A stretch of 64,000 nucleotides of DNA from Slackia sp. ZJ119 (GTDB lineage Bacteria > Actinomycetota > Coriobacteriia > Coriobacteriales > Eggerthellaceae). Below are positions 1-64,000 of the stretch, in pieces (position 1 is the stretch's first letter; the number at the start of each line of letters is the position of its first letter). The position numbers and the translations under genes were made by a program. The stretch is from the NCBI RefSeq assembly GCF_011039175.1, contig NZ_JAAKEN010000016.1, positions 1 through 64,000 of the forward strand, read 5' to 3'. The notes beneath the pieces are model-generated. The model searched no databases and was not told the DNA's origin. It saw only the letters and a program-made list of their open reading frames with translations.

Positions 1-2817
1 GGCCTTGCCGGTGTAGACCAGGCCCTCGGCGCCGTCGAGCGCGACGCCGTCGGCCGACGCGCCGTCGAGCTGCAGCGGCTGGATCTCGAACTCGACCCTC
101 GCCTCGCCGGCGTATTCGCCCATGCCGGTTATGACGGCCGCGGCCGTGCCGGCGTCGACGTTGTTCTCATAGGAGACCGTGTAGTCTCGGCCTTCGACCA
201 GAGCCGCGCCAGGGGCCGTGCTGCCCTCGGCCGGCGCCTCGTTCACGACGACCGCGGGAGTATGGATGTCGCCGTCATAGAAGAACAGCGCGTCCTCGTC
301 GGCCAGGGCGGCCGCCGCGTCGGCGACGTCCTTCTCGCACACGTTGAAGGTGCCGGCAGCCCCGCCGGTGTAGTTGCCTTTGCCCTGAATTCCGAAGCCG
401 TACGTGACCGCACCGCCGGGAGTAAACCCATTCTGAGACACTCTGACGATCTTGTAGTCGACGCCCTGCACGAGCGTCTCGCCGTCCAGCTCCACGACGG
501 GGTTCGCCACGTCGGCAGCGGTCGGGAAGGCCGGGAAGTCGGCGGCGAGCCGGTTCTGGGCTTTCACGACGACATTTTCGAGCTTCTTGGGAGCGATGGT
601 GAAGTTCTGGACCTTCTCGCCCTCGTAGTTGCCCACGTAGGTGATGGCGGCGACGGCGCCGCCTTCGGTCGCGTTCGTGTTGTTGTCGTAGGCCACGTAG
701 CCGTCGATGCCAGCCTCGGCGCCGGCCTTGACGGCTTCGTTGTAGTCTTCCTCGGAAACGATGTTGAGAAGCTCCGTGGTATTTTCGTCAACGTTGACGT
801 TTGATTCTGTAACTTTGACCGTCACGGACGGCTCCGGCGTGACGGCATCGCCCGTGAACGTAGTGGAGAAGGTGCCGGTCGGGATCGTCTTGCCGTCCCA
901 CAGGTAGGAGGCGTTGTTGTCCGTGACGGAGAATTTCTCGATGGTCAGCGTGCGCTCCTGGACGGGACCGACCTTGTCGCCCTTGGGCGTGACCGTCACG
1001 CGGTAGGTGCCGACGTTGAACACCTTTCCGGAAGGCCTGAACCCGCCTTCTCCGTCGGGGACGTAGACCGACGCGTCGTAGTCCTCGTCCTCGTCTAAGG
1101 TCTGCCAGTTCTCGTCCTCGATGGAGGAGAGCAGCTTTTCGATATAATAGCCGTTCGGGTTGTAGACGACCGGGTCGAGCTGCGGGGCCTCGGGAAGCGC
1201 CTCGCCGAACTCGTAGTTGAGGGATGCCGTTTCGACGTACTCGCCCTTGTCGCCGGCGTAGCCCATCTGGATGACGCCCTCAGCGCCCTCGCTGGCGGCG
1301 AACGTCGTCACGCTGAAGGAGAACAGGGCCTCGATGTTCTCGCGGCCGGTGATCTTGGTGCCGCCCTCGAGCGTGACGGTCGCGCCGTCGAGGACCTGGT
1401 CGATGAGGTCCTGCTTGGTGACGCCCTCTTTGAGCTGGAGCTTCACTTCATCGGGATAGCGACCGTTCACCGTGACGGTGATGGGCTTGTCGTCGTCGTC
1501 CTTGTTACGCTTCACCTGAGTGGAGAGGTCAGCGTAGACGGTCAGCGACACCTGGCCGAGGACCTCGTCGCTGCCCTTCAGGTTCACGTTGCCGGTGTAG
1601 ACGCCTGGGTTGACCGGAGCGGCCTTTTCGCCCTGGTCGTCCACGAGCTTGGCGTCGCCGTCGTACCACGTCACTTCATAGGTGGACGCGTCGAGCGACT
1701 CGGGGTCTTCGCCCGGGGCCGCGTAGGAGAGGCCCACGGCGGCGTTCAGGTTGTCGAGCGTGAGCAGCTCTGAGCCGCTCTGGCCGTCTACAGCCATATA
1801 CTCGGCCTTGGCAGAGGCCGCGCCTGTTGCGGTCAGACCGGCGTCGGCAAGAGCACTACCAGTGTCGATGTAGTCAACGGCATAGGTGCCCTCGGTCGCG
1901 GCGCCGACGACAACGGTGCCGGTCCACTTCCCGCTTTCAGCGCTGAGCTCGTAGTTCGCCGCAGCAGCAGCCTTCAGCGTAGCCTCGACCGCGATGTCGG
2001 CGTTGGAGTTGACCTTGTTCGTGTTGCTGGCGGGAGTGTTGATCTCCTGCTCGCCCACCGTCATCTTGATGTCGAGGTCTGCCGAAGTGAGCGCGGGCGC
2101 GTCGCCGGTCTGCAGCGCGAACTGCTCGCAGAGCTCTTCGTACGTGGTCACGCCCAAGACGGCCTTGGAGGGAGCCGCAACGATCTTGGCCTCGGCCTTG
2201 GCGATGGCGAACGGAAGAACGTTGTCGACCTCGCCCGGGTCGGTGCCAAGTTTGTTGTTGAGGGCGGTGCTGGTGCCGGCGTTGCTGGTATTCACCGTGT
2301 CTTTGACCGTGTACGTCGCGGTGTAGCTGCCGGCGCCTTTCCGGTCGGCCGTGCCCGAACTCGCGACCTGGGCGTAAGCGACGGCGACGTCGTCGCCGGA
2401 GACCTTGTACCAGTCCTGGTTGTAGACCGGCCCAGTCGTCGCGCCATTTCCGTCCGTGTAATACGAATACTGGGCGTAGATCGCCGCTTCGGAGGCGTCC
2501 GGCTGCTGCGGGGTGTTGTTGTAGACGAAGGGAGCGTCGTAGGCCGGCTTGACGACCTCGACGGCGGTCCAGCCGGTGGCTTCAGGATTCGACGGCTTGT
2601 TGGCGTCTTTGTCGGGCAGCTCGGCGGTGCTCGAGTTGAGAGGGATGGCCTCTTCTGTGGTGTCGCCTTCAGCCGCATACGCGGGAGTCGCCTCCAGCGC
2701 AGCCTGGGACAGGGCGGCCGCCGGGGTCATGCCGAACGCGAGGGTGCCGGCAAGAATCAGGCTAAGAACCTTGCCCCCCCCCCGGTAGGTCGTTTTCGAA
2801 AGAGTGATCTTCGACAT
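1..2817 (-). CDS. Large secreted surface protein with repeated Ig-like domains (3' end outside window)
   Basis: The reading frame is open from the ATG at 2817 to the left edge, 939 codons without a stop, so the C-terminus and any cell-wall anchor are not seen. An AGAAAGG ribosome site lies at about 2824-2830. The N-terminus is a signal peptide: basic residues, a hydrophobic stretch (VLSLILAGTLAFG, residues 17-29) and a likely cleavage after AYA near residue 48. The rest is a Thr/Val/Asn/Asp-rich beta-type protein in which segments ending in motifs like GKGNYTGG (about residue 814), YVGNYEGE (about 730) and GMGEYAGE recur. These resemble bacterial Ig-like/MBG-type repeats of Gram-positive surface proteins. 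Codons 12-15 contain a run of ten G on the coding strand, which is in frame here. The function is presumably adhesion or wall surface; no ligand can be named. Confidence 0.8.
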   Translation of the reverse strand, partial: MSKITLSKTTYRGGGKVLSLILAGTLAFGMTPAAALSQAALEATPAYAAEGDTTEEAIPLNSSTAELPDKDANKPSNPEATGWTAVEVVKPAYDAPFVYNNTPQQPDASEAAIYAQYSYYTDGNGATTGPVYNQDWYKVSGDDVAVAYAQVASSGTADRKGAGSYTATYTVKDTVNTSNAGTSTALNNKLGTDPGEVDNVLPFAIAKAEAKIVAAPSKAVLGVTTYEELCEQFALQTGDAPALTSADLDIKMTVGEQEINTPASNTNKVNSNADIAVEATLKAAAAANYELSAESGKWTGTVVVGAATEGTYAVDYIDTGSALADAGLTATGAASAKAEYMAVDGQSGSELLTLDNLNAAVGLSYAAPGEDPESLDASTYEVTWYDGDAKLVDDQGEKAAPVNPGVYTGNVNLKGSDEVLGQVSLTVYADLSTQVKRNKDDDDKPITVTVNGRYPDEVKLQLKEGVTKQDLIDQVLDGATVTLEGGTKITGRENIEALFSFSVTTFAASEGAEGVIQMGYAGDKGEYVETASLNYEFGEALPEAPQLDPVVYNPNGYYIEKLLSSIEDENWQTLDEDEDYDASVYVPDGEGGFRPSGKVFNVGTYRVTVTPKGDKVGPVQERTLTIEKFSVTDNNASYLWDGKTIPTGTFSTTFTGDAVTPEPSVTVKVTESNVNVDENTTELLNIVSEEDYNEAVKAGAEAGIDGYVAYDNNTNATEGGAVAAITYVGNYEGEKVQNFTIAPKKLENVVVKAQNRLAADFPAFPTAADVANPVVELDGETLVQGVDYKIVRVSQNGFTPGGAVTYGFGIQGKGNYTGGAAGTFNVCEKDVADAAAALADEDALFFYDGDIHTPAVVVNEAPAEGSTAPGAALVEGRDYTVSYENNVDAGTAAAVITGMGEYAGEARVEFEIQPLQLDGASADGVALDGAEGLVYTGKA
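2774..2783 (-). repeat. Homopolymer of ten G (coding strand) within the signal-peptide region
   Basis: Ten consecutive C on the plus strand read as CGG GGG GGG GGC (Arg-Gly-Gly-Gly) in the surface-protein gene. Gain or loss of one base would shift the frame after about 12 codons. Confidence 0.9.
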
Positions 2818-3043
2818 ATCAGACCTTTCTTAGTAGGTTCATAGTGCAATACATCTGCCATAATCGCAGACGCAGCCAAGGCAGCACCCCATCTTTACGC
2901 TTTCTCCACAACCCGCTGCAGCCCCAACGACCCCACGGCAGGCGGTTCCGCCGGCGACCTTCCACGCTTTCTAGGGCTTTCGCCAGGTGACAGACGGGAC
3001 GAGGTTTCTGGCACGCTGTCACCTCCCGGCCTCTCCCTTGCAG
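2818..3043. other. Intergenic region without a gene
   Basis: This holds the 5' leader of the surface-protein gene and GC-rich DNA. The only structure seen is a 9-bp inverted repeat, AGGTGACAG at 2985-2993 and CTGTCACCT at 3016-3024. I see no convincing coding frame or strong promoter. Confidence 0.5.
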
Positions 3044-3197
3044 CAGGCGGTTTCGCCACGACGGCGCAGCCGAGGTCAAGCCAAAGGAGGCCTGAGACCT
3101 TGGCTCAGGCCGACGACGCGTCGAGGCGAAGCCGTCGCGGCGGAAGCGCCGTCCCACGAGCCAGCGGAGCCGTCGCGGCGGAAGCGCCGTCCCACGA
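3044..3197. repeat. GC-rich foldback element, family G copy 1
   Basis: Outer arms (about 3044-3072 and 3121-3155) are imperfectly self-complementary. The inner part contains the hairpin GGCCTGAG / CTCAGGCC around ACCTTGG. A 29-bp piece beginning GCCGTCGCGGCGGAAGCGCC is repeated twice in tandem (3131-3159 and 3169-3197). The core from about 3071 to 3127 is nearly identical to 58788-58845 (copy 3), and the right arm recurs at 6608-6636 (copy 2). Confidence 0.75.
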
Positions 3198-3238
3198 CTT
3201 CGGACGACGGCTAAAAACATTAGCATTTTCACCACACA

Positions 3239-3280
3239 TGACTCCCAACTTCCCCGCAGTGTGGGTGAAGTTGGGAGTCA
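3239..3280. promoter_or_regulatory. Perfect 13-bp inverted repeat upstream of the first ATPase gene
   Basis: Arms TGACTCCCAACTT (3239-3251) and AAGTTGGGAGTCA (3268-3280) flank a 16-nt loop. A near copy lies 75 bp downstream at 3314-3353. It sits upstream of the -10 box at 3306, so it could be a regulator-binding site or the end of a duplicated leader. Confidence 0.65.
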
Positions 3281-3302
3281 AGTAATTCAAAATACCAAGA
3301 CT

Positions 3303-3311
3303 TGCTATAAT
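3303..3311 (+). promoter_or_regulatory. Extended -10 promoter (TGCTATAAT) for the first ATPase gene
   Basis: TATAAT at 3306-3311 is preceded by TG at 3303-3304, the extended -10 form. No good -35 is seen. The start codon lies about 70 bp downstream, which leaves a leader containing the second inverted repeat. Confidence 0.6.
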
Positions 3312-3313
3312 TA

Positions 3314-3353
3314 GACTCCTAACTTTCCCGCAGTGTGGGTGAAGTTGGGAGTC
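3314..3353 (+). promoter_or_regulatory. Leader hairpin, second copy of the TGACTCCCAACTT dyad
   Basis: Arms GACTCCTAACTT (3314-3325) and AAGTTGGGAGTC (3342-3353) pair with one wobble position. It would be inside the transcript from the 3306 promoter, just before the ribosome site AAGGAAAG at 3366-3373. A degenerate relative of this leader is found at about 6690-6755. Confidence 0.6.
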
Positions 3354-3382
3354 AAACACAACGCCAAGGAAAGAAGCTCATC

Positions 3383-4699
3383 ATGATGGCCGTCCCCCGT
3401 CCTCGTTACCTTGAGAAGCTCGTCGCGAAGCAGCATAACGGACGCGTGAAAATCATTACGGGCATCCGCCGATGCGGCAAATCGTTCCTGCTCTCGACCC
3501 TCTATCGCAGGCACCTGCTGGAATCGGGCGTCCCCAACGACCACATCATCGAGGTGGCGCTCGATCAACGTAAACACGAGCACCTTCGCAATCCCGAGGC
3601 TCTGCACGCGCACGTCATGGACCAGGTGAAGCCGGGGCAGCCGTACTACGTCTTCATCGACGAAATACAGCTGTCGTACCGGGTCAAACGGCAGGAAGTC
3701 GACGAGAATCGCGTCGCGCCCGAAGATCGCGATCTTCTGTACACCACGTTTTACGACGTGCTCAACGACCTGGCGTCCCACGAAGGGTTGGACGTATATG
3801 TCACCGGCAGCAATTCCAAAATGCTTTCGTCCGACATCGTCACCACGTTTCGTGACCGCGGCAGCGAAATTCGGCTGTGGCCGCTGAGCTTTGCGGAATA
3901 CCTTAGCTGCGCGAACGCTGAAAAGACCGACGCCTGGGCCCGCTATCTCGTGTACGGAGGCATGCCGACCGCAGCCTTGGAGCCCGACGTGCAGGAACGG
4001 GAGGCATATCTGAAAAGCTTGTTTGACACAGTATATCGATCTGACATCATCGAGCGTTACGATATAGCGAACGCCTTCGTGCTTGACCAGCTGACGCGCG
4101 AGCTGGCGTCAGCCATAGGTTCGCTGACCAACCCGACAAAGCTGGCGAACACCTTGAACACCGTCGCTCACGCCGACACAACCGGCAAGACCGTCAAGCG
4201 CTACCTTGACGCTTTGACCGACGCGTTCGTCTTCCGCAAGGCCGAGCGCTTTGACGTGAAGGGCAAGCGCTACTTCGACTACCCCATGAAGTTTTACGCG
4301 ACCGACGTGGGACTTCGCAACGCGCTTTTGAACTTCCGCCAGGTGGAAGAGACGCATTTGATGGAAAACGTCATTTTCAACGAGCTGTGCATGAGAGGGT
4401 ATTCGGTCGACGTGGGCGCTGTCCGCATCTCGCAAACGGTAGATGGGAAGCGCCGTGACGCCTTGCACGAAATAGATTTTGTCGTGAACCGCGGCTCGCA
4501 AAAGGCTTATATTCAGTCGGCGTTCAGCATCGAAGCAGAAAGCAAGCGAGCTCAAGAAGTGACGCCGCTGTTGAAAAGCGGAGATTTTTTCCGAAAGTTC
4601 GTCGTAACGAACGGATCCCAACAGCCTTGGACCGATGACGCCGGAATCACGTACGTCGGCGTCATCCCCTTCCTGCTGGACGAAAGCATTCTGGCATAG
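3383..4699 (+). CDS. AAA_14/DUF4143-type ATPase (438 aa), first of three
   Basis: The N-terminal P-loop domain has Walker A GIRRCGKS (residues 27-34) and Walker B YYVFIDEIQ (about 88-96). The C-terminal DUF4143 part carries the restriction-nuclease-like HEIDFVVN segment, but the usual IEVKSG strand is replaced by YIQSAFSI, so nuclease activity is doubtful. The ATG at 3383 (or 3386) was chosen because AAGGAAAG at 3366-3373 precedes it; the upstream in-frame extension runs through the leader hairpin. Members of this family are common and variable in gut bacteria and their role is not settled (suggested links to DNA repair, defence or toxin-like functions). It is convergent with the second ATPase gene. 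Confidence 0.85.
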   Translation: MMAVPRPRYLEKLVAKQHNGRVKIITGIRRCGKSFLLSTLYRRHLLESGVPNDHIIEVALDQRKHEHLRNPEALHAHVMDQVKPGQPYYVFIDEIQLSYRVKRQEVDENRVAPEDRDLLYTTFYDVLNDLASHEGLDVYVTGSNSKMLSSDIVTTFRDRGSEIRLWPLSFAEYLSCANAEKTDAWARYLVYGGMPTAALEPDVQEREAYLKSLFDTVYRSDIIERYDIANAFVLDQLTRELASAIGSLTNPTKLANTLNTVAHADTTGKTVKRYLDALTDAFVFRKAERFDVKGKRYFDYPMKFYATDVGLRNALLNFRQVEETHLMENVIFNELCMRGYSVDVGAVRISQTVDGKRRDALHEIDFVVNRGSQKAYIQSAFSIEAESKRAQEVTPLLKSGDFFRKFVVTNGSQQPWTDDAGITYVGVIPFLLDESILA

Positions 4700-4716
4700 G
4701 CGCTCAACCGCTTTGC

Positions 4717-4740
4717 CTGCTGAGCAAATTTGCTCAGCAG
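4717..4740. promoter_or_regulatory. 24-bp perfect palindrome centred on GAGCAAATTTGCTC
   Basis: The dyad is perfect over 4717-4740 with no central spacer. It lies between the convergent 3' ends of the first two ATPase genes. A closely related dyad occurs at 6809-6832 in front of the third ATPase gene, with a half copy at 6792-6804. There is no T-run, so a protein-binding site or decayed regulatory region is more likely than a terminator. Confidence 0.6.
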
Positions 4741-4839
4741 CATAAGATCCGCAGTCACCTTCCTGCAGATTGTTCTCCAAATATTCCGGAAGGTACTCCC
4801 GCAGGTGCTTCCGCCCCGCAACAGGCGCCCTTTCTTCCC

Positions 4840-6213
4840 CTACCATTCAGGCGGCAAGACCTTAACGCCGGACAGGTCGCCACCCTTCGCCTCTTCGGCA
4901 ATGCAGGGCAGCATGTACAGGGGCACGTAGCTTACCTCTCCCCCTTCGCGCTGCTCAACCGACACGTTCGCCTCCGACAGCACGTACGCCCGCGAGATCC
5001 CATATTCTTCCGACCTCAAAAGGTTGTTCAAAGCGACGTGCCGCTTGTAGTCCTTTCCCGACTTCACCTCTATCGGCAGCGCCGCGTGCCCGTCGGCCTC
5101 AACGATGAAGTCGACCTCGCCCTTGCGGCTGTTGCGGTAATAGTGAAGCGGCACGCCGGCGGAAGCAAGCTCTTGGGCCACAACGTTTTCGTACACGCCG
5201 CCGAAGTTGACCGACCTCGCGCCAGCCAGCGCGTCAAGGGCGACCGTGCTGCGATACTGGGACAAAAGCATCCCCGTGTCCGAGAGGTACAGCTTGAAAC
5301 GCCCCTGCTCTTCGGTGCGCTCGAGCATGGGCCGAGGGTCGGTCACGCTCTTCGCCATGAGCGCCGCCCGAGCGCCGACGAGCCACGCGAAATCGTTCGC
5401 GTATCGGTCGAACTTCGCTTCGCTTTTCAACGACTTCAGGAGAAAGCGCTTGTTTTCCTTCGCAAGCTGGGCCGGCAACGCGTCGTATATGGCCTTCACC
5501 TGCAGAACCCGGTCTCCCGCGTGCTTGGCCATGTCCTCCCGATAAAGCGCGACCAAATCTTCCTGAACCTGCCGAACGGCGCCGAGGTCGCCTTTCGCGT
5601 CAACGTATTTCTGCACCGCCTCGGGCATGCCCCCAATCACGAGATAGAGCCGAAACAGGCGAATCATGCGCTCATGAACAGCGTTGTGAACTGGTGTTTT
5701 TGCTTTGAAACATTCTTTGATGTCGGCCAGAACCGCCGCCGGGACGCCCTGCGCCTTGCAGAATTCCCAGAACGTGAGCGGATACATCGTCTCGATGCGC
5801 ATATATCCCACCGGAAGGGATTTCACGTGCGCAAGCTCCACGCCGAGCATGGAGCCGGACATCGCGACATCGAAGCGCCCGTCCTGCACGAGATACTTCG
5901 AGAACGTGACGACGTTTGGGGCCTCTTGGACCTCGTCAAGAAAAACAAGCGTGCTGCCCGGCACGACCTGCTTTCCCGAAATCAGCGACAACGCCTCTAT
6001 GACCTGCTGCGCCGTCGTCGCCGAAGACAGCACCTCGGCCGCGCGGTCGTCGGAGAGGAAGTCCACCTTGATGTAGTCGGCATACTCTCGCTGCGCAAAC
6101 TGCTCCAGAAGAAACGTCTTGCCGATCTGGCGGGCGCCGTCGACCAGAAGCGCCTTGCCCCTGTCGTTGCTCTTCCAGTCAAGCAGCATGTCGTAAGCGT
6201 CGCGATAAAGCAT
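4840..6213 (-). CDS. AAA_14/DUF4143-type ATPase (457 aa), second of three
   Basis: Walker A GARQIGKT is at residues 26-33 and Walker B is TLVFLDEVQEAP. The C-terminal DUF4143 region has the full restriction-nuclease-like pattern EVDFIVE...LPIEVKSGKD. The protein differs clearly from the other two ATPases and belongs to the subgroup with MLYRDAYDMLLDWK-type N-termini. The ATG at 6213 has AGAAAGG eight bases upstream. A strong promoter with iterated direct repeats lies just upstream (6236-6316). Function beyond ATP binding is unknown. Confidence 0.87.
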   Translation of the reverse strand: MLYRDAYDMLLDWKSNDRGKALLVDGARQIGKTFLLEQFAQREYADYIKVDFLSDDRAAEVLSSATTAQQVIEALSLISGKQVVPGSTLVFLDEVQEAPNVVTFSKYLVQDGRFDVAMSGSMLGVELAHVKSLPVGYMRIETMYPLTFWEFCKAQGVPAAVLADIKECFKAKTPVHNAVHERMIRLFRLYLVIGGMPEAVQKYVDAKGDLGAVRQVQEDLVALYREDMAKHAGDRVLQVKAIYDALPAQLAKENKRFLLKSLKSEAKFDRYANDFAWLVGARAALMAKSVTDPRPMLERTEEQGRFKLYLSDTGMLLSQYRSTVALDALAGARSVNFGGVYENVVAQELASAGVPLHYYRNSRKGEVDFIVEADGHAALPIEVKSGKDYKRHVALNNLLRSEEYGISRAYVLSEANVSVEQREGGEVSYVPLYMLPCIAEEAKGGDLSGVKVLPPEW

Positions 6214-6235
6214 GTACCAGGCCTTTCTACGAAGG

Positions 6236-6316
6236 TGCCGCTAACTCAACTAAGATTATACGCCATGATGCCGCTAACTCAACCGTAAAAGCAGCCTGCA
6301 GTGCCGCTGAATCAAC
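6236..6316 (-). promoter_or_regulatory. Promoter with three 15-bp iterons at 33-bp spacing
   Basis: TGCCGCTAACTCAAC occurs at 6236-6250 and 6269-6283, and as TGCCGCTGAATCAAC at 6302-6316, each exactly 33 bp apart. On the minus strand TATAAT (6260-6255) is the -10, and TTGAGT (6282-6277), which is part of the middle iteron, is a -35 at 16-bp spacing. One iteron lies just downstream of the -10 and one upstream of the -35. The layout suggests a regulator bound to the same DNA face. Confidence 0.7.
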
Positions 6317-6390
6317 CTGGACTGGCCGTCTGGGAGGGCGGCACGAAGCCGTCGCGGCGGTTCCAAGGGCGTTGGTCAAGCGACCCTGCG

Positions 6391-6636
6391 GCAGGCGGTT
6401 TCGCCGCGACGGCGCAGCCGCGTCTGGAAGCCGGACCCCCGGAATCGGCAGGGGGAGGGTCCACGCGCACTACCTCGCTTCGCTCAGGTCGCCGCAGCGA
6501 CTGAAAATGTCCGGTGGACATTTTCACCAAGCGAGGACTGTTTGAGCATGGGCCCTCCCCCTGCCTATTCCGGGGCCTTCGGGCCCCCGACGACGCGTCA
6601 AAGCGGAGCCGTCGCGGCGGAAGCGCCGTCCCACGA
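6391..6636. repeat. GC-rich foldback element, family G copy 2
   Basis: The outer arms are GCAGGCGGTTTCGCCGCGAC (6391-6410) and the 29-bp right arm 6608-6636 shared with copy 1. Inner arms around GGCAGGGGGAGGGTCC (about 6448-6463) pair with GGGCCCTCCCCCTGCC (about 6550-6566). At the centre is a perfect 11-bp hairpin, TGAAAATGTCC / GGACATTTTCA (6502-6526). The element is longer than copies 1 and 3 because of this central part. Confidence 0.65.
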
Positions 6637-6689
6637 CTTCGCGACGACGATTTCCGCAAACCCCAAAGCCAACAAAACATTAGTATTCC

Positions 6690-6755
6690 GGTCATATTTG
6701 ACTTCCACCCCCGTGTGAGTGAAGCTGAGAGTCAAACACAACCCCAAGGAAAGAA
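6690..6755 (+). repeat. Diverged copy of the first ATPase leader
   Basis: The stretch from AACATTAGTATT to AACCCCAAGGAAAGAA matches 3217-3374 in order: the TGACTTCC / GAGAGTCA dyad remnant, GTCAAACACAAC and AAGGAAAG. Here the ribosome site is no longer followed by a start codon, and a different ATPase gene begins 90 bp further on. Confidence 0.55.
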
Positions 6756-6791
6756 CCTTTCCGAGACGAAACGCTCCTTTTCTTCCCCTAC

Positions 6792-6832
6792 TGAGCAAAT
6801 TTGCGCTACTATTGAGCAAAATTGCTCAATAG
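6792..6832 (+). promoter_or_regulatory. Palindromic operator-like site before the third ATPase gene
   Basis: Arms CTATTGAGCAA (6809-6819) and TTGCTCAATAG (6822-6832) form a perfect 11-bp dyad around AA. A half site TGAGCAAATTTGCG precedes it at 6792-6805, and a TACTAT -10-like box at 6807-6812 overlaps. The dyad ends just before the ribosome site AGAAAGG (6831-6837). The core is shared with the palindrome at 4717-4740. Confidence 0.65.
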
Positions 6833-6843
6833 AAAGGGCACCT

Positions 6844-8025
6844 ATGGCCGAATACTGCAGACCCATCGTCGATACGCTCGTGAGCCGCATGAACGAGCCG
6901 AGGCGCTTCATTCAAATGCTTGTCGGACCAAGGCAGACAGGCAAAAGCACGGCGCTTCGCCAAGCGCTCGCCCGCATCGGCATCCCCAGCCACGTCGCCC
7001 TTGCCAGCATCGATTCGTCAAGCCGCGATTGGCTTCGAGCGCAATGGCTGCAGGCACGCAACCTCGTCACCGACGAGGCGCCTTGCGCCGTGCTGGTCAT
7101 CGACGAGGTGCAACTTGTCAGCCAATGGTCGTCTGTCGTAAAGGAGCTTTGGGACGAAGACGCCTGGTGCGGATTGGACCTTCGCGTGGTCCTGAGCGGG
7201 TCTTCGTCGTTGCTGCTGCAAAAAGGCCTGTCAGAAGGCCTGACCGGGCGATTTGAAATCATCCGCAGCACGCACTGGGGCTTGGCCGAATGTCGGCAAG
7301 CATTTGGGTATTCGCTCGACGACTTCCTGTTCTTCGGAGGCTATCCGGGAGGTGCGCCGTTCAAAGGCGACAAGCAGCGCTGGCTCGACTATCTCAACGA
7401 TGCCGTTATCGAGCCGAGCATATCGAAAGACGTGATCGCCCTTGAAGAAGTGCGCAAACCGGCACTCATGCGCAAGCTTTTCTCGATCGGTGCGCCGTAT
7501 TCCGGACAAGAGCTGTCGTACCGCAAGATACTCGGGCAGCTGGACGACGCCGGCAACACCACGACCATTGCGCATTACCTCGATCTGCTTGACGGCGCGG
7601 GGCTTTTGTGCGGCGTGCAGAAGTACGATCCCAAGCTCATTCGACAAAAGGCCAGTTCACCGCGATTGCTGGTGTACGACACAGCCCTTATGACCGCAAC
7701 GTACGGGACGTATCGGGATTTTCTGCTGACCGACCCTGACCGCAGGGGGCACCTCGTCGAAAGCGCCGTCGGAGCATGCCTCCTCGCCCGCGCCAAGCAA
7801 GAGAGATTCGAGGTGCATTGGTGGCGAGAAGGCGCCAACGAAGTCGACTTCGTGCTGACCCAAGGAGACGCGGTGACGGCAATCGAAGTCAAGAGCGGCC
7901 GCGTCAAGTCGCTCAAAGGCATGGCGGCCTTCATCAATGAAGTGCCTCGTGCGAAAAGCCTGGTCGTCGGCTCGAACGCCTGCCCGCTGGAGCGATTTCT
8001 CGCAGGGGAGCTTGCTTTGTTTTAG
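6844..8025 (+). CDS. AAA_14/DUF4143-type ATPase (393 aa), third of three
   Basis: Walker A GPRQTGKS is at residues 28-35 and Walker B is CAVLVIDEVQ. The C-terminal DUF4143 domain ends with NEVDFVLTQ...AIEVKSGRVKSLKGM, the intact restriction-nuclease-like signature. The ATG at 6844 is preceded by AGAAAGG at 6831-6837; in-frame codons upstream run through the operator and foldback DNA and are not coding. The sequence is closer in layout to the second ATPase than to the first. Cellular role is unknown. Confidence 0.87.
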   Translation: MAEYCRPIVDTLVSRMNEPRRFIQMLVGPRQTGKSTALRQALARIGIPSHVALASIDSSSRDWLRAQWLQARNLVTDEAPCAVLVIDEVQLVSQWSSVVKELWDEDAWCGLDLRVVLSGSSSLLLQKGLSEGLTGRFEIIRSTHWGLAECRQAFGYSLDDFLFFGGYPGGAPFKGDKQRWLDYLNDAVIEPSISKDVIALEEVRKPALMRKLFSIGAPYSGQELSYRKILGQLDDAGNTTTIAHYLDLLDGAGLLCGVQKYDPKLIRQKASSPRLLVYDTALMTATYGTYRDFLLTDPDRRGHLVESAVGACLLARAKQERFEVHWWREGANEVDFVLTQGDAVTAIEVKSGRVKSLKGMAAFINEVPRAKSLVVGSNACPLERFLAGELALF

Positions 8026-8033
8026 CCGCAGGT

Positions 8034-8156
8034 GCAACCCCCATGCGGCTCCCCGCAGAGAGCTGTCAGTTCCTGGCGGCCCCACGGACCAGCGCAGCCC
8101 CGTCGGGGCGGGCGCCGTCCCTTGAGCCAGCGAGGCAACCCCCATGCGGCTCCCCG
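8034..8156. repeat. 22-bp perfect direct repeats 101 bp apart
   Basis: The 22 bases beginning GCAACCCCCATGCGGCTCCC occur at 8034-8055 and 8135-8156. Between them is GC-rich, partly self-complementary DNA (AGCCCCGTCGGGGC near 8095) that resembles family G arms. No gene is seen here. Confidence 0.7.
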
Positions 8157-8278
8157 ACGCTTTGTGGTTCGGAAACGGTTCTTGTGCGCGGGCGGGCGCA
8201 GCGCGGTTCTTTTGCTACGATGCCACAAAACACTGCGGGCGATTCGCACCCCGCGCAGCAAAGAGGAAGCGTGCCGCC

Positions 8279-9487
8279 ATGACCCTGCTCGACTACTTGG
8301 GAAGCGAATTTTCCAGCTTCGACGAGAAGCCCTTGAACCCCATCGATTCGGCCGTTTTCAGCGAGTTCGCCATGCTTTCGACCGACTGGATCGTGCCGCC
8401 CTTGCAAGAGCGGGCGTCGTTCGGACTGGTCGGCACCATCGTGCGCAACCTGCTTTCGTCGCGCACGCGACCGGTGGGCTTCAAAGACGTGCTGAACGCC
8501 CGACACTTCCCCACCATGTTCAACAGCCTGCATCCCGAGCGCGAGAAAGCCCTGCTTATTGCGCTGGCGGCCAGCCCGCGGTTTTCCAGCGTGCAGGTGG
8601 CGCACAGCCTGGACTTGTTCGACGTAAAGCGGCAGACGCAGTTTTTCGCCACGGCCCTCATCCAGGGCGCTTCGTTCGCCTACCTGGCGTTTCGCGGCAC
8701 CGACACGTCCATCACCGGATGGCGCGAAGACTGCAACATGGTCTACGAGTTCCCCGTGCCCGCGCAAGTCCAAGCGCTGCGATACCTGGAAACGCTCGCG
8801 CCACGGCTGCCGCGCACCATCTACCTGGGCGGACACTCGAAAGGCGGCAACCTGGCCGAATACGCGGCGCTCCACGCGTCGCCCGGCGTGCAAAGCCGCA
8901 TCGAATGCGTGTTCAACCACGACGCGCCGGGGTTTCAAACGGGAGACGTGGACCCGGCGCTGTGGGAGCCGCTTGCCGGACGCATCCACCGCACCGTTCC
9001 CACCGACTCGTTCATCGGCATGCTGCTCGACACGCCCGTGGCGGCGCATGTGGTGAAAAGCGACACGAGCGGGCTGGCCCAGCATTCCACCTACACGTGG
9101 CTGACCAGCGAAGACGACTTCGTGTACGCAAGCGGCCTCAGCTCGAGCGCACTTTTGAACGCCACGGTCATGAAGGTGTGGCTGGAATCGTTCGACCGGC
9201 CGCGGCGCAAGGCCATCGTCGACGCGCTGTTCGCGGCCATCGAGGCGGCGGGCGTCACCAACGCCACCGAGGTGTTCTTTGGCGGCATGAAGGCAGTGAC
9301 GCTGCTGACGAAGGCCGCCCGCGCCCTGCCCGCGAAAGAGCGAGACGTGCTGGTAAGCGCGTTGGCAGCGTACGCGGAAATCTACGCAGTGGCCGCCCCG
9401 CAGCACGTCAAGGGTCTTGTGCGGCCGAAAGCAAAGGCGTCCGCCCCGCAGCTACCAGAGCGGAAGGCGGGACGAACATTAGAATGA
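8279..9487 (+). CDS. Lipase-like alpha/beta hydrolase, DUF2974 (Mbeg1-like) family (402 aa)
   Basis: The nucleophile elbow GGHSKGG (GxSxG type) follows LPRTIYLGGHSKGGNLAEYAA, and the fold is preceded by AYLAFRGTDTSITGWREDCN, typical of DUF2974 hydrolases that resemble class 3 lipases. A catalytic Asp is probably in NHDAPGF and a His in the HSTYTW region. No signal peptide or membrane segment is seen, so it is probably cytoplasmic. The ATG at 8279 was chosen for the AGAGGAAG ribosome site at 8261-8269. Substrate is unknown. The last ~25 codons plus some 3' flank are duplicated at 10274-10362. Confidence 0.82.
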   Translation: MTLLDYLGSEFSSFDEKPLNPIDSAVFSEFAMLSTDWIVPPLQERASFGLVGTIVRNLLSSRTRPVGFKDVLNARHFPTMFNSLHPEREKALLIALAASPRFSSVQVAHSLDLFDVKRQTQFFATALIQGASFAYLAFRGTDTSITGWREDCNMVYEFPVPAQVQALRYLETLAPRLPRTIYLGGHSKGGNLAEYAALHASPGVQSRIECVFNHDAPGFQTGDVDPALWEPLAGRIHRTVPTDSFIGMLLDTPVAAHVVKSDTSGLAQHSTYTWLTSEDDFVYASGLSSSALLNATVMKVWLESFDRPRRKAIVDALFAAIEAAGVTNATEVFFGGMKAVTLLTKAARALPAKERDVLVSALAAYAEIYAVAAPQHVKGLVRPKAKASAPQLPERKAGRTLE

Positions 9488-9764
9488 TGACTAAATTAGT
9501 AAGCTATTTCGAGGGAAGCGCTGGCCACGGGCGCCTTGACCTGGGTCTGAGTCTGTAGGGCGGATGCCGGGCGCCGAAGGCCGAACGCGCATTGGCGTGC
9601 GTACTGGCAGTGCGCGAATGAGGCCCGAGGCCGCCGCCTGGCGCTCCTGCCGGGGTTTGCGCGGCCTTTGGCGGGACTCATGCACGTTTTCTGCGCTTTT
9701 ATGCAGTACTTCCCAGCGATTATGCGCGTTTCTCGGCGCAGGCGCCCCTTCCGCCGGCATCTTC
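9488..9764. other. Intergenic region downstream of the hydrolase gene
   Basis: It starts with GACTAAATTAGTA at about 9489-9501, a dyad relative of the 3'-end elements at 25973 and 34019. Otherwise it is GC-rich DNA without a supported gene, leading into family C element 1. Confidence 0.45.
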
Positions 9765-10007
9765 ATGTGAAGGAATTGTGTGTTTGAGATTTTCAGCCGA
9801 TATTTCGCGCTTTCTGCATCATTTGAGGTGCAGACAAGCCTGTTGCTCGGCGCAAGTACGGTATATATACCATAGTAAAGCCGCCACATCAGGCCAAAAT
9901 GCGCTTGAATGCCGCCGTATACGCCGTTTCGCAGCCCAAATTCCGCGAAATTGATGCGTGAAGGGGGCGATTTTACCCTTTCCGTCTCCAACACACAATT
10001 TCTCCAT
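9765..10007. repeat. Family C element 1 (243 bp, terminal inverted repeats)
   Basis: The left end ATGTGAAGGAATTGTGTG (9765 on) and right end CACACAATTTCTCCAT (ending 10007) are inverted copies over about 25 bp. Inner pairs ATTTCGCG / CGCGAAAT and GCATCA / TGATGC add to the fold. The middle holds GGTATATATACC. Three relatives are at 45308, 50841 and 63697. It encodes no convincing protein. Confidence 0.8.
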
Positions 10008-10043
10008 CTCAAGCCGCCCCGAATACAGCCCCGAGAGTTCCAC

Positions 10044-10267
10044 CTCGCCCCAAATCCAGCTCCGGGGAGCCCTATCGCGCCCCAAGGCCGGCCCTGGGAG
10101 TTCCGCCGCACATCAAAGGCCACCCCTAGGAGTCCTGCCGCGCCCCAAAGGCCACCCCTAGGAGCCCTGTCGCGCCCCAAAGCAGCCAGAAGCGAAGTCC
10201 CGCCGCGCCCCAAAGGCCGGCCCTGCGGGTTCCGCCGCACACCAAAGGCGTCCGCCCGCAGCATGCC
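10044..10267. repeat. 32-bp minisatellite, seven imperfect units
   Basis: Units starting with CGCGCCCCAAAGGCC or close variants begin at 10044, 10076, 10107, 10139, 10171, 10204 and 10236, that is at 31-33 bp steps. The array directly follows family C element 1. It is not in frame with any supported gene. Confidence 0.8.
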
Positions 10268-10273
10268 TGGGAA

Positions 10274-10362
10274 CTTGTGCGGCCGAAAGCGAAGGCGTCC
10301 GCCCCGCAGCTGCCGAAGCAGCTGCCAGAGCGGACGCCTGAACGACGACCCAGTTAGTCAGC
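10274..10362 (+). pseudogene. Duplicated 3' fragment of the hydrolase gene
   Basis: CTTGTGCGGCCGAAAGC and the following GGCGTCCGCCCCGCAGCT repeat the end of the hydrolase gene (9418 onward), including codons for LVRPKAKASAPQLP, and end with a similar GTTAGTC dyad remnant. No upstream coding part accompanies it, so it is a fragment. Confidence 0.6.
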
Positions 10363-10368
10363 GTTGCC

Positions 10369-13300
10369 TTAGCTCAGGAAATACTGCACGCCGCCTTCGA
10401 AGATGGGCTGGTAGCGGTCGCCGGGGACGTTTTTGTACAGGCCGGCGCCGCTGCGCTCGGAATGGCCCATCTTGCCGAACACGCGGCCGTCGGGGCTGGT
10501 GATGCCTTCGATGGCGAGCGCAGACCCGTTCGGATTCACGGACAAATCCATGGACGGCTGGCCTTCCGCGTCCACATACTGCGTCGCTACCTGGCCGTTT
10601 GCCACCAGTTCGTCCAACAGCGCAGGCGGCGCGACGAAGCGGCCCTCGCCATGGCTGATGGCCACGGTGTGCACCGACCCGACCGGGCACTGCGCAAGCC
10701 ACGGCGAAAGGCTCGACGCCACGCGCGTGCGCACGAGCCGGCTTTGATGGCGGCCGATGGCGTTGAACGTGAGCGTCGCGCAGTCGGCGTCCATCGGGCG
10801 AATGTCGCCGTAAGGCACAAGCCCCAGCTTCACGAGAGCCTGGAAGCCGTTGCAGATGCCGAGCATCAGCCCGTCGCGGTTCTGCAGCAGGTCGCGCACC
10901 GCCTCGGTCACTTCGGGCGCACGGAAGAACGCCGTGATGAACTTGGCGGACCCGTCGGGCTCGTCGCCCCCGGAGAAGCCGCCGGGGATCATGATGATCT
11001 GGGAATTTTTGATGCGGCGCACCAGTTCGGCCGTGCTTTCGGCCACTGCGGCCGGCGTCAGGTTGTTGATGACGAACGTGTCGGCCACCGCGCCCGCACG
11101 CTCGAACACCGCCGCCGTGTCGTATTCGCAGTTGTTGCCCGGGAACACCGGGATAATCACGCGGGGCTTCGCCTGCACGAGCGGGCCCGCATAGCGCACC
11201 GGCGTCGCATCGTCGCAGGTGATTTGCGACACGGCTTCGGTCTCGCCGGCCGTGCGATACGGGAAGACCGACTCGATGGCGCCTTCCCACGCGTCCTGAA
11301 GGCCCGCCAGGTCGACGACCTCGCCGCACGCCGCCAGTTCGTAGGCCTGCGTCGTCTGGCCGATCTTCGCGACGGAAACGCCCTCGGGCGCCGGGGGCAT
11401 CGCCGCGCCGGGAGCGACCTCGACGAAGAAGCAGCCGTATTTGAGCGCGAACAGGTCTTCGGCGGCAACGCCGTCCGAAAGCGCCAGGCCGATCCCGTTG
11501 CCGACGCACATCTTGAACAGCGCCTCGGCCGCAGCGCCGTAGCCCGGCGTAGAGACCGCCAGCGCCGCCCCGCTGCCGATGAGCGCCTCGACCACGTCCA
11601 TGGCGCCGCGCAGCGCGGCAGCCTTCGGCAAAAGCGACCCTTCGGCGTAGGCCGGAGACACGCGCACGACGTCGTGGCCGACCCCTTTGAACTCCGGCGA
11701 CGTGACGCGGCCGACCGGGCCGACCGCCGTGGCGAACGACACGAGCGTCGGCGGCACGTCCAAGTCCTCGAACGAGCCGGACATGGAGTCCTTGCCGCCG
11801 ATGGCGCCCACGCCCAGGTCGACCTGGGCCATGAGCGCACCGAGCACCGACGCGACCGGCTTGCCCCACCGCGCAGGATCGTCGCGCAGCTTTTCGAAGT
11901 ATTCCTGGAACGTGAGGTACGCGTCCGCGCGTGCAAAGCCCGCCGACACGAGACGCGCCACCGATTCCACGACGGCAAGATAGGAGCCCTCGTACTGGTT
12001 CGCTTCGCTGATGTAGGGGTTGAAGCCCCAGGCCAGGCCTGAGCAGGTGGTGGTTTCGCCGAACACCGGCAGTTTTGCGACCATGGCCATGGAAGGGGTC
12101 AGCTGTCGTGCGCCGCCGAACGGCATGAGCACCGTGGCCGCCCCGATGGTGGAGTCGAACCGCTCGGACAGGCCCTTGTTCGAGGCCACGTTGATGTCGG
12201 TCAGCAGCGCCTCAAGCGCGTCGGCCAGCGGCGTTTCGCCCGCCTCGTCGGCAGCGGCGGCGTCGGCAAGCACGGCGCCCTGCGCCTCCACGCGCACGGC
12301 CTGGTGCTTCGGCGCCCCGTTGCTCGACAAGAATTCGCGGCTCACGTCCACGATCGCGTTTCCGCGCCACTCCATCACCACCCGCGCGTCGTCGGTCACC
12401 ACCGCGATGGGCGTCGCTTCCAGGTTCTCTTCGACCGCCAGCGCCAAGAACGCGTCCACGTCTTCGGGCGCCAAAGCCACGGCCATGCGCTCCTGGCTCT
12501 CGGAAATGGCCAGCTCGGTGCCGTCCAAGCCCTCGTACTTCTTCGGCACGGCGTCCAAATTCACGCGCAAGCCGTCGGCCAGCTCGCCCACGGCCACCGA
12601 CACCCCGCCGGCGCCGAAGTCGTTGCAGCGCTTGATCATGCGGCAGGCGTCCTTGCGGCGGAACAGGCGCTGGATCTTGCGCTCGACCGGCGCGTTGCCC
12701 TTCTGCACCTCGGCCCCGCAGCTTTCAAGCGATTCCACCGAATGCGCCTTCGACGACCCCGTGGCGCCGCCGATGCCGTCGCGGCCGGTGCGGCCGCCCA
12801 GCAGCACCACCACATCTCCCGGCGCAGGCGTCTCGCGGCGCACGTGGTCGGCCGGAGTGGCGCCCACCACCGCGCCGATTTCCATGCGCTTGGCGGCATA
12901 GCCGGGGTGGTACAGCTCGTTGACCTGGCCCGTTGCCAAGCCGATCTGGTTGCCGTAGGACGAATAGCCCGCCGCTGCCGTCGTCACCAGCTTGCGCTGC
13001 GGCAGCTTGCCGGGGATGGTGTCGGCCACCGGCGCCGTCGGGTCGGCCGCGCCGGTCACGCGCATGGCCTGGTACACGTAGCTGCGGCCCGACAAGGGGT
13101 CGCGGATGGCCCCGCCCACGCACGTGGCCGCGCCGCCGAACGGCTCGATCTCGGTCGGGTGGTTGTGCGTCTCGTTCTTGAACAGGTACAGCCAGTCCTC
13201 TTCCTGGCCGTTCACGTCCACCTTCACCTTCACCGTGCAGGCGTTTATCTCTTCCGATTCGTCGAGCCCGGTCAGGACGCCTTGGGCACGCAGCCACTTC

Positions 13301-14118
13301 GCGCCGATGGTCCCCATGTCCATCAGGCACACGGGCTTCTCGTCGCGCCCCAGTTCGTGGCGCATTTCCAGGTAGCGCTCAAACGCTCGCTGCACGGCGT
13401 CGTCTTCAATGACGACCTCGTCGAGCACGGTGCCGAACGTCGTGTGGCGGCAGTGGTCCGACCAGTACGTGTCGATCATCTTGATCTCGGTGATGGTGGG
13501 GTTGCGCTCTTCGCTGCGGAAGTACTCTTGGCAAAAGCGGATGTCGGCCAGATCCATCGCCAGGCCGCGCTCTTTGATGAACGCCGCCAGGCCGTCGTCG
13601 TCAAGCGTCAAAAAGCCGGACAGCACCTCGACGTCGGCCGGCTCTTCGAAGGGGATTTCCAGCGTGTCGACCGCATCGAGCGACGCCTCGCGGGCCTCGA
13701 TGGGGTTGATGACGTAGGACTTGATGGCCGCCACGTCGTCGTCGGTCAGGTCGCCTTCCACATAATACAGTTGCGCCGACCGCACCGTCGGACGCTCGCC
13801 CTGGCTGATGAGCTGGATGCATTCGCTGGCCGAATCGGCACGCTGGTCGAACTGGCCGGGAAGGTATTCCACGGCGAACACGACGGCCCCACGGCTGTCG
13901 GGCATCGCAAGCGTCGCCGTGTCCGACTGCGGCTCGCTGAAGACCGTCGGCACGCACGCCTCGAACAGCTCGTTGGATATGCCCTCGACGTCGTAGCGGT
14001 TGACCAGGCGCAACCCCGTCACGCCCTCAACGCCCAAGATGTCGCGCAGCTCGCGGGCGAGGGAGACCGCCTCGCCGTCGAACCCGGGTTTCTTCTCCAC
14101 GTACACGCGCAAGACCAT
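10369..14118 (-). CDS. purL: Phosphoribosylformylglycinamidine synthase, single-chain clostridial type (1249 aa)
   Basis: It converts FGAR plus glutamine and ATP to FGAM in purine synthesis. The N-terminal part (MVLRVYVEKKPGFDGEA...) matches the clostridial-type large PurL. The synthase domains follow (NETHNHPTEIEPFGGAATCVGG, GGRTGRDGIGGATGSS). A C-terminal class I glutamine amidotransferase begins at VIIPVFPGNNCEYD and carries the Cys nucleophile in LGICNGFQAL. The length fits the single-chain form that needs no separate PurQ or PurS. The ATG at 14118 follows AAAGGGG; a TTG 18 bases upstream is less likely. It is the last gene of the minus-strand block containing purC. Confidence 0.96.
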   Translation of the reverse strand: MVLRVYVEKKPGFDGEAVSLARELRDILGVEGVTGLRLVNRYDVEGISNELFEACVPTVFSEPQSDTATLAMPDSRGAVVFAVEYLPGQFDQRADSASECIQLISQGERPTVRSAQLYYVEGDLTDDDVAAIKSYVINPIEAREASLDAVDTLEIPFEEPADVEVLSGFLTLDDDGLAAFIKERGLAMDLADIRFCQEYFRSEERNPTITEIKMIDTYWSDHCRHTTFGTVLDEVVIEDDAVQRAFERYLEMRHELGRDEKPVCLMDMGTIGAKWLRAQGVLTGLDESEEINACTVKVKVDVNGQEEDWLYLFKNETHNHPTEIEPFGGAATCVGGAIRDPLSGRSYVYQAMRVTGAADPTAPVADTIPGKLPQRKLVTTAAAGYSSYGNQIGLATGQVNELYHPGYAAKRMEIGAVVGATPADHVRRETPAPGDVVVLLGGRTGRDGIGGATGSSKAHSVESLESCGAEVQKGNAPVERKIQRLFRRKDACRMIKRCNDFGAGGVSVAVGELADGLRVNLDAVPKKYEGLDGTELAISESQERMAVALAPEDVDAFLALAVEENLEATPIAVVTDDARVVMEWRGNAIVDVSREFLSSNGAPKHQAVRVEAQGAVLADAAAADEAGETPLADALEALLTDINVASNKGLSERFDSTIGAATVLMPFGGARQLTPSMAMVAKLPVFGETTTCSGLAWGFNPYISEANQYEGSYLAVVESVARLVSAGFARADAYLTFQEYFEKLRDDPARWGKPVASVLGALMAQVDLGVGAIGGKDSMSGSFEDLDVPPTLVSFATAVGPVGRVTSPEFKGVGHDVVRVSPAYAEGSLLPKAAALRGAMDVVEALIGSGAALAVSTPGYGAAAEALFKMCVGNGIGLALSDGVAAEDLFALKYGCFFVEVAPGAAMPPAPEGVSVAKIGQTTQAYELAACGEVVDLAGLQDAWEGAIESVFPYRTAGETEAVSQITCDDATPVRYAGPLVQAKPRVIIPVFPGNNCEYDTAAVFERAGAVADTFVINNLTPAAVAESTAELVRRIKNSQIIMIPGGFSGGDEPDGSAKFITAFFRAPEVTEAVRDLLQNRDGLMLGICNGFQALVKLGLVPYGDIRPMDADCATLTFNAIGRHQSRLVRTRVASSLSPWLAQCPVGSVHTVAISHGEGRFVAPPALLDELVANGQVATQYVDAEGQPSMDLSVNPNGSALAIEGITSPDGRVFGKMGHSERSGAGLYKNVPGDRYQPIFEGGVQYFLS

Positions 14119-14221
14119 CGTTTCGGCCCCTTTCAATCAGACCTGCACTGCCCTTCGGCCTGACTCGCGCAGACGCGGGACGCCCGCACGCCCGCGCAAG
14201 CCCGGCCGCCTCGTCTTTCAG

Positions 14222-14911
14222 CTACGACGCGTCCTTCGCGCCGTCGTCTTTGGCCTTCTCAGCCTTCGCGGCCGCTTTTTCCGCGTTCATCTTCTCGCGG
14301 TTGGCCAGGCGAAAACCGCTGCCGAAAAAGCCGCGCTTGGCCTTTTTCGCCTCGGCCTTCTCGGCCTCTTCGGCCTTGGCGGCCTCAAGCTTCTCTTCGG
14401 CTTCCTTCTTCTGCGCACGCGTTTCGGCCTTCAAGCGCTTCTGCTCGGCGCGGGCGGCCTTGGTGTTCGCGGCTTCCATCTCTTCTTGGTATTTGCGGCG
14501 GATGCGGCGGATCGTGCGGAAGTCGACGAAAAACGCCGCGAATATGAACACATACGCCAGCACCAGGATGGCGAGCGCAAGCCCTTGGGGAATGGCAGAA
14601 CGCCCGAAGAACGACACGACCGTGCAGACGATGGCCGCGATGAGCAAGACCCACCAAATGCGGCGCCACTTCTTGTATTCGGGCGTGGGCGGATTGTAAT
14701 ACTTCGCGTCAAGGCTGCGCTGGCGCTGGCGCTCTTCTTTTTCCTTCGCCTTGCGCTCGGCCTTCTTCTGTTCCTTCGTCTTTTCGGACGGCTGCACGTG
14801 CACTGACGACGCGGCCTTCGTCTTGGGTTTTGCCGCCGCGGCGCTCTTGCGCGTCTGGCCTTTGGGGCCGTCAGTGGTGTAGCGGTCGTTCATGGGATTT
14901 CGTTGGCTCAT
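14222..14911 (-). CDS. Lysine/glutamate-rich protein with two membrane segments (229 aa)
   Basis: I do not recognise a family. The N-terminal ~75 residues are basic and low-complexity. Two hydrophobic segments follow (WWVLLIAAIVCTVVSFFG and LALAILVLAYVFIFAAFF). A long charged Ala/Lys/Glu-rich region, likely coiled coil, makes up the C-terminal 110 residues, so both ends are probably cytoplasmic. The ATG at 14911 has AGGGAG nine bases upstream. It lies between purC and purL on the same strand with gaps of about 100 bp on each side. Similar small membrane proteins occur in actinobacterial genomes without assigned function. Confidence 0.75.
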   Translation of the reverse strand: MSQRNPMNDRYTTDGPKGQTRKSAAAAKPKTKAASSVHVQPSEKTKEQKKAERKAKEKEERQRQRSLDAKYYNPPTPEYKKWRRIWWVLLIAAIVCTVVSFFGRSAIPQGLALAILVLAYVFIFAAFFVDFRTIRRIRRKYQEEMEAANTKAARAEQKRLKAETRAQKKEAEEKLEAAKAEEAEKAEAKKAKRGFFGSGFRLANREKMNAEKAAAKAEKAKDDGAKDAS

Positions 14912-15025
14912 GGATCAATGCTCCCTGTTCAAGTCCCGGCTTTTGCAGTAGGCAAGCATGATACCACGCAAGCCGACCACCCGATGCGATCTTCGGACAT
15001 CGAGCGCACCCCTTGTCGCCGTCCT

Positions 15026-15898
15026 CTATTTCTCGAACGGCTTTCCCGTGATCTTCTCGTAGGCCTGGATGTACTTTTCGCTCGTCTTGTCGATGACGTC
15101 CTGCGGCAGGCGCGGCGGCGTGCCGGTGCGGTCCCAGTTGGCGGTGAGCCAGTCGCGGACGAACTGCTTGTCGAAGCTCGGCTGGTCCTGGCCTTCGACG
15201 TATTCGCTGCCGGGCCAGAAGCGCGACGAGTCGGGCGTGAGCACCTCGTCGGCCAGAATGACCGTGCCGTCCACGACGCCGAACTCGAACTTCGTGTCGG
15301 CGATGATGATGCCTTGGCGCTCGGCATGGTCGCGGGCTCGCTTGTACACGGCCAGCGAAAGGTCGCGCAGCGTGGCGGCCGCATCGTCTCCGATGATCTC
15401 GGCGCAGCGCTCAAACGAGATGTTCTCGTCGTGGTCGCCGATCTCGGCCTTCGTGGACGGCGTGAAGATGGGCTCGGGCAGCTTCGACGAGTTCACGAGG
15501 CCTTCGGGCAGCTTAATGCCACAGACGGTGCCTTCGCGCTGGTACTCCTTCAGGCCGCTGCCGGCCAAGTATCCGCGCACGATGCATTCGGTCGGAAACA
15601 TCTCGGCCTTTTTCACGAGCATGAAGCGGCCGCGCAGATAGTCGGCGTAGGGCTGGAACTGCTCGGGCAGGTCTTCGACCTCGGTCGAGATGAGGTGGTT
15701 TTCCACCACGCCGTCAAGCAGCTCGAACCAGAATTTCGACAGCTGGGTGAGCACCTGGCCCTTGTAGGGAATCTCGTCTTCCAAAACGTAGTCGAAGGCC
15801 GAAATGCGGTCGGTCGCCACCAAAAGCAGCGAATCGCCCAGGTCGTAGACGTCGCGGACCTTGCCCTGCGCGTCCGGCTTGATGTCAATGACGGTCAT
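15026..15898 (-). CDS. purC: SAICAR synthase (290 aa)
   Basis: It joins CAIR and aspartate with ATP in purine synthesis. The recognisable segments are GKVRDVYDLGDSLLLVATDRISAFD at the N-terminus, VVENHLISTEVEDLP, ECIVRGYLAGSG and IIIADTKFEFG, all standard for PurC. Length fits the family. The ATG at 15898 lies 14 bases inside the 3' end of the sensor-kinase gene, so the two are probably co-transcribed. Ribosome site AGAAAGAGAG precedes the start. Confidence 0.96.
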   Translation of the reverse strand: MTVIDIKPDAQGKVRDVYDLGDSLLLVATDRISAFDYVLEDEIPYKGQVLTQLSKFWFELLDGVVENHLISTEVEDLPEQFQPYADYLRGRFMLVKKAEMFPTECIVRGYLAGSGLKEYQREGTVCGIKLPEGLVNSSKLPEPIFTPSTKAEIGDHDENISFERCAEIIGDDAAATLRDLSLAVYKRARDHAERQGIIIADTKFEFGVVDGTVILADEVLTPDSSRFWPGSEYVEGQDQPSFDKQFVRDWLTANWDRTGTPPRLPQDVIDKTSEKYIQAYEKITGKPFEK

Positions 15899-17546
15899 GG
15901 TCGTCTCTCTTTCTCGTCTTCGCGTCCTTGTGGTTGCGAGTGGCCTTGGCTTGGCGCGGCGGCAGCGTGACCTTGGAGTTCTTTGCCGCCCACGATCCTT
16001 TATGAGTAGAACGGTCAGGTTTTGCCGCGGCATACAGCGGAATGTGGATGGTGAAGCAGGCGCCTTCGCCCTTCGCGCCCTTCACGTCGACCCAGCCGTT
16101 GTGGCGGTCGACGATCTCCTTCACGACGGCCAGGCCCACGCCCAAGCCGCCGCTTTCGCGCTGGCGGCCCGAATCGGCGCGCCAGAAGCGCGAGAACACC
16201 ATCCGGGCCTCTTCGGGCGACAGCCCGATGCCCGTGTCGCGCACCTCGATGAACGCCGTGGTGAGGTCCGACCCGACGCGCACGTTCACGCTGCCGCCTT
16301 CCGGCGTGTAGCGCACCGCGTTGGAGATGAGGTTGGCCGTGGCCTGGCGGATCATGTCGGCGTCGCCGAGCACGAGCACGTGGGGCTGCATGTCGTAGGA
16401 AAACGACAGCCCGGAATCGATGACGAAGGCCTCGTGCGTGGCCACGATGGACGTGATGAGCTCGCCCACGTCGACGACTTCAGTCTTGATGGGCGTAGAG
16501 CGGTTTTCGAGCCTCGACAGCTTCAAAATGGCGTCGACCAGGCGGCTCAAGCGCTGGACCTCGGAATTCACCGTTTCCAAGCGCTGCTCGTCGGCTTCGA
16601 ACACGCCGTCGACCATGGCTTCGACCGTGGATTGGATGGCCATGAGCGGCGTGCGCAGCTCGTGCGCCACGTCGGTGGTCAGGCGGCGCTCCAGCTCGCG
16701 GTCGCGCTCGATGGAGTCGGCCATGGCATCGAAGGTCTTGCCCAGCCGCGCGATCTCGTCTTCGCCGCGCAGCCTCGTGCGTGCGCCCATGTCGCCGGCG
16801 GCGATGGCCTCGGCCGTGGACGCCATGCGGTTGATGGGACGCACGAGCCCCTTCGCGAACAGAAAACCCAGACACGACGCCAGCACCATGGCGACGAGCG
16901 CCGCGATCATCATGGCCTGGTAGGAGTTGTCGCGCAGCTCTTGGTCCGTGCGCGTGACCAGGGCTTCCGACCCGTACACCCACACGCGGACCGAGCCGAC
17001 CGCCTTGCCGTCCACCACGATGTTCGCCGTTTCGATGCCCCTTGACGACGGCGGCGGCGCCAGGGTGTGCGTGTCGAGCCCGATGCGGTTGCCGTCGCCG
17101 GTGCGCACGGCGGCCGAGTCGTACACGATGCCGTGGTTTTCGTTGTCCGACACGACGATGCCCACGCCTTCGCTCATCGATTCGGCGTAGCGGGCGATGT
17201 CGACGACCTCTTCTCGGTACAGCGTGCCCGTGGCTTCGTAGACCTGCTCGATCTGCTTGGCCGTGGAATCGGCCAGCGACTGCATGTTTTCCTTCGTGTA
17301 GGTGCTGAAATGCTGGTCCCACACAAACGACAGCACGCCGATGGCCACGAGCACGGTCATGGCGGCGATCAGGGCAAAGGCGGCCGTCAGGCGCGTGGCG
17401 TAGGACAGGTCCCTCCAGCGCGGCAGCATGTGGTTGCGCTCTTCGGCCTCGCGGGCTTCACGGGCCGAACGCTCGCGATTCAAATTGATGGGGCCCGAGT
17501 CTTCGGGCCCGTTCGAGTACTTGTCGGAAGTGTCTTTGGCAGCCAT
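15885..17546 (-). CDS. Two-component sensor histidine kinase (553 aa)
   Basis: Two membrane segments (about 52-75 and 211-231) flank an extracytoplasmic sensor domain of about 135 residues. A HAMP domain follows (AKGLVRPINRMASTAEAIAAGD), then HisKA with the phospho-acceptor His295 in DVAHELRTPL and an HATPase domain (NLISNAVRYTPEGG, DTGIGLSPEE, GLGVGLAVVKEI). The N-terminal ~50 residues are hydrophilic and the C-terminal tail is basic. It is six bases downstream of its response regulator and overlaps purC by 14 bp. The input signal is unknown; the extracytoplasmic domain suggests an envelope or external stimulus. Confidence 0.93.
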   Translation of the reverse strand: MAAKDTSDKYSNGPEDSGPINLNRERSAREAREAEERNHMLPRWRDLSYATRLTAAFALIAAMTVLVAIGVLSFVWDQHFSTYTKENMQSLADSTAKQIEQVYEATGTLYREEVVDIARYAESMSEGVGIVVSDNENHGIVYDSAAVRTGDGNRIGLDTHTLAPPPSSRGIETANIVVDGKAVGSVRVWVYGSEALVTRTDQELRDNSYQAMMIAALVAMVLASCLGFLFAKGLVRPINRMASTAEAIAAGDMGARTRLRGEDEIARLGKTFDAMADSIERDRELERRLTTDVAHELRTPLMAIQSTVEAMVDGVFEADEQRLETVNSEVQRLSRLVDAILKLSRLENRSTPIKTEVVDVGELITSIVATHEAFVIDSGLSFSYDMQPHVLVLGDADMIRQATANLISNAVRYTPEGGSVNVRVGSDLTTAFIEVRDTGIGLSPEEARMVFSRFWRADSGRQRESGGLGVGLAVVKEIVDRHNGWVDVKGAKGEGACFTIHIPLYAAAKPDRSTHKGSWAAKNSKVTLPPRQAKATRNHKDAKTRKRDDHDRH

Positions 17547-17552
17547 GAACGA

Positions 17553-18260
17553 CTAGTTGGCCTTCGTGGGGTCCTCGAAACGATAGCCCACGCCGTGCAC
17601 GGTGTGCAGCCACTTGGGATTGCGCGGGTTGTCGCCGATCTTCGCGCGGAGGTTCTTCACGTGCGAGTCGATGGTGCGCTCGTAGCCTTCGAAGTCGTAG
17701 CCAAGCACCTTTTCCACGAGCTCCATGCGCGAATAAACGCGGCCGGGATAGCGGGAAAGCGTGGTGAGCAGTTTGAATTCGCTGGCCGTGAGGTCTATTT
17801 CCTCGCCCGAGACGAGCACCTTGTGGCCGGACACGTCAATGGTCAGCTCGCCGAATTCCAGCACTTCGCGCTGAGGCTCGGAGTCGGCATGGACGCGGCG
17901 CAGCAGGGCGCGGGAGCGGGCCACCAGTTCGCGGGGGCTGAAAGGCTTGACCAGGTAGTCGTCGGCGCCCAGCTCAAGACCGATGATGCGGTCTTCCACT
18001 TCGCCTTTCGCGGTGAGCATGATGATGGGCACGTCGGAATTGTCGCGAATGGCGCGGCAGACGCGCTCGCCGGGGACGCGGGGCAGCATGAGGTCGAGGA
18101 TGACCAGGTCGAAGTGGTGCTTCGAAAACTCTTCCAGGGCTTCCTGGCCGTCGCCGACCGCCGTAACCCAATAATTCTCGCGCTCGAGATAGGCCGTGAC
18201 GGCGTCGCGAATGTTCTTTTCGTCTTCAACAAGCAAAATGCGTCGTGTTTCGTTGCTCAT
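17553..18260 (-). CDS. OmpR-family response regulator (235 aa)
   Basis: The receiver domain has Asp56 as phosphorylation site in LVILDLMLP, Thr83 and Lys105 (DDYLVKPFSPREL). A winged-helix DNA-binding domain follows (about 130-230, with EFKLLTTLSRYPGRVYSR, RTIDSHVKNLRAKIG and VHGVGYRFE). It heads a minus-strand block with its kinase, purC, a membrane protein and purL. A GACCTTG / CAAGGTC inverted repeat at 18326-18351 lies in the upstream region shared with the divergent Tat-signal gene. Target genes cannot be told from the sequence. Confidence 0.94.
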   Translation of the reverse strand: MSNETRRILLVEDEKNIRDAVTAYLERENYWVTAVGDGQEALEEFSKHHFDLVILDLMLPRVPGERVCRAIRDNSDVPIIMLTAKGEVEDRIIGLELGADDYLVKPFSPRELVARSRALLRRVHADSEPQREVLEFGELTIDVSGHKVLVSGEEIDLTASEFKLLTTLSRYPGRVYSRMELVEKVLGYDFEGYERTIDSHVKNLRAKIGDNPRNPKWLHTVHGVGYRFEDPTKAN

Positions 18261-18421
18261 GGATAACTCCTCAAGCTTCTGATGATCTGCAGCGATACGT
18301 TTCCTACATTATTGCACACTGCAAGACCTTGAACGCCATGCGCCAAGGTCCTGTTTGCGAATATTGTAGCAATTGACGAAATGGACGCCCGAAGGGTCGG
18401 GGAAATGACACAATATCACCC

Positions 18422-20101
18422 ATGACGAAGAGCAACACACGTCCATCCTCATCTTCCCGCGCATCCTCGTCCGCCCGCGGCCGACACGGCCGCCAGGCTC
18501 GTTCGCGCACGTCGGCGCCGCTGTACGCCGGCAGTCCCAAGACGCTAGGCCCGCACGGCGGACACGTCGGCAACATCGCGGGGCTGGGCGGCATCGGCGT
18601 GTCCCACGCCAAGGCCGAAGACGCCCACACCCTGTTCAACGTGGCCGGCCTTGCCGCAGGCGGGCGCCCGCAGCGGCGGGGCGGCGCTTCAGGCAGCACC
18701 GGCGACACAGGGACGACCGGGCCTGTCTCCCCCACGTCGCGCACGCAGCCGATCGTTTCGCGCCGGGCGTTTCTCGCAGGCGCCGTCGGGGCAGGCGCCG
18801 TCGCGGTCGTTGCGGCCGGCGGCGTGTTTCTGGCCGACCGCGCCAGCAAGCAGGCCGGCGACAACGTGACCACGCTGCAGGTTCCCGACACCGCCGTTGC
18901 GCCCACGAGCGAAATGACCATGCTGGACGACTGCCGCGAGCGCATGGAGGTCGTCGGCGATTGGGAGCTGCCGTACGGGTCGCTCGTCTGGGCGACCGAC
19001 GACGAGGTGGCGGCCTGCCTCGTGCCGGCGGAAGGGGCCTCGCCGCTAACGAAGGCGGTGCTGCTCGCACTGGGCAGCGGGGAGACGACCGAGGTTCTCG
19101 GCGGCGCCGTGGGCCAAAACGAAGGCTACGAGATCTACGACGTGCGTGCCACCTCTTCGGGCATCGTCTGGGTGGAGGCCGACATCTTGGACGGCGTCTG
19201 GCGCGTGTACGACGCCCCGCTCGACGCAGCCTCGTTCGCCTTGGGCGAACCGGCGCTGCTGGACGAGGGCGAGACGGCCCTATGGGAGACCCCGACGATC
19301 GGCATCGTTTCCGACCAGGCGTTTTGGCAGGTTCTGCCGCAGCCTGACGGCGACGCGTCCACCGAGGACTCGCTGCTGAAGGTGCATCGGTTCGGCGACG
19401 CGGACAGCCAGGTCTGGTACCGGTCGCACGGGCGCATGGCCACGCCCCCCTATTCGTGCGAAGACGCCGTGGTGATCACGCCGCGCGTCGACGCGTCCGG
19501 CGTCTATTACCAGTTGGTGCGCATCGACTCGAACAGCGGCGACGTGACCGACACGCTCACCTTGCCCGGATCGATGAAGCCGCTGGAGGCCGGATACGGC
19601 GCCACGGGCTTCGCGTTTTCCTTCGACGCATGGTACGACTACGGCGGCGGCATCGCGAACATCGGCACGTACACGCCCACCGCAAACCCGAACGGGTCGA
19701 CCGACGCCTATTCGCAGGCGTCGTGGATCTGCTACGACCGCTCGCCCACCGCGCCGCCCGCCTGGTGCGGGGACTACTTCATGGTGAAGGGCAGGTCAAA
19801 CGTCGTGGGCGTCGACATCAACGCAGGTCAGACGTTTGCGCTCCCCGTGGAAGACGGGGCCGACACCTACGGGGAGTACCTGGCCACGACCGGCCGGAGA
19901 AGCACGGCCGTCACTTACGCGAACGTGAACTACACGCCGCTTTCCGGCGAACCGGTGAAATGCTGCAAGGTGAAGGTGTGGCAGCCGGTCGTCGGCGGCG
20001 CAGGCAGCAGTGACGAGGACGGTGGCGAGGGTAGCGAGGATGCCGAGGGCAGCGAGGGCAGCGGCACCGAGAGCGGCAGCGGCGGCGACGCGGAAGCGTA
20101 G
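18422..20101 (+). CDS. Exported or membrane-anchored protein with internal twin-arginine motif (559 aa)
   Basis: I do not recognise a family. The first ~110 residues are Ser/Arg/Gly-rich. SRRAFLAGAVGAGAVAVVAAGG at about residues 113-134 looks like a Tat signal or a membrane anchor, though placed unusually far from the start. The region after it is Trp/Tyr/Asp-rich with repeated short strands (GSLVWATDDEVAACL, GIVWVEADILDGVWRVYDA, QAFWQVLPQPDG), which suggests a beta-propeller. The end is a Gly/Ser/Glu-rich tail that stops at TAG 20099-20101. No clear ribosome site precedes the ATG at 18422, so the start is uncertain. Confidence 0.7.
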   Translation: MTKSNTRPSSSSRASSSARGRHGRQARSRTSAPLYAGSPKTLGPHGGHVGNIAGLGGIGVSHAKAEDAHTLFNVAGLAAGGRPQRRGGASGSTGDTGTTGPVSPTSRTQPIVSRRAFLAGAVGAGAVAVVAAGGVFLADRASKQAGDNVTTLQVPDTAVAPTSEMTMLDDCRERMEVVGDWELPYGSLVWATDDEVAACLVPAEGASPLTKAVLLALGSGETTEVLGGAVGQNEGYEIYDVRATSSGIVWVEADILDGVWRVYDAPLDAASFALGEPALLDEGETALWETPTIGIVSDQAFWQVLPQPDGDASTEDSLLKVHRFGDADSQVWYRSHGRMATPPYSCEDAVVITPRVDASGVYYQLVRIDSNSGDVTDTLTLPGSMKPLEAGYGATGFAFSFDAWYDYGGGIANIGTYTPTANPNGSTDAYSQASWICYDRSPTAPPAWCGDYFMVKGRSNVVGVDINAGQTFALPVEDGADTYGEYLATTGRRSTAVTYANVNYTPLSGEPVKCCKVKVWQPVVGGAGSSDEDGGEGSEDAEGSEGSGTESGSGGDAEA

Positions 20102-20276
20102 GGTGCAAGCAGTGGCGCCGAGGGTGGTGGCACCGACGGAGGCAGCAGCGGCGACTGAGCCAGAATCGGCGCGGGCAGAAACGCCGGGCGGCGCGACGGC
20201 GCCGAGGGTAGCAGCGGCGAGCCTGCGGAAGGCGCCAGCGAAGGCGGCAGCACCGACGGGAGCAGGCTTTGCGCGG
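20102..20276 (+). other. In-frame continuation of the low-complexity tail beyond the stop codon
   Basis: After the TAG at 20099-20101 the same frame encodes GASSGAEGGGTDGGSSGD, meets TGA at 20156-20158, and later again reads DGAEGSSGEPAEGASEGG up to about 20270. The composition matches the tail of the upstream protein, so this was probably coding or arose by repeat expansion. Confidence 0.6.
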
Positions 20277-20634
20277 TGCAAATTAACAGGCTGTGGCAAC
20301 GTTTGACAACGGATGCTCGATTTTTGTGCAGTTATGCAGGCTGTGGCAGTGTCAGGGCAAGGTCCGTTCGGGCAACGAATTGTCCCATGGCTTCTGACCA
20401 GGCATTTTGAAAAATAGGAAGTTAGTTAAAGGTAATATTTTGGCTCTAAGACAGGAATTCTCTGCCATAACCTGCATAACTGCACAAAATTCCCGATTTC
20501 GCTGTCAAACGCTGCCACAGCCTGCATAACTGCACCGCAGGCCGCTTTCGTTGTGTAGGCATTGCCACAGCCTGCATAACTGTCCGAAACGGCCGCTTTC
20601 GTTGCCGGGCGTTGCCACAGCCTGCACAACTGCA
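20277..20634. repeat. Inverted array of 24-bp repeats, family A/B copy 1
   Basis: Repeats with core GCAGTTATGCAGGCTGTGGC lie forward at 20277-20300 and 20327-20350. Reverse copies are at 20461-20484, 20511-20534, 20561-20584 and 20611-20634. All steps within an arm are exactly 50 bp, leaving 26-bp spacers that are partly conserved (CAAAA...GTCAAAC). The ~110-bp centre (20351-20460) matches, in reverse, the centre of copy 2 at 54549-54646. A transcript would form a stem of roughly 75 bp. Confidence 0.85.
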
Positions 20635-20698
20635 CCGACGGACCCCCGCCGCCGATCTCGGCTTGGCGAAAAACACGCCTCCGCCGGCGCGAGGCCGG

Positions 20699-21400
20699 CT
20701 AGCGCACCGCTCGCAGAACGGCCTGGGCGCAAAGCGCGGCGGCGACCACTTTCACCAGGTCGATGATGACGAACGGCGCAACCGTGGCCAAGAAGGACTC
20801 GAGCGGCCCCACGTGCATGACCGCCATGAACCAGGCCCAGCCGCACACGTAGGCCACCGCCACGTACGCGATCGACGCAACGATCGACGCCGCAAGGTTG
20901 CGTTGCCGTACCTGAGCCTCTTTCAGTATCGGACGGCCGCCGCGCATCGGCACGCCGAGCGCACGTCGCAGCGCCGCCAAAACCACCAGCGCCAGCGCCG
21001 CTCCTACCAGGTATCCCCACAAATAGCCGCCGGTCGGGCCAAGCAGCACCCCGATGCCGCCGCGCATGCCCGAAAACACCGGCAGGCCCACCGCGCCCAG
21101 CAGCTCGTAGCCGGCGATGGCGGCCAGGCATTCTTTCGGCGGCAGCACGACGATGGCAAAGGCCACCGCGAAGATCTGCAGCGTCACAGGCACAGGGCCG
21201 ATAGGAATCGTCACCCAGGCAGACACAGCGATGATCGCGATGCACAGCGCGACCCGGGCCATCGCGCGAGTGCGCGACGGAGCCGCAGCCCCGCCCGTCG
21301 CAGCGGCCCGGTCGGACGAGCCGCCGGACGCAACGCCCACCTGGGGCGATTCCTGTTCGGCGGCATCAGTTGGCAGGCCGGTGGAAGCATTGGTGTTCAT
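20699..21400 (-). CDS. bioY: Biotin transporter substrate-binding subunit BioY (233 aa)
   Basis: BioY is the S-component of biotin ECF transporters. Typical features are VTIPIGPVPVTLQIFAVAFA, GYELLGAVGLPVFSGMRGG and GPTGGYLWGYLVGA, with six hydrophobic segments. The N-terminal ~45 residues are a variable hydrophilic extension. The ATG at 21400 follows GGAAGGA. No dedicated EcfAT genes are adjacent; it could use a shared module or work alone. The birA gene lies 4 kb away. Confidence 0.93.
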   Translation of the reverse strand: MNTNASTGLPTDAAEQESPQVGVASGGSSDRAAATGGAAAPSRTRAMARVALCIAIIAVSAWVTIPIGPVPVTLQIFAVAFAIVVLPPKECLAAIAGYELLGAVGLPVFSGMRGGIGVLLGPTGGYLWGYLVGAALALVVLAALRRALGVPMRGGRPILKEAQVRQRNLAASIVASIAYVAVAYVCGWAWFMAVMHVGPLESFLATVAPFVIIDLVKVVAAALCAQAVLRAVR

Positions 21401-21501
21401 GAAGGGTCCTTCCGATCAGACACGGTCGCAACGCCGCTCGCACGGCGGCGGGGAAACCATGCTAGCAAAAGCACGTCGATCGCGAACCTCGGCACACGTC
21501 A

Positions 21502-21539
21502 AAGGGTGACAATAAGGCCATCGGCCGATTATCACCCTT
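21502..21539. promoter_or_regulatory. Hairpin upstream of bioY
   Basis: AAGGGTGACAATAAGGCC (21502-21519) pairs with GGCCGATTATCACCCTT (21523-21539) with two irregularities. It lies about 100 bp upstream of the bioY start and could be an operator, a leader hairpin or a terminator for the gene behind it. Confidence 0.45.
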
Positions 21540-21550
21540 CTCGGCAAACC

Positions 21551-21674
21551 CCCACGCCGGCCGAAACCCCTGCGCCGGCGGTCCACCGCCCCGGCCGGTC
21601 CACTGCCCCGGCCGGTCCACCGCCCTGCCGAAATGCCCACGCCGGCCGAAACCCCTGCGCCGGCGGTCCACCGC
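21551..21674. repeat. 39-bp perfect direct repeat, period 85 bp, in GC-rich DNA
   Basis: The segment beginning CCCACGCCGGCCGAAACCCC is identical at 21551-21589 and 21636-21674. Shorter CCGGCCGGTCCAC units fill the gap. The region lies between the MATE gene and bioY and holds no supported gene. Confidence 0.75.
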
Positions 21675-21813
21675 ACCGGCCGGTCCACCGCGCCGGCCGA
21701 AACCCGCGCGCCGGCCGAAGCGCCCTCCGCGGCCGAATGGCGCGGCCCGTGCAACGACCCCTGTCATGCCTTGGCCGGCCCCGAATCCGCGAAACGGCAC
21801 CTGCGGCGTTTCC

Positions 21814-23397
21814 CTAAAACTTCGCCTTGATCTCGCCTGCCTGCAGCTTCTTCAGGCGGCGCATCTCGAACGCCACGAAGACGACCGTCGCGAAGATGGA
21901 CAGGCAGTCGGCCGCCGGCACCGCGAAATACAGCGCATCGAGCCCGGTCAGGCCCGGCACCAGGTGCGGCAGCGCCAGAGGCAGCGCCAGATAGAGCGGA
22001 ATGAGGAACAGGATCTGGCGCGTGAGGGACAAAAAGATCGACTTCATGGGCTGGCCGGTGGCCTGGAAGTAGTTGGAGCTGACGATCTGGAAGCCCACGA
22101 GCGGCAGCACCGACAGCTGCACGCGCAGCGCGAACACCGTGAAGTCGCGCAGCGCCGGCTCGTGGATGCCGAAGATGCCGACGATCTGCTCGGGGAACAG
22201 CTGGATGAACGCCCATTCCACCGTCGCGATGACCGTGGCCGCGCCGATGCCCCACCACAGCGTCTTCTTCACGCGCACATAGAGCCGCGCCCCGTAGTTG
22301 TAGCCCAAAAGCGGCTGCAGCGCCACTGCCGTGCCGATGAGCGCGAACACCCCGAACATGGCCACGCGCTGCACGACGCCGATGGACGCAAGCGCCCCTT
22401 CCGTCCCCACCGGATGCGCGGCGCCGTATTGGTTGAGCAGGTTGTTCAGCACGAAGTTCACCAGCGCCATGCCCACCTGCATGACGAAGCTGGCAAATCC
22501 AAGCGCAAAGATCATCTTTACCGTGCCCCAGCGCAAGCCCATGAAGCGCGGCCGAATGCGCATGGGGGCGCTCGGCGTGATCAGGAAGTACCACAGCACG
22601 AACGCGCACGAAAACGCCTGGCCGCAAATGGTCGCGAGCGCACTGCCCTGCACGCCCCAGCCGCACACCATGACGAACCAGTAGTTGAACACCGTGCAGG
22701 CCACCGCGCCGATGACCATGGTCACGAGCGCCCGGTTGGGAGCGCCGGCCGTGCGGATGAAGTTGTTCACGCCCATGCCGATGCACTGGAAGATGAAGCC
22801 GCACGAAATGATCTGGATGAACGAACGCGCGTAGTCCCAGTCTTCGGGCGTCGCGCCCGATATGGACAGCAGCGCGTCGATGAACGGCGTGTGGGCAAGC
22901 ACCGCCACGACGACCGCCAGCGCGATGCTCAGCGTCACCGTGTTGCCGAGGCTGCGGTTGGCCTCGTCTTGGCGCCCCTCGCCCAATCGCAGGGCCGCCA
23001 GCGCGTTGCCGCCGTTGCCGACGAGCATTGAAATGGCCATGAACACCGTCATGACAGGCATGGCCACTGTGGCCGTGGCCAGGCCGATCTCGCCCATGGC
23101 CTGACCGAGGAAGATGGAGTCGATGACGTTGTACGCGCCGTTGACCAGCATGCCGATGATGGACGGAATGGCGAACTCCGTGATGAGCAGCGGGATGGAG
23201 CCCGTGCCCATGCGCGTGACCTTCTCGCCCGGGCCGCCCGAACCGCTGCCGCCCCTGCCGCCCGGGCCGTCGAGGCGCCTCTCCTCTGCCGCTTCGTGCC
23301 GGCCCGACGCCGCACCGGCTTTTTCGACCGCCGCGCCTACGCCTTCGCCTGTTCGCCCTTCCGGCGCTGCCTTCGCTTCGCTGTTTCCGCTCGCCAT
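21814..23397 (-). CDS. MATE-family efflux transporter (527 aa)
   Basis: This is an integral membrane exporter, with sequence PLLITEFAIPSIIGMLVNGAYNVIDSIFLG at the first helix and a matching second half, as in the 12-helix MATE/MepA family that exports drugs or metabolites using Na+ or H+. The N-terminal ~65 residues are a hydrophilic Gly/Glu/Arg-rich extension not usual for the family. The ATG at 23397 has GGAAGG ten bases upstream. The substrate is unknown. Confidence 0.92.
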   Translation of the reverse strand: MASGNSEAKAAPEGRTGEGVGAAVEKAGAASGRHEAAEERRLDGPGGRGGSGSGGPGEKVTRMGTGSIPLLITEFAIPSIIGMLVNGAYNVIDSIFLGQAMGEIGLATATVAMPVMTVFMAISMLVGNGGNALAALRLGEGRQDEANRSLGNTVTLSIALAVVVAVLAHTPFIDALLSISGATPEDWDYARSFIQIISCGFIFQCIGMGVNNFIRTAGAPNRALVTMVIGAVACTVFNYWFVMVCGWGVQGSALATICGQAFSCAFVLWYFLITPSAPMRIRPRFMGLRWGTVKMIFALGFASFVMQVGMALVNFVLNNLLNQYGAAHPVGTEGALASIGVVQRVAMFGVFALIGTAVALQPLLGYNYGARLYVRVKKTLWWGIGAATVIATVEWAFIQLFPEQIVGIFGIHEPALRDFTVFALRVQLSVLPLVGFQIVSSNYFQATGQPMKSIFLSLTRQILFLIPLYLALPLALPHLVPGLTGLDALYFAVPAADCLSIFATVVFVAFEMRRLKKLQAGEIKAKF

Positions 23398-23603
23398 GCG
23401 CTTCAAACCTTCCGCCGCATTCTCTTCTTTTTCCTTTTTTCGTAACTTTTTATTTTAGCAATCGGACATCCTGCATCAAAGAACAGGTCTTTTTGAGTGC
23501 ATTCTTGATCGGTAAAAGGGTGACGGCATTCATGCTGAAGCTTTGGCGCAACCCGTTATGCTACACTGTATGCTCGCTTGTTCTTCGATTGCTAGGAGCA
23601 CGA

Positions 23604-24875
23604 ATGGCCCTCCATGCCAAGAAGCCGTCGCAAGACGCCTCTCCTGCCCCCCACGAACCCGCACACTCCGCCCCCCGACACGCCAACATGCTCGACCCCG
23701 AAGCGGCCGAAGAGCTCTTCGAAGAGATGCATCAGAAAACGCCGCCAGGGCTGAAGGTCTTCGGCATCTTGAGCATCGTCGTCGGCGCGGCGCTGCTGCC
23801 GAATTCGGTGAGGGCGCTGCTTTCGATCGGCGACATCTTCCAGGCAGGAAGCACCGACTACGTCACGATCGTGTCGCAAGTGCTGCTCTGCGTGCTTCTT
23901 GTCGAGCTCGTCGTCACGTTCGCGCTCTCCATCGTGCTGGGCGTGCGCCTGCTGCTCAACAAGCGGCGCGGGGCGCGGCACATCGCCGAAGCCATGATCT
24001 TGCTGCTCATCGTCGATCTGCTGTGCCGGCTCATGCTGTTCGGCATCGAGTGGGAGCTCGTCGTCGACCTGGTCTCCGGCGGCGTGCTCATAGCCATGCT
24101 CACGTTCATCGACCCGACGCTTTCCGAAGAGCGCGAGCTGGCACGGCGCCTGCGCCGCATGGAAACGCGCGAAAGCGCCGAAGAAGGGACGCTGGGGCTT
24201 GACGAGACGGGGCGCGGCTTCATCGCGCTTGACTTCTTCAACCTGTTCTGGATCTTCGTGATCGCGTGCGTGCTCGGCGACGTCATCGAAACCATCTACC
24301 ACGTCCTCGTCGTCGATCCCGGCCACTACCAGGTCCGGGCCGGCATGTTGTGGGGGCCGTTCTCGCCCATCTACGGATTCGGCGCCGTGCTGATGACGCT
24401 GGCGCTCAACCACTTCCACAAGGCCAACGCGTTCGTCATCTTCTTGGTCAGCGCCGTCATCGGCGGGGCGTTCGAATACGCCGTCAGCTGGTTTCTGCAG
24501 TTCGCGTTCGGCGTGGTGGCCTGGGACTACTCGGGCACGTTCTTGAACATCGGAGGGCGCACCAACTTCATGTTCATGTGCATGTGGGGCGTGCTCGGCT
24601 TCGTGTGGATCAAGCTTTTGCTGCCGTGGATGTTGCGCTTGGTGAACATGATTCCCTGGCAGTGGCGCTATTCGGTGACGACCGTCTGCGCGTTGCTCAT
24701 GCTGTTCGACGGCTTCATGACGCTGGCCACGCTGAACTGCTGGTACGAGCGCATGGCCGGGATCCCGCCCGACACCGCGCTGGCGCAGTACTGCGCGACG
24801 CATTTCGACAACGCGTTCATGGAGCAGCGGTTCCAGTCGATGTCAATCGATCCGTCCATGTCGACACGCGCGTAG
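23604..24875 (+). CDS. Multi-pass membrane protein, putative ABC-transporter type IV (CmpB) family (423 aa)
   Basis: The C-terminal half (LGDVIETIYHVLVVDPGHYQVRAGMLWGPFSPIYGFGAVLMTL, GGAFEYAVSWFLQFAFGVVAWDYSG, NIGGRTNFMFMCMWGVLGFVWIKLLLPW) fits the PF06541 family, whose transport role is only predicted. The N-terminal half has further membrane helices. About eight helices are visible. The ATG at 23604 has AGGAG at 23594-23598. It is divergent from the MATE gene. Confidence 0.8.
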   Translation: MALHAKKPSQDASPAPHEPAHSAPRHANMLDPEAAEELFEEMHQKTPPGLKVFGILSIVVGAALLPNSVRALLSIGDIFQAGSTDYVTIVSQVLLCVLLVELVVTFALSIVLGVRLLLNKRRGARHIAEAMILLLIVDLLCRLMLFGIEWELVVDLVSGGVLIAMLTFIDPTLSEERELARRLRRMETRESAEEGTLGLDETGRGFIALDFFNLFWIFVIACVLGDVIETIYHVLVVDPGHYQVRAGMLWGPFSPIYGFGAVLMTLALNHFHKANAFVIFLVSAVIGGAFEYAVSWFLQFAFGVVAWDYSGTFLNIGGRTNFMFMCMWGVLGFVWIKLLLPWMLRLVNMIPWQWRYSVTTVCALLMLFDGFMTLATLNCWYERMAGIPPDTALAQYCATHFDNAFMEQRFQSMSIDPSMSTRA

Positions 24876-25067
24876 AAGAGGCGGAGAAGGCCGCGGGGCG
24901 TGCTCGCAGGCCGACGGGGCGGGGCGCAAGCCTGCGGACGCCGGCAGAAGCGCCGACGCGAAGCTTCAAGCGACAGCAGAGGCACTGGTGGCGCGGCAGA
25001 GGCGGCAGGACCAGGACGGACGACGGCCCTGGCTCCCCTGGCCCCGGCTTCGCCCGCACCCATCGCG

Positions 25068-25958
25068 TCAGACGCCGAGCAGCACGTGGGCCTCGCCGGA
25101 AGCGACGGGGGCCGCCTCTCCGTCCGCCTGGCGCACGACGAGGCGGCCGTGCCCGTCGATGCCGCAGACGGTGCCGCGCACGAGCACGCCGCCGCCGTGG
25201 TCCTCGATGCGGACGGTGCGGCCCGCCAAGGCGCTCGTTTCGTTGCAGCGGTCGAAAAACGGGGCGAGCCCCTCAAGCAGCCAGCGGTCGTAGTACGCCG
25301 AAAACACGCTTTTTACCTGGGAAAACGTCGCATCGAGCGCGTCTTCGAGCGGACTTGCGCCCAGGGCGGGCGCAAGGTCTTCCAGGTAGGCCGGCACGTT
25401 CTTGCCTCCCACGTCCGCCGCGGCGCGGGGCCGCCGCACGTTCACGCCGATGCCGACGCAGACGCCGCCTTGGTGCGCCTCGAGCGAAATGCCGCACAGC
25501 TTGCGAAAGGGCGCCGGCGCGGGCAGCGCGTCGCACGCGGCAGCGTCCGACGCCACGACCACGTCGTTGGGCCACTTCACCTGTATCGCCGCCGCGGAAT
25601 CGGGCGCAAACACAGCCACCGCGTCGCGCACCGCCAGGCCTGCGACCAGGCTGAGCGTGGGCAGCTGCGCGAGCGGCACGCGCGGCCGCAGCAGCCACGA
25701 GCAGTACAGCCCGCCTTCGGGGCTTGCCCACGCGCGTCCCTGCCGCCCGTATCCGCCGCTTTGTTGCCGCGCCCGAACCACAAGCCCCTCGGGCCGGCCC
25801 GCCTCGATGGCTTGCTTCACCAGCTCGTTCGTCGAACGCACCGTCGCCAGGTTTTCTACGCGCAGAAGCACGGGCCGCCTTTCTCTCGTTTCGTCGCCGG
25901 CGGGCAACGCGGCACGTTGCCGTGCCTTCGACGCCTGGGAATACGCCGGTTGGCGCAC
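25068..25958 (-). CDS. birA: Biotin--[acetyl-CoA-carboxylase] ligase without DNA-binding domain (296 aa)
   Basis: It attaches biotin to carboxylase carrier domains. The ligase core is clear: STNELVKQ, RARQQSGGYGRQGRAWASPEGGLYCSWLL, KWPNDVVV and LCGISLEAHQGGVCVGIGVNV. No helix-turn-helix precedes it, so this is the monofunctional type that does not repress biotin genes. The GTG at 25958 is taken as the start (AGGCGAG upstream; no suitable ATG exists). The gene follows folP-folK by about 50 bp, with a perfect dyad between them. Confidence 0.92.
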   Translation of the reverse strand: MRQPAYSQASKARQRAALPAGDETRERRPVLLRVENLATVRSTNELVKQAIEAGRPEGLVVRARQQSGGYGRQGRAWASPEGGLYCSWLLRPRVPLAQLPTLSLVAGLAVRDAVAVFAPDSAAAIQVKWPNDVVVASDAAACDALPAPAPFRKLCGISLEAHQGGVCVGIGVNVRRPRAAADVGGKNVPAYLEDLAPALGASPLEDALDATFSQVKSVFSAYYDRWLLEGLAPFFDRCNETSALAGRTVRIEDHGGGVLVRGTVCGIDGHGRLVVRQADGEAAPVASGEAHVLLGV

Positions 25959-25972
25959 GTCTCGCCTGCAAT

Positions 25973-25997
25973 AACACTGACTAAATTAGTCAGTGTT
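25973..25997 (-). terminator. Perfect 12-bp dyad behind folP-folK
   Basis: AACACTGACTAA (25973-25984) and TTAGTCAGTGTT (25986-25997) flank a single base. It follows the folP-folK stop (26008) and precedes the birA GTG. There is no T-run, so it may be a weak terminator or an operator. The same GACTAAATTAGTC core ends other genes in this window. Confidence 0.5.
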
Positions 25998-26007
25998 TCT
26001 CCGGCTC

Positions 26008-27327
26008 CTACAGCTTCTGCGCCCGCCCGACGCGCTGCTCGCGGGGCAGGGCGGCCGCAGCCACGGGCCGGCCGTCGGCGAGCACGTGCCCGGGCGCTAT
26101 CTCCAGCAGCGGCTCCACGACGAAGTCGCGCTCAAGGGCGCGGGGATGCGGCAGGGTGAGCAGGTCGTTTTCGGTCACGTAGCACTGGTAGTCGACGATG
26201 TCGAGGTCCATCGTGCGCGGGCCGTTGGCGATCTCGCGCACCCGCCCCAGGCTGTTTTCGATGGCCTGCAAGTATTTCAGCAGCTCTTTAGGCGGCAGGC
26301 CCGTGCGCAGCAGGACGACCGCGTTCAAAAACGGGTCCTGGTCCAGATAATAGGCCGGCTCGCTTTCGTAGAGCGACGAAATGTCGATGATCTGGGTGTC
26401 CGGCAGCGTGCACAACGCGGATATGGCCTGGTTGAGCATGGCCCGCTTGCCTTCAAGCTCTTCGCCCGGCTCGGCCACCAGCGGCACGTTGCACCCGAGC
26501 GACACGACCGCATACGGCCGCACGTCCTTGAGCGCGGCCGCCGTGACCGCGACGTTGTGCACGCGCACAACCGTGGCGCCGGCCTCGCACGCGGCAAGCG
26601 CCTCGGCCGCCGACACCTCGTCGCGATCAACGGGGTTTTCGATGCCGTAGGCATGCCCCAAAAAGCTCTTGCGCGACACGGCGCACATGACGGGGTATCC
26701 CAGCCGCGCGAACTCGTGGTAGTTGCGCACCAGCTCAAGCGTCTGCTGCGGCGTCTTCCCGAAGCCCGGGCCGGGGTCTATGCAGATGCGCTCATGCGCC
26801 ACGCCGGCGGCTTCGAGGGATTTTGCCTGGTCGCGCAGCCAGTCGCGCACGTCTGTCACCACGTCGACGTAGTGCGGGGCGTCCTGCATCGTGCGCGGCT
26901 CGCCCTGCATGTGCATGACCACTGCGCCGACCTCGCTCGCCGCTGCGACCTCGACCATCGCCGGATCGCGAAAGCCCGACACGTCGTTGATCACCGCCGC
27001 GCCCGCCTGCACGCACGCCCTCGCCACTTCGGCGTGGCGCGTGTCCACCGACACGCACAGCCCTTCTTCGGCCAAGCGCCGCACCACCGGCAGCACCCGC
27101 GCCAATTCCTCTTCCACCGAGACTTCGGCCGCGCCCGGACGCGTGGATTCGCCGCCCACGTCGATGATGCGTGCGCCTTCCTCCACCAAAGTCCGCGCCC
27201 GTGCGCACGCCGCGTCCGCCGCGACGTACGCCCCGCCGTCGGAAAACGAGTCCGGCGTCACGTTCACGATTCCCATGATCACCGGCACCGACACGTCGAA
27301 TGAAAACCTGCCGCACTTCCACTGCAT
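26008..27327 (-). CDS. folP-folK: Dihydropteroate synthase-HPPK fusion (439 aa)
   Basis: It catalyses two steps of folate synthesis in one chain. Residues 1 to about 270 are dihydropteroate synthase (IMGIVNVTPDSFSDGG, GGESTRPGA, DPGPGFGKT, SRKSFLG). From about 280 the HPPK domain follows (SLGCNVP, SSLYESEPAYYLDQDPFLNAV, GPRTMDLDIVDY). No FolB domain lies between them. The ATG at 27327 is chosen because AAGGAG lies seven bases upstream; the ATG at 27333 would be too close. It is downstream of ftsH in a minus-strand cluster. Confidence 0.94.
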   Translation of the reverse strand: MQWKCGRFSFDVSVPVIMGIVNVTPDSFSDGGAYVAADAACARARTLVEEGARIIDVGGESTRPGAAEVSVEEELARVLPVVRRLAEEGLCVSVDTRHAEVARACVQAGAAVINDVSGFRDPAMVEVAAASEVGAVVMHMQGEPRTMQDAPHYVDVVTDVRDWLRDQAKSLEAAGVAHERICIDPGPGFGKTPQQTLELVRNYHEFARLGYPVMCAVSRKSFLGHAYGIENPVDRDEVSAAEALAACEAGATVVRVHNVAVTAAALKDVRPYAVVSLGCNVPLVAEPGEELEGKRAMLNQAISALCTLPDTQIIDISSLYESEPAYYLDQDPFLNAVVLLRTGLPPKELLKYLQAIENSLGRVREIANGPRTMDLDIVDYQCYVTENDLLTLPHPRALERDFVVEPLLEIAPGHVLADGRPVAAAALPREQRVGRAQKL

Positions 27328-27592
27328 GGCCATGCTCCTTCTCGCGGCCACGTGCCGGCCGGGCCGTCTGCCCCGCCGACCGCCCGCCCCTCGCCGTGGA
27401 AGGGCGCTTCGCCGCACTGCCTTTTCGCTGTTTGATGTTCCTACTCTAACGAAAGCTCCAGCCCCTGCGCCGGCGCCGCCGCACACCCGTCCGCCCAGGT
27501 GCCAGAATACTCGGCAACCGCTTCCGCGCGACCGCCGGCATGCGCTTCAAGCCGGCGCACGCGAAGGCCCGCAGCCTTGCGGTGCGAGCCGT
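27328..27592. other. Intergenic region between ftsH and folP-folK
   Basis: GC-rich DNA upstream of the folP-folK start. An in-frame upstream extension of folP-folK exists but has no family similarity and lies upstream of the ribosome site. I see no other gene here. Confidence 0.5.
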
Positions 27593-27660
27593 AAAGGAAA
27601 CGCTGGCCAATTCCGCCAGCCCCGCCCAGGCGAGCCGGCCTTGACCAGCGTTTCCTCTTT
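27593..27660 (-). terminator. Long hairpin behind ftsH
   Basis: AAAGGAAACGCTGGCCAA (27593-27610) pairs with TTGACCAGCGTTTCCTCTTT (27641-27660) with one mismatch and one bulge, and the loop has a further GC-rich stem. In the minus direction the end of the stem runs into TTTACGG, so it is a plausible terminator for ftsH. Confidence 0.65.
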
Positions 27661-27703
27661 GCGTACTTGGTTCGCTTATCGTACGGTGGCGCTGCCGGGC
27701 GGG

Positions 27704-29950
<2,247 letters not shown>

Positions 29951-29963
29951 AGTTACCGTTTCT

Positions 29964-30509
29964 TTACTCGTTATGCTCGGAACTCAACACTGCGATGTAG
30001 GGAAGGTTGCGGTATTCCTCCTGATAATCCAGGCCATAACCCACGATGAACTCGTCGGGACATTCAAACCCCGTATAAATGCTGCGCACGTCGGTCTGCG
30101 ATTCGGTCTTCTTGCGCAGCAGCGCCGCCACTTCGATGGAAGCCGGATTGCGCGCCGACAGGTTCTTCAGCAGATACGACAGCGTCAGCCCCGAATCGAT
30201 GATGTCTTCCACCACGATGACGTGCTTGCCCTCGATCGAGCTGGACAAATCCTTCAAAATGCGCACCACGCCCGAGCTTTTCATGCCGCTGCCGTAAGAC
30301 GACACGGCCATGAAGTCGATCTCGACGGGCAGGTTGATGGCGCGTGCCAGGTCGGCCATGAAGATGGCCCCGCCGCGCAACACGGTGACGAGCACGATGC
30401 CGTCGTCGGCCTTGTCGGCATAGTCGCGCGTGATGGCGTCGCCGAGCACCATGATGCGGTTGGCGATGTCTTCTTCGCTGAAGAGAATGTTGGAAACGTC
30501 GTTTCGCAC
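29964..30509 (-). CDS. hpt: Hypoxanthine phosphoribosyltransferase (181 aa)
   Basis: It salvages hypoxanthine and guanine using PRPP. The PRPP-binding loop is [13 protein letters not shown], and [20 protein letters not shown] is the family-typical N-terminal element. The GTG at 30509 is the start because AGGAAGG lies six bases upstream; a longer frame to the ATG at 30617 encodes a GC-rich extension without family similarity. It lies between maf and ftsH. Confidence 0.94.
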
Positions 30510-30722
30510 GAGATGCCTTCCTGGTCGCCATTGTGCTTTGCAAGCCGGCCTTTGAGCGACGGGCACCGTGCTCCAAGCCGCTTGCGCCTTCCCTCCTAGG
30601 CCGCCGAAAGCAACCATCGATGACCGATTCTCTCAGCAAATCACTAGGAATTATGCCAGTGTACCATTGACTTTATCGCCGAAGGATGCAATCAGGTAAC
30701 GTGGATTTGCCAGTCACGATAT

Positions 30723-31430
30723 TTACACGCACGCAGGTTCGCCTTTGAAGTCCGGGAAGTCTCTGAGCAGGCGTTCTACCGGCAGGCCAATGACGGTCGA
30801 CAGGTCGCCGTCGATGCGTTCGATCAGCTTGGCGCCCTCGCCTTGGGCCGCGTACGCGCCCGCCTTGTCGAACGATTCGCCGCAGCGCAGATAGGCGGCG
30901 ATGTCGTCGTCGGACAGCTCGCAAAACGTCACGCGGCTCTTTTCGAGGAACGTGCGAAAGCCCAGCGACACGTTGTCGACCGCCGGCGCGGCGAGCATCC
31001 ACACCGACACCGCCGTGAGCACCTCGTGGGTGCGGCCCGACAGCTGGCGAAGCATGTGCGTGGCGTCCGAGAGGCTTTTCGGCTTGCCGAAGATGACGTT
31101 GTCAAGCACGACCATCGTGTCTGCTCCGACAATGGCGGCAAGTCCCGTGTAGTCCTCGGCGAGGATTTCCTGCACGACGGCGCCGGCCTTGCGCTCGGCG
31201 AGTTTCTTGCAGGCTTCGTCGGGATCGGCGGCCAGGTCGGGCTCGAGCGACTCGTCGACCGGAGAAGCGGGCGTGCGGACGGTGAACGCGACGCCTTCGC
31301 GTTCGAGCAGGTCGCGGCGCCGAGGCGAGCCGGACGCCAAAATGATGTCGAGCGGCGGCGGGGCCGGAACGGAGGCGCTGGCCTGCGGAGCGGAAGCGGT
31401 CGAAGCGGAAGGGGCGGACTGGTCGGTCAT
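30723..31430 (-). CDS. maf: Maf-like nucleotide pyrophosphatase (235 aa)
   Basis: It hydrolyses non-canonical or modified nucleoside triphosphates. Family motifs are ILASGSPRRRDLLE, PVDES, VGADTMVVLDNVIFGKP and FDKAGAYAAQGEGAKLIERIDGD. The first ~25 residues are an Ala/Ser/Pro-rich extension. The ATG at 31430 has AAAGG eight bases upstream. It is between tilS and hpt. Confidence 0.93.
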   Translation of the reverse strand: MTDQSAPSASTASAPQASASVPAPPPLDIILASGSPRRRDLLEREGVAFTVRTPASPVDESLEPDLAADPDEACKKLAERKAGAVVQEILAEDYTGLAAIVGADTMVVLDNVIFGKPKSLSDATHMLRQLSGRTHEVLTAVSVWMLAAPAVDNVSLGFRTFLEKSRVTFCELSDDDIAAYLRCGESFDKAGAYAAQGEGAKLIERIDGDLSTVIGLPVERLLRDFPDFKGEPACV

Positions 31431-31567
31431 GAGGGGAGCCTTTCGGATAGAGGGGACAAGGGGTGCAGGGGCTTGGATGCAGGCATCCGCCGCAGGTCAG
31501 AGCCGCGACTGTGCGGACCGGGCGCCGAGCGCCGGACGGGCCGAGCCGCGCGGCGGCGCGGCAAGCG

Positions 31568-32659
31568 CTACCGGTCTTTCTTGCGTCGGGCGCGGAAGGC
31601 GGCCATCGGCTCGACGCGCACGCCGTGCTTGTTGGCGCTTACGGCCAGGTCGCCCTGGATGTTGGCCGTGTAGCCCCCCTGCGGCGCACCGTCGGCGAAC
31701 CCGGCCAGCACGGCCGCCACCGACGCCGCGTCGATGCGGGTGTCGGCCCCGAGCATCGCCTTCAGCCCGCGCAGCACGACCCGGCGCTGCAAGGGCCGCG
31801 CAACCGCCCCGAACGGCGGCAGCAGCACGAAGCCTTCCGAGCCGGACGCGTCTTCGCCTGCCGGCTCCACGCTTGCGTCCCACGCCTTGCCGGCCATGTC
31901 TTCCAACATGTCGTCTTCGTCGGCGATAAGGTTCATCGTGCGCACGAGCGACGCGGGCATCGCCTCGTTCCACGCCTTCGCCGCCGGCACCACCTCGCTG
32001 CGCACGTAGGCGCGGAAGCGGTCGGTGTGCGCGTTCGTCGCGTCCTCGCGCCACAGGTTGCCTGCGGCATCGCATACCACCGGCTTTCCTTCGCGCTCGC
32101 GTTGTACCAGGTAGTTGCGCAAATCTTCGCGCGTCACGTCAAGCAGCGGACGCACGACGGGGCCGTTTTGGTAGCGCATCGACCGAAACCCGCCCGGCCC
32201 GGTGCCCACGATGGAGCGCATGTAGAAGTTCTCGATGCGGTCGTCGGCCGTGTGCGCCGTGAAGATGCGCCCGTCGGCCAGCGGGCAGGCCTCGTGCTGG
32301 CACAGCGACGTCAGCGCCTCGTTGGCGGCCAGGTAGCGCTCGCGCCGCGCAACCGCCTCCACGTTGTCATGCGACCGCGCCGCCATGCCGGCCACGTCGA
32401 TCTCGCAGAGGAAAAACGGGATGCCCAGCGCACCGGCCACGTTCCCGGCGAACGCCGCGTCGGCGTCAGCGTCTTCCCCGCGCAGCCGGTGGTTCACATG
32501 CAGCATGGCAACCGGCCCGATAGCGCCCTCTTCTCGCAGGTCAGCAGCGAGGTAGGCCATCGCCGTGGAGTCCGACCCGCCCGACACCATCAAAAGCACC
32601 GGCGTGTCCGGACCGGCCAGCGCCCGCTCATCCAACGTACGTTTCATCGTTTCAAGCAT
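31568..32659 (-). CDS. tilS: tRNA(Ile)-lysidine synthetase (363 aa)
   Basis: It modifies the CAU anticodon of tRNA-Ile2 to lysidine. The PP-loop is VSGGSDSTA at about residues 25-33, followed by LHVNHRLRGEDADAD and FTAHTADDRIENFYMR. The ATG at 32659 has GAAGGA ten bases upstream; the ATG at 32707 has no ribosome site. It starts the tilS-maf-hpt-ftsH minus-strand cluster. Confidence 0.94.
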   Translation of the reverse strand: MLETMKRTLDERALAGPDTPVLLMVSGGSDSTAMAYLAADLREEGAIGPVAMLHVNHRLRGEDADADAAFAGNVAGALGIPFFLCEIDVAGMAARSHDNVEAVARRERYLAANEALTSLCQHEACPLADGRIFTAHTADDRIENFYMRSIVGTGPGGFRSMRYQNGPVVRPLLDVTREDLRNYLVQREREGKPVVCDAAGNLWREDATNAHTDRFRAYVRSEVVPAAKAWNEAMPASLVRTMNLIADEDDMLEDMAGKAWDASVEPAGEDASGSEGFVLLPPFGAVARPLQRRVVLRGLKAMLGADTRIDAASVAAVLAGFADGAPQGGYTANIQGDLAVSANKHGVRVEPMAAFRARRKKDR

Positions 32660-32731
32660 ACGGCTCGCGTCCTTCGAACAAACTCCCAATCGCCGCGGCG
32701 CCCCCATTCGGCGCCGCAGAACAGACCTTTT

Positions 32732-32737
32732 ATTTTA
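32732..32737 (-). promoter_or_regulatory. Candidate -10 box for the tilS cluster
   Basis: TAAAAT on the minus strand lies about 70 bases upstream of the tilS start, with TTCGCC 17 bases further up. The -35 match is weak. Confidence 0.35.
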
Positions 32738-32813
32738 GCACGTCCGCACAAGCAGGCGAACCCGGCGCTTTCGAACCGGCGCCCTCGGAAGACGGGCCCG
32801 ACGCCCCGTCGAC

Positions 32814-33917
32814 TCAACCCGTCTGCCGCCGAAAACGGTATTTTCCTTTCCCGTATCCGGCAACCGGCTCGATGATTCCGCGCTCCGCCATCTCGCGAAG
32901 GATCGCAGAGCTTCTCGTCGGTTTGAGGCCCAGCACCCTTTGCACGTCCGACCTTCCAAAAGCAGTCTGAAACCCTAACGTCTCTTGCAGTTTCCGAACA
33001 TGCAAAGCAGTCTTGGCCGTGAATATGCCTTCAATGTTCGCTTTTTCTCTGTCAATATTCGCTTTTTTACCTTCAATGTTCGCTTTTTCCAGCTCCTTGA
33101 AGGTGCCGCTTATGTGCATTGCCCGATTATGAAGCGGATGGTCCTCGTCCAGCAGGAGATTGCGCAGGAACGTCTCAAGGTATTCCGTCGTCTCATGAAC
33201 GTCATTCTTTAAGTCGCTGTAATTCGCCCTGACGAGCGAATTCCGGAAATACCAGGCGTTCTCGGCAAAAACATCGTTTGTCGCATCAAAGCCCAGCGTG
33301 CGCAGATACTTGATGAAGAACACTGCCGTCGTTCTGGTGTTGCCTTCGGCGAACACGTGGATCTGCCACAATCGGGACACGAACACCGCAAGATGGCGGA
33401 TGATCTCATCCATCGAAAGACCCCTGTAAGAAAAAGCCCTCTCCTCAGAAAAGTCGTAGTCCAGCGTTGCCCTGAGCTCCGTCGCGCTGCCGTAGAGCAC
33501 GGTCGCCCCATTCAACACCCATTCTCGCTTCGTGATGTTGTAATCCCTGCTGCGCCCGGCATGAGGATAGATGCCGGCGAACAGCTTCCGGTGGATGGAG
33601 AGATACTCGTTCGGCGTAAAGCTGAAGGCACGCTCGGAAAGAAGCGCGGCGATCCGGGCCGAGACTTTGTCCGCCTCTTCGGTGCGGTCCGATGCGTCAC
33701 GAGCAGGATTTTGCTCATAGTAGGTTTGAAGAAGCGCATTCGCTTCTTCAAACGTTATCTCGCCCTCAATGTTCCGGACGGCAGTATGCGCCAGATAGTC
33801 TGACGTTTTCAGCCCGTCAACCTCTTGCAGGCCAATGGCCGTATGCCACGCATGCCCTTTGTCCCGCTTTGCCGGCTCGGATTCTCTGATGTATTCCTTG
33901 AATGGATCGTTGTTCAC
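32814..33917 (-). CDS. Fic-family protein with C-terminal winged helix (367 aa)
   Basis: Fic proteins usually transfer AMP to target proteins. The core motif here is HVFAEGNTRTTAVFFIKYLR, in which the usual GNGR is GNTR, a common variant. NEYLSIHRKLFAGIYPHAGRSRD is the typical upstream part. After the Fic domain there are three heptads of the type KANIEGK (about residues 277-298), encoded by three 21-bp DNA repeats, suggesting a coiled-coil linker. The C-terminus is a winged-helix-like region (LGLKPTRSSAILREMAERGIIEPV). The GTG at 33917 is the likely start. No antitoxin gene is adjacent. The target is unknown. Confidence 0.85.
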   Translation of the reverse strand: MNNDPFKEYIRESEPAKRDKGHAWHTAIGLQEVDGLKTSDYLAHTAVRNIEGEITFEEANALLQTYYEQNPARDASDRTEEADKVSARIAALLSERAFSFTPNEYLSIHRKLFAGIYPHAGRSRDYNITKREWVLNGATVLYGSATELRATLDYDFSEERAFSYRGLSMDEIIRHLAVFVSRLWQIHVFAEGNTRTTAVFFIKYLRTLGFDATNDVFAENAWYFRNSLVRANYSDLKNDVHETTEYLETFLRNLLLDEDHPLHNRAMHISGTFKELEKANIEGKKANIDREKANIEGIFTAKTALHVRKLQETLGFQTAFGRSDVQRVLGLKPTRSSAILREMAERGIIEPVAGYGKGKYRFRRQTG

Positions 33918-34018
33918 TCCGCATCACCCTGCCGCTGCTTTTGACTCTGCAAGGAATCCCCCGCTTCGCAGATTTCATTGAACGAAACGCCGTCTTTGAC
34001 GCCACCCGCTTCAAGCAT

Positions 34019-34043
34019 AAAGCTGACGAAATTAGTCAGCTTT
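34019..34043 (-). terminator. Hairpin overlapping the stop of the RNA methyltransferase gene
   Basis: AAAGCTGAC (34019-34027) and GTCAGCTTT (34035-34043) flank GAAATTA. The TAA stop of the upstream gene (34034-34032) is inside the loop. The core matches the dyad at 25973-25997. Confidence 0.55.
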
Positions 34044-35516
34044 TTCCGAAACTCTCTGCAGAAGCGCTATCGATTCGATGTGGCCGGTGTGCGGGAACAT
34101 GTCGACCGGCTGCACCTTCTTCAGGTCATACCCGTGCTCGACCAGGTATTTCACGTCGCGGACCTGGGTTTTTGGGTTGCAGGATATGTAGACGACGCGG
34201 CTGGGGCGGAGCAGCGCCGCCGCTCGCAGGAAGGCCTCGCTCGCGCCGGCGCGGGGCGGGTCCATCAGCAGCACGTCGGCCGTCTCGCCCGACTTCGCCA
34301 TGGCGACCATGAACTCGTCGGCGTCGGCAACTTCGAACCGCACGTTTTCCGCCCCGTTGTGGCGAGCGTTTTCCCGCGCGTCGCGAATGGAGGACTCCAC
34401 GTTGTCAACACCGATGACGCGGGCGGCCCCGCGCTTGGCCGCCACCAGGCCGATGGTGCCCGTGCCGCAGTAGGCGTCGATGACGGTCTGGGCGCCGTCC
34501 AAGCCGGCCAGGCTGATGGCCGTGTCGTAGAGCACCTCGGTCTGCCGCGCGTTCACCTGGTAAAACGACCGTGACGACACGCGGAAGGACAGCCCGCACA
34601 GCTCGTCCAAGATGAAGCCGGGACCGTACAGCACGCGCTCGGCCTGGCCGAGCACCACGTTGGTCTGGCGCGTGTTGACGTTTTGCACGACGGTCGTGAC
34701 GTACGGGCACAGGCGCACCAGCTCGCGGCAGAACGACCGCGAACTGGGGAAGGCCTCGTCGTTGGTCACGAGCGTGACGAGCACTTCCCCGCTTTTGTGG
34801 CCGACGCGCACCACCGCATGGCGCAGAAAGCCCGTGCCCGCGTCCTCGTCGTAAGGAGCGATCGACCAGCGGCGCATGAGGTCGCGCACGGCATAGACCA
34901 CCGCCTTGGCCTGCTCGTTTTCCACGAGGCAATGCCGGGTGTCCACGATGCGGTGGCTTCCCTGGGCATACATGCCGCACAAGATCTCGCGCGGCTCGGC
35001 CTTCTGAGGCTTTTTCACGCCGCGCCCGTCCTTGCCGCCCCGCGCCGGCGCCGGCGCCTTTGTGCGCTTGCCGGCCGCAAACGGCGAGATGACCTTGTTG
35101 CGGTAATAGAAGGGGTCGTCCATGCCGATGATGGGCTCGATGGCGTCAGGCGCGGCCAAGGCGTGGTACAGGCCGTAGACGACCTCGTCTTTTGCCAGCA
35201 GCGATTCCTCGTAGGGCTCGTTCACGGTTTGGCAGGCGCCGCATTCGCGGGCGTGCGGGCAGAACTTCAGGCCTGCCGACAGCATGGCCGCGTAGTCCTT
35301 GCCGGGCGCGGGCTGCGCCGGCGCGGGCTGGTGCTTGTGCGCAGGGCGCCGGCCCGCCTTCTCGTTCGCGGACCGCTTCGACCTCTCCTGCCCGCCTCCG
35401 TTCGCGGACCGAGGCTTCCCGCTCGCGCCTTCGCTCGCGTTCGCCGTCTCGCGCTTTTCGACGGGCGACTTGCCCGCGCGGGCAGGCTGGCTCTTTTTCT
35501 GCAATCGTTTCTCCAT
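34032..35516 (-). CDS. RNA (uracil-5-)-methyltransferase, TrmA/RlmCD type (494 aa)
   Basis: It transfers a methyl group from SAM to uracil C5 in rRNA or tRNA. The iron-sulfur cysteine motif is CPHARECGACQ and the SAM site is VIDAYCGTGTIGLVAAKRGA. The catalytic Cys is in YISCNPKTQ, and the DPPRAG motif precedes it. The first ~75 residues are a basic Lys/Ala/Pro-rich extension instead of the usual TRAM domain. The ATG at 35516 is used because a TATAAT lies at 35558-35553 and the upstream in-frame ATGs would not be transcribed. The exact target base cannot be assigned. Confidence 0.92.
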   Translation of the reverse strand: MEKRLQKKSQPARAGKSPVEKRETANASEGASGKPRSANGGGQERSKRSANEKAGRRPAHKHQPAPAQPAPGKDYAAMLSAGLKFCPHARECGACQTVNEPYEESLLAKDEVVYGLYHALAAPDAIEPIIGMDDPFYYRNKVISPFAAGKRTKAPAPARGGKDGRGVKKPQKAEPREILCGMYAQGSHRIVDTRHCLVENEQAKAVVYAVRDLMRRWSIAPYDEDAGTGFLRHAVVRVGHKSGEVLVTLVTNDEAFPSSRSFCRELVRLCPYVTTVVQNVNTRQTNVVLGQAERVLYGPGFILDELCGLSFRVSSRSFYQVNARQTEVLYDTAISLAGLDGAQTVIDAYCGTGTIGLVAAKRGAARVIGVDNVESSIRDARENARHNGAENVRFEVADADEFMVAMAKSGETADVLLMDPPRAGASEAFLRAAALLRPSRVVYISCNPKTQVRDVKYLVEHGYDLKKVQPVDMFPHTGHIESIALLQRVSEKAD

Positions 35517-35552
35517 GAAGACCCTGACTCGCTTTGCTGATATGGGTACACT

Positions 35553-35558
35553 ATTATA
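35553..35558 (-). promoter_or_regulatory. -10 box (TATAAT) of the RNA methyltransferase gene
   Basis: TATAAT on the minus strand is 37 bases upstream of the ATG at 35516. A weak GTCCAT -35 lies 16 bases further upstream. Confidence 0.5.
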
Positions 35559-35652
35559 GAGTGTCGCGACGGCAATGGACATGCGCCTCGCGCCTTCGCC
35601 GCACGAACGCCACGGCATCTCCTAGACCGTGCAAGAGACGATTGGAGTATTC

Positions 35653-36429
35653 ATGACCAAGTTCTCAAACGTCATCGTCCGCAAGCCGGGCCGCTCGCTC
35701 GCAAACGGCATCACGAGCGCCCCTGAGCTGGGCCAGCCCATCTACGAGCGGGCCATCGAGGAACATGACGACTACATCGCGGCGCTGAAGCAGTGCGGCG
35801 TGAAGGTGACCGAGCTGCCCGCGCTGGAAGAATACCCCGATTCGTGCTTCGTCGAGGACCCGGCGGTCATCACGCGCATGGGCGCCATCATCACCAACCC
35901 CGGCGCCGGCACGCGAAACGGCGAAAAGACGGCCATCGAACCGACCATCCGCGAGTTCTTCGACGACGAGCACATCCGCTACATCGAAGAGCCCGGCACG
36001 CTTGAAGGCGGCGACGTCATGATGGTGGGCGACCACTTCTACGTGGGCCGCTCGGCCCGCACGAACGAAGAGGGCATCCGCCAGTTCATCGAGATCCTGG
36101 AAGGCTGGGGCCTGGAAGGATCTGAGGTGACGCTGGAAAAAGTGCTGCACCTCAAAACGGGCGTCAACTACCTGGAAGACGGAAACATGCTGGTCAGCGG
36201 CGAGTTCATCGACAAGCCGGACTTCGCGGACTACAACAAGGTCGTCGTGCCGGAAGAGGAAGCCTACGGCGCGAACTGCATCTGGGTGAACGGCACCGTC
36301 ATCGTGCCCGAGAGGTACCCGACCGTGCTCGCGGCCGTGCAGAAGCTGGGCTACCCGACGCTGGTGGTGGACACGAGCGAATACCGCAAGGTGGACGGGG
36401 GCCTGAGCTGCCTGAGCCTGCGGTTCTAG
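35653..36429 (+). CDS. Dimethylarginine dimethylaminohydrolase-like protein (258 aa)
   Basis: DDAH enzymes hydrolyse methylated arginines or related guanidines to citrulline. The fold markers are PDSCFVEDPAVIT, GTLEGGDVMMVGDHFYVGRSARTNEEG, LHLKTGVNYLEDGN with the catalytic His, and the C-terminal Cys (about 253) in GGLSCLSLRF. The ATG at 35653 has GGAG five bases upstream. It is a single gene between the RNA methyltransferase and a small membrane protein. The substrate in bacteria is often unclear. Confidence 0.9.
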   Translation: MTKFSNVIVRKPGRSLANGITSAPELGQPIYERAIEEHDDYIAALKQCGVKVTELPALEEYPDSCFVEDPAVITRMGAIITNPGAGTRNGEKTAIEPTIREFFDDEHIRYIEEPGTLEGGDVMMVGDHFYVGRSARTNEEGIRQFIEILEGWGLEGSEVTLEKVLHLKTGVNYLEDGNMLVSGEFIDKPDFADYNKVVVPEEEAYGANCIWVNGTVIVPERYPTVLAAVQKLGYPTLVVDTSEYRKVDGGLSCLSLRF

Positions 36430-36463
36430 CAGGCCGGCAGGGAGCTGCTGGCGGCGGCCGGCT

Positions 36464-36532
36464 GCAAGGAAGCGTCCCGGCCGCCCGACCAACGCAGCGG
36501 CGCCCGGCCGAAGCGGCCAGCCGCTTCCTTGC
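36464..36532 (+). terminator. Inverted repeat behind the DDAH-like gene
   Basis: GCAAGGAAGCG (36464-36474) and CGCTTCCTTGC (36522-36532) form a perfect 11-bp stem around a GC-rich loop. There is no T-run, so it is a weak terminator candidate. Confidence 0.4.
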
Positions 36533-36609
36533 ACAAACCTTACAGTCGGCGAAGCGTTTTGCAACGATGCGGACAAGCCGCCGCAATTCCTCGGCGCATC
36601 GCTTATCGT

Positions 36610-36649
36610 AGAGCATGGGGCGCGACCGCCCCATGCTCTTGCCTTTTTT
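36610..36649 (+). terminator. Strong intrinsic terminator directly before the holin-superfamily gene
   Basis: AGAGCATGGGGCG (36610-36622) pairs perfectly with CGCCCCATGCTCT (36627-36639) over a 4-base loop, followed by TGCC and six T. It ends 17 bases before the next ATG, touching its ribosome site (GAGAGGAAGG). Confidence 0.85.
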
Positions 36650-36666
36650 CGAGAGGAAGGACCGTC

Positions 36667-37038
36667 ATGGGATTCATTGCTCGTTGGCTCGTCACCGCCA
36701 TCGCCGTCGGAGTGGCCGTGTGGCTGGTGCCGGGATTCACCGTCGCCGGAGGCGTCGAGTCATGGGTCGCCATCGCGCTGTTCGCGTTGGTGCTGGCACT
36801 TGTCAACATGTCGGTGAAACCGGTGCTGCAAATTCTAAGCTTGCCGGTCACCGTTTTGACGCTCGGAATATTTTACCTGGTCGTGAACACGTTCATGCTC
36901 TACATCGCCGCATGGCTGGCCGACGGCATCTTCCAGATCGGCTTCTACATAGCCAGCTTCGGCAGCGCCTTCGTGGCGTCCATCGTCATCTCCCTCGTGT
37001 CGAGCATCGTGAACTCGCTCGTGGGGGCCGATTCGTAG
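36667..37038 (+). CDS. Phage holin family 4 superfamily membrane protein, YvlD-like (123 aa)
   Basis: Four hydrophobic segments fill the protein: WLVTAIAVGVAVWLVPGF, VAIALFALVLALVN, LSLPVTVLTLGIFYLVVNTFMLYIAAWL and FYIASFGSAFVASIVISLVSSIV. The layout and the KPVLQILSLPVTVLTLGIF motif fit PF04020, a family of small membrane proteins usually involved in envelope stress rather than lysis. The ATG at 36667 follows GAGAGGAAGG. It is directly behind an intrinsic terminator. Confidence 0.88.
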   Translation: MGFIARWLVTAIAVGVAVWLVPGFTVAGGVESWVAIALFALVLALVNMSVKPVLQILSLPVTVLTLGIFYLVVNTFMLYIAAWLADGIFQIGFYIASFGSAFVASIVISLVSSIVNSLVGADS

Positions 37039-37104
37039 GAGCCAAGCGGGGGAAGCCGGAAGCGGGGCGGCCGGCTTCTCGGCCAGACGGCAAGGAGCGG
37101 CCTT

Positions 37105-38928
37105 CTACTCGCCCAGCGCCTCGCTCGCTTCGAGCCATGCCGTCTCCAGCTCTTCCAGCCGCGCTTCCAACTCGTCGATGGCCGCCTGCGCCTGCCCCAG
37201 CGCCACGAAATCGGTCGGATCCACTTCCGCCATGTGCGCCCGCGCCTGCTCGATCTTGCCGCGCGTCGTTTCCATCTTGCGCTCGCTCGAATCGATCGCC
37301 TTGCGCAGCGCCCGGATCTCGCCGCCGGAAAGCTTTTGCGCGGGCGCGTCCCCTGCAGCGTTCGTTGCGGCGCCCGCCGCGTCCGGCTCCTTCGCAAGCG
37401 CCGGCACGCCGCCTGCCCGCCGCCGCGCCTCTTCCAGCTCCACGTATTCCTCCACGCCGCGCGGCAGATGGCGGATGCCCCCGTCGATGACGGCGAACTG
37501 GTGGTCGGTCACGCGCTCCATCAGGTAGCGGTCGTGCGTGACCAGCAACAGCGTGCCCGGCCAGCCGTCGAGCAGCGATTCGATGGCCGCCAGCATGTCG
37601 GTGTCCATGTCGTTGCCCGGCTCGTCCAAGATGAGCACGTTGGGCTCGTCCAGCAAGATGAGCATGAGCGCAAGCCGCCGCTTCTGGCCGCCGGAAAGGT
37701 CGCACACCGGCTCGTTCAGGTCGGCACGGGAAAAGCCCAGGCGCTCAAGCAGGCGGCCGGGCGTGTATTCCTTGCCGTCGAGCATCACGCGGCAGCTGTA
37801 GCGGCTGATCACCTCGCGCACGCGGTCGTCCCCAAGCGCTGCCAGATTGTCCAAATGTTGGGACAGCACGGCGAAGCGAACCGTCTTGCCGATCTTCACG
37901 TGGCCGCGCATGGGCGCAAGCTTGCCGGCAAGGAGCTTCAGAAGCGTCGTCTTTCCCGCCCCGTTCGCGCCGACGATGCCGTAGCGGTCGCCCGGCCCGA
38001 CGATCCAGTCCACGTCGCGCAGAAGCGGCTCGCGCCCCTCGAAGCCCAGCGTCACGTTTTTCAGCTCCACCACCTGCTTGCCCAGCCGAGCCATGGCCAT
38101 GCGCTTCAGCTCCAGCTCGTTGCGCAGCGGCGGCACGTCGGCAATAAGCGCCTGAGCTGCGTCGACGCGAAATTTCGGCTTCGTGCCCCGCGCCTTGGGC
38201 CCGCGGGCCAGCCACGCCAGCTCGCGCCGCAGGGCGTTTTGCCGCTTCTCTTCCGCAAGCGCCGCCAGCCGGTCGCGCTCCACCCGCTGCTGGATGTAGG
38301 CCGAAAAGCCGCCTTCGAACGGCTCGACGATGCGGTCGTGCACCTCCCACATCTCGTTGCACACCTCGTCCAGAAACCAACGGTCGTGCGTGACCACCAA
38401 AAGCGCCCCGTCGCCCGAGCGCCACCGGCGCTTCAAGTGCTCGGCCAGCCACGAAATGGCGCGGACGTCCAAATGGTTCGTCGGCTCGTCAAGCGCGAGC
38501 ACGTCCCAGTCGCCGATCAGCAATCGGGCCAGGTCGACGCGGCGCCGCTGGCCGCCCGACAGCGTCTTCACCTGCGCGTGCCAGTCCACGTCGCTCACCA
38601 AACCGGCAATGATGTCGCGGATGCGCGCATCGCCCGCCCACTCGTATTCGGGAAGGTCGCCCACCACGGCGCGTTCGACGGCGTCCTCGTCGCACAAGTC
38701 GTCGGCCTGCCCGAGCATGCCCACGCGCACGCTGCCGTTTTTCAACACGCGGCCCTCGTCAGGCTGCAACGTGCCCGCCAGAAGCGCCAGCAGCGTCGAC
38801 TTCCCGTCGCCGTTGCGCCCGACGATGCCGATGCGGTCGCCTTCGTTCACGCCGAGCGACACGCCGTCGAACACGTCTTTCGTCGGGAACTCGACCCGCA
38901 CCTTCTCGCAACCGAGCATGTATGCCAT
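37105..38928 (-). CDS. ABC-F family ATPase (607 aa)
   Basis: Two ABC domains in one chain without membrane helices: the first with GRNGDGKST and LSGGQRRRVDLARLL, the second with GANGAGKTT and LSGGQKRRLALMLILLDEPN. A charged helical linker lies between them and a coiled coil at the C-terminus (about 540-600). This is the Uup/EttA type that acts on ribosomes in translation or antibiotic protection. The ATG at 38928 follows GGAGGG; upstream in-frame sequence is not conserved-looking. The precise subfamily (resistance or housekeeping) cannot be told by eye. Confidence 0.92.
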   Translation of the reverse strand: MAYMLGCEKVRVEFPTKDVFDGVSLGVNEGDRIGIVGRNGDGKSTLLALLAGTLQPDEGRVLKNGSVRVGMLGQADDLCDEDAVERAVVGDLPEYEWAGDARIRDIIAGLVSDVDWHAQVKTLSGGQRRRVDLARLLIGDWDVLALDEPTNHLDVRAISWLAEHLKRRWRSGDGALLVVTHDRWFLDEVCNEMWEVHDRIVEPFEGGFSAYIQQRVERDRLAALAEEKRQNALRRELAWLARGPKARGTKPKFRVDAAQALIADVPPLRNELELKRMAMARLGKQVVELKNVTLGFEGREPLLRDVDWIVGPGDRYGIVGANGAGKTTLLKLLAGKLAPMRGHVKIGKTVRFAVLSQHLDNLAALGDDRVREVISRYSCRVMLDGKEYTPGRLLERLGFSRADLNEPVCDLSGGQKRRLALMLILLDEPNVLILDEPGNDMDTDMLAAIESLLDGWPGTLLLVTHDRYLMERVTDHQFAVIDGGIRHLPRGVEEYVELEEARRRAGGVPALAKEPDAAGAATNAAGDAPAQKLSGGEIRALRKAIDSSERKMETTRGKIEQARAHMAEVDPTDFVALGQAQAAIDELEARLEELETAWLEASEALGE

Positions 38929-39025
38929 GAAACCCTCCACAATCGTTTGATCAGGCCATGATACCATCGGCCCCACAAGTGGTATACACTTATCCACATT
39001 CTTCAAGACGAGAAAGGAAGCCCCC

Positions 39026-39655
39026 ATGAAGGTGCTGCTCATCAACGGAAGCCCGAACAAGCAGGGATGCACGAACGAGGCGCTGGGCGTCATCGCGCGA
39101 ACGCTGGCCGAAGAAGGCGTCGAATCGGAGACAGCGTGGATCGGCCGCGACGCGCTGCGCGGATGCCAGGCGTGCATGGCGTGCAAGCGCATGGGCGAGA
39201 ACCGCTGCGTGTTCGGCGACGACGTGGTGAACGGGCTCATCGAAGCGGCGTCACGGGCCGACGGCATCATCGTCGGATCGCCGGTGTACTACGCCGGCAT
39301 GAACGGCGGGCTGATGGCCGTGCTCGACCGCATGTTCTACGCGGGCGGGTCGGTCATGGCGTTCAAGCCGGCCGCCGCCGTCGCAAGCGCCCGCCGCGCC
39401 GGCACCACGCCGACCATCGACCAGATCAACAAGTATTTCCAGATCAACTGCATGCCGGTCGTGCCGTCGACGTACTGGCCGATGGTGCACGGCTCAAAGC
39501 CCGAAGACGTGCATCGCGACGAAGAGGGCGTCCAGACCATGGAGAACCTGGCGCGGAACATGGCGTGGATGCTCCACGCCTTCGCCGCCGCGAAGGAAGC
39601 CGGCATCGACCACCCCTTCCCCGTGCGCGAGGCGCGGACGAACTTCGTGCGCTAG
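39026..39655 (+). CDS. NADPH-dependent FMN reductase / flavodoxin-like protein (209 aa)
   Basis: The flavin-binding N-terminus is KVLLINGSPNKQGCTNEAL, followed by the cysteine pattern CQACMACKRMGENRCVFGDD and GSPVYYAGMNGGLMAVLDR, typical of iron-sulfur flavoprotein-like NAD(P)H reductases (PF03358). It is a cytoplasmic single-domain protein. The ATG at 39026 follows AAAGGAAG. It is divergent from the ABC-F gene and its role is unknown. Confidence 0.9.
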   Translation: MKVLLINGSPNKQGCTNEALGVIARTLAEEGVESETAWIGRDALRGCQACMACKRMGENRCVFGDDVVNGLIEAASRADGIIVGSPVYYAGMNGGLMAVLDRMFYAGGSVMAFKPAAAVASARRAGTTPTIDQINKYFQINCMPVVPSTYWPMVHGSKPEDVHRDEEGVQTMENLARNMAWMLHAFAAAKEAGIDHPFPVREARTNFVR

Positions 39656-39705
39656 GAAAACGCCGAGAAAGGCCGTCTTGACCTGCGCAGACGGTGCCAG
39701 CCAGC

Positions 39706-39725
39706 GTTTCTTTGGCAAAAGAAAC
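39706..39725 (+). other. Small hairpin behind the FMN reductase gene
   Basis: GTTTCTTT (39706-39713) pairs with AAAGAAAC (39718-39725). Without a T-run it is only a possible terminator. Confidence 0.35.
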
Positions 39726-39737
39726 AGAAAATGCCCC

Positions 39738-39766
39738 TTGCCACGGGTCCGCAAGAGTGATAAATT
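39738..39766 (+). promoter_or_regulatory. Promoter of the T-box transcript
   Basis: TTGCCA at 39738-39743 and TAAATT at 39761-39766 are separated by 17 bp. Transcription would start near 39773, just before stem I of the T-box. Confidence 0.55.
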
Positions 39767-39784
39767 GCACAACCAATCGCATAC

Positions 39785-40070
39785 CTTCAAACCGTTGAGG
39801 CGAAGATCAAGCCATCACAAGCGCTCACAGAGAGCGGGCACCTGCTGAGAATCCCGTAGAAATGCTGGGTGGTAAATGGATCGCCGAGGGAAAGGGGAAA
39901 GGCCGGCCGCACAGGCGAAGGCCGAGTATCTGGACCGTGAGCCCGCGTTAGTGGCAGAACATGTGATGGCATGTTCACAAGGGGGTTCGCGCAAGCGAAC
40001 CAAGTAAAGGTGGCACCGCAGATCCTGTGAGGGACCTGTCCTTTAGCTCAAGGACAGGTCCCTTTTGTTT
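39785..40070 (+). ncRNA. T-box riboswitch, tryptophan-specific
   Basis: Stem I closes with GGCGA (39799-39803) and TCGCC (39881-39885). AGAGAGCGGG and CTGCTGAGAATCCCG fit the upper stem. The specifier position in GGTAAATGGA reads TGG (39877-39879), the Trp codon, in the usual context AAA-codon-A. The T-box AAAGGTGGCACCGCAG is at 40006-40021. The terminator has 13-bp arms, GGGACCTGTCCTT (40031-40043) and AAGGACAGGTCCC (40050-40062), then TTTTGTTT. Uncharged tRNA-Trp would allow read-through into the transporter genes. Confidence 0.9.
40031..40070 (+). terminator. Intrinsic terminator of the T-box
   Basis: Perfect 13-bp stem with a 6-base loop and a T-rich tail. The alternative antiterminator would use the T-box sequence just upstream. 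Confidence 0.9.
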
Positions 40071-40176
40071 TGTGGCACCCCTTCCCGTCCGCAATGGCAA
40101 CGAGGTATCACGACCGACGCCGCCAAAAGGCTGCGCCCACGCAGACGGCAGACGTTGCCGGAAAGGAAGGAAGGCC

Positions 40177-41676
40177 ATGACAAGCCAAACGAGCGCGAAC
40201 GCCGCGCACCACACGTCGAAGGGAAGCCGCTCAGGCGGGCTGACGGTCCAAGACCTCATTTTGGTGGCGGTGCTTCTTGCCGCCGGAGCCGTGTTAAAGC
40301 TCACCGTTTCGAGCTTCCTCAGCTTCGCGGGAATGAAGCCGAACTTCATCATCGCCATGTACTGCCTGGCCATCATCTTGGTGCGGCCCAGCGTCGCGCA
40401 GGCGGTGATCATCGGGCTGCTTGCGGGCCTCATGTGCCAGATCCCCATGCTCAACGCCACGCCCTGGGTCAACATCGCGTCGGAAACCCTGGGGGCGCTC
40501 GCCTGCGGCCTGCTCATCCGCATACCCATGCAGGCCGGCAAGGTCAACCTGAACCCGCCGGTCGCGACGTTTTTGTCCACCGTGGTGTCCGGGTATTCCT
40601 TCGCGATCATCGTGGGCGTGGCGCTCAACGGCCTCAGCCTGCCGGTGACGCTGGCGACCTACGCGATCATGGTGTTCGGGACGGCGGCCATCAACTGCAT
40701 CGTCGTGACGGTGCTCGACATTCCGCTGCGCAAGGTGCTCAAGCGCAACGATGACGCGCAAAGTCGCGCCGCAGCGAGTCAAACCGCAGGTCAGACGCCT
40801 GTCGCTTCGACGCCCATCGCCCGTTCCACGTCCACCTCGATCATCTTCGACGGCTTCGGCTTCCGCTACGCCGAAGGCGACGCCCCCGTCCTGCGCGACG
40901 TCAGCCTCATCATTCCGCAGGGCACGTTCGTCGGCGTCACGGGCGCGGCCGGCTCGGGCAAGTCGACGCTCACCTACGCCATCAACGGCGTCATCCCCCA
41001 CTGCTATCCCGGCGAGAGCGCCGGCTCGGTTTCGGTCATGGGCCACGACACGGCCGCAACGCCACTGACGGACCTGTCGCGCCTGGTGGGAAGCGTGTGC
41101 CAGGACATCGACTCGCAAATGGTGTCTTCGGTGGTGGAAGACGAGGTGCTCTACGGCCTGGAGAACTTCGGCGTGCCGAAGGACCAGGTCGAACGGCGCC
41201 TGACCGAAGCGCTTGAGGCCATGGGCATCGCCGATCTGCGCCACCGCGCCATCGACAGCCTTTCCGGCGGCCAGAAGCAGAAGGTGGCCATCGCGTCCAT
41301 CATCGCGCTCGAGCCGGCGGTGCTCGTGCTTGACGAGCCTACCGCCGAGCTGGATCCCGCCTCGTCGACGGCCGTGTTCGACCTGCTGGCCCGCTACGCC
41401 GAAGAGCACGGCACCACCGTCGTCGTGGTCGAGCAGAAGATCGCGCTGCTGTCCGATTACGCCGACACGCTGCTCATCATGGAAGACGGGCGCATCCGCT
41501 TCCAAGGGTCGCCGGCCGACGTGCTCATGCATTCCGACGAGCTGTTGGAAATCGGCGTGAACTGCCCGCGGTCGACAAGCCTGGTCAACCGCCTGCGCGA
41601 CGCGGGACTCTACGACGGCGTTGCGACCCGCAACGTGGCCCAGGCGTGCGCCGTTTGCAAGGAGGTGCTCGCATGA
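40177..41676 (+). CDS. ECF transporter: TrpP-like S-component fused to an ATPase (499 aa)
   Basis: Residues 20 to about 190 are a membrane S-component with the GMKPNFIIAMYCLAIILVRPS segment typical of TrpP-like tryptophan transporters. A ~30-residue linker follows. From about 221 on it is an ECF ATPase: Walker A GAAGSGKST (257-264), Q-loop region QDIDSQ, signature LSGGQ (362-366), Walker B VLVLDEP. The ATG at 40177 has AAGGAAGG upstream; earlier in-frame codons run through the T-box terminator. S-component and ATPase are normally separate chains, so the fusion is unusual. The T-box with a Trp specifier supports tryptophan as substrate. Confidence 0.87.
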   Translation: MTSQTSANAAHHTSKGSRSGGLTVQDLILVAVLLAAGAVLKLTVSSFLSFAGMKPNFIIAMYCLAIILVRPSVAQAVIIGLLAGLMCQIPMLNATPWVNIASETLGALACGLLIRIPMQAGKVNLNPPVATFLSTVVSGYSFAIIVGVALNGLSLPVTLATYAIMVFGTAAINCIVVTVLDIPLRKVLKRNDDAQSRAAASQTAGQTPVASTPIARSTSTSIIFDGFGFRYAEGDAPVLRDVSLIIPQGTFVGVTGAAGSGKSTLTYAINGVIPHCYPGESAGSVSVMGHDTAATPLTDLSRLVGSVCQDIDSQMVSSVVEDEVLYGLENFGVPKDQVERRLTEALEAMGIADLRHRAIDSLSGGQKQKVAIASIIALEPAVLVLDEPTAELDPASSTAVFDLLARYAEEHGTTVVVVEQKIALLSDYADTLLIMEDGRIRFQGSPADVLMHSDELLEIGVNCPRSTSLVNRLRDAGLYDGVATRNVAQACAVCKEVLA

Positions 41677-42512
41677 TCGAGTTTTCCCACGTCAGCGCCT
41701 CGTATGACAACGAGACGCCCATCTTGGACGACGTGAGCTTCAGCATCGGCGACGGCGAGTTCGTCGCCTTCGTCGGAGAAAACGGCGCCGGCAAGTCCAC
41801 GACCATGCGCCTTGCGAACGGCCTTTTGAAGCCCACGGCCGGACGCGTGCTCATCGACGGCGTGCCCACCGCCGAGCTGCGCACGAGCGAGCTGGCCCGG
41901 CGGGTCGGCTTCCTGTTCCAAAACCCCGACCGGCAGATCTGCTGCAACACCGTGCGCGACGAGCTGCTGTTCGGCTTTGCCGCGCAGAACCGCGAAACCG
42001 AGGCCGCCCGAGAACAGGTCGACGCGATGGCCGCCCGTTTCGGCCTCGACCCCGACGCCGAGCCCTACCTGCTCAACCGCGGCGCCCGCCAGCTGCTCGC
42101 CCTGGCTTCGGTCATCGTGCTGGCGCCTTCCGTGCTGCTGCTTGACGAGCCCACCACCGGCCTTGACTTCCGCGAATGCGCCAAGGTCATGGACGTCATC
42201 GCCGACATGCACGCCCGCGGCGCCACGGTGATCATGGTCTGCCACGACATGGAGGTCGTGGGCGACTACGCGCAGCGGGTCATCGCCATGGCCCGGGGAG
42301 GCGTCGTGGACGACGGCCCCACCTTCCGCGTGCTGCGCGACCAAGAGACGCTTCGTCGCGCCCACCTCGCGCCGCCCCAGATCGTCGACGTTTCCCTGCG
42401 GCTGTCTCGGTGCGAGTCGGCGGGACTGGCCGGCTCGCCCGTGGCCCGCGCAAACACCCTCGACGACATGACCGCGGCCGTCATAGCCCTCGCAACCGCA
42501 AAGGAGTCCTGA
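41673..42512 (+). CDS. ECF transporter second ATPase subunit (279 aa)
   Basis: ABC ATPase with Walker A GENGAGKST, Q-loop FLFQNPDRQICCNTVRDELLFG and Walker B LLLDEPTTGLD. The ABC signature is NRGARQ instead of LSGGQ. It overlaps the fused S-ATPase gene by four bases (ATGA). AAGGAGG at 41659-41665 sets the start. It would pair with the fused ATPase. Confidence 0.92.
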   Translation: MIEFSHVSASYDNETPILDDVSFSIGDGEFVAFVGENGAGKSTTMRLANGLLKPTAGRVLIDGVPTAELRTSELARRVGFLFQNPDRQICCNTVRDELLFGFAAQNRETEAAREQVDAMAARFGLDPDAEPYLLNRGARQLLALASVIVLAPSVLLLDEPTTGLDFRECAKVMDVIADMHARGATVIMVCHDMEVVGDYAQRVIAMARGGVVDDGPTFRVLRDQETLRRAHLAPPQIVDVSLRLSRCESAGLAGSPVARANTLDDMTAAVIALATAKES

Positions 42513-42514
42513 TC

Positions 42515-43282
42515 ATGACCGGATTTCTCGAATTCGTCCCCGGCACGAGCATGTTGCACCGCATGAACCCCGCAGCGAAGCTCGGATGCGCCCTGCTCAT
42601 CTCCGTCGCGTGCTTCTGCACGTCGAACCTCGTGCTGCTGCTCGCCATTCTGGCCCTGGACTTCGCCCTGGCGGCCAGCTGCTCCCTAACGCGCCAAGCG
42701 CTCGGCCTGGCCCGCGCCGTGACGGTCTTTTCGGCGGTGCTGGCGATCATCGCGCTGCTCACCACGCCGACGGGCGCCGTCATCGCTTCGCTGCCGTGGG
42801 GCTACATCGGCACCGGCAGCTTGACGGCCGCCGTGCTCGTCATCGTGCGCCTGGTCGCCTGCGCGGTGCCGCTGTTTTTGGTCATGTATGTAACGCAGCT
42901 GGTCGACCTCGCGAATTCGCTGGTCAAGATCTTGCACGTGCCTTACAAATATGCGTTCACCCTCATTTCCGCCGTGCATTTCATCCCGGTGTTTCTGAAC
43001 GACATGTCCGGCATCATGGAGGCCCAAATGGCCCGCGGCGTGGAATTCGACGGCGGCCTCGCACGCAAGGTGCGCCTCATGATCCCGCTGTGCGTGCCGC
43101 TTTTGGTGTCGTCGGTGCGAAAGACCAACTCCGCGGCCATAGCCGCCGAGATACGCGGGTTCCACCTGCGCACGCGCACGAGCGGGTTCAAGGACTACCC
43201 CTTCCATGCCGCCGACGTGGCAGCGATTGCGGCCTGCGTCGCGCTGCTCGCCCTGGCCGTCGGGTCGAACTTCGTGGGGTGA
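42515..43282 (+). CDS. ECF transporter transmembrane subunit EcfT (255 aa)
   Basis: EcfT couples the ATPases to the S-component. About five helices are seen, followed by the coupling motifs QMARGVEF and AAEIRGF (the A-R-G type motifs). The start ATG at 42515 is two bases behind the ATPase stop, with AAAGGAG upstream. Together the three genes form a complete dedicated ECF transporter. Confidence 0.92.
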   Translation: MTGFLEFVPGTSMLHRMNPAAKLGCALLISVACFCTSNLVLLLAILALDFALAASCSLTRQALGLARAVTVFSAVLAIIALLTTPTGAVIASLPWGYIGTGSLTAAVLVIVRLVACAVPLFLVMYVTQLVDLANSLVKILHVPYKYAFTLISAVHFIPVFLNDMSGIMEAQMARGVEFDGGLARKVRLMIPLCVPLLVSSVRKTNSAAIAAEIRGFHLRTRTSGFKDYPFHAADVAAIAACVALLALAVGSNFVG

Positions 43283-43541
43283 CGGAAAAGCGGAGCGGGG
43301 CGGCCTGCGGTTTGCGGCGGCGCAGGGCCGCACCTCGGCTGCCGTCGGAAGCGGCGGCAGCGGCGGCAGGAGGCCGCAGCGGGGCGGCCGTCCCTCTCGA
43401 GCCGCCGTCGGAAGCGGCGAAGGCGGAGGTTCGCGACGGGTCGCCCATCCTCCTCGAGACGTCGAGGCGCCGCGGGGCGGGGCAGCAGGTTCGCCGCAGC
43501 GGTGCCGCGATGCGGCGGCTTTTGACGGGCGCCGGCCGCTT
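43283..43541. other. GC-rich intergenic region between convergent genes
   Basis: Contains CCGTCGGAAGCGGCG twice (about 43343 and 43406) and other self-complementary GC-rich pieces that loosely resemble family G arms. No gene is supported. Confidence 0.4.
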
Positions 43542-44666
43542 CTACACGAGCGCCAGCATGGCCCAGACGAAGCCGGCCGTTGCCACGACGAACACGGCGA
43601 TGAACGCCCACGCGCCCGGACGAGCGAAGTTGATCGTCCAACCGATGCCGAAGCGTTCCGGCAGAAAGACGCTCGGGTCGTCGGGGTTGCAGTAGAACAC
43701 GCCGAACTTCCAAAACCGGTCGTTGTCGGCGGGCATTTCGTCGGCGGCCCCCATCCGCGCAAACAGGCGCGAGCCGGACTGCCCATAGACGACGCTGATC
43801 AGGATCGACACGACCACCACAAGCAGCGCTTCGGCCGTCACGAAGGCAGCGATGACGTCCAGGCTTGTCATTTGCGCGGCCGCCAGCGGAAACGCAATGC
43901 CCACGCTCGCCGCCACCAAAAGGCCGGCCGCGACAAGCGCGACGCTTTCCGCCCGTGCGAACAGGCCATACGCGAGCGCCGACGTGGCAGGCGCACCCGG
44001 CTCGCACCACCTCTTCGAACGGACGATGCTTACGTGGGCAAGCGCGATGGCACCGCCGACGAACGCCTCGAACAGCAGCGGAAACGCGAAAACGCCCAGC
44101 CCTTTCGGCATCCAGCTGCTTATCTCGCCGTCGAACGACATCTGCATGGGGATCTGGTCGGGCATGGCGGGATAAAGCGCCGCGCACAGCGCGAACGTGA
44201 CCGCCATGACGGGAAGGTAGAGCAGATTCCATTTGAGCGATATCGCGTGCGGCAAGCGGGCCGGGTCCTCGGCGACCGCAGCGCTCGACCGCGCCCCGCA
44301 CGGACGCCAGCCCTGGTCGCGCTTGTAGACGCGCACCCGCGACCGGAAGTGCAGCATGAGCCCATAGCCGCCCAGGCACAGGAGCAGCACGCCAACGACC
44401 ATCACGCCGACGACCAGGCCTTCGTCGCCCGACAGCGCAGCCGCGACGCCAGCTATGGTCAAACCTGCGGTCGCTGCACCCACGATGAGCGCATAGCGGC
44501 GCTTGCAGTCGAGGATGAAGGGGTTGTGCGCCTCGGCGGCAGGAACAGTGACCGCGAAGGCCTCGCTTTTCGGCATGAGGAAGGGCGTTGCAGCCAGAAG
44601 AAGGCCGGTAAGCGGCAGCATCGCAACGAGCAACAGCAGGAAGAACGTGGCGTCGGAAGGGTTCAT
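43542..44666 (-). CDS. DUF1648-domain membrane protein (374 aa)
   Basis: The DUF1648 motif is LYPAMPDQIPMQMSFDGEISSWMPK in the middle of a protein with about eight helices. Its C-terminal part has FWKFGVFYCNPDDPSVFLPERFG, the DUF5808 type. Such proteins resemble SdpI and are commonly found with YtrA-like regulators. The ATG at 44666 has AAGGAG five bases upstream and overlaps the regulator stop by four bases. A role in antimicrobial-peptide or envelope response is likely but not shown. Confidence 0.82.
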   Translation of the reverse strand: MNPSDATFFLLLLVAMLPLTGLLLAATPFLMPKSEAFAVTVPAAEAHNPFILDCKRRYALIVGAATAGLTIAGVAAALSGDEGLVVGVMVVGVLLLCLGGYGLMLHFRSRVRVYKRDQGWRPCGARSSAAVAEDPARLPHAISLKWNLLYLPVMAVTFALCAALYPAMPDQIPMQMSFDGEISSWMPKGLGVFAFPLLFEAFVGGAIALAHVSIVRSKRWCEPGAPATSALAYGLFARAESVALVAAGLLVAASVGIAFPLAAAQMTSLDVIAAFVTAEALLVVVVSILISVVYGQSGSRLFARMGAADEMPADNDRFWKFGVFYCNPDDPSVFLPERFGIGWTINFARPGAWAFIAVFVVATAGFVWAMLALV

Positions 44667-45184
44667 GACAGCTCCTTGGTCGAGGGGGCGGAAGGGGTAG
44701 ACGAGGTAGCAGCAGCGGATGAGGTAGAAGCGTTGGACGGAGCAGAAGCGGCAGGCGAGGCAGCAGCAGCGGGCGGCGCGGCGGCGGGTTCGCCGCACCC
44801 GAACGCGCGGGCGGCCTGGCGGGCGGCGGCGTCCAGGTACTGCTGCAGCGTGCCGCCGCGGGCTCGCAGGCCAAGCGCCAGTTCATAGAGGGTCTTTTCC
44901 AAGGCCGCTTGCGCCGCCGTTGCAGCCGAAGCCGCCATGCCGAGATCCGGGTCGGCGACGACGGCCCCTTTGCGGCCCCGCATAAGAACGTAGCCCTCGT
45001 CGCGCAGCACCGCGTAGGCCTTGTTCACGGTATGCAGGTTGATGCCCAAGTCGCTCGCAAGCGACCGCACCGATGGAAGCCCCTGGCCGGCCACGATCTC
45101 GCCCGTGGCAATGCCGGCCACCACTTGATCACGGATCTGCAGATACAGCGGCTCGTCGGCCGCTTGGTCCACCGTGATGACCAT
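44663..45184 (-). CDS. GntR-family regulator, YtrA type (173 aa)
   Basis: The winged-helix domain covers residues 10-75 (EPLYLQIRDQVVAGIATGEIVAGQGLPSVRSLASDLGINLHTVNKAYAVLRDEGYV). A short helical effector region follows, then a Pro/Ala/Ser-rich tail. It overlaps the membrane-protein gene by four bases. The dyad at 45208-45232 in its promoter is a probable autoregulatory operator. The ATG at 45184 follows AAAGGGGG. Confidence 0.92.
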   Translation of the reverse strand: MVITVDQAADEPLYLQIRDQVVAGIATGEIVAGQGLPSVRSLASDLGINLHTVNKAYAVLRDEGYVLMRGRKGAVVADPDLGMAASAATAAQAALEKTLYELALGLRARGGTLQQYLDAAARQAARAFGCGEPAAAPPAAAASPAASAPSNASTSSAAATSSTPSAPSTKELS

Positions 45185-45207
45185 CGTTCCCCCTTTCGCC
45201 TTCAACT

Positions 45208-45232
45208 TCTGTTATATCTATACTATAACAGA
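45208..45232 (-). promoter_or_regulatory. Operator-promoter of the YtrA-type regulator
   Basis: TCTGTTATA (45208-45216) and TATAACAGA (45224-45232) form a perfect 9-bp dyad with a 7-bp spacer. On the minus strand TTGTTA (near 45239) and TATAAC (near 45215) could be -35 and -10. The site lies 24 bases before the GntR start. Confidence 0.7.
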
Positions 45233-45307
45233 TATAACAAAAGAGGGCAACACACAAGTCGACAAGCGTTCCGCCCCTTCAGGCAAGCCGGCGCCATGCT
45301 CCCGAAT

Positions 45308-45561
45308 ATGGAGAAAATGTGTACTGGAGATTATTTCGGGAATATTCTCCCTCTGCGCATCTTCTTCTCGGGTTTCGCCGGCAAGAAGAATCCAAAACTA
45401 TGTATATATACGGTAATTTTGCCCTTCCGACACGGTTGAAGCGCCGCGACTGCCGCATAGAGAGCGCATTTCAGCCTGGTTCTTCCGGAAAAATGCACAA
45501 GAAGATGCGCGACCTGGCGAATTCGCTCGCAAAAGTCTCAACCTCACATTTTCTTCACATA
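45308..45561. repeat. Family C element 2 (254 bp, terminal inverted repeats)
   Basis: The left end ATGGAGAAAATGTGTACTGG (45308 on) pairs with the right end CTCACATTTTCTTCACAT (to 45561). Inner arms GCGCATCTTCTT (45355-45366) and AAGAAGATGCGC (45500-45511) pair perfectly. The middle contains TATGTATATATACGG. No protein is encoded. Confidence 0.82.
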
Positions 45562-45697
45562 AAGCTGTGCTCGTCAAGGGGAATCGCTCGAACAGCGCCG
45601 CCCAAAGGCCGACATCGAAAGGATCGCGCCGCAATGCCGCCCGCCAAAAGGCGCTGCAAGCGGAACCTGCCAAGGCCCGCCCCGCCATCGGCCCCTT

Positions 45698-47074
45698 TTA
45701 CCGCACCTTCGCGACGATGAACGCGAGCAGCGCCACGGCCACCGCCGCGGAAAACCCGAACGCCAGCTGGTACGGCAGAGCCGGGTGCGCCGCCCCTGCC
45801 GCCGTCGCGCCGACGGCCGTGATGGCGAACACCATGACGCTCGTGCCGAACGACGCGCACGCCTGCCGCACCACGATGCAGAACGACGACCCCGACGCCA
45901 CAAGCGGCCCTTGCAGCGCCCCCAAGCTCCACGAGGTCAAAGGCCCGATCAGCCCCGACACGCCGCAAGCTCGCACGCCCTGCATCGCCATGACGAGCCA
46001 CAGCGGCGTACTCGCGTCCACGAACGCCATCGACACGGCGCCCGCCGCCAAAAACGCGCCAAAGATCAGCCCGACCGGCCGCACGCCGATGCGGTCGGTC
46101 AGCACGCCGCCGACCGGATTGATCACCAGCGCCGCCACCGTGCCCGGCAAAAGCACCAGACCAGCCTCAAGCGCCGAGCCGCCGCACAGCCCCTGAACGT
46201 ACAGCGGAACGACGAGCGTGATGCCCATGAACGACGCGGTCAGCAGGCTTTGTCCGATAAAGCCGCGCGTGAACTGGGAATCCTTGAAGATGTCCATCGA
46301 AACGAGCGGATCGGGCACATGCCGCTGACGCCGCACGAACACCGCCAAAAACGCAGCCCCGAACGCGACAGGGCCCCACACCATCGGGTCGGCCAGCGAA
46401 AAGCTGCTCGCGTTGGAAAAGCCCAGCAGCAGCCCGCCGAAGCCGAGCGTGGACTGCGCAAGCGACGTCACGTCGAGCCGGGCCGTGCGATCGAAGTGGT
46501 CCGAGCGCGGCACGGCGAACAGCGTCCAAACGACGAGCGCCGCCGTCAAGGCGCCCAGCAGCACAAAGAAGCTCTGCCAGCCCCACTGAAAGCTCACGGC
46601 GCCGCCGAGGGTCGGCCCGATGTTGGGCGCAAACCCCAGGGCGATGCCCGCGATGCCCATGGCCGTCGCTTGCCGACCGGCAGGAAAACGCCTGATGGCG
46701 ATCGTCTGCATGAGCGGCAGCAGCATGCCGGCCCCGACGGCCTGCAGCACACGGCCCGCCAGCAAAACCCCGAAAGACGGCGCGACGAAATCGGCCACGC
46801 AGCCCGCCAAGAACAAGCCTTGGGCCAGCAGCACCTGCGTGCGCATGTTGAAGCGCCGCTCCAAATAAGCCGACGCCGGCACCGTGATGCCCAGCACCAG
46901 CATGTAGCTGGTCGCCAGCCACTGCAAAAGGCCCACGCTCGCGCCGAACGTGTCGCCGATGTCCGCCAGCATCGCGTTCACCGACGTCTGCGACAGGTTT
47001 CCCAGCGCCGAAGACAGCACCACGATGGCGAACAGCAGATACACCTCTTTGCGCGAACGAGCCTCGTCGTTCAT
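45698..47074 (-). CDS. MFS efflux transporter, DHA2 type (458 aa)
   Basis: Drug/H+ antiporter with 12-14 helices. Motif A-like region follows the second helix (LERRFNMRTQVLLAQ), and GRVLQAVGAGMLLPLMQTIAIRRFPAGRQATAMG with GFAPNIGPTLGGAVSFQWGWQSFF is the DHA2 motif C region. The ATG at 47074 has AAAGGAG six bases upstream; an in-frame GC-rich extension upstream is not coding. Substrate is unknown. It lies upstream of the regulator pair on the same strand, separated by family C element 2. Confidence 0.92.
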   Translation of the reverse strand: MNDEARSRKEVYLLFAIVVLSSALGNLSQTSVNAMLADIGDTFGASVGLLQWLATSYMLVLGITVPASAYLERRFNMRTQVLLAQGLFLAGCVADFVAPSFGVLLAGRVLQAVGAGMLLPLMQTIAIRRFPAGRQATAMGIAGIALGFAPNIGPTLGGAVSFQWGWQSFFVLLGALTAALVVWTLFAVPRSDHFDRTARLDVTSLAQSTLGFGGLLLGFSNASSFSLADPMVWGPVAFGAAFLAVFVRRQRHVPDPLVSMDIFKDSQFTRGFIGQSLLTASFMGITLVVPLYVQGLCGGSALEAGLVLLPGTVAALVINPVGGVLTDRIGVRPVGLIFGAFLAAGAVSMAFVDASTPLWLVMAMQGVRACGVSGLIGPLTSWSLGALQGPLVASGSSFCIVVRQACASFGTSVMVFAITAVGATAAGAAHPALPYQLAFGFSAAVAVALLAFIVAKVR

Positions 47075-47313
47075 GAGCGACTCCTTTCGAAGATGCGGCA
47101 GATGGCGGCGCATGCCGTCGGAAGCGCGGCCGAAGCGCCGCGGCGGCCGAAGCGCCAAGACGGCCGACGGGGACGCCGCACCCCCAGCGCTGTCGTCTGG
47201 CAGGGCGGTCGAGGTGCGACGGATGTCGGAAAGCCGGCGCGGCCGAAGCGCCAAGGCGGCTGAAATGCCAAAGCGGACGGCGGAAGACGCCGTCGCCCGG
47301 CACCCCCGCCGCC

Positions 47314-47883
47314 CTATGAGTTGAACCGCTGCTGCGTCTGGTCAAGCCCTTCGGTGATCAGGCACAACGTTGCCTGTGCCGCCTTGTCGCAGGCATATTC
47401 GAAGTCGTCGGCCGCCTCCTTTTTCGGACGTGACAGCACCCAGTCGACCACCGGCATGCGTCCCGGCGGCCTCCCGATGCCCACGCGCACGCGAAACCAG
47501 TCGCGCGTGCCCAGCTTGTCGCAGATCGACCGCAGCCCGTTGTGGCCGGCATGCCCCCCGCCGAACTTCGCGCGAACGGCGTCCGGCGCAATGTCCAGCT
47601 CGTCATGGACGACCACCAAATGGTCCGCCGACACCCCGTAGGCGTTCATGAGCTGCTTGACCGGACCGCCCGAGGTGTTCATGTAGCTCTGCGGCTTTGC
47701 AAGCACCACGTCGCAGTCGCGATAGGCGCCCTTGCCCGCAAGCGCCCCGCATTCGGTCTTCCAGTAGCGCACGCCCACCTCTTCGGCCAGCTTGTCGATG
47801 GTGTCGAACCCGGCGTTGTGCCTGGTGTGCGCGTATTCTTCGCCCGGATTCCCCAGGCCGACTATCAAGTATGTCTCTGACAC
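47314..47883 (-). CDS. pth: Peptidyl-tRNA hydrolase (189 aa)
   Basis: It releases peptides from tRNA. Typical motifs are YLIVGLGNPGEEYAHTRHNAGF with the catalytic His, KPQSYMNTSG, LVVVHDELDIAPDAVRAKFGGGHAGHNGLRSI and FRVRVGIGRP. The GTG at 47883 is used because AAGGAAA lies nine bases upstream. It follows prs by 45 bp in the classic glmU-prs-pth order. Confidence 0.95.
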   Translation of the reverse strand: MSETYLIVGLGNPGEEYAHTRHNAGFDTIDKLAEEVGVRYWKTECGALAGKGAYRDCDVVLAKPQSYMNTSGGPVKQLMNAYGVSADHLVVVHDELDIAPDAVRAKFGGGHAGHNGLRSICDKLGTRDWFRVRVGIGRPPGRMPVVDWVLSRPKKEAADDFEYACDKAAQATLCLITEGLDQTQQRFNS

Positions 47884-47928
47884 GGCTGTCGTTTCCTTGC
47901 TGTGCTTGCAGACGGCGCTGCCCAAGCG

Positions 47929-48894
47929 TTACTCGAACAGCTTCGACACGCACCCGTTGGTGTACACGCGGCTGATGGTCTGCGCTACCAGCGGACCCAC
48001 CGACAGCACCTTCACCTTGCCGGTCTGGCGCTCCAGCGGCACGGGAACGGCGTCGGTGACCACGACCTCTTCGATGCACGAATTCTCGATGCGGTCGTAC
48101 GCCGGGCCGCTGAACAGGCCGTGCGTCGCGCAGGCGTACACCTTCGCCGCGCCTTTCGCCTTCAGCGTGGCCGCCGCCGCCACGAGCGATCCCGCCGTGT
48201 CGATCATGTCGTCGTTCAAGATGCACGTCTTGTCGGTGACGTTGCCGATGAGCGCCGTGATCTCCGCCTGGTTGTGCTTGGGACGGTCCTTGTGCATGAT
48301 GGCCAAATCGCAGCCGAGCATGGACGAAAACTTCTTCGCCGCCTTCGCGCGGCCGACGTCGGGCGACACGACGCACAGCTTTTCGGGATCGAACCCCATG
48401 TTGCTGAAGTAGTTCACGAAAATGGGCATGGCCGTCATGTGGTTCACCGGAATGTCGAAGAAGCCCTGGATGGCGTCTTGGTGCAAGTCGATGGTGATGA
48501 CGTTGTCGGCGCCGGACGCCGTGATGAGACCGGCGACGAGCTTGGCCGTGATGGGCTCGCGCGGCTGGGCCTTGCGGTCCTGGCGGGCGTAGCCGTAATG
48601 CGTGATGACGGCCGATATAGACCGGGCGCTCGCGCGTTTGGCCGCATCGGTCATGATGAGCAGCTCCATGAGCGCGTCGTTCACGTCGAAGTCGTTGCCG
48701 GCGCACACCGACTGGATGATGAACACGTCGGCGCCGCGCACGCTTTCTTGGTAGCGGGCGTACATTTCGCCGTTCGCGAACTTCTCGAGCTTGATGTTGC
48801 CCAGTTCGATGTTGAGTTCGTCCGCGATGACGTGCGCCAACTCGGGATTCACCGACCCGGCAAACACTGCCATGCGCTTTTCCATTTCGGTCAT
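47929..48894 (-). CDS. prs: Ribose-phosphate pyrophosphokinase (321 aa)
   Basis: It makes PRPP, the substrate of hpt and of purine synthesis. Motifs are FANGEMYARYQESVRGADVFIIQS, RQDRKAQPREPITAKLVA, DLHQDAIQGFFDIPVNH, VSPDVGRAKAAKKF and the PRPP loop NDDMIDTAGSL. The ATG at 48894 has AAAGGAG seven bases upstream. The gene follows glmU. Confidence 0.96.
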   Translation of the reverse strand: MTEMEKRMAVFAGSVNPELAHVIADELNIELGNIKLEKFANGEMYARYQESVRGADVFIIQSVCAGNDFDVNDALMELLIMTDAAKRASARSISAVITHYGYARQDRKAQPREPITAKLVAGLITASGADNVITIDLHQDAIQGFFDIPVNHMTAMPIFVNYFSNMGFDPEKLCVVSPDVGRAKAAKKFSSMLGCDLAIMHKDRPKHNQAEITALIGNVTDKTCILNDDMIDTAGSLVAAAATLKAKGAAKVYACATHGLFSGPAYDRIENSCIEEVVVTDAVPVPLERQTGKVKVLSVGPLVAQTISRVYTNGCVSKLFE

Positions 48895-49217
48895 GAACGC
48901 TCTCCTTTGCGCCTTGTGGCCCTCGCTTTTCCCTATGGCGCCATTGTAGCGGGGCGCGTTGCCGGACACATCCCCCGCAACCTGTTTTCTTGCATAGAAC
49001 GCATATTTCCCGTTGCCTGCGAAAGGGAGCGGACAGAAGCGGCGTCGAAGGCGCTTTCGGCGCCGCTTTTCGCCGTCCGGGATCTGCGCTTGTGGCTGGT
49101 TGCGGCTGCCGGCCTGCCTGCGGTTGTCGGCGGCTGCCGGCTTGCGGTCGCCTGCGGTCGCCTACGGTCGCCTGCGGCGTCGCGAGGACGGCCTGCGGTG
49201 CAGGCTTGCCCGCGGCG
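48895..49217. other. Intergenic region between glmU and prs
   Basis: Contains a GC-rich hairpin AGCGGCG...CGCCGCT (about 49040-49070) and a short run of CTGCGGTCGC units (about 49135-49180). No gene is supported. A separate prs promoter may lie here but is not obvious. Confidence 0.4.
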
Positions 49218-50597
49218 CTATTCCTCGGCCTGGCGCTTGCGACGCTTGGCGGCCCAGCCTTCCAGTTCGCGCTGGTCAGAGCGCTCGAGCGCCAGCGCGT
49301 CGGCGGCGACGTCTTTCGTGATGCACGACGCCGCGCCGACGACGGCCCCCGCACCGATGGTCACCGGCGCCACCATCATGGTGTCCGACCCCACGAACGC
49401 GCCGTCGCCGATCACCGTCGACCACTTCTTCTTGCCGTCATAGTTGCAGGTGATCGAGCCGGCGCCTATGTTCACGCCCTCGCCCATCGTTGTGTCCCCA
49501 ATATAGGACAGGTGCGGCACCTTCGAGCCCTTGCCGATGGTCGACTTCTTGATCTCCACGTGCGTGCCGGCCTTGGCGCCCTCGCACAAATGCGCCGCCG
49601 GACGCAGGTAGGCGCGCGGGCCGCACGTGGCCTTGTCGTCGACGATCGCCTCGATGGCCACCGTCTCGTCGATGACGCAGCCGGCGCCCACGCGCGTGTC
49701 GGTCAGGCGCGTGTCCGGGCCGATGACGCTGTCCTCGCCGATGGAGGTGGTTCCCATGAGCGTCACGTTCTGCAGCAGCGTCACGTCGGGCGCGATGGTC
49801 ACGCCCGGGCCGATCCATACCAGGTCAGGGGCGAGCATGGTCACGCCGGCCTCCATATGGGCGCGGTTGATGCGGCGCTGCAGAAGGCGCGTGGCCTCGG
49901 CCAGCTGCACGCGCGAGTTCACGCCGAGGCATTCGGACGCGTCGTCGCAGCGCAAGCCCACGACTGCGCGGCCGTCGCTGCGGCAGATTTCCAGCACGTC
50001 GGTCAGGTAGTACTCGCCTTGGGCGTTGTCGTTGGACACGCGGCCCAGCGCGTCGAACAGGGCACGCGCGTCAAAGCAGTAGAAGCCGGAATTGCACTCC
50101 GTGATGGCCGCTTCGTCAGGGGTTGCGTCCTTTTGCTCCACGATGCGCTCGACGTTGCCGGCTGCGTCGCGCACGATGCGGCCGTAGCCAAAGGGGTCGG
50201 CGAGCTCCATCGTCAGCACGACTGCCGCCGCATCGGCCTGCTCGCGAGCCTCGACGAGACGCGCGATGGTGTCGGCCGTGATGAGCGGGCAGTCGCCCGA
50301 CAGCACCACAAGCGAGCCGTCGAAGTCGCCCAGGGTTTCGGCGCACACGGCAACCGCATCGGCCGTGCCGCGACGCCGCTCTTGCACGACCAGGTCGCAG
50401 TCGCCCTCGACCAGCGGAATGACCTGCTCGCGTTCGTGGCCGACGACGCACGCCACGCGGCCAATGCCCGCCGCATGAGCCGCATCGACGACCCACCGCA
50501 CGAGCGGCTGTCCCAAAATCTCGTGCGCCACCTTGGGTTTCTTCGACTTCATACGCGTGCCGGCACCGGCCGCGAGCACAACAGCAGCAGCTTCCAT
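49218..50597 (-). CDS. glmU: Bifunctional GlmU (459 aa)
   Basis: The N-terminal uridylyltransferase has LAAGAGTRMKSKKPKVAHEILGQPLVRW, and the C-terminal left-handed beta helix acetyltransferase has VEIKKSTIGKGSKVPHLSYIGD and NIGAGSITCNYDGKKK. It makes UDP-GlcNAc for peptidoglycan. Length fits the family. The ATG at 50597 has GAGAGGAG upstream. A TATACT -10-like box is at 50667-50662. Confidence 0.96.
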   Translation of the reverse strand: MEAAAVVLAAGAGTRMKSKKPKVAHEILGQPLVRWVVDAAHAAGIGRVACVVGHEREQVIPLVEGDCDLVVQERRRGTADAVAVCAETLGDFDGSLVVLSGDCPLITADTIARLVEAREQADAAAVVLTMELADPFGYGRIVRDAAGNVERIVEQKDATPDEAAITECNSGFYCFDARALFDALGRVSNDNAQGEYYLTDVLEICRSDGRAVVGLRCDDASECLGVNSRVQLAEATRLLQRRINRAHMEAGVTMLAPDLVWIGPGVTIAPDVTLLQNVTLMGTTSIGEDSVIGPDTRLTDTRVGAGCVIDETVAIEAIVDDKATCGPRAYLRPAAHLCEGAKAGTHVEIKKSTIGKGSKVPHLSYIGDTTMGEGVNIGAGSITCNYDGKKKWSTVIGDGAFVGSDTMMVAPVTIGAGAVVGAASCITKDVAADALALERSDQRELEGWAAKRRKRQAEE

Positions 50598-50661
50598 TTC
50601 GCTCCTCTCTCGATTCCCCGACGCGCGGCCGAAGAAGGATTCTCGTCAAAAAGCAGGGTTG

Positions 50662-50667
50662 AGTATA
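50662..50667 (-). promoter_or_regulatory. Candidate -10 box of glmU
   Basis: TATACT on the minus strand, 65 bases before the glmU start. No good -35 at 16-18 bp. Confidence 0.35.
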
Positions 50668-50840
50668 GCCCACCCGTTTGTAGATGCTGAGGAACGAGCA
50701 TGCCGACGCACAAAGGATTCGCCGAACGCAAGGAAAAAGGCGCCTGTCGCGAACCGCGGGGGCATGTTGTGCGCCGCTCCGGTCGTTTTGCATAAAATCG
50801 GGCACATTTTGGAAGTTTTTGCGAGCAGCTGGAATAGGCT

Positions 50841-51096
50841 TTGTGAAGGAAATGTGTAGTTGAGACGCGAAGCTGGTATTTCGACGTTTCGCGCATCTTT
50901 TTAGGCAGGAATCACGCGGAAGGCGTAAAAGAAGCGCAATAGATGCGGCATATATACGGGGTTATTGTGCCCAAGGGGGCATTTTTGCGGCGAAGAGCCT
51001 GAAAATGCGTATGCAGTGCCACCGAGCGGCTTGAAAATGATGCGCGAAAGGCGAAAATACGCTGGCAGAATCTCCAACACACATTTTCTTCACATA
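50841..51096. repeat. Family C element 3 (256 bp, terminal inverted repeats)
   Basis: The left end TTGTGAAGGAAATGTGTAG and right end AACACACATTTTCTTCACAT are inverted copies. Inner arms TTTCGCGCATC (50887-50897) and GATGCGCGAAA (51039-51049) pair perfectly. The middle has GGCATATATACGGGG. A stretch before it (CGTTTTGCATAAAAT at about 50786) is shared with the DNA before element 4. Confidence 0.82.
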
Positions 51097-51130
51097 TAGA
51101 TGCGCCGCCTGGCGCTGCGCCACCGCCGCA

Positions 51131-51249
51131 CCAGGATTACAGCCGCCCCAGGATTACAGCCGCCCCGGGATTACAGCCGCTCCGGAACTACCACCGCCCC
51201 GGAACTGCTACCGCCCCAGGATTACGGCCGCCCCAGAGCCACAACCCCC
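51131..51249. repeat. 17-bp minisatellite, seven units
   Basis: Units of the type CCAGGATTACAGCCGCC begin at 51131, 51148, 51165, 51182, 51199, 51216 and 51233, exactly 17 bp apart. The array follows family C element 3 and ends at the nhaA stop codon. Confidence 0.85.
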
Positions 51250-53130
51250 CTACCGCGACATGCCTTCGACGTCCTGCTCTTCCTTGCGCAGCGCTTCCTC
51301 TTCGGTTCGCCACACCAAGCGCTCGAAGGCGTCGTCTTCCTCGGTTCTCGTGACGGCCCGCCTCAGCGCTTCTTCGCCCTCGGCCTCGCGCAGCACTTCG
51401 GGCATCACGGAGAGCGGCGATGCGTCCTCGTCCTCGCGCAGCTCCTGCCGCACCTTCTCGACCAGGTCCTCGCGGCCTTCCTCGCGCAGCACGCGCTCAA
51501 GCTCCACCATCACCGCGCGGCGCACGTCCCCCATCGACCCGCCGCCGAGCAAGCCCGTCGGCCCCAGGTCGACGGTGATATGGAACACGTTGCTGCGGCG
51601 CTTGGACGCCTCGATGCGCTCGAGCAGCTCGGGGTCGTCGATGTCGCCCAAGCTCACGTTGTTCAGCAGCTTGCGGCCTTCGCGCAGCGCCTCGCGGTCG
51701 GCGGTCTGCAGGTTGTCGTCCTCGGACGTGGCCACGTAATGCACGCCGCGCTTTTGGGCGCCTTTGGCCTGCATGAGCAGGAACACGAACCCGACGACGC
51801 CCGCCAAAGCCGACGCCAGCAGGATGCCCAGCTTGGCCGTGGCGATGTGCATCTCGTCAGGAAACGCCAGGTTGGCCACGAAAATGGCCATCGTGAACCC
51901 GACGCCGCCCAGGATGGACGCGCCCAGCATATGGCCCCAGTTGACGTTTTCAGGCAAGCTGGCCAGCTTGGTTTTAATGATGATGAAACTCATCAGCATA
52001 ATGCCGATAGGCTTGCCGAGCAAAAGGCCCAGGAACACGCCGTAGAACACCGAGTCGGTGAAGATGAGCCCCATGTCCATGCCCGCGAAGCTGACGTCGG
52101 CGTTCGTGAGCGCGAACAGCGGCAAGACGCCGAAGTAGACCCACGGGTACAGCGCCTGCTCAAGCCGCGTGGCCGGCGGGATGACCTGCTTGGCGACGCG
52201 CGAGAGCGACTTGACCGTGTGGATGTACTCGCCCTGGGCGATGACCGGCGTCTCCGGCCTGAAGCGGCGCTTGGCCTCGCGCACCTTGTTGCGCGACCAT
52301 TGCGTGAACGAATGCAGGTTCACGCGCGAGCCCGACGGGATGGTGAACGCCAGCAGCACGCCGGCGATGGTGGAATGCACGCCCGACATGAACACGCAAT
52401 ACCACAGCACAACGCCGAGCAGCAGATACGGATAGAGCGAATAGACGTGCGCACGATTGATCAGCAAAAGCGCCACGACCACCACGGCCGCCAGACCCAG
52501 CCACAGAAGCGAGGGGCTCTGGCCGTAGAAAATGGCGATGACCAGGATGGCGATGATGTCGTCGGCCACCGCGAGCGTGCTCAGGAACACGCGCACGCCG
52601 CCCGGCACGCGGTTGCCGAGCAAGGCCAAAATGCCCAGGGCGAACGCGATGTCGGTGGCCGTGGGAACGCCCCAGCCGTGCGACGTGGCAGGGTTCGACG
52701 CGTTGAAGATGAGGTAGATGACGATGGGCGCCAGCACGCCGCCGACGGCCGCCATGATGGGCAGCAGCGCCTGGCGGATGTTCGTCAGCTCGCCGACGGT
52801 CATCTCGTACTTCACTTCCAAGCCTACGAGCAGGAAAAACACCGCCATGAAGATGTCGTTGATGATGTGGGCGAGCGACATGTCCCGCTCGGCGTCACCG
52901 AAAGAGAAGCCCACTTCGGTGTGCCAGAAGTGAATGAACGGCTCGTACAGGGGCGAATTCGCCACGATAAGCGCCACGATGGCGGCGGCCAGCATGATGG
53001 CGGCGGCCTTCGTGGACGAGTGCGTGAACTGCAGAAGCTTCGCGTACGCAGCCTGATGCCCCTGCACTTCCGAGATGAAAATATGCTTCGTCTTTTCGCT
53101 TTTCGTTTCCGGACTCTTCGTTTCCGTCAT
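51250..53130 (-). CDS. nhaA: Na+/H+ antiporter NhaA with long C-terminal extension (626 aa)
   Basis: The membrane domain has the paired Asp motif TLAVADDIIAILVIAIFYG, GWGVPTATDIAFALGILALLG and GVGFTMAIFVANLAF, all typical of NhaA. It exports Na+ in exchange for H+. From about residue 454 the protein carries a ~170-residue soluble Glu/Arg-rich extension (FHITVDLGPTGLLGGGSMGDVRRAVMVELERVLREEGRED...) that NhaA usually lacks. The ATG at 53130 follows AAGGGTGG. It is divergent from hpf. Confidence 0.93.
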   Translation of the reverse strand: MTETKSPETKSEKTKHIFISEVQGHQAAYAKLLQFTHSSTKAAAIMLAAAIVALIVANSPLYEPFIHFWHTEVGFSFGDAERDMSLAHIINDIFMAVFFLLVGLEVKYEMTVGELTNIRQALLPIMAAVGGVLAPIVIYLIFNASNPATSHGWGVPTATDIAFALGILALLGNRVPGGVRVFLSTLAVADDIIAILVIAIFYGQSPSLLWLGLAAVVVVALLLINRAHVYSLYPYLLLGVVLWYCVFMSGVHSTIAGVLLAFTIPSGSRVNLHSFTQWSRNKVREAKRRFRPETPVIAQGEYIHTVKSLSRVAKQVIPPATRLEQALYPWVYFGVLPLFALTNADVSFAGMDMGLIFTDSVFYGVFLGLLLGKPIGIMLMSFIIIKTKLASLPENVNWGHMLGASILGGVGFTMAIFVANLAFPDEMHIATAKLGILLASALAGVVGFVFLLMQAKGAQKRGVHYVATSEDDNLQTADREALREGRKLLNNVSLGDIDDPELLERIEASKRRSNVFHITVDLGPTGLLGGGSMGDVRRAVMVELERVLREEGREDLVEKVRQELREDEDASPLSVMPEVLREAEGEEALRRAVTRTEEDDAFERLVWRTEEEALRKEEQDVEGMSR

Positions 53131-53448
53131 AGCCACCCTTACGTCCGACACGTCGCCCGACGTGCACCTCGACACGTCGATTTCGGCGTTTCTCTTAAAA
53201 ACACAGCCATACAGTATGACCCATTCCAAAACGGATGCGAGGCTTGCGCAGGCCGATTTTTGATCGTTTTCACAACTGCCCTCAAATACCAACCGAATCG
53301 TTGTCGATATGCGGTATTCTATGCGATGCCCTCTCAGAAATCTAAAACCTGCGAAGACGCCTTTTCGACCAACGGGGAACGGAAATCAAGGGATTGGCAG
53401 ATGCTGCACGAGGGCGATCTGTTCGTATCGAGACAAGAGGTGATCACT
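53131..53448. other. Divergent region between nhaA and hpf
   Basis: It should hold both promoters. A TATTCT at 53315-53320 is a possible -10 for hpf; no -35 is convincing. No gene is supported. Confidence 0.4.
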
Positions 53449-54027
53449 ATGAGCATTACCGTCACCGGACGCAGGATGCCCGTGACCGATGCTTTGCGCG
53501 ACTATGCCGAGGAAAAAATCGGCAACGCAATGAAAGTCATGGACATCGATCCGCTCGTGGCCGAAGTCGTGTTGTACGTAGAGAAGAATCCCGCCAATCC
53601 CCGCCCTGCCGTCTGCGAAGCGACGCTGTACACCAAGGGCCACATCGTGCGCGTGGAGGAAAGCGAAGAGGACATGTACGCGGCCATCGACGTGGCGGCC
53701 GCGAAGGTCGTGCGCCAGCTGCGCAAGTACAAGACGAAGGTGCTTGACCGCAAACAGCGCTCCGAAGGCGAGTCCATCCGCGTGATCGAGCCGACGATGG
53801 GCAACGATCTGGACGTCAACAGCCTGATGGACGAGCTGTCCGCCGACGAGATCGTCCGCGTGAAGGAGATCGAATTCAAGCCGCTGACCCAGGAAGAAGC
53901 CCTCGTGCAGATCGACCTTTTGGGACACGACTTCTTCGCCTATACTGATCGCGACACGAACCTGGTCAACGTGCTCTATCGCCGCGATGACGGCGGGTAT
54001 GGCCTGCTCAAGCAAAAGGAGGAATAA
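53449..54027 (+). CDS. hpf: Ribosome hibernation promoting factor, long form (192 aa)
   Basis: It binds idle ribosomes and forms 100S dimers. Residues 1-105 are the S30AE domain (MSITVTGRRMPVTDALRDYAEEKIGNAMKVMDIDPLVAEVVLYVEKN). Residues 130-190 are the C-terminal dimerisation domain (IVRVKEIEFKPLTQEEALVQIDLLGHDFFAYTDRDTNLVNVLYRRDDGGYGLL). The ATG at 53449 follows AGAGGTG; the upstream extension lacks similarity. It is six bases before acpP. Confidence 0.95.
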   Translation: MSITVTGRRMPVTDALRDYAEEKIGNAMKVMDIDPLVAEVVLYVEKNPANPRPAVCEATLYTKGHIVRVEESEEDMYAAIDVAAAKVVRQLRKYKTKVLDRKQRSEGESIRVIEPTMGNDLDVNSLMDELSADEIVRVKEIEFKPLTQEEALVQIDLLGHDFFAYTDRDTNLVNVLYRRDDGGYGLLKQKEE

Positions 54028-54033
54028 ACATCC

Positions 54034-54252
54034 ATGGCGACCATCGACACAATTAAAACTGTGCTGGAAGAGAACCTGGACATTGCGCCGGAAAGCGTGA
54101 ACGAAGAATCGACGTTCGATTCGCTGGGCATCGATTCGCTTGACATGGTCGAGCTGATCTGCGACCTGGAAGAAGCCTGCGACGTAGACTTCGGCGAACC
54201 GGAAGGACTGGAAACAGTCGGAGACCTGGTGGAATACATCGAGTCGCTGTAG
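54034..54252 (+). CDS. acpP: Acyl carrier protein (72 aa)
   Basis: It carries acyl chains on phosphopantetheine attached to Ser35 in LGIDSLDMVEL. Small and acidic with four helices expected. The AAAGGAGG ribosome site lies at the end of hpf. A terminator follows directly. Confidence 0.93.
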   Translation: MATIDTIKTVLEENLDIAPESVNEESTFDSLGIDSLDMVELICDLEEACDVDFGEPEGLETVGDLVEYIESL

Positions 54253-54275
54253 CGGCTGGTTTTGCTTGGACTGAA

Positions 54276-54307
54276 AGGCCTCGGCGATCTGCCGGGGCCT
54301 TTTTTTG
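54276..54307 (+). terminator. Intrinsic terminator behind acpP
   Basis: AGGCCTCGGC pairs with GCCGGGGCCT (one wobble) over a 5-base loop, followed by seven T at about 54300-54306. Confidence 0.85.
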
Positions 54308-54342
54308 TGGGCAGGGCCGATGTGGAAGTTCGTGGAGGGCTG

Positions 54343-54720
54343 GGCAGTTATGCGGGGTGTGGCAATTGGGGCGCCCAAGGTGTGCAAACGAGCAGGCTGT
54401 GGCAGCGCCGGGCTCAGGGTTTGCGAAGCGCTGTACAGTTACGCAGGCTGTGGCAATTGGGGGCGTCCGGAATGGACAGTTATGCAGGCTGTGGCAGCGT
54501 TTGACAACGAAGACGGGAGTTTTGTGCAGTTTGGCAGGCTGTGGCAGGGGAATTCGGTATTTCTCCAGAGCAGTTGGTATTGACTAACTTCTTGGCTTGC
54601 AAAGTACCTGGTCGGAAGCTTGGATGGTTGCTCTGGTTCGACGCATTCTGCCATAACCTGCATAACTGCACAAAAAATCGCATTACGCTGTCAAACACTG
54701 CCACAGCCTGTATAACTGCA
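54343..54720. repeat. Inverted array of 24-bp repeats, family A/B copy 2
   Basis: Forward repeats with core GCAGTTATGCAGGCTGTGGC or variants lie at 54343, 54383, 54434, 54475 and 54525 (steps 40, 51, 41 and 50). Reverse copies are at 54647-54670 and 54697-54720 (step 50). The centre 54549-54646 matches the reverse of the copy 1 centre (GAATTC, ACTAACTTC, CCTGGTC.GAAGC in the same order). Both copies lie between convergent gene ends. Confidence 0.85.
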
Positions 54721-54863
54721 CGCACGCGCTCTTTTGTCGAGCCGAAAACGAGAAGGTTGCGTCCGGGCGAAGCAGAACCAAGCCCGACGGCCTTGGTCTC
54801 GACCGAAGCAGCCGCGCCGAGCCTTGCCCGCAACGGAGCATGCGGCGAAGAGGGCGACAACAC

Positions 54864-55205
54864 TTAACAGGGCGGCTCGGCGTCGGCACGCGCGGGGTCG
54901 CGGCGGCGCAGGAATTGCTCGACGGCGGGCAGCGGCACGGCGCCGACCAGGGAGTCGACCGGAACGCCGTCCCGGAACAGGACCATCGTCGGAGTGGCCA
55001 TGACCTCGAAGGCGAAGGCGACGTCGGGGTAGCGGCTGGCGTCACACGTGGCGAACGTCACCGAGGGGTGGCGCTGTTCTGCCTGTTTTAGTACTTGGTA
55101 CAGAATACGGCACGGGCCGCAGCCCGGCGACCAGAAGTCGACGAGGGCCAGGCCCGGCTTGTCGGTGATCACGACATCGAAGTTGTCCTTGGAAAGCTCA
55201 ATCAC
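54864..55205 (-). CDS. trxA: Thioredoxin (113 aa)
   Basis: The redox site is SPGCGPCRI and the fold is typical (LALVDFWSPGCGPC, VMATPTMVLFRDGVPVDSLVGAVP with the cis-proline). The GTG at 55205 is used because AAGGAGG is six bases upstream; the long Arg/Pro-rich upstream extension is not coding. It lies downstream of folC. Confidence 0.93.
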   Translation of the reverse strand: MIELSKDNFDVVITDKPGLALVDFWSPGCGPCRILYQVLKQAEQRHPSVTFATCDASRYPDVAFAFEVMATPTMVLFRDGVPVDSLVGAVPLPAVEQFLRRRDPARADAEPPC

Positions 55206-55371
55206 AAGGCGCCTCCTTTTTGACGGGTGCAGTGCAACGGACGGGCCGGACCGGACGGGCAAGCCGGCGGGCCCGGGCAGGGGCAGAGCAGGCCGGACGG
55301 GCAGGCACCCGCGACGAAGCCAGCAGCCGACCAGCGCAGCGAGCGGGGCGGGCGGGCGCCCGGGGCGAGGC

Positions 55372-56850
55372 TCACGGGCGCCCGGCCAGAGCCTCCTTCG
55401 CCGCCGACACGGCATAGAGGCTGCCAAACGCGCAGATCACGTCATCGTCTGCCACCATCGCGCGGGCCTGCGCCGCCGCATCGCCGTAGCTTTCCGCCAC
55501 CGTAGCACGCACGGCGGCCGCTCCGCCAAGCTGGCGCACGCACGTGGCCAAGTCGTCAGCAGAAAGGGCGCGAGGGTTTGGCGGCGTCACCGCGACGACC
55601 GCCTTCGCCAACGGAAGCACGGCCCGCACCATGGCCGGGTAGTCTTTGTCGGCCAGCACGCCCATGATGAAGACCACCGGCCGGCCTGGGAACACCGACC
55701 GCAGCGAATCAGCCAACGCCTGAGCCCCCTGCTCGTTGTGCCCCCCGTCCACGATGCACACCGGCCCTGCAGCACCCCCGGATGCGGCAATACTCTCGGC
55801 GGCGGCGCACTCCTGCCGCCCTGGCGCTCCGGCTGCGGCGTCCCCGGACTTCGGCGGCGCTCCGGCGTCGGCCGAATCCCCGGCGGCGGCCGGCATCCCA
55901 CCGGCGTCGCGCTCCTGCCGCCCTGGCGCTCCGACGGCGGCGCGTCCCAGCGGCAGCACCTCGAAGCGGCCCGGCCACCGCGCTTCGGCGATCCCCCGTC
56001 GCACGGCTTCCTGCGGCAGGCGCCACCCCCGCTCGCGCAGCACCTGGACCGCCTCGAGCGCCACCATCGCGTTGTAGGGCTGATACGACCCAAGGAGCGC
56101 CGTTTCGTAGCGCTCCCCTCGGTACGAAAACGGCCTGGTCGTTCCTGAGAGCGGCAGCACTTCCCCTTCGGCAAAGTTAGCCACGTATAACTCACAGCCG
56201 GCCCTGCGTGCGGCCGCTTCCACGACCGCCATCGCCTCGGGCTCCTGCGGCCAGCTGACCACCGGAGACCCCGGCTTCACGATGCCCGCCTTCTCGCCTG
56301 CGACGGCCGCCAGCGTGTCTCCGAGCACGTCGGTGTGGTCAAGCCCGATCCGCGTGACAACCGCCGCCTCGGGCCGCTCGATCACGTTCGTCGAGTCCAG
56401 CCGCCCGCCCAGCCCCACTTCTGCAACCACGATGTCGCATCGTGCCTGGTCAAAGTAGGTAAATGCAACAGCGGTCATCAGCTCGAACTCCGTCGGATGG
56501 TCGCCGGTCGCAGCCGCGACCGCTTCCGCCGCATCGCGCACGGCCAGCGTCACTCGCCGCAGGTCGTCCGACGAGATCGGCACGCCGTCCAGCTGGATGC
56601 GCTCTTCGAACCGCTCGATATAGGGACTCGTGAACATCCCGACGCGATGCCCGGCCGCTCGCAGCACGCTTTCCAGATACGCGCACGTCGACCCCTTCCC
56701 GTTCGTGCCCGCCACATGGACGAACCGCAGCCGCCGCTCGGGATGCCCCAGCGCCTCCATCAGCGCACGGATGCGCTCAAGCCCAAGCCGCGACGTGCGC
56801 CACCGCGGCTCGTTCAAATAGGCGACGGCGTCAAAGGTTGTATCGTTCAT
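55372..56850 (-). CDS. folC: Folylpolyglutamate synthase / dihydrofolate synthase with low-complexity insertion (492 aa)
   Basis: It adds glutamates to folates. The P-loop is HVAGTNGKGST, followed by GMFTSPYIERFEERIQLDG, AEVGLGGRLDSTNVI, GLDHTDVLGDT and DGGHNEQGAQAL. Between RWPGRFEVLPLG and CIVDGGHN (about residues 303-363) there is a ~60-residue Gly/Ala/Ser-rich insertion with two GAPGRQE units, absent from ordinary FolC. Its DNA holds a 22-bp direct repeat (55810-55831 and 55912-55933) exactly 34 codons apart. The start ATG at 56850 overlaps the glycosyltransferase gene by 20 bases. Confidence 0.93.
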   Translation of the reverse strand: MNDTTFDAVAYLNEPRWRTSRLGLERIRALMEALGHPERRLRFVHVAGTNGKGSTCAYLESVLRAAGHRVGMFTSPYIERFEERIQLDGVPISSDDLRRVTLAVRDAAEAVAAATGDHPTEFELMTAVAFTYFDQARCDIVVAEVGLGGRLDSTNVIERPEAAVVTRIGLDHTDVLGDTLAAVAGEKAGIVKPGSPVVSWPQEPEAMAVVEAAARRAGCELYVANFAEGEVLPLSGTTRPFSYRGERYETALLGSYQPYNAMVALEAVQVLRERGWRLPQEAVRRGIAEARWPGRFEVLPLGRAAVGAPGRQERDAGGMPAAAGDSADAGAPPKSGDAAAGAPGRQECAAAESIAASGGAAGPVCIVDGGHNEQGAQALADSLRSVFPGRPVVFIMGVLADKDYPAMVRAVLPLAKAVVAVTPPNPRALSADDLATCVRQLGGAAAVRATVAESYGDAAAQARAMVADDDVICAFGSLYAVSAAKEALAGRP

Positions 56851-57898
56851 ATGCCTCGATGACCTGCAATTCGTAGTCTTTTCGGTTGCCTTTCACGACC
56901 GTGTCCAAAATTAGCCCGCTCGCAAACAACAGCAGCCCCGTGAACACGAGCGCCACGGCCAAAAGCGCCGACGGGAAGCGGTCGACCTGGCCCGTCGCGT
57001 AGTATTCGCCAATGACTGGCACGCCCACGATCAGGCCAAACGCCACGAAAACGAACGCCAGCCAACTGAACAGGGCCATGGGCTTGTAGTCTTTGAACAA
57101 ACTTGCGATGGTGCCGAGCACCTTCAGCCCGTCAGAAAACGTCGACAGCTTCGACTCGCTGCCTTCGGGGCGGTCGCGATAGTCGACGGGCACCTCCACG
57201 ATGCGCCAGCGCTTGTCGACGGCGTGGATCGAAAGCTCGGTTTCTATTTCGAAGCCGGGCGACAAGACGGGCATGGTTTTGGCGAACACCTTGTTGAAGG
57301 CGCGATAGCCGGTCATGACGTCGTTGAACTCGAAGCCGTAGATGACCCGGATGAGCACGCGGACGAGATTGTTGCCGAAACCGTGGAAGGCCCGGTCGTT
57401 TTCGCTGGTGTAGGAGCCGTTTGACAGGCGGTCGCCCACCACCATGTCGGCTTGGCCGCTCATAAGCGGGGCGAGCAGGCTGGGCGCAGCCTCGGCGGGA
57501 TAGGTGTCGTCGCCGTCGACCATGAGATAGCAGTCGGCGTCGATTTCGCGGACCATCGAGCGGACGACGTTGCCCTTGCCGGGGCGGCTCTCAAAGCGGA
57601 CCTGTGCGCCGTGGTCACGGGCGATGTCGGCGGTGCCGTCGGTGGAGCGGTTGTCGTAGACGTAGACGGCGGCATCGGGCAGCACCCGGCGAAAGTCGTC
57701 GACCACCTTGCCAATGGTAAGAGCCTCGTTGTAGCAAGGGATGAGGACCGCGACGGAGGGAGCAGGGGCCGCAGGGGGGCAAGAGCCCGCGACGCCGTTA
57801 GAAGCAGCCGACGGGCAGAGGACGGCGGGGACAGACGGCGCCGACGGGCAGGCCATGCGCTCTGCTTGCAGCTCGGTCGTCTTCTCTGTTGCTTCCAT
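56831..57898 (-). CDS. Family 2 glycosyltransferase, polyprenyl-phosphate type, with two C-terminal helices (355 aa)
   Basis: The GT-A domain has VAVLIPCYNEALTIGKVVDDF, DNRSTDGTADIA, MVDGDDTYPAEAAP and FEIETELSIHAVDKRWRIVEVPVDYRDRP. This fits dolichyl- or undecaprenyl-phosphate hexosyltransferases. Two membrane helices lie at the C-terminus (about 280-345). The first ~50 residues are Ala/Pro/Ser-rich. The ATG at 57898 follows GGGGAG. A TATAAT lies upstream at 57943-57938. It is followed by folC. Confidence 0.92.
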   Translation of the reverse strand: MEATEKTTELQAERMACPSAPSVPAVLCPSAASNGVAGSCPPAAPAPSVAVLIPCYNEALTIGKVVDDFRRVLPDAAVYVYDNRSTDGTADIARDHGAQVRFESRPGKGNVVRSMVREIDADCYLMVDGDDTYPAEAAPSLLAPLMSGQADMVVGDRLSNGSYTSENDRAFHGFGNNLVRVLIRVIYGFEFNDVMTGYRAFNKVFAKTMPVLSPGFEIETELSIHAVDKRWRIVEVPVDYRDRPEGSESKLSTFSDGLKVLGTIASLFKDYKPMALFSWLAFVFVAFGLIVGVPVIGEYYATGQVDRFPSALLAVALVFTGLLLFASGLILDTVVKGNRKDYELQVIEAYERYNL

Positions 57899-58203
57899 AC
57901 ACTCCCCAATCAACTTCCCCAATCAACACAAACGGCTATTATAGCGAAGGAGGACGCAATCGCCGGCCCCTTCTTTGACAAGGGACCAAGAATCGCCCCA
58001 TCCACAAAGGAAAAGAGGCGGCACATTCAACCTTTTGCCAGCCGGTCTTCAGAACGCCGTCGCCCGGCAAATACGCCTTTCTGACCAGCGCGTTTCCCTT
58101 CTTTCCCCTAAACTCGCCTTTTGGGGGATGTTGCCTGCCGCGCCTCTGCGATAGATTTTTCTCATACCGCGCGGGGCTGTCCGCCAAAAAGATTGGAGCA
58201 ACC
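57899..58203. other. Divergent region between glycosyltransferase and XRE genes
   Basis: TATAAT on the minus strand at 57943-57938 is a -10 candidate for the glycosyltransferase gene (no good -35). The remainder holds the leader of the XRE gene and no supported gene. Confidence 0.5.
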
Positions 58204-58671
58204 ATGAACCAAGCCGCCATCGGCGCGTTTGTCGCCACGAAGCGCCGCGAGCGCAACCTCACGCAGGAGCAGCTCGCTGAAAAGTTAGGCGTATCGAACA
58301 AAACCATCTCGAAATGGGAAAACGGGCGGTGCATGCCCGACTACAGCGTCGTGCAGCCGCTGTGCCGCGAGCTGGGCATCACGATCGCCGAACTGATGGA
58401 CGGCGAGGAAAAAGAGTCCGGCAACATCCGCGTGTTCGACGAGCAGCAGGCGCTTGACCTGCTTGAGCGCATCCAGCGGCTGGAGCAGCAACGACAGGTG
58501 CTGTACGGGCTGATGCTGGTCGTGGCCGGAATCGCCCTGATGGCCCTGTCGGGGCTGCCGCACGAAAGCAGCCCCGTCAACGATTTCCTGTCGGGCGTCA
58601 CGACGGGGGTCGCAAGCGGGGCGACCATCGTCGGGGTGTACGCCGTCGCACGCACGTTCCACAAGCAGTAG
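58204..58671 (+). CDS. XRE-family regulator with membrane C-terminus (155 aa)
   Basis: The helix-turn-helix covers residues 8-60 (RRERNLTQEQLAEKLGVSNKTISKWENGRCMPDYSVVQPLCRELGI). A short coiled region follows (about 80-98), then hydrophobic segments (VLYGLMLVVAGIALMALSG and GVTTGVASGATIVGVYAVA). Membrane-tethered XRE proteins of this type are common in Gram-positives. GGAG precedes the ATG at 58204. Targets are unknown. Confidence 0.9.
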   Translation: MNQAAIGAFVATKRRERNLTQEQLAEKLGVSNKTISKWENGRCMPDYSVVQPLCRELGITIAELMDGEEKESGNIRVFDEQQALDLLERIQRLEQQRQVLYGLMLVVAGIALMALSGLPHESSPVNDFLSGVTTGVASGATIVGVYAVARTFHKQ

Positions 58672-58760
58672 CAGAAGAGGGCGAAAGCGCTGCGAGAAGC
58701 ACGAGGCGCGGGCCTTGCGGCCGAAAGAAAGCAACTGGGCCGAATTTCGAGGCCCTCGCA

Positions 58761-58873
58761 GCAGGCGGCTCGGGCGACGGGGCGGAGCCGAGGTCAAGCC
58801 AAAGGAGGCTTGAGACCTTGGCTCAAGCCGACGACGCATCGAGGCGCAGCCCCGCCGCTCGAGCCGCCGTCCC
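58761..58873. repeat. GC-rich foldback element, family G copy 3
   Basis: The core GAGGTCAAGCCAAAGGAGGC to GCCGACGACGC is nearly identical to copy 1. The inner hairpin here is GGCTTGAG / CTCAAGCC, so both sides changed together against copy 1 (GGCCTGAG / CTCAGGCC). The outer arms GGCGGCTCGGGCGACGGGGC and AGCCCCGCCGCTCGAGCCGC also pair with each other but differ from copy 1. Confidence 0.75.
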
Positions 58874-59010
58874 AAGGCCCCGCAACAGCTTGCGCTTCTA
58901 CCTGCGCCGAAACCTCTGCCGGCGCCGGGCTTCCGCCTGCGCCGGCATCTTCGCCACCTCGGCTCCTGCCCGCGATGGACTTCCGCCCACCCCGACTTCT
59001 GCGGCCCCAC
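58874..59010. other. GC-rich intergenic DNA behind the XRE gene
   Basis: Short CTTCCGCC/TGCGCCGG-type units recur but no gene or clear signal is seen. Confidence 0.4.
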
Positions 59011-59044
59011 AAAAAAGGACCCGGCACCACTGCCGAGTCCTTTT
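59011..59044 (-). terminator. Intrinsic terminator behind pntB
   Basis: On the minus strand AAAAGGACTCGGCA pairs with TGCCGGGTCCTTTT (one wobble) over GTGG, followed by TTTTTT. It lies 100 bases behind the pntB stop. Confidence 0.8.
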
Positions 59045-59143
59045 CAGTACTTAGTTCGCTTATGCAATCGCGTCGGGCTCCTACCCGCACAAGCTTCCGC
59101 CCGCACCAGGCTTCTACCCAGTCCGCGCTTCCACCTGCGTCCG

Positions 59144-60610
59144 CTACTGCAAAGCGGCGTTGATAGCCTCCACCGACTCCTTCGCGTCGCCGAGCAACAT
59201 GTCGGTGTTGTCGTTGAAGAACAGCGGGTTCTGCACGCCGGCATAGCCTGCGCCCATCGAGCGCTTCGACACGACGACCTTCTCGGCTTCCCACACGTGC
59301 ATGACCGGCATGCCGGCGATGGGCGAGTCGGGCTCGGTCAGCGCGGCGGGGTTCACGGTGTCGTTCGCGCCGATGACCAGCACGACGTCGACGCTGTCGA
59401 AGTCGTCGTCGATCTCGTCCATCTCATACACGTTGTCGTAGGGCACCTTCGCCTCGGCCAGCAGCACGTTCATGTGGCCCGGCATGCGGCCCGCGACCGG
59501 GTGGATGCCGAACTTGACGTCCTTGCCCTTCGCGATGAGCTTGCGGGCCAGCTCAGCCACGGGGAACTGCGCCTGCGCGACCGCCATGCCGTAGCCCGGC
59601 GCGATGACCACCGAGTCGGCCGCCTCGAGCATTTCGGCCACCTCTTCGGGAGTGGTGGTGGTGTAGTCGCCGTAGTCCTTGGCTTCGCCGCCGCCGCTCT
59701 TCGGGGTCGCGCCGTCGCCGAATCCGCCCAGGATGACCGACGCGAACGAGCGGTTCATGCCCTGGCACATGATGTAGGACAGATACGCGCCCGACGAGCC
59801 CACGAGCGCACCCGTGATGATGAGCAGGTCGTTGCCCAGCGTGAAACCGGCCATGGCCGCCGCCCAGCCCGAAAGCGAGTTGAGCATCGACACCACGACG
59901 GGCATGTCGCCGCCGCCGATGGCGAGCACCAGATGAGCACCAAGCAGCAGCGCCAGAATGGTCAGCAGCACCAGCGGGAACAGGCCTGCAACGACGCCGC
60001 GCGTAAAGATGAGCCATACGATAAGCAAAAGCGACGCGATGACGATGCCCAAATTGATGGCGTTGCGGCCGGGCAGCGTCAGCGGCTTGCCCGACATTTT
60101 GGCGGAAAGCTTCAGGTAGGCGACGATGGAGCCGGTCAGCGTCACGGCGCCGATGAACACGGCCAGCCCGACTTCGCCCATGTGGAAGGCGTTTTCGGGG
60201 GTGTCGGCGCCGGGCGTGGTCAAAAACGACGTGAAGCCAACGATGACCGCCGCCGCGCCCACGAACGAATGCAGCATGGCCACCAGCTCGGGCATGGCGG
60301 TCATCTGCACGTGCTTGGCCTTGTAGATGCCGATGCCCGCGCCGATGGCAAGCGCCACCAGCATGAGAAGGACCGCAATGGCGCCGCCCACCTCGGCCGT
60401 GAACGACACGATGATGAGCGTGGCAAACAGCGCCACGGCCATGCCGATAATGCCCATGGTGTTGCCGCGCTGGGCGGTCTTTTGGCGCGACAGGCCCGCC
60501 AGCGCCAGGATGAACAGCAGGGCGGCCGCGATGTAGGCGACCGACTGCAGGCTGAACAAAAACGTCGCAAGCGCAACGGCCCGCTGAATAAAGTCTTCGA
60601 CAAGTATCAT
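59144..60610 (-). CDS. pntB: NAD(P) transhydrogenase subunit beta (488 aa)
   Basis: Membrane subunit of the proton-pumping transhydrogenase that reduces NADP+ with NADH. Nine or so helices fill the N-terminal two thirds. The C-terminal NADP-binding domain has [39 protein letters not shown] and [14 protein letters not shown]. The start overlaps the pntA stop by one base (TAATG). A terminator follows at 59011-59044. Confidence 0.96.
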
Positions 60611-62151
60611 TAGTCCTCAGAGCTCCCCTGGAACATCTTCAGCATGCGGTGCGTGACCAGAAAGCCTCCGAAGACGTTGATGGACGCGATGGTCATGGCG
60701 ATGAACGACAAGGCCGCCACCACGGGATCCGCCGAACCGATGAGCAGCATGGCACCGATGATGATGATGCCCGACACCGCATTGGTGACCGACATGAGCG
60801 GGGTATGCAGCGAATGCGACACGCCCGTGATGACGTAGAAGCCCACGACGCAGGCCAGGGCGAACACGACAAAGTGGCTCTGCATGCTGGCGGGAGCCGC
60901 GAAAACGAGCGCCACGGCCAAAACGCCGACGAGCACCTTCCACCAGTGCTTCTCAAAGGCCGACTTCTCCGGCTCGGGCGCGGCCTCGGCGGCAGCCGGC
61001 TCGGGCGCGGCCTCCTTCGGAGCGGCGGACACGCTGACCGGCGGGGGCGGCCACATGATGGCGCCGTCGAGCGTGGCGGTCATGCCGCGAACGACCTCGT
61101 CGTCCATGTCGAAGACGGGCGTGCCGTTCTTCTCCTTCGTGACCAGCTTCATAAGGTTCACGATGTTTTGGCCGAACAGCTGCGAAGCCAGGCCGGGCAT
61201 GCGGCTCGGCAGATCCTCGTAGCCGATAATGGTCACGCCGTTTTCGGTCGTGTAGCTCTCGTTCGGGCGGGTAAGTTCGCTATTCGAACCTAGTTCTGAA
61301 GCACCCATGTCCACTACGACGCTGCCGGGCTTCATGGACCGGATGGCCTCGGCCGTCAGCAAAAGCGGGGCCGGGCGCCCCGGCACCTGGGCCGTGGTGA
61401 TGACGATGTCGCACTCGGCGGCCTGCTTCGCGTACACCTCGAGCACCTTGTTCTGCTGCTCGTCGGTCAGCGCCTTGGCGTAGCCGTCGGACGATTCCTG
61501 CACGACGGGGATCTCCACGAACGTCGCGCCGAGCGATTCCACCTGGTCGGCCACTTCGGCACGCACGTCGGACGCAAACACCTGGGCGCCCATGGCGCCT
61601 GCCGCGCCGATGGCCGCCAAACCCGCCACGCCCACGCCGATGACGTAGACCTTCGCCGGGTTCACCTTGCCCGCAGCCGTCACCTGGCCGCCGAACAGCC
61701 GGCCGAACGCGTTGGCCGCCTCGATGACCGCGCGGTTGCCCGCCACGTTCATCATCGACGAGCGCACGTCGAGCGCCTGGGCGCGCGAGATGCGCGGCAC
61801 CATGTCCAGCGCAAGCGCCGTGGCGCCCTTGTGCGCCAGCGCGTCCACCAGATCCGGATTGCCGCCGGGATTCATGCGAGCGATGATCACCGCCCCCTCG
61901 CGCACGAGGCCAAGCGCCGCCTCGTCAGGAGCGTTCAGGCAGGTGACCATGTCGGCTCCCCAGGCGCCCGCCCGGTCGACGATGGCGGCTCCTGCCGCTT
62001 CGTACTGCGCGTCCTCGATGCTGGCCGCCTCGCCGGCGCCCGCCTCGACGACCACTTCGTAGCCGAGCTTTTGCAGCTTGACCACGGTGTCGGGAGTTCC
62101 GGCAACGAGCGTCTGCCCGCCTCCAGTCTCCTTCGGTATGCCTATTCGCAT
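60610..62151 (-). CDS. pntA: NAD(P) transhydrogenase subunit alpha (513 aa)
   Basis: Single-chain alpha subunit: NAD-binding domain I ([48 protein letters not shown]) followed by an Ala/Glu-rich linker and four C-terminal membrane helices, as in the E. coli-type PntA of about 510 residues. The ATG at 62151 follows GGGAAAGGGAAAA; the in-frame ATG at 62196 is less likely. It forms an operon with pntB. Confidence 0.96.
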
Positions 62152-62630
62152 GAGTTTTCCCTTTCCCAACGCTCCCTTGCAATGTTGCGTTGACATTTCC
62201 CTTCATTTACCAGGCAAAACAGCGCCATAGCGCCGCACCATGGCAAAAATCGCAAGCGCAAATCGTACCAGTCGTTCGAGGGCAAAGCAACGCATTGTAG
62301 GAAATCAGCACATTTGCGTTACAGAACGCCCGAAACGCAGCGAGGGCCGCGAGCGGCCGAACGAAGGAGGCGGGAGGCGGAGGCAACAACCGCAGCCTCC
62401 GCAAGCGGACGCCGGAGGCAGCCGCCGCATCCGCAAGCGGGCGGGCGGCGGGGGCAGCAGCAACGGACGCAGGCGGGCGGGGGCAGCCGCGCCGCCCCTT
62501 CGCAACCGCTTCCCGCGTAACGGCTTTTCCCCGATGCGCTCCGTTTTCGCGCCCAGACGCTATGCTGATATTCTGACCTGCCGGGTCATATCTTCGCAGC
62601 CCCGACACCCGACCGAGCAAGGAGGGCGCC
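62152..62630. other. Divergent region between pntA and the CorA-like gene
   Basis: A TACAAT at 62299-62294 (minus strand) is a possible -10 for pntAB, without a good -35. From 62340 to 62500 the DNA is Arg/Gly/Ala-like low-complexity GC-rich sequence. No gene is supported. Confidence 0.45.
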
Positions 62631-63551
62631 ATGGCAACGCGCTACATCATCGACCGGCGGCTGACGCTCCTTGCCGACGGGCAGGACGCCGACGGCCTCC
62701 CCCGCGCCACCGTCGTCGCCGAATCAGAGCTCGACGACGTCCCCTTCGTGGCACCCTTGCACAAAGATGCCATGAAATCGCTGATCAGCACTGAAAACAC
62801 TTACGTGGACACCTGCCCGGACTGCTTCATCGGGTCTGTCGCCATGCCCGACCGCGCCGATCCCGCCAGCGATCCGTACTGCTTCGCGTTCTTCGTCAAC
62901 CGCGAGCATCTGTTGCTGCTCGACAACGGCCCGCTGTGCGCCAACGCGCTCGCCAAAACGGCGTTGTCGAAGCCGTTGCACGAGGTCACGACGATGTACT
63001 GCCTGTTTGAGCTCATGCGGCTTCTGACCAAGGGCGACCAGCAATACCTGAGCGACTACGAGGACGCCATGGAGCGCACCGAAGAGGCCATCCTTGGCGG
63101 GAAGCTTCCCGACGCGAGCCACGTCATGCTCGCCTATCGCCGCACGCTGCTGAAGCTCGACACGTATTACCGGCAGCTCATGGACATGGCCGACGACGCC
63201 GTCGACAACGAAAACGGCCTGCTCACCGGAGGCGAAGTGCGCCTGTTCGAGCAGCAGCAACGAGCCTGCGAGCGCCTGATGGACCGCGTGGCGACGCTGC
63301 GGGAATACTCCGTCCAACTGCGCGAGCTGCACCAGGCGCAGATCGATGCGCAGCGAAACTCCACCATGCAGCTGTTCACCATCATCGCGGTGCTGTTCGC
63401 GCCGTTGACCCTGATGACAGGCTGGTTCGGGATGAACTTCACCCACATGCCCGGGCTTGACGAGGCATGGGCGTATCCGGCGTTCGTGCTGGCGGTGGCT
63501 GCCATCGTGGTCGTGGAGATCGTCGTGTTCAAGCGGAAGGGGTGGCTGTAG
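62631..63551 (+). CDS. CorA-like Mg2+ transporter family protein (306 aa)
   Basis: The C-terminal two helices and the GMNF signature (TIIAVLFAPLTLMTGWFGMNFTHMPGLDEAWAYP) identify the CorA superfamily. The N-terminal ~235 residues form the cytoplasmic alpha/beta and long-helix domain. It may carry Mg2+ or other divalent cations. AAGGAGG precedes the ATG at 62631. Confidence 0.92.
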   Translation: MATRYIIDRRLTLLADGQDADGLPRATVVAESELDDVPFVAPLHKDAMKSLISTENTYVDTCPDCFIGSVAMPDRADPASDPYCFAFFVNREHLLLLDNGPLCANALAKTALSKPLHEVTTMYCLFELMRLLTKGDQQYLSDYEDAMERTEEAILGGKLPDASHVMLAYRRTLLKLDTYYRQLMDMADDAVDNENGLLTGGEVRLFEQQQRACERLMDRVATLREYSVQLRELHQAQIDAQRNSTMQLFTIIAVLFAPLTLMTGWFGMNFTHMPGLDEAWAYPAFVLAVAAIVVVEIVVFKRKGWL

Positions 63552-63696
63552 TGAGCGAGGCGGCCGAAGTCGGCGGACAACAGGCGGAGGCAGGCAGCAA
63601 ATCGAAGCCTTTCGCGGGCGGAAGCGCCCTATGACGGACGAACATGCCGTTTTGCATAAAATGGGCCCGATTTTGCATATCTCCGGACAAGCATAT

Positions 63697-63947
63697 ATGG
63701 AGAAATTGTGTACTGGAGATTATGCCAGCATTTCCAGAAGGCTTGCGCATCTTTTTGCGGAAACGACGCGCGAAGCAGCCGCCCTTTTCGGCATTTTCTC
63801 GGCATGTTCGCACCCATTCGCTCGCCACATGGCGCTCCGACGCCCTTTTGGCCGCTTCTGCGTATGCAAAAGCGGTCAAATTCCGCAAAAAGATGCAAGC
63901 AGGTACCATTTTTGCGTTCCAAATCTCTAGCACACAAATTCTTCACA
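63697..63947. repeat. Family C element 4 (251 bp, terminal inverted repeats)
   Basis: The left end ATGGAGAAATTGTGTACTGG and right end AGCACACAAATTCTTCACA are inverted copies. Inner arms GCATCTTTTTGCGGAA (63747-63762) and TTCCGCAAAAAGATGC (63881-63896) pair perfectly over 16 bp. It is preceded by TTTTGCATAAAATGGGC, shared with element 3. No protein is encoded; the rest of the window to 64000 holds no supported gene. Confidence 0.82.
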
Positions 63948-64000
63948 CGGAAGCCTCCCACAGCTGCCCAGCAGAGGCCTAGCCACCCAGTCGGGGCCCA

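Follow-up and report, generated by a model that had tools for sequence, protein, structure and literature searches.

Phased inverted repeats around a conserved core in Slackia sp. ZJ119: a dispersed family of putative protein docking sites

The window, the whole stretch of DNA analysed here (64,000 nucleotides of Slackia sp. ZJ119, positions 1-64,000), carries two intergenic arrays, A and B, in which short repeats recur at a nearly constant step in inverted arms around a core. We asked what kind of element has this layout and whether RNA, movement, gene regulation or bound protein best accounts for it. We assign a probability of roughly 0.5 to the reading, made from sequence, that A and B belong to a set of 17 dispersed intergenic DNA elements, each acting as a rigid protein docking platform.

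The two arrays in the window

The first-pass annotation had described two arrays with arms of 2+4 and 5+2 repeat (R) units inverted around a conserved core, and positions, arm lengths and inversion were all confirmed, with A beginning at 20275 and B at 54341. The 20-mer taken from the repeats matched 11 times in the window at ≤3 mismatches, against 0.01 expected from 100 shuffles. The left arm of A (20275-20349, + strand) consists of two R units 50 bp apart (20275-20299 and 20325-20349). It is followed by a core of 112 bp (20350-20461, +) with the core motif GCTTCTGACCAGGCATTTTG at 20390-20409 (+), from which the right arm is reached after 71 bp. The right arm (20462-20536, - strand) contains two inverted R units (20462-20486 and 20512-20536) and is extended in 50-bp steps by an extra outer unit (20562-20586, -) and an outermost unit (20612-20636, -). 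Element B opens with four outer R units (54341-54365, 54381-54405, 54432-54456 and 54473-54497, +) at steps of 40, 51 and 41 bp, followed 50 bp after the last of these by the inner unit of the left arm (54523-54547, +). Its core of 100 bp (54548-54647, -) is oriented opposite to that of A and has its motif, GCTTCCGACCAGGTACTTTG on the - strand, at 54600-54619; the right arm (54648-54722, -) again holds two inverted R units (54648-54672 and 54698-54722).

The cores were said to be homologous between the two loci, and they are, though they align only with one reverse-complemented; read in the orientation of the core, the two elements are therefore laid out as 2+4 (A) and 2+5 (B). Both elements lie between convergent genes, A between an ORF without a Pfam match (+) and BioY (-), and B between an acyl-carrier-like ORF (+) and thioredoxin (-). 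This placement, which had been noted for the pair, is right for A and B and does not extend to several other copies in the genome (by crude gene calls) or to the related genus g8 described below.

Copies and spacing in the host genome

That the array might occur nowhere else in the genome is contradicted by the host assembly (2.84 Mb, 40 contigs), which contains 15 copies besides A and B, 17 in total. Fourteen of these have two or more R units per arm, that is, at least [R-26-R]-core-[R'-26-R']. Two others, C5:32.8k and C37:53.7k, have a single recognisable R on one side, and C38:133.2k is a half copy with one arm. The R unit (arm consensus GTGCAGTTnTGCAGGCTGTGGCAGCGTTTGACAACGnnnnnnnnnTTTTTGTGCAGTTnTGCAGGCTGTGGCAG) is 24-25 bp long, and spacers are mostly 26 bp.

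Distances between blocks were nearly constant. Neighbouring R units stood 50 bp apart in 38 of the 46 steps, the others being 40 (two), 41 (three), 51 (two) and 52 bp (one). Across the core, inner R to inner R measured 125-127 bp in 15/16 elements and 137 bp in A, whose core is 11-12 bp longer than other cores; this excess lies before the motif and corresponds to about one helical turn. Counted from the start of the core motif, GCTTCTGACCWGGCNTTTTG, the distal arm lay 71 bp away in all but one of the 16 cores, where it lay 72 bp away. Letters varied at the same time: the eight 101-nt cores differed by 54% from one another and the six 100-nt cores, several of them recent copies, by 23%. Spacers were partly conserved between copies and loci, with an identity of 0.70 between elements. 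The outer ends were ragged, with 1 to 5 R units, and the conserved parts were internal. The neighbouring genes had no common function.

A second intergenic stretch of ~300 bp, 80% alike, stands beside the copies C3_86 and C35_7 (L031:4955-5254 and L040:5051-5349).

Core motif and arms across Eggerthellaceae

At ≤2 mismatches the core motif occurred in 75 of 138 Eggerthellaceae genomes, at 136 sites (ten in the own genome) vs 2 for the reversed pattern; the remaining 63 genomes had no core motif at two mismatches. The arm profile matched in 1/138 genomes of the family, the own genome, with part of the candidates scored. A search for the arms in related genomes, proposed in the first-pass annotation, likewise found none in the close congener G002, in G001 or in G003, among the part of the candidates that was scored. 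Congener G003 has a unit of its own, CGCACAACCGGCAACTCGTG, with 11 matches vs 0 for the reversed control.

The arm survey covered 108 unique motif sites in 103 loci, made up of part of the two-mismatch sites and part of the three-mismatch matches, and arm scores were counted from 13.5 up. Strong inverted arms flanked the motif at 25/108 sites, in 14 genera besides that of the window, each scoring above its own 10 shuffles; shuffles reached ≥13.5 at two of the 108 sites. The other 83 sites were without strong arms, and some of them are coding sequence or tRNA terminators. The gap between the arms was 88-119 bp in 17 of the 25 armed sites. Arm sequence differed by genus and recurred within a genome (for example in G010, in G071 and in G134 with its relative G139), and R steps of 30 or 60-61 bp were seen in other genera (L144, L151).

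Exact matches to the core motif in named genomes numbered 25, mostly single and in unrelated taxa; by itself, an exact 19-mer core match is therefore not diagnostic. The only members of the class among the 25 were Slackia piriformis and one Coriobacteriia MAG. No named genome contained the exact arm 27-mer and no viral contig the arm 20-mer; the exact core motif was present in two viral contigs. A phage or plasmid origin was rejected, since the elements matched no phage or plasmid.

Two further occurrences of the motif were recorded. At L079, L155 and L163 it stands at one syntenic place with orthologous neighbours in three genera (G006, G121 and G128). In several genera the terminator hairpins that follow tRNA-Thr, -Pro and -Ser genes share CAGGTCAGA/TCTGACCTG with the core motif (L076, L083, L106, L124 and L125).

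Fixed length and retained loci in genus g8

A 142-bp element is present in two species of genus g8, G114 and G010, in at least about 37 copies each, with 40 candidates scored per search. Its length was exactly 142 bp in 33 of the 36 elements with both ends, with one each of 139, 141 and 152 bp. Between copies the two spacer blocks differed by 56% and 62% and the arms by 8-9%. Among 35 G010 elements, 30 had a flank match among the 36 G114 elements (29 without one 90-bp match). Both flanks were available for 28 pairs, the weak 90-bp pair and some interrupted copies included, and in 25 of these the element was better conserved than its flanks, with a median identity of 0.88 vs 0.74 and a median of 0.5 vs 22 gapped positions. 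Retention in place and conservation above that of the flanks are as expected if selection acts in place on the element, most of all on its length. Eleven of 53 classified g8 elements lay between convergent genes and some between divergent genes; next to tandem genes the motif was on their strand in 10 cases and on the opposite strand in 18, which is no fixed relation.

An IS-like repeat (ends GGGGATGCGGCA and TGCCGCACCCC) sits in the right arm after CCGCAAAAC, at the same point in four G114 copies (L219/L192, L217, L272 and L149), with AAAC possibly duplicated; it is a target-specific IS of this repeat family. At L210 (G114:C10:68000-75000) a FAD-dependent reductase and a LuxR gene, both absent at the corresponding place in G010 (C3 and C4), lie between a pair of like-oriented elements. 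All element pairs <4 kb apart in G010 and G114 had the same orientation (n = 6); two of the six are orthologous between the species, leaving four independent pairs.

Absence in a close congener

The first-pass annotation proposed to look for empty sites. In the congener G002, where most of the aligned gene stretches at the compared loci show 93-96% identity, the element was absent at 6/6 loci (A, B, C12_330, C12_340, C12_371 and C12_405), so a host can do without it. The difference was narrowest at C12_371, with 523 bp here vs 5 bp in G002; the other five loci differed more widely. Four copies in the host genome are 86-91% alike over 300-400 bp, and together with the absence from G002 these near-alike copies imply that the family was copied and that the whole set can be lost or gained. 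We read the family as maintained sites with occasional copying.

The stretch absent from G002 at C12_371 also includes a GC-rich tandem repeat of ~30-bp units beside the element (L034:4860-5070), and at 54316-55348 of the window G002 is without both element B and the adjoining thioredoxin coding region.

Competing explanations

Transcripts of the arrays had been predicted to form very long hairpins. Were such a hairpin at work, each arm should resemble its partner in the element more closely than it does the arms of other elements, which was not the case: arm identity within elements was 58.6/75 vs 59.5 expected in the host genome (permutation test, 14 elements) and 19.73/22 vs 19.61 in g8 (15 elements), by which RNA hairpin arms were rejected. 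Spacers within an element of the host genome were less alike than chance (16.1 vs 17.3 of 25, 11 deduplicated elements). A transcribed hairpin RNA, whether terminator or small RNA, is on this evidence very improbable, even though several arms are perfect inverted repeats that fold strongly and motif-like sequences occur in terminator hairpins next to tRNA genes at five loci. Two nested co-varying stems were seen in 16 cores (10/14 pairs changed on both sides, 0/500 shuffles); we make no claim for them, as they were chosen post hoc after scanning all stems and nothing of the kind stands out in 35 g8 elements, where 1 of the 40 strongest co-varying pairs fits base pairing. The arms showed no co-variation in either genus, RNAalifold predicted zero pairs for the cores, and no Rfam match was obtained for the window at the gathering score, for A at E 5 or for seven related loci at E 1. 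The lack of relation between motif strand and tandem genes in g8 also argues against RNA. We rejected the terminator reading in particular, since the tRNA-side matches look like a separate thing and the g8 elements have no consistent place at gene ends. The R units could instead be operators of a regulon, binding a transcription factor that controls the adjacent genes, which would suit phased repeated sites beside genes and the placement of some g8 elements between divergent ones. We consider this unlikely, given neighbours without a common function, no recurring gene family, and the position of A, B and the 11 g8 elements between convergent genes. A degenerate or unusual CRISPR array, which repeats of about 24 bp with 26-bp spacers bring to mind on first look, was dismissed by the first-pass annotation, and rightly: with inverted arms, spacers partly conserved between copies and loci, and 17 dispersed copies, we give it practically no credence.

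A non-autonomous mobile element of MITE- or REPIN-like kind, with arms serving as transposase sites and movement in trans by an enzyme coded elsewhere, is a possible if doubtful explanation; the fixed spacing would then reflect the needs of the moving enzyme. Inverted arms, small size, intergenic position, genome-specific sequence, the recent near-alike copies at different loci and the absence from all six loci compared in G002 are consistent with it. Against it stand the lack of any target-site duplication beyond permutations in g8 (best flank identity 0.40, permutations 0.38-0.43, 36 elements), the ragged outer ends with conserved parts inside, and the roughly 29 of 35 g8 elements that hold the same loci in two species while being better conserved than their flanks. 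Recent copies share their ragged flanks. No element-linked gene recurs: an all-against-all comparison of flanking ORFs for a helper or shared neighbour returned just orthologous loci, low-complexity frames and one conserved locus (G006/G121/G128), and no half copy with a transposase was found, three half matches having been inspected in g8. The host genome has one IS200-like Y1 gene (named by eye), and Y1_Tnp matched in 17 of 45 relatives searched. G010, despite its many elements, had no RAYT-type Y1_Tnp match, which excludes RAYT/REPIN in that genome.

Comparison with known repeat systems

The first-pass annotation knew of no described element with this architecture, and among the best-ranked matches in the open PMC literature we found none, nor any work on Eggerthellaceae repeats. 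BOX modules are not known to form phased inverted arms about a motif common to a whole bacterial family. The BOX repeats of Streptococcus pneumoniae are described as modular, dispersed, slow-moving and genome-restricted (PMC3049150), traits in which the present elements resemble them. The BrickBuilt MITE of Porphyromonas gingivalis is similar in its intergenic copies (19), variable number of repeats (~23 nt) and limited host range (PMC4596501); its units are tandem without spacers, whereas here 24-bp units alternate with 26-bp spacers and are inverted around a core.

REP and REPIN sequences are described as genome-specific repeats that form doublets in opposite orientation and serve as IS targets (PMC3733652, PMC1525189), and the elements here share all three features. 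They differ in having no GTAG/CGTC foot, far fewer copies and a geometry conserved over 140-250 bp; the R unit here starts with TGTGCAG and ends with GTGGCA, and the foot of the g8 palindrome is TGTC/TGCC. Going by the REP definition in PMC3733652, membership was rejected on the foot and, in G010, on the RAYT.

BIME-1, described as two opposite REPs around an inter-REP stretch bound by IHF and proposed to act in chromosome organisation (PMC2817692), is the closest working model. Like it, the elements are dispersed, extragenic and built of inverted short repeats with a centre that differs from the arms; they share its layout, and protein binding is putative. Unlike those of BIME-1, the arms here are phased arrays, differ in every genus and for the most part appear not to form hairpins (of ten arm units folded as DNA, z fell below -1.5 in the g8 arm and the L144 arm, with -0.24 and 0.12 for the host R unit), and the part common to the family is the centre, not the arm.

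Discussion

The best reading of A and B is as multi-protein DNA docking sites maintained by the host that would work like E. coli BIME-1. The elements combine phased inverted R arms, a family-wide motif, base-exact distances between blocks despite variable letters, and retention of loci in g8; steps of 30, 40-41, 50-52 and 60-61 bp across genomes suit sites on one helix face. Under the docking-site reading the R units would bind a sequence-specific protein with fast-evolving specificity, each genome having its own R, and the central motif would bind a conserved protein found throughout the family. Jointly these proteins may shape a stretch of about 140-250 bp, by folding or bending it, into a defined complex. 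Given the number and spread of the elements and the behaviour of BIME-1, their most likely use would be in organising the chromosome (nucleoid or supercoiling domains), with regulation of individual genes less likely. A wider version, in which chromosome organisers throughout the Eggerthellaceae pair a conserved motif protein with a fast-evolving arm partner in base-exact assembly at dozens of sites, is one we offer tentatively. In it, the protein that reads the arms and the arms themselves would turn over jointly from one species to the next, as a bacterial counterpart of fast-evolving centromere or hotspot DNA.

Even if mobile, the elements form a repeat family for which we found no description, marked by unusual rules of spacing and by an insertion sequence that targets it specifically. 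If they are docking sites, the family of gut bacteria to which Slackia belongs would contain a hitherto unrecorded kind of dispersed site whose geometry and centre are constant and whose arms are genome-specific. These sites would amount to a natural experiment on how dozens of binding sites and the protein that recognises them change jointly, and would open a way into chromosome organisation in a group of Actinomycetota that has received little study.
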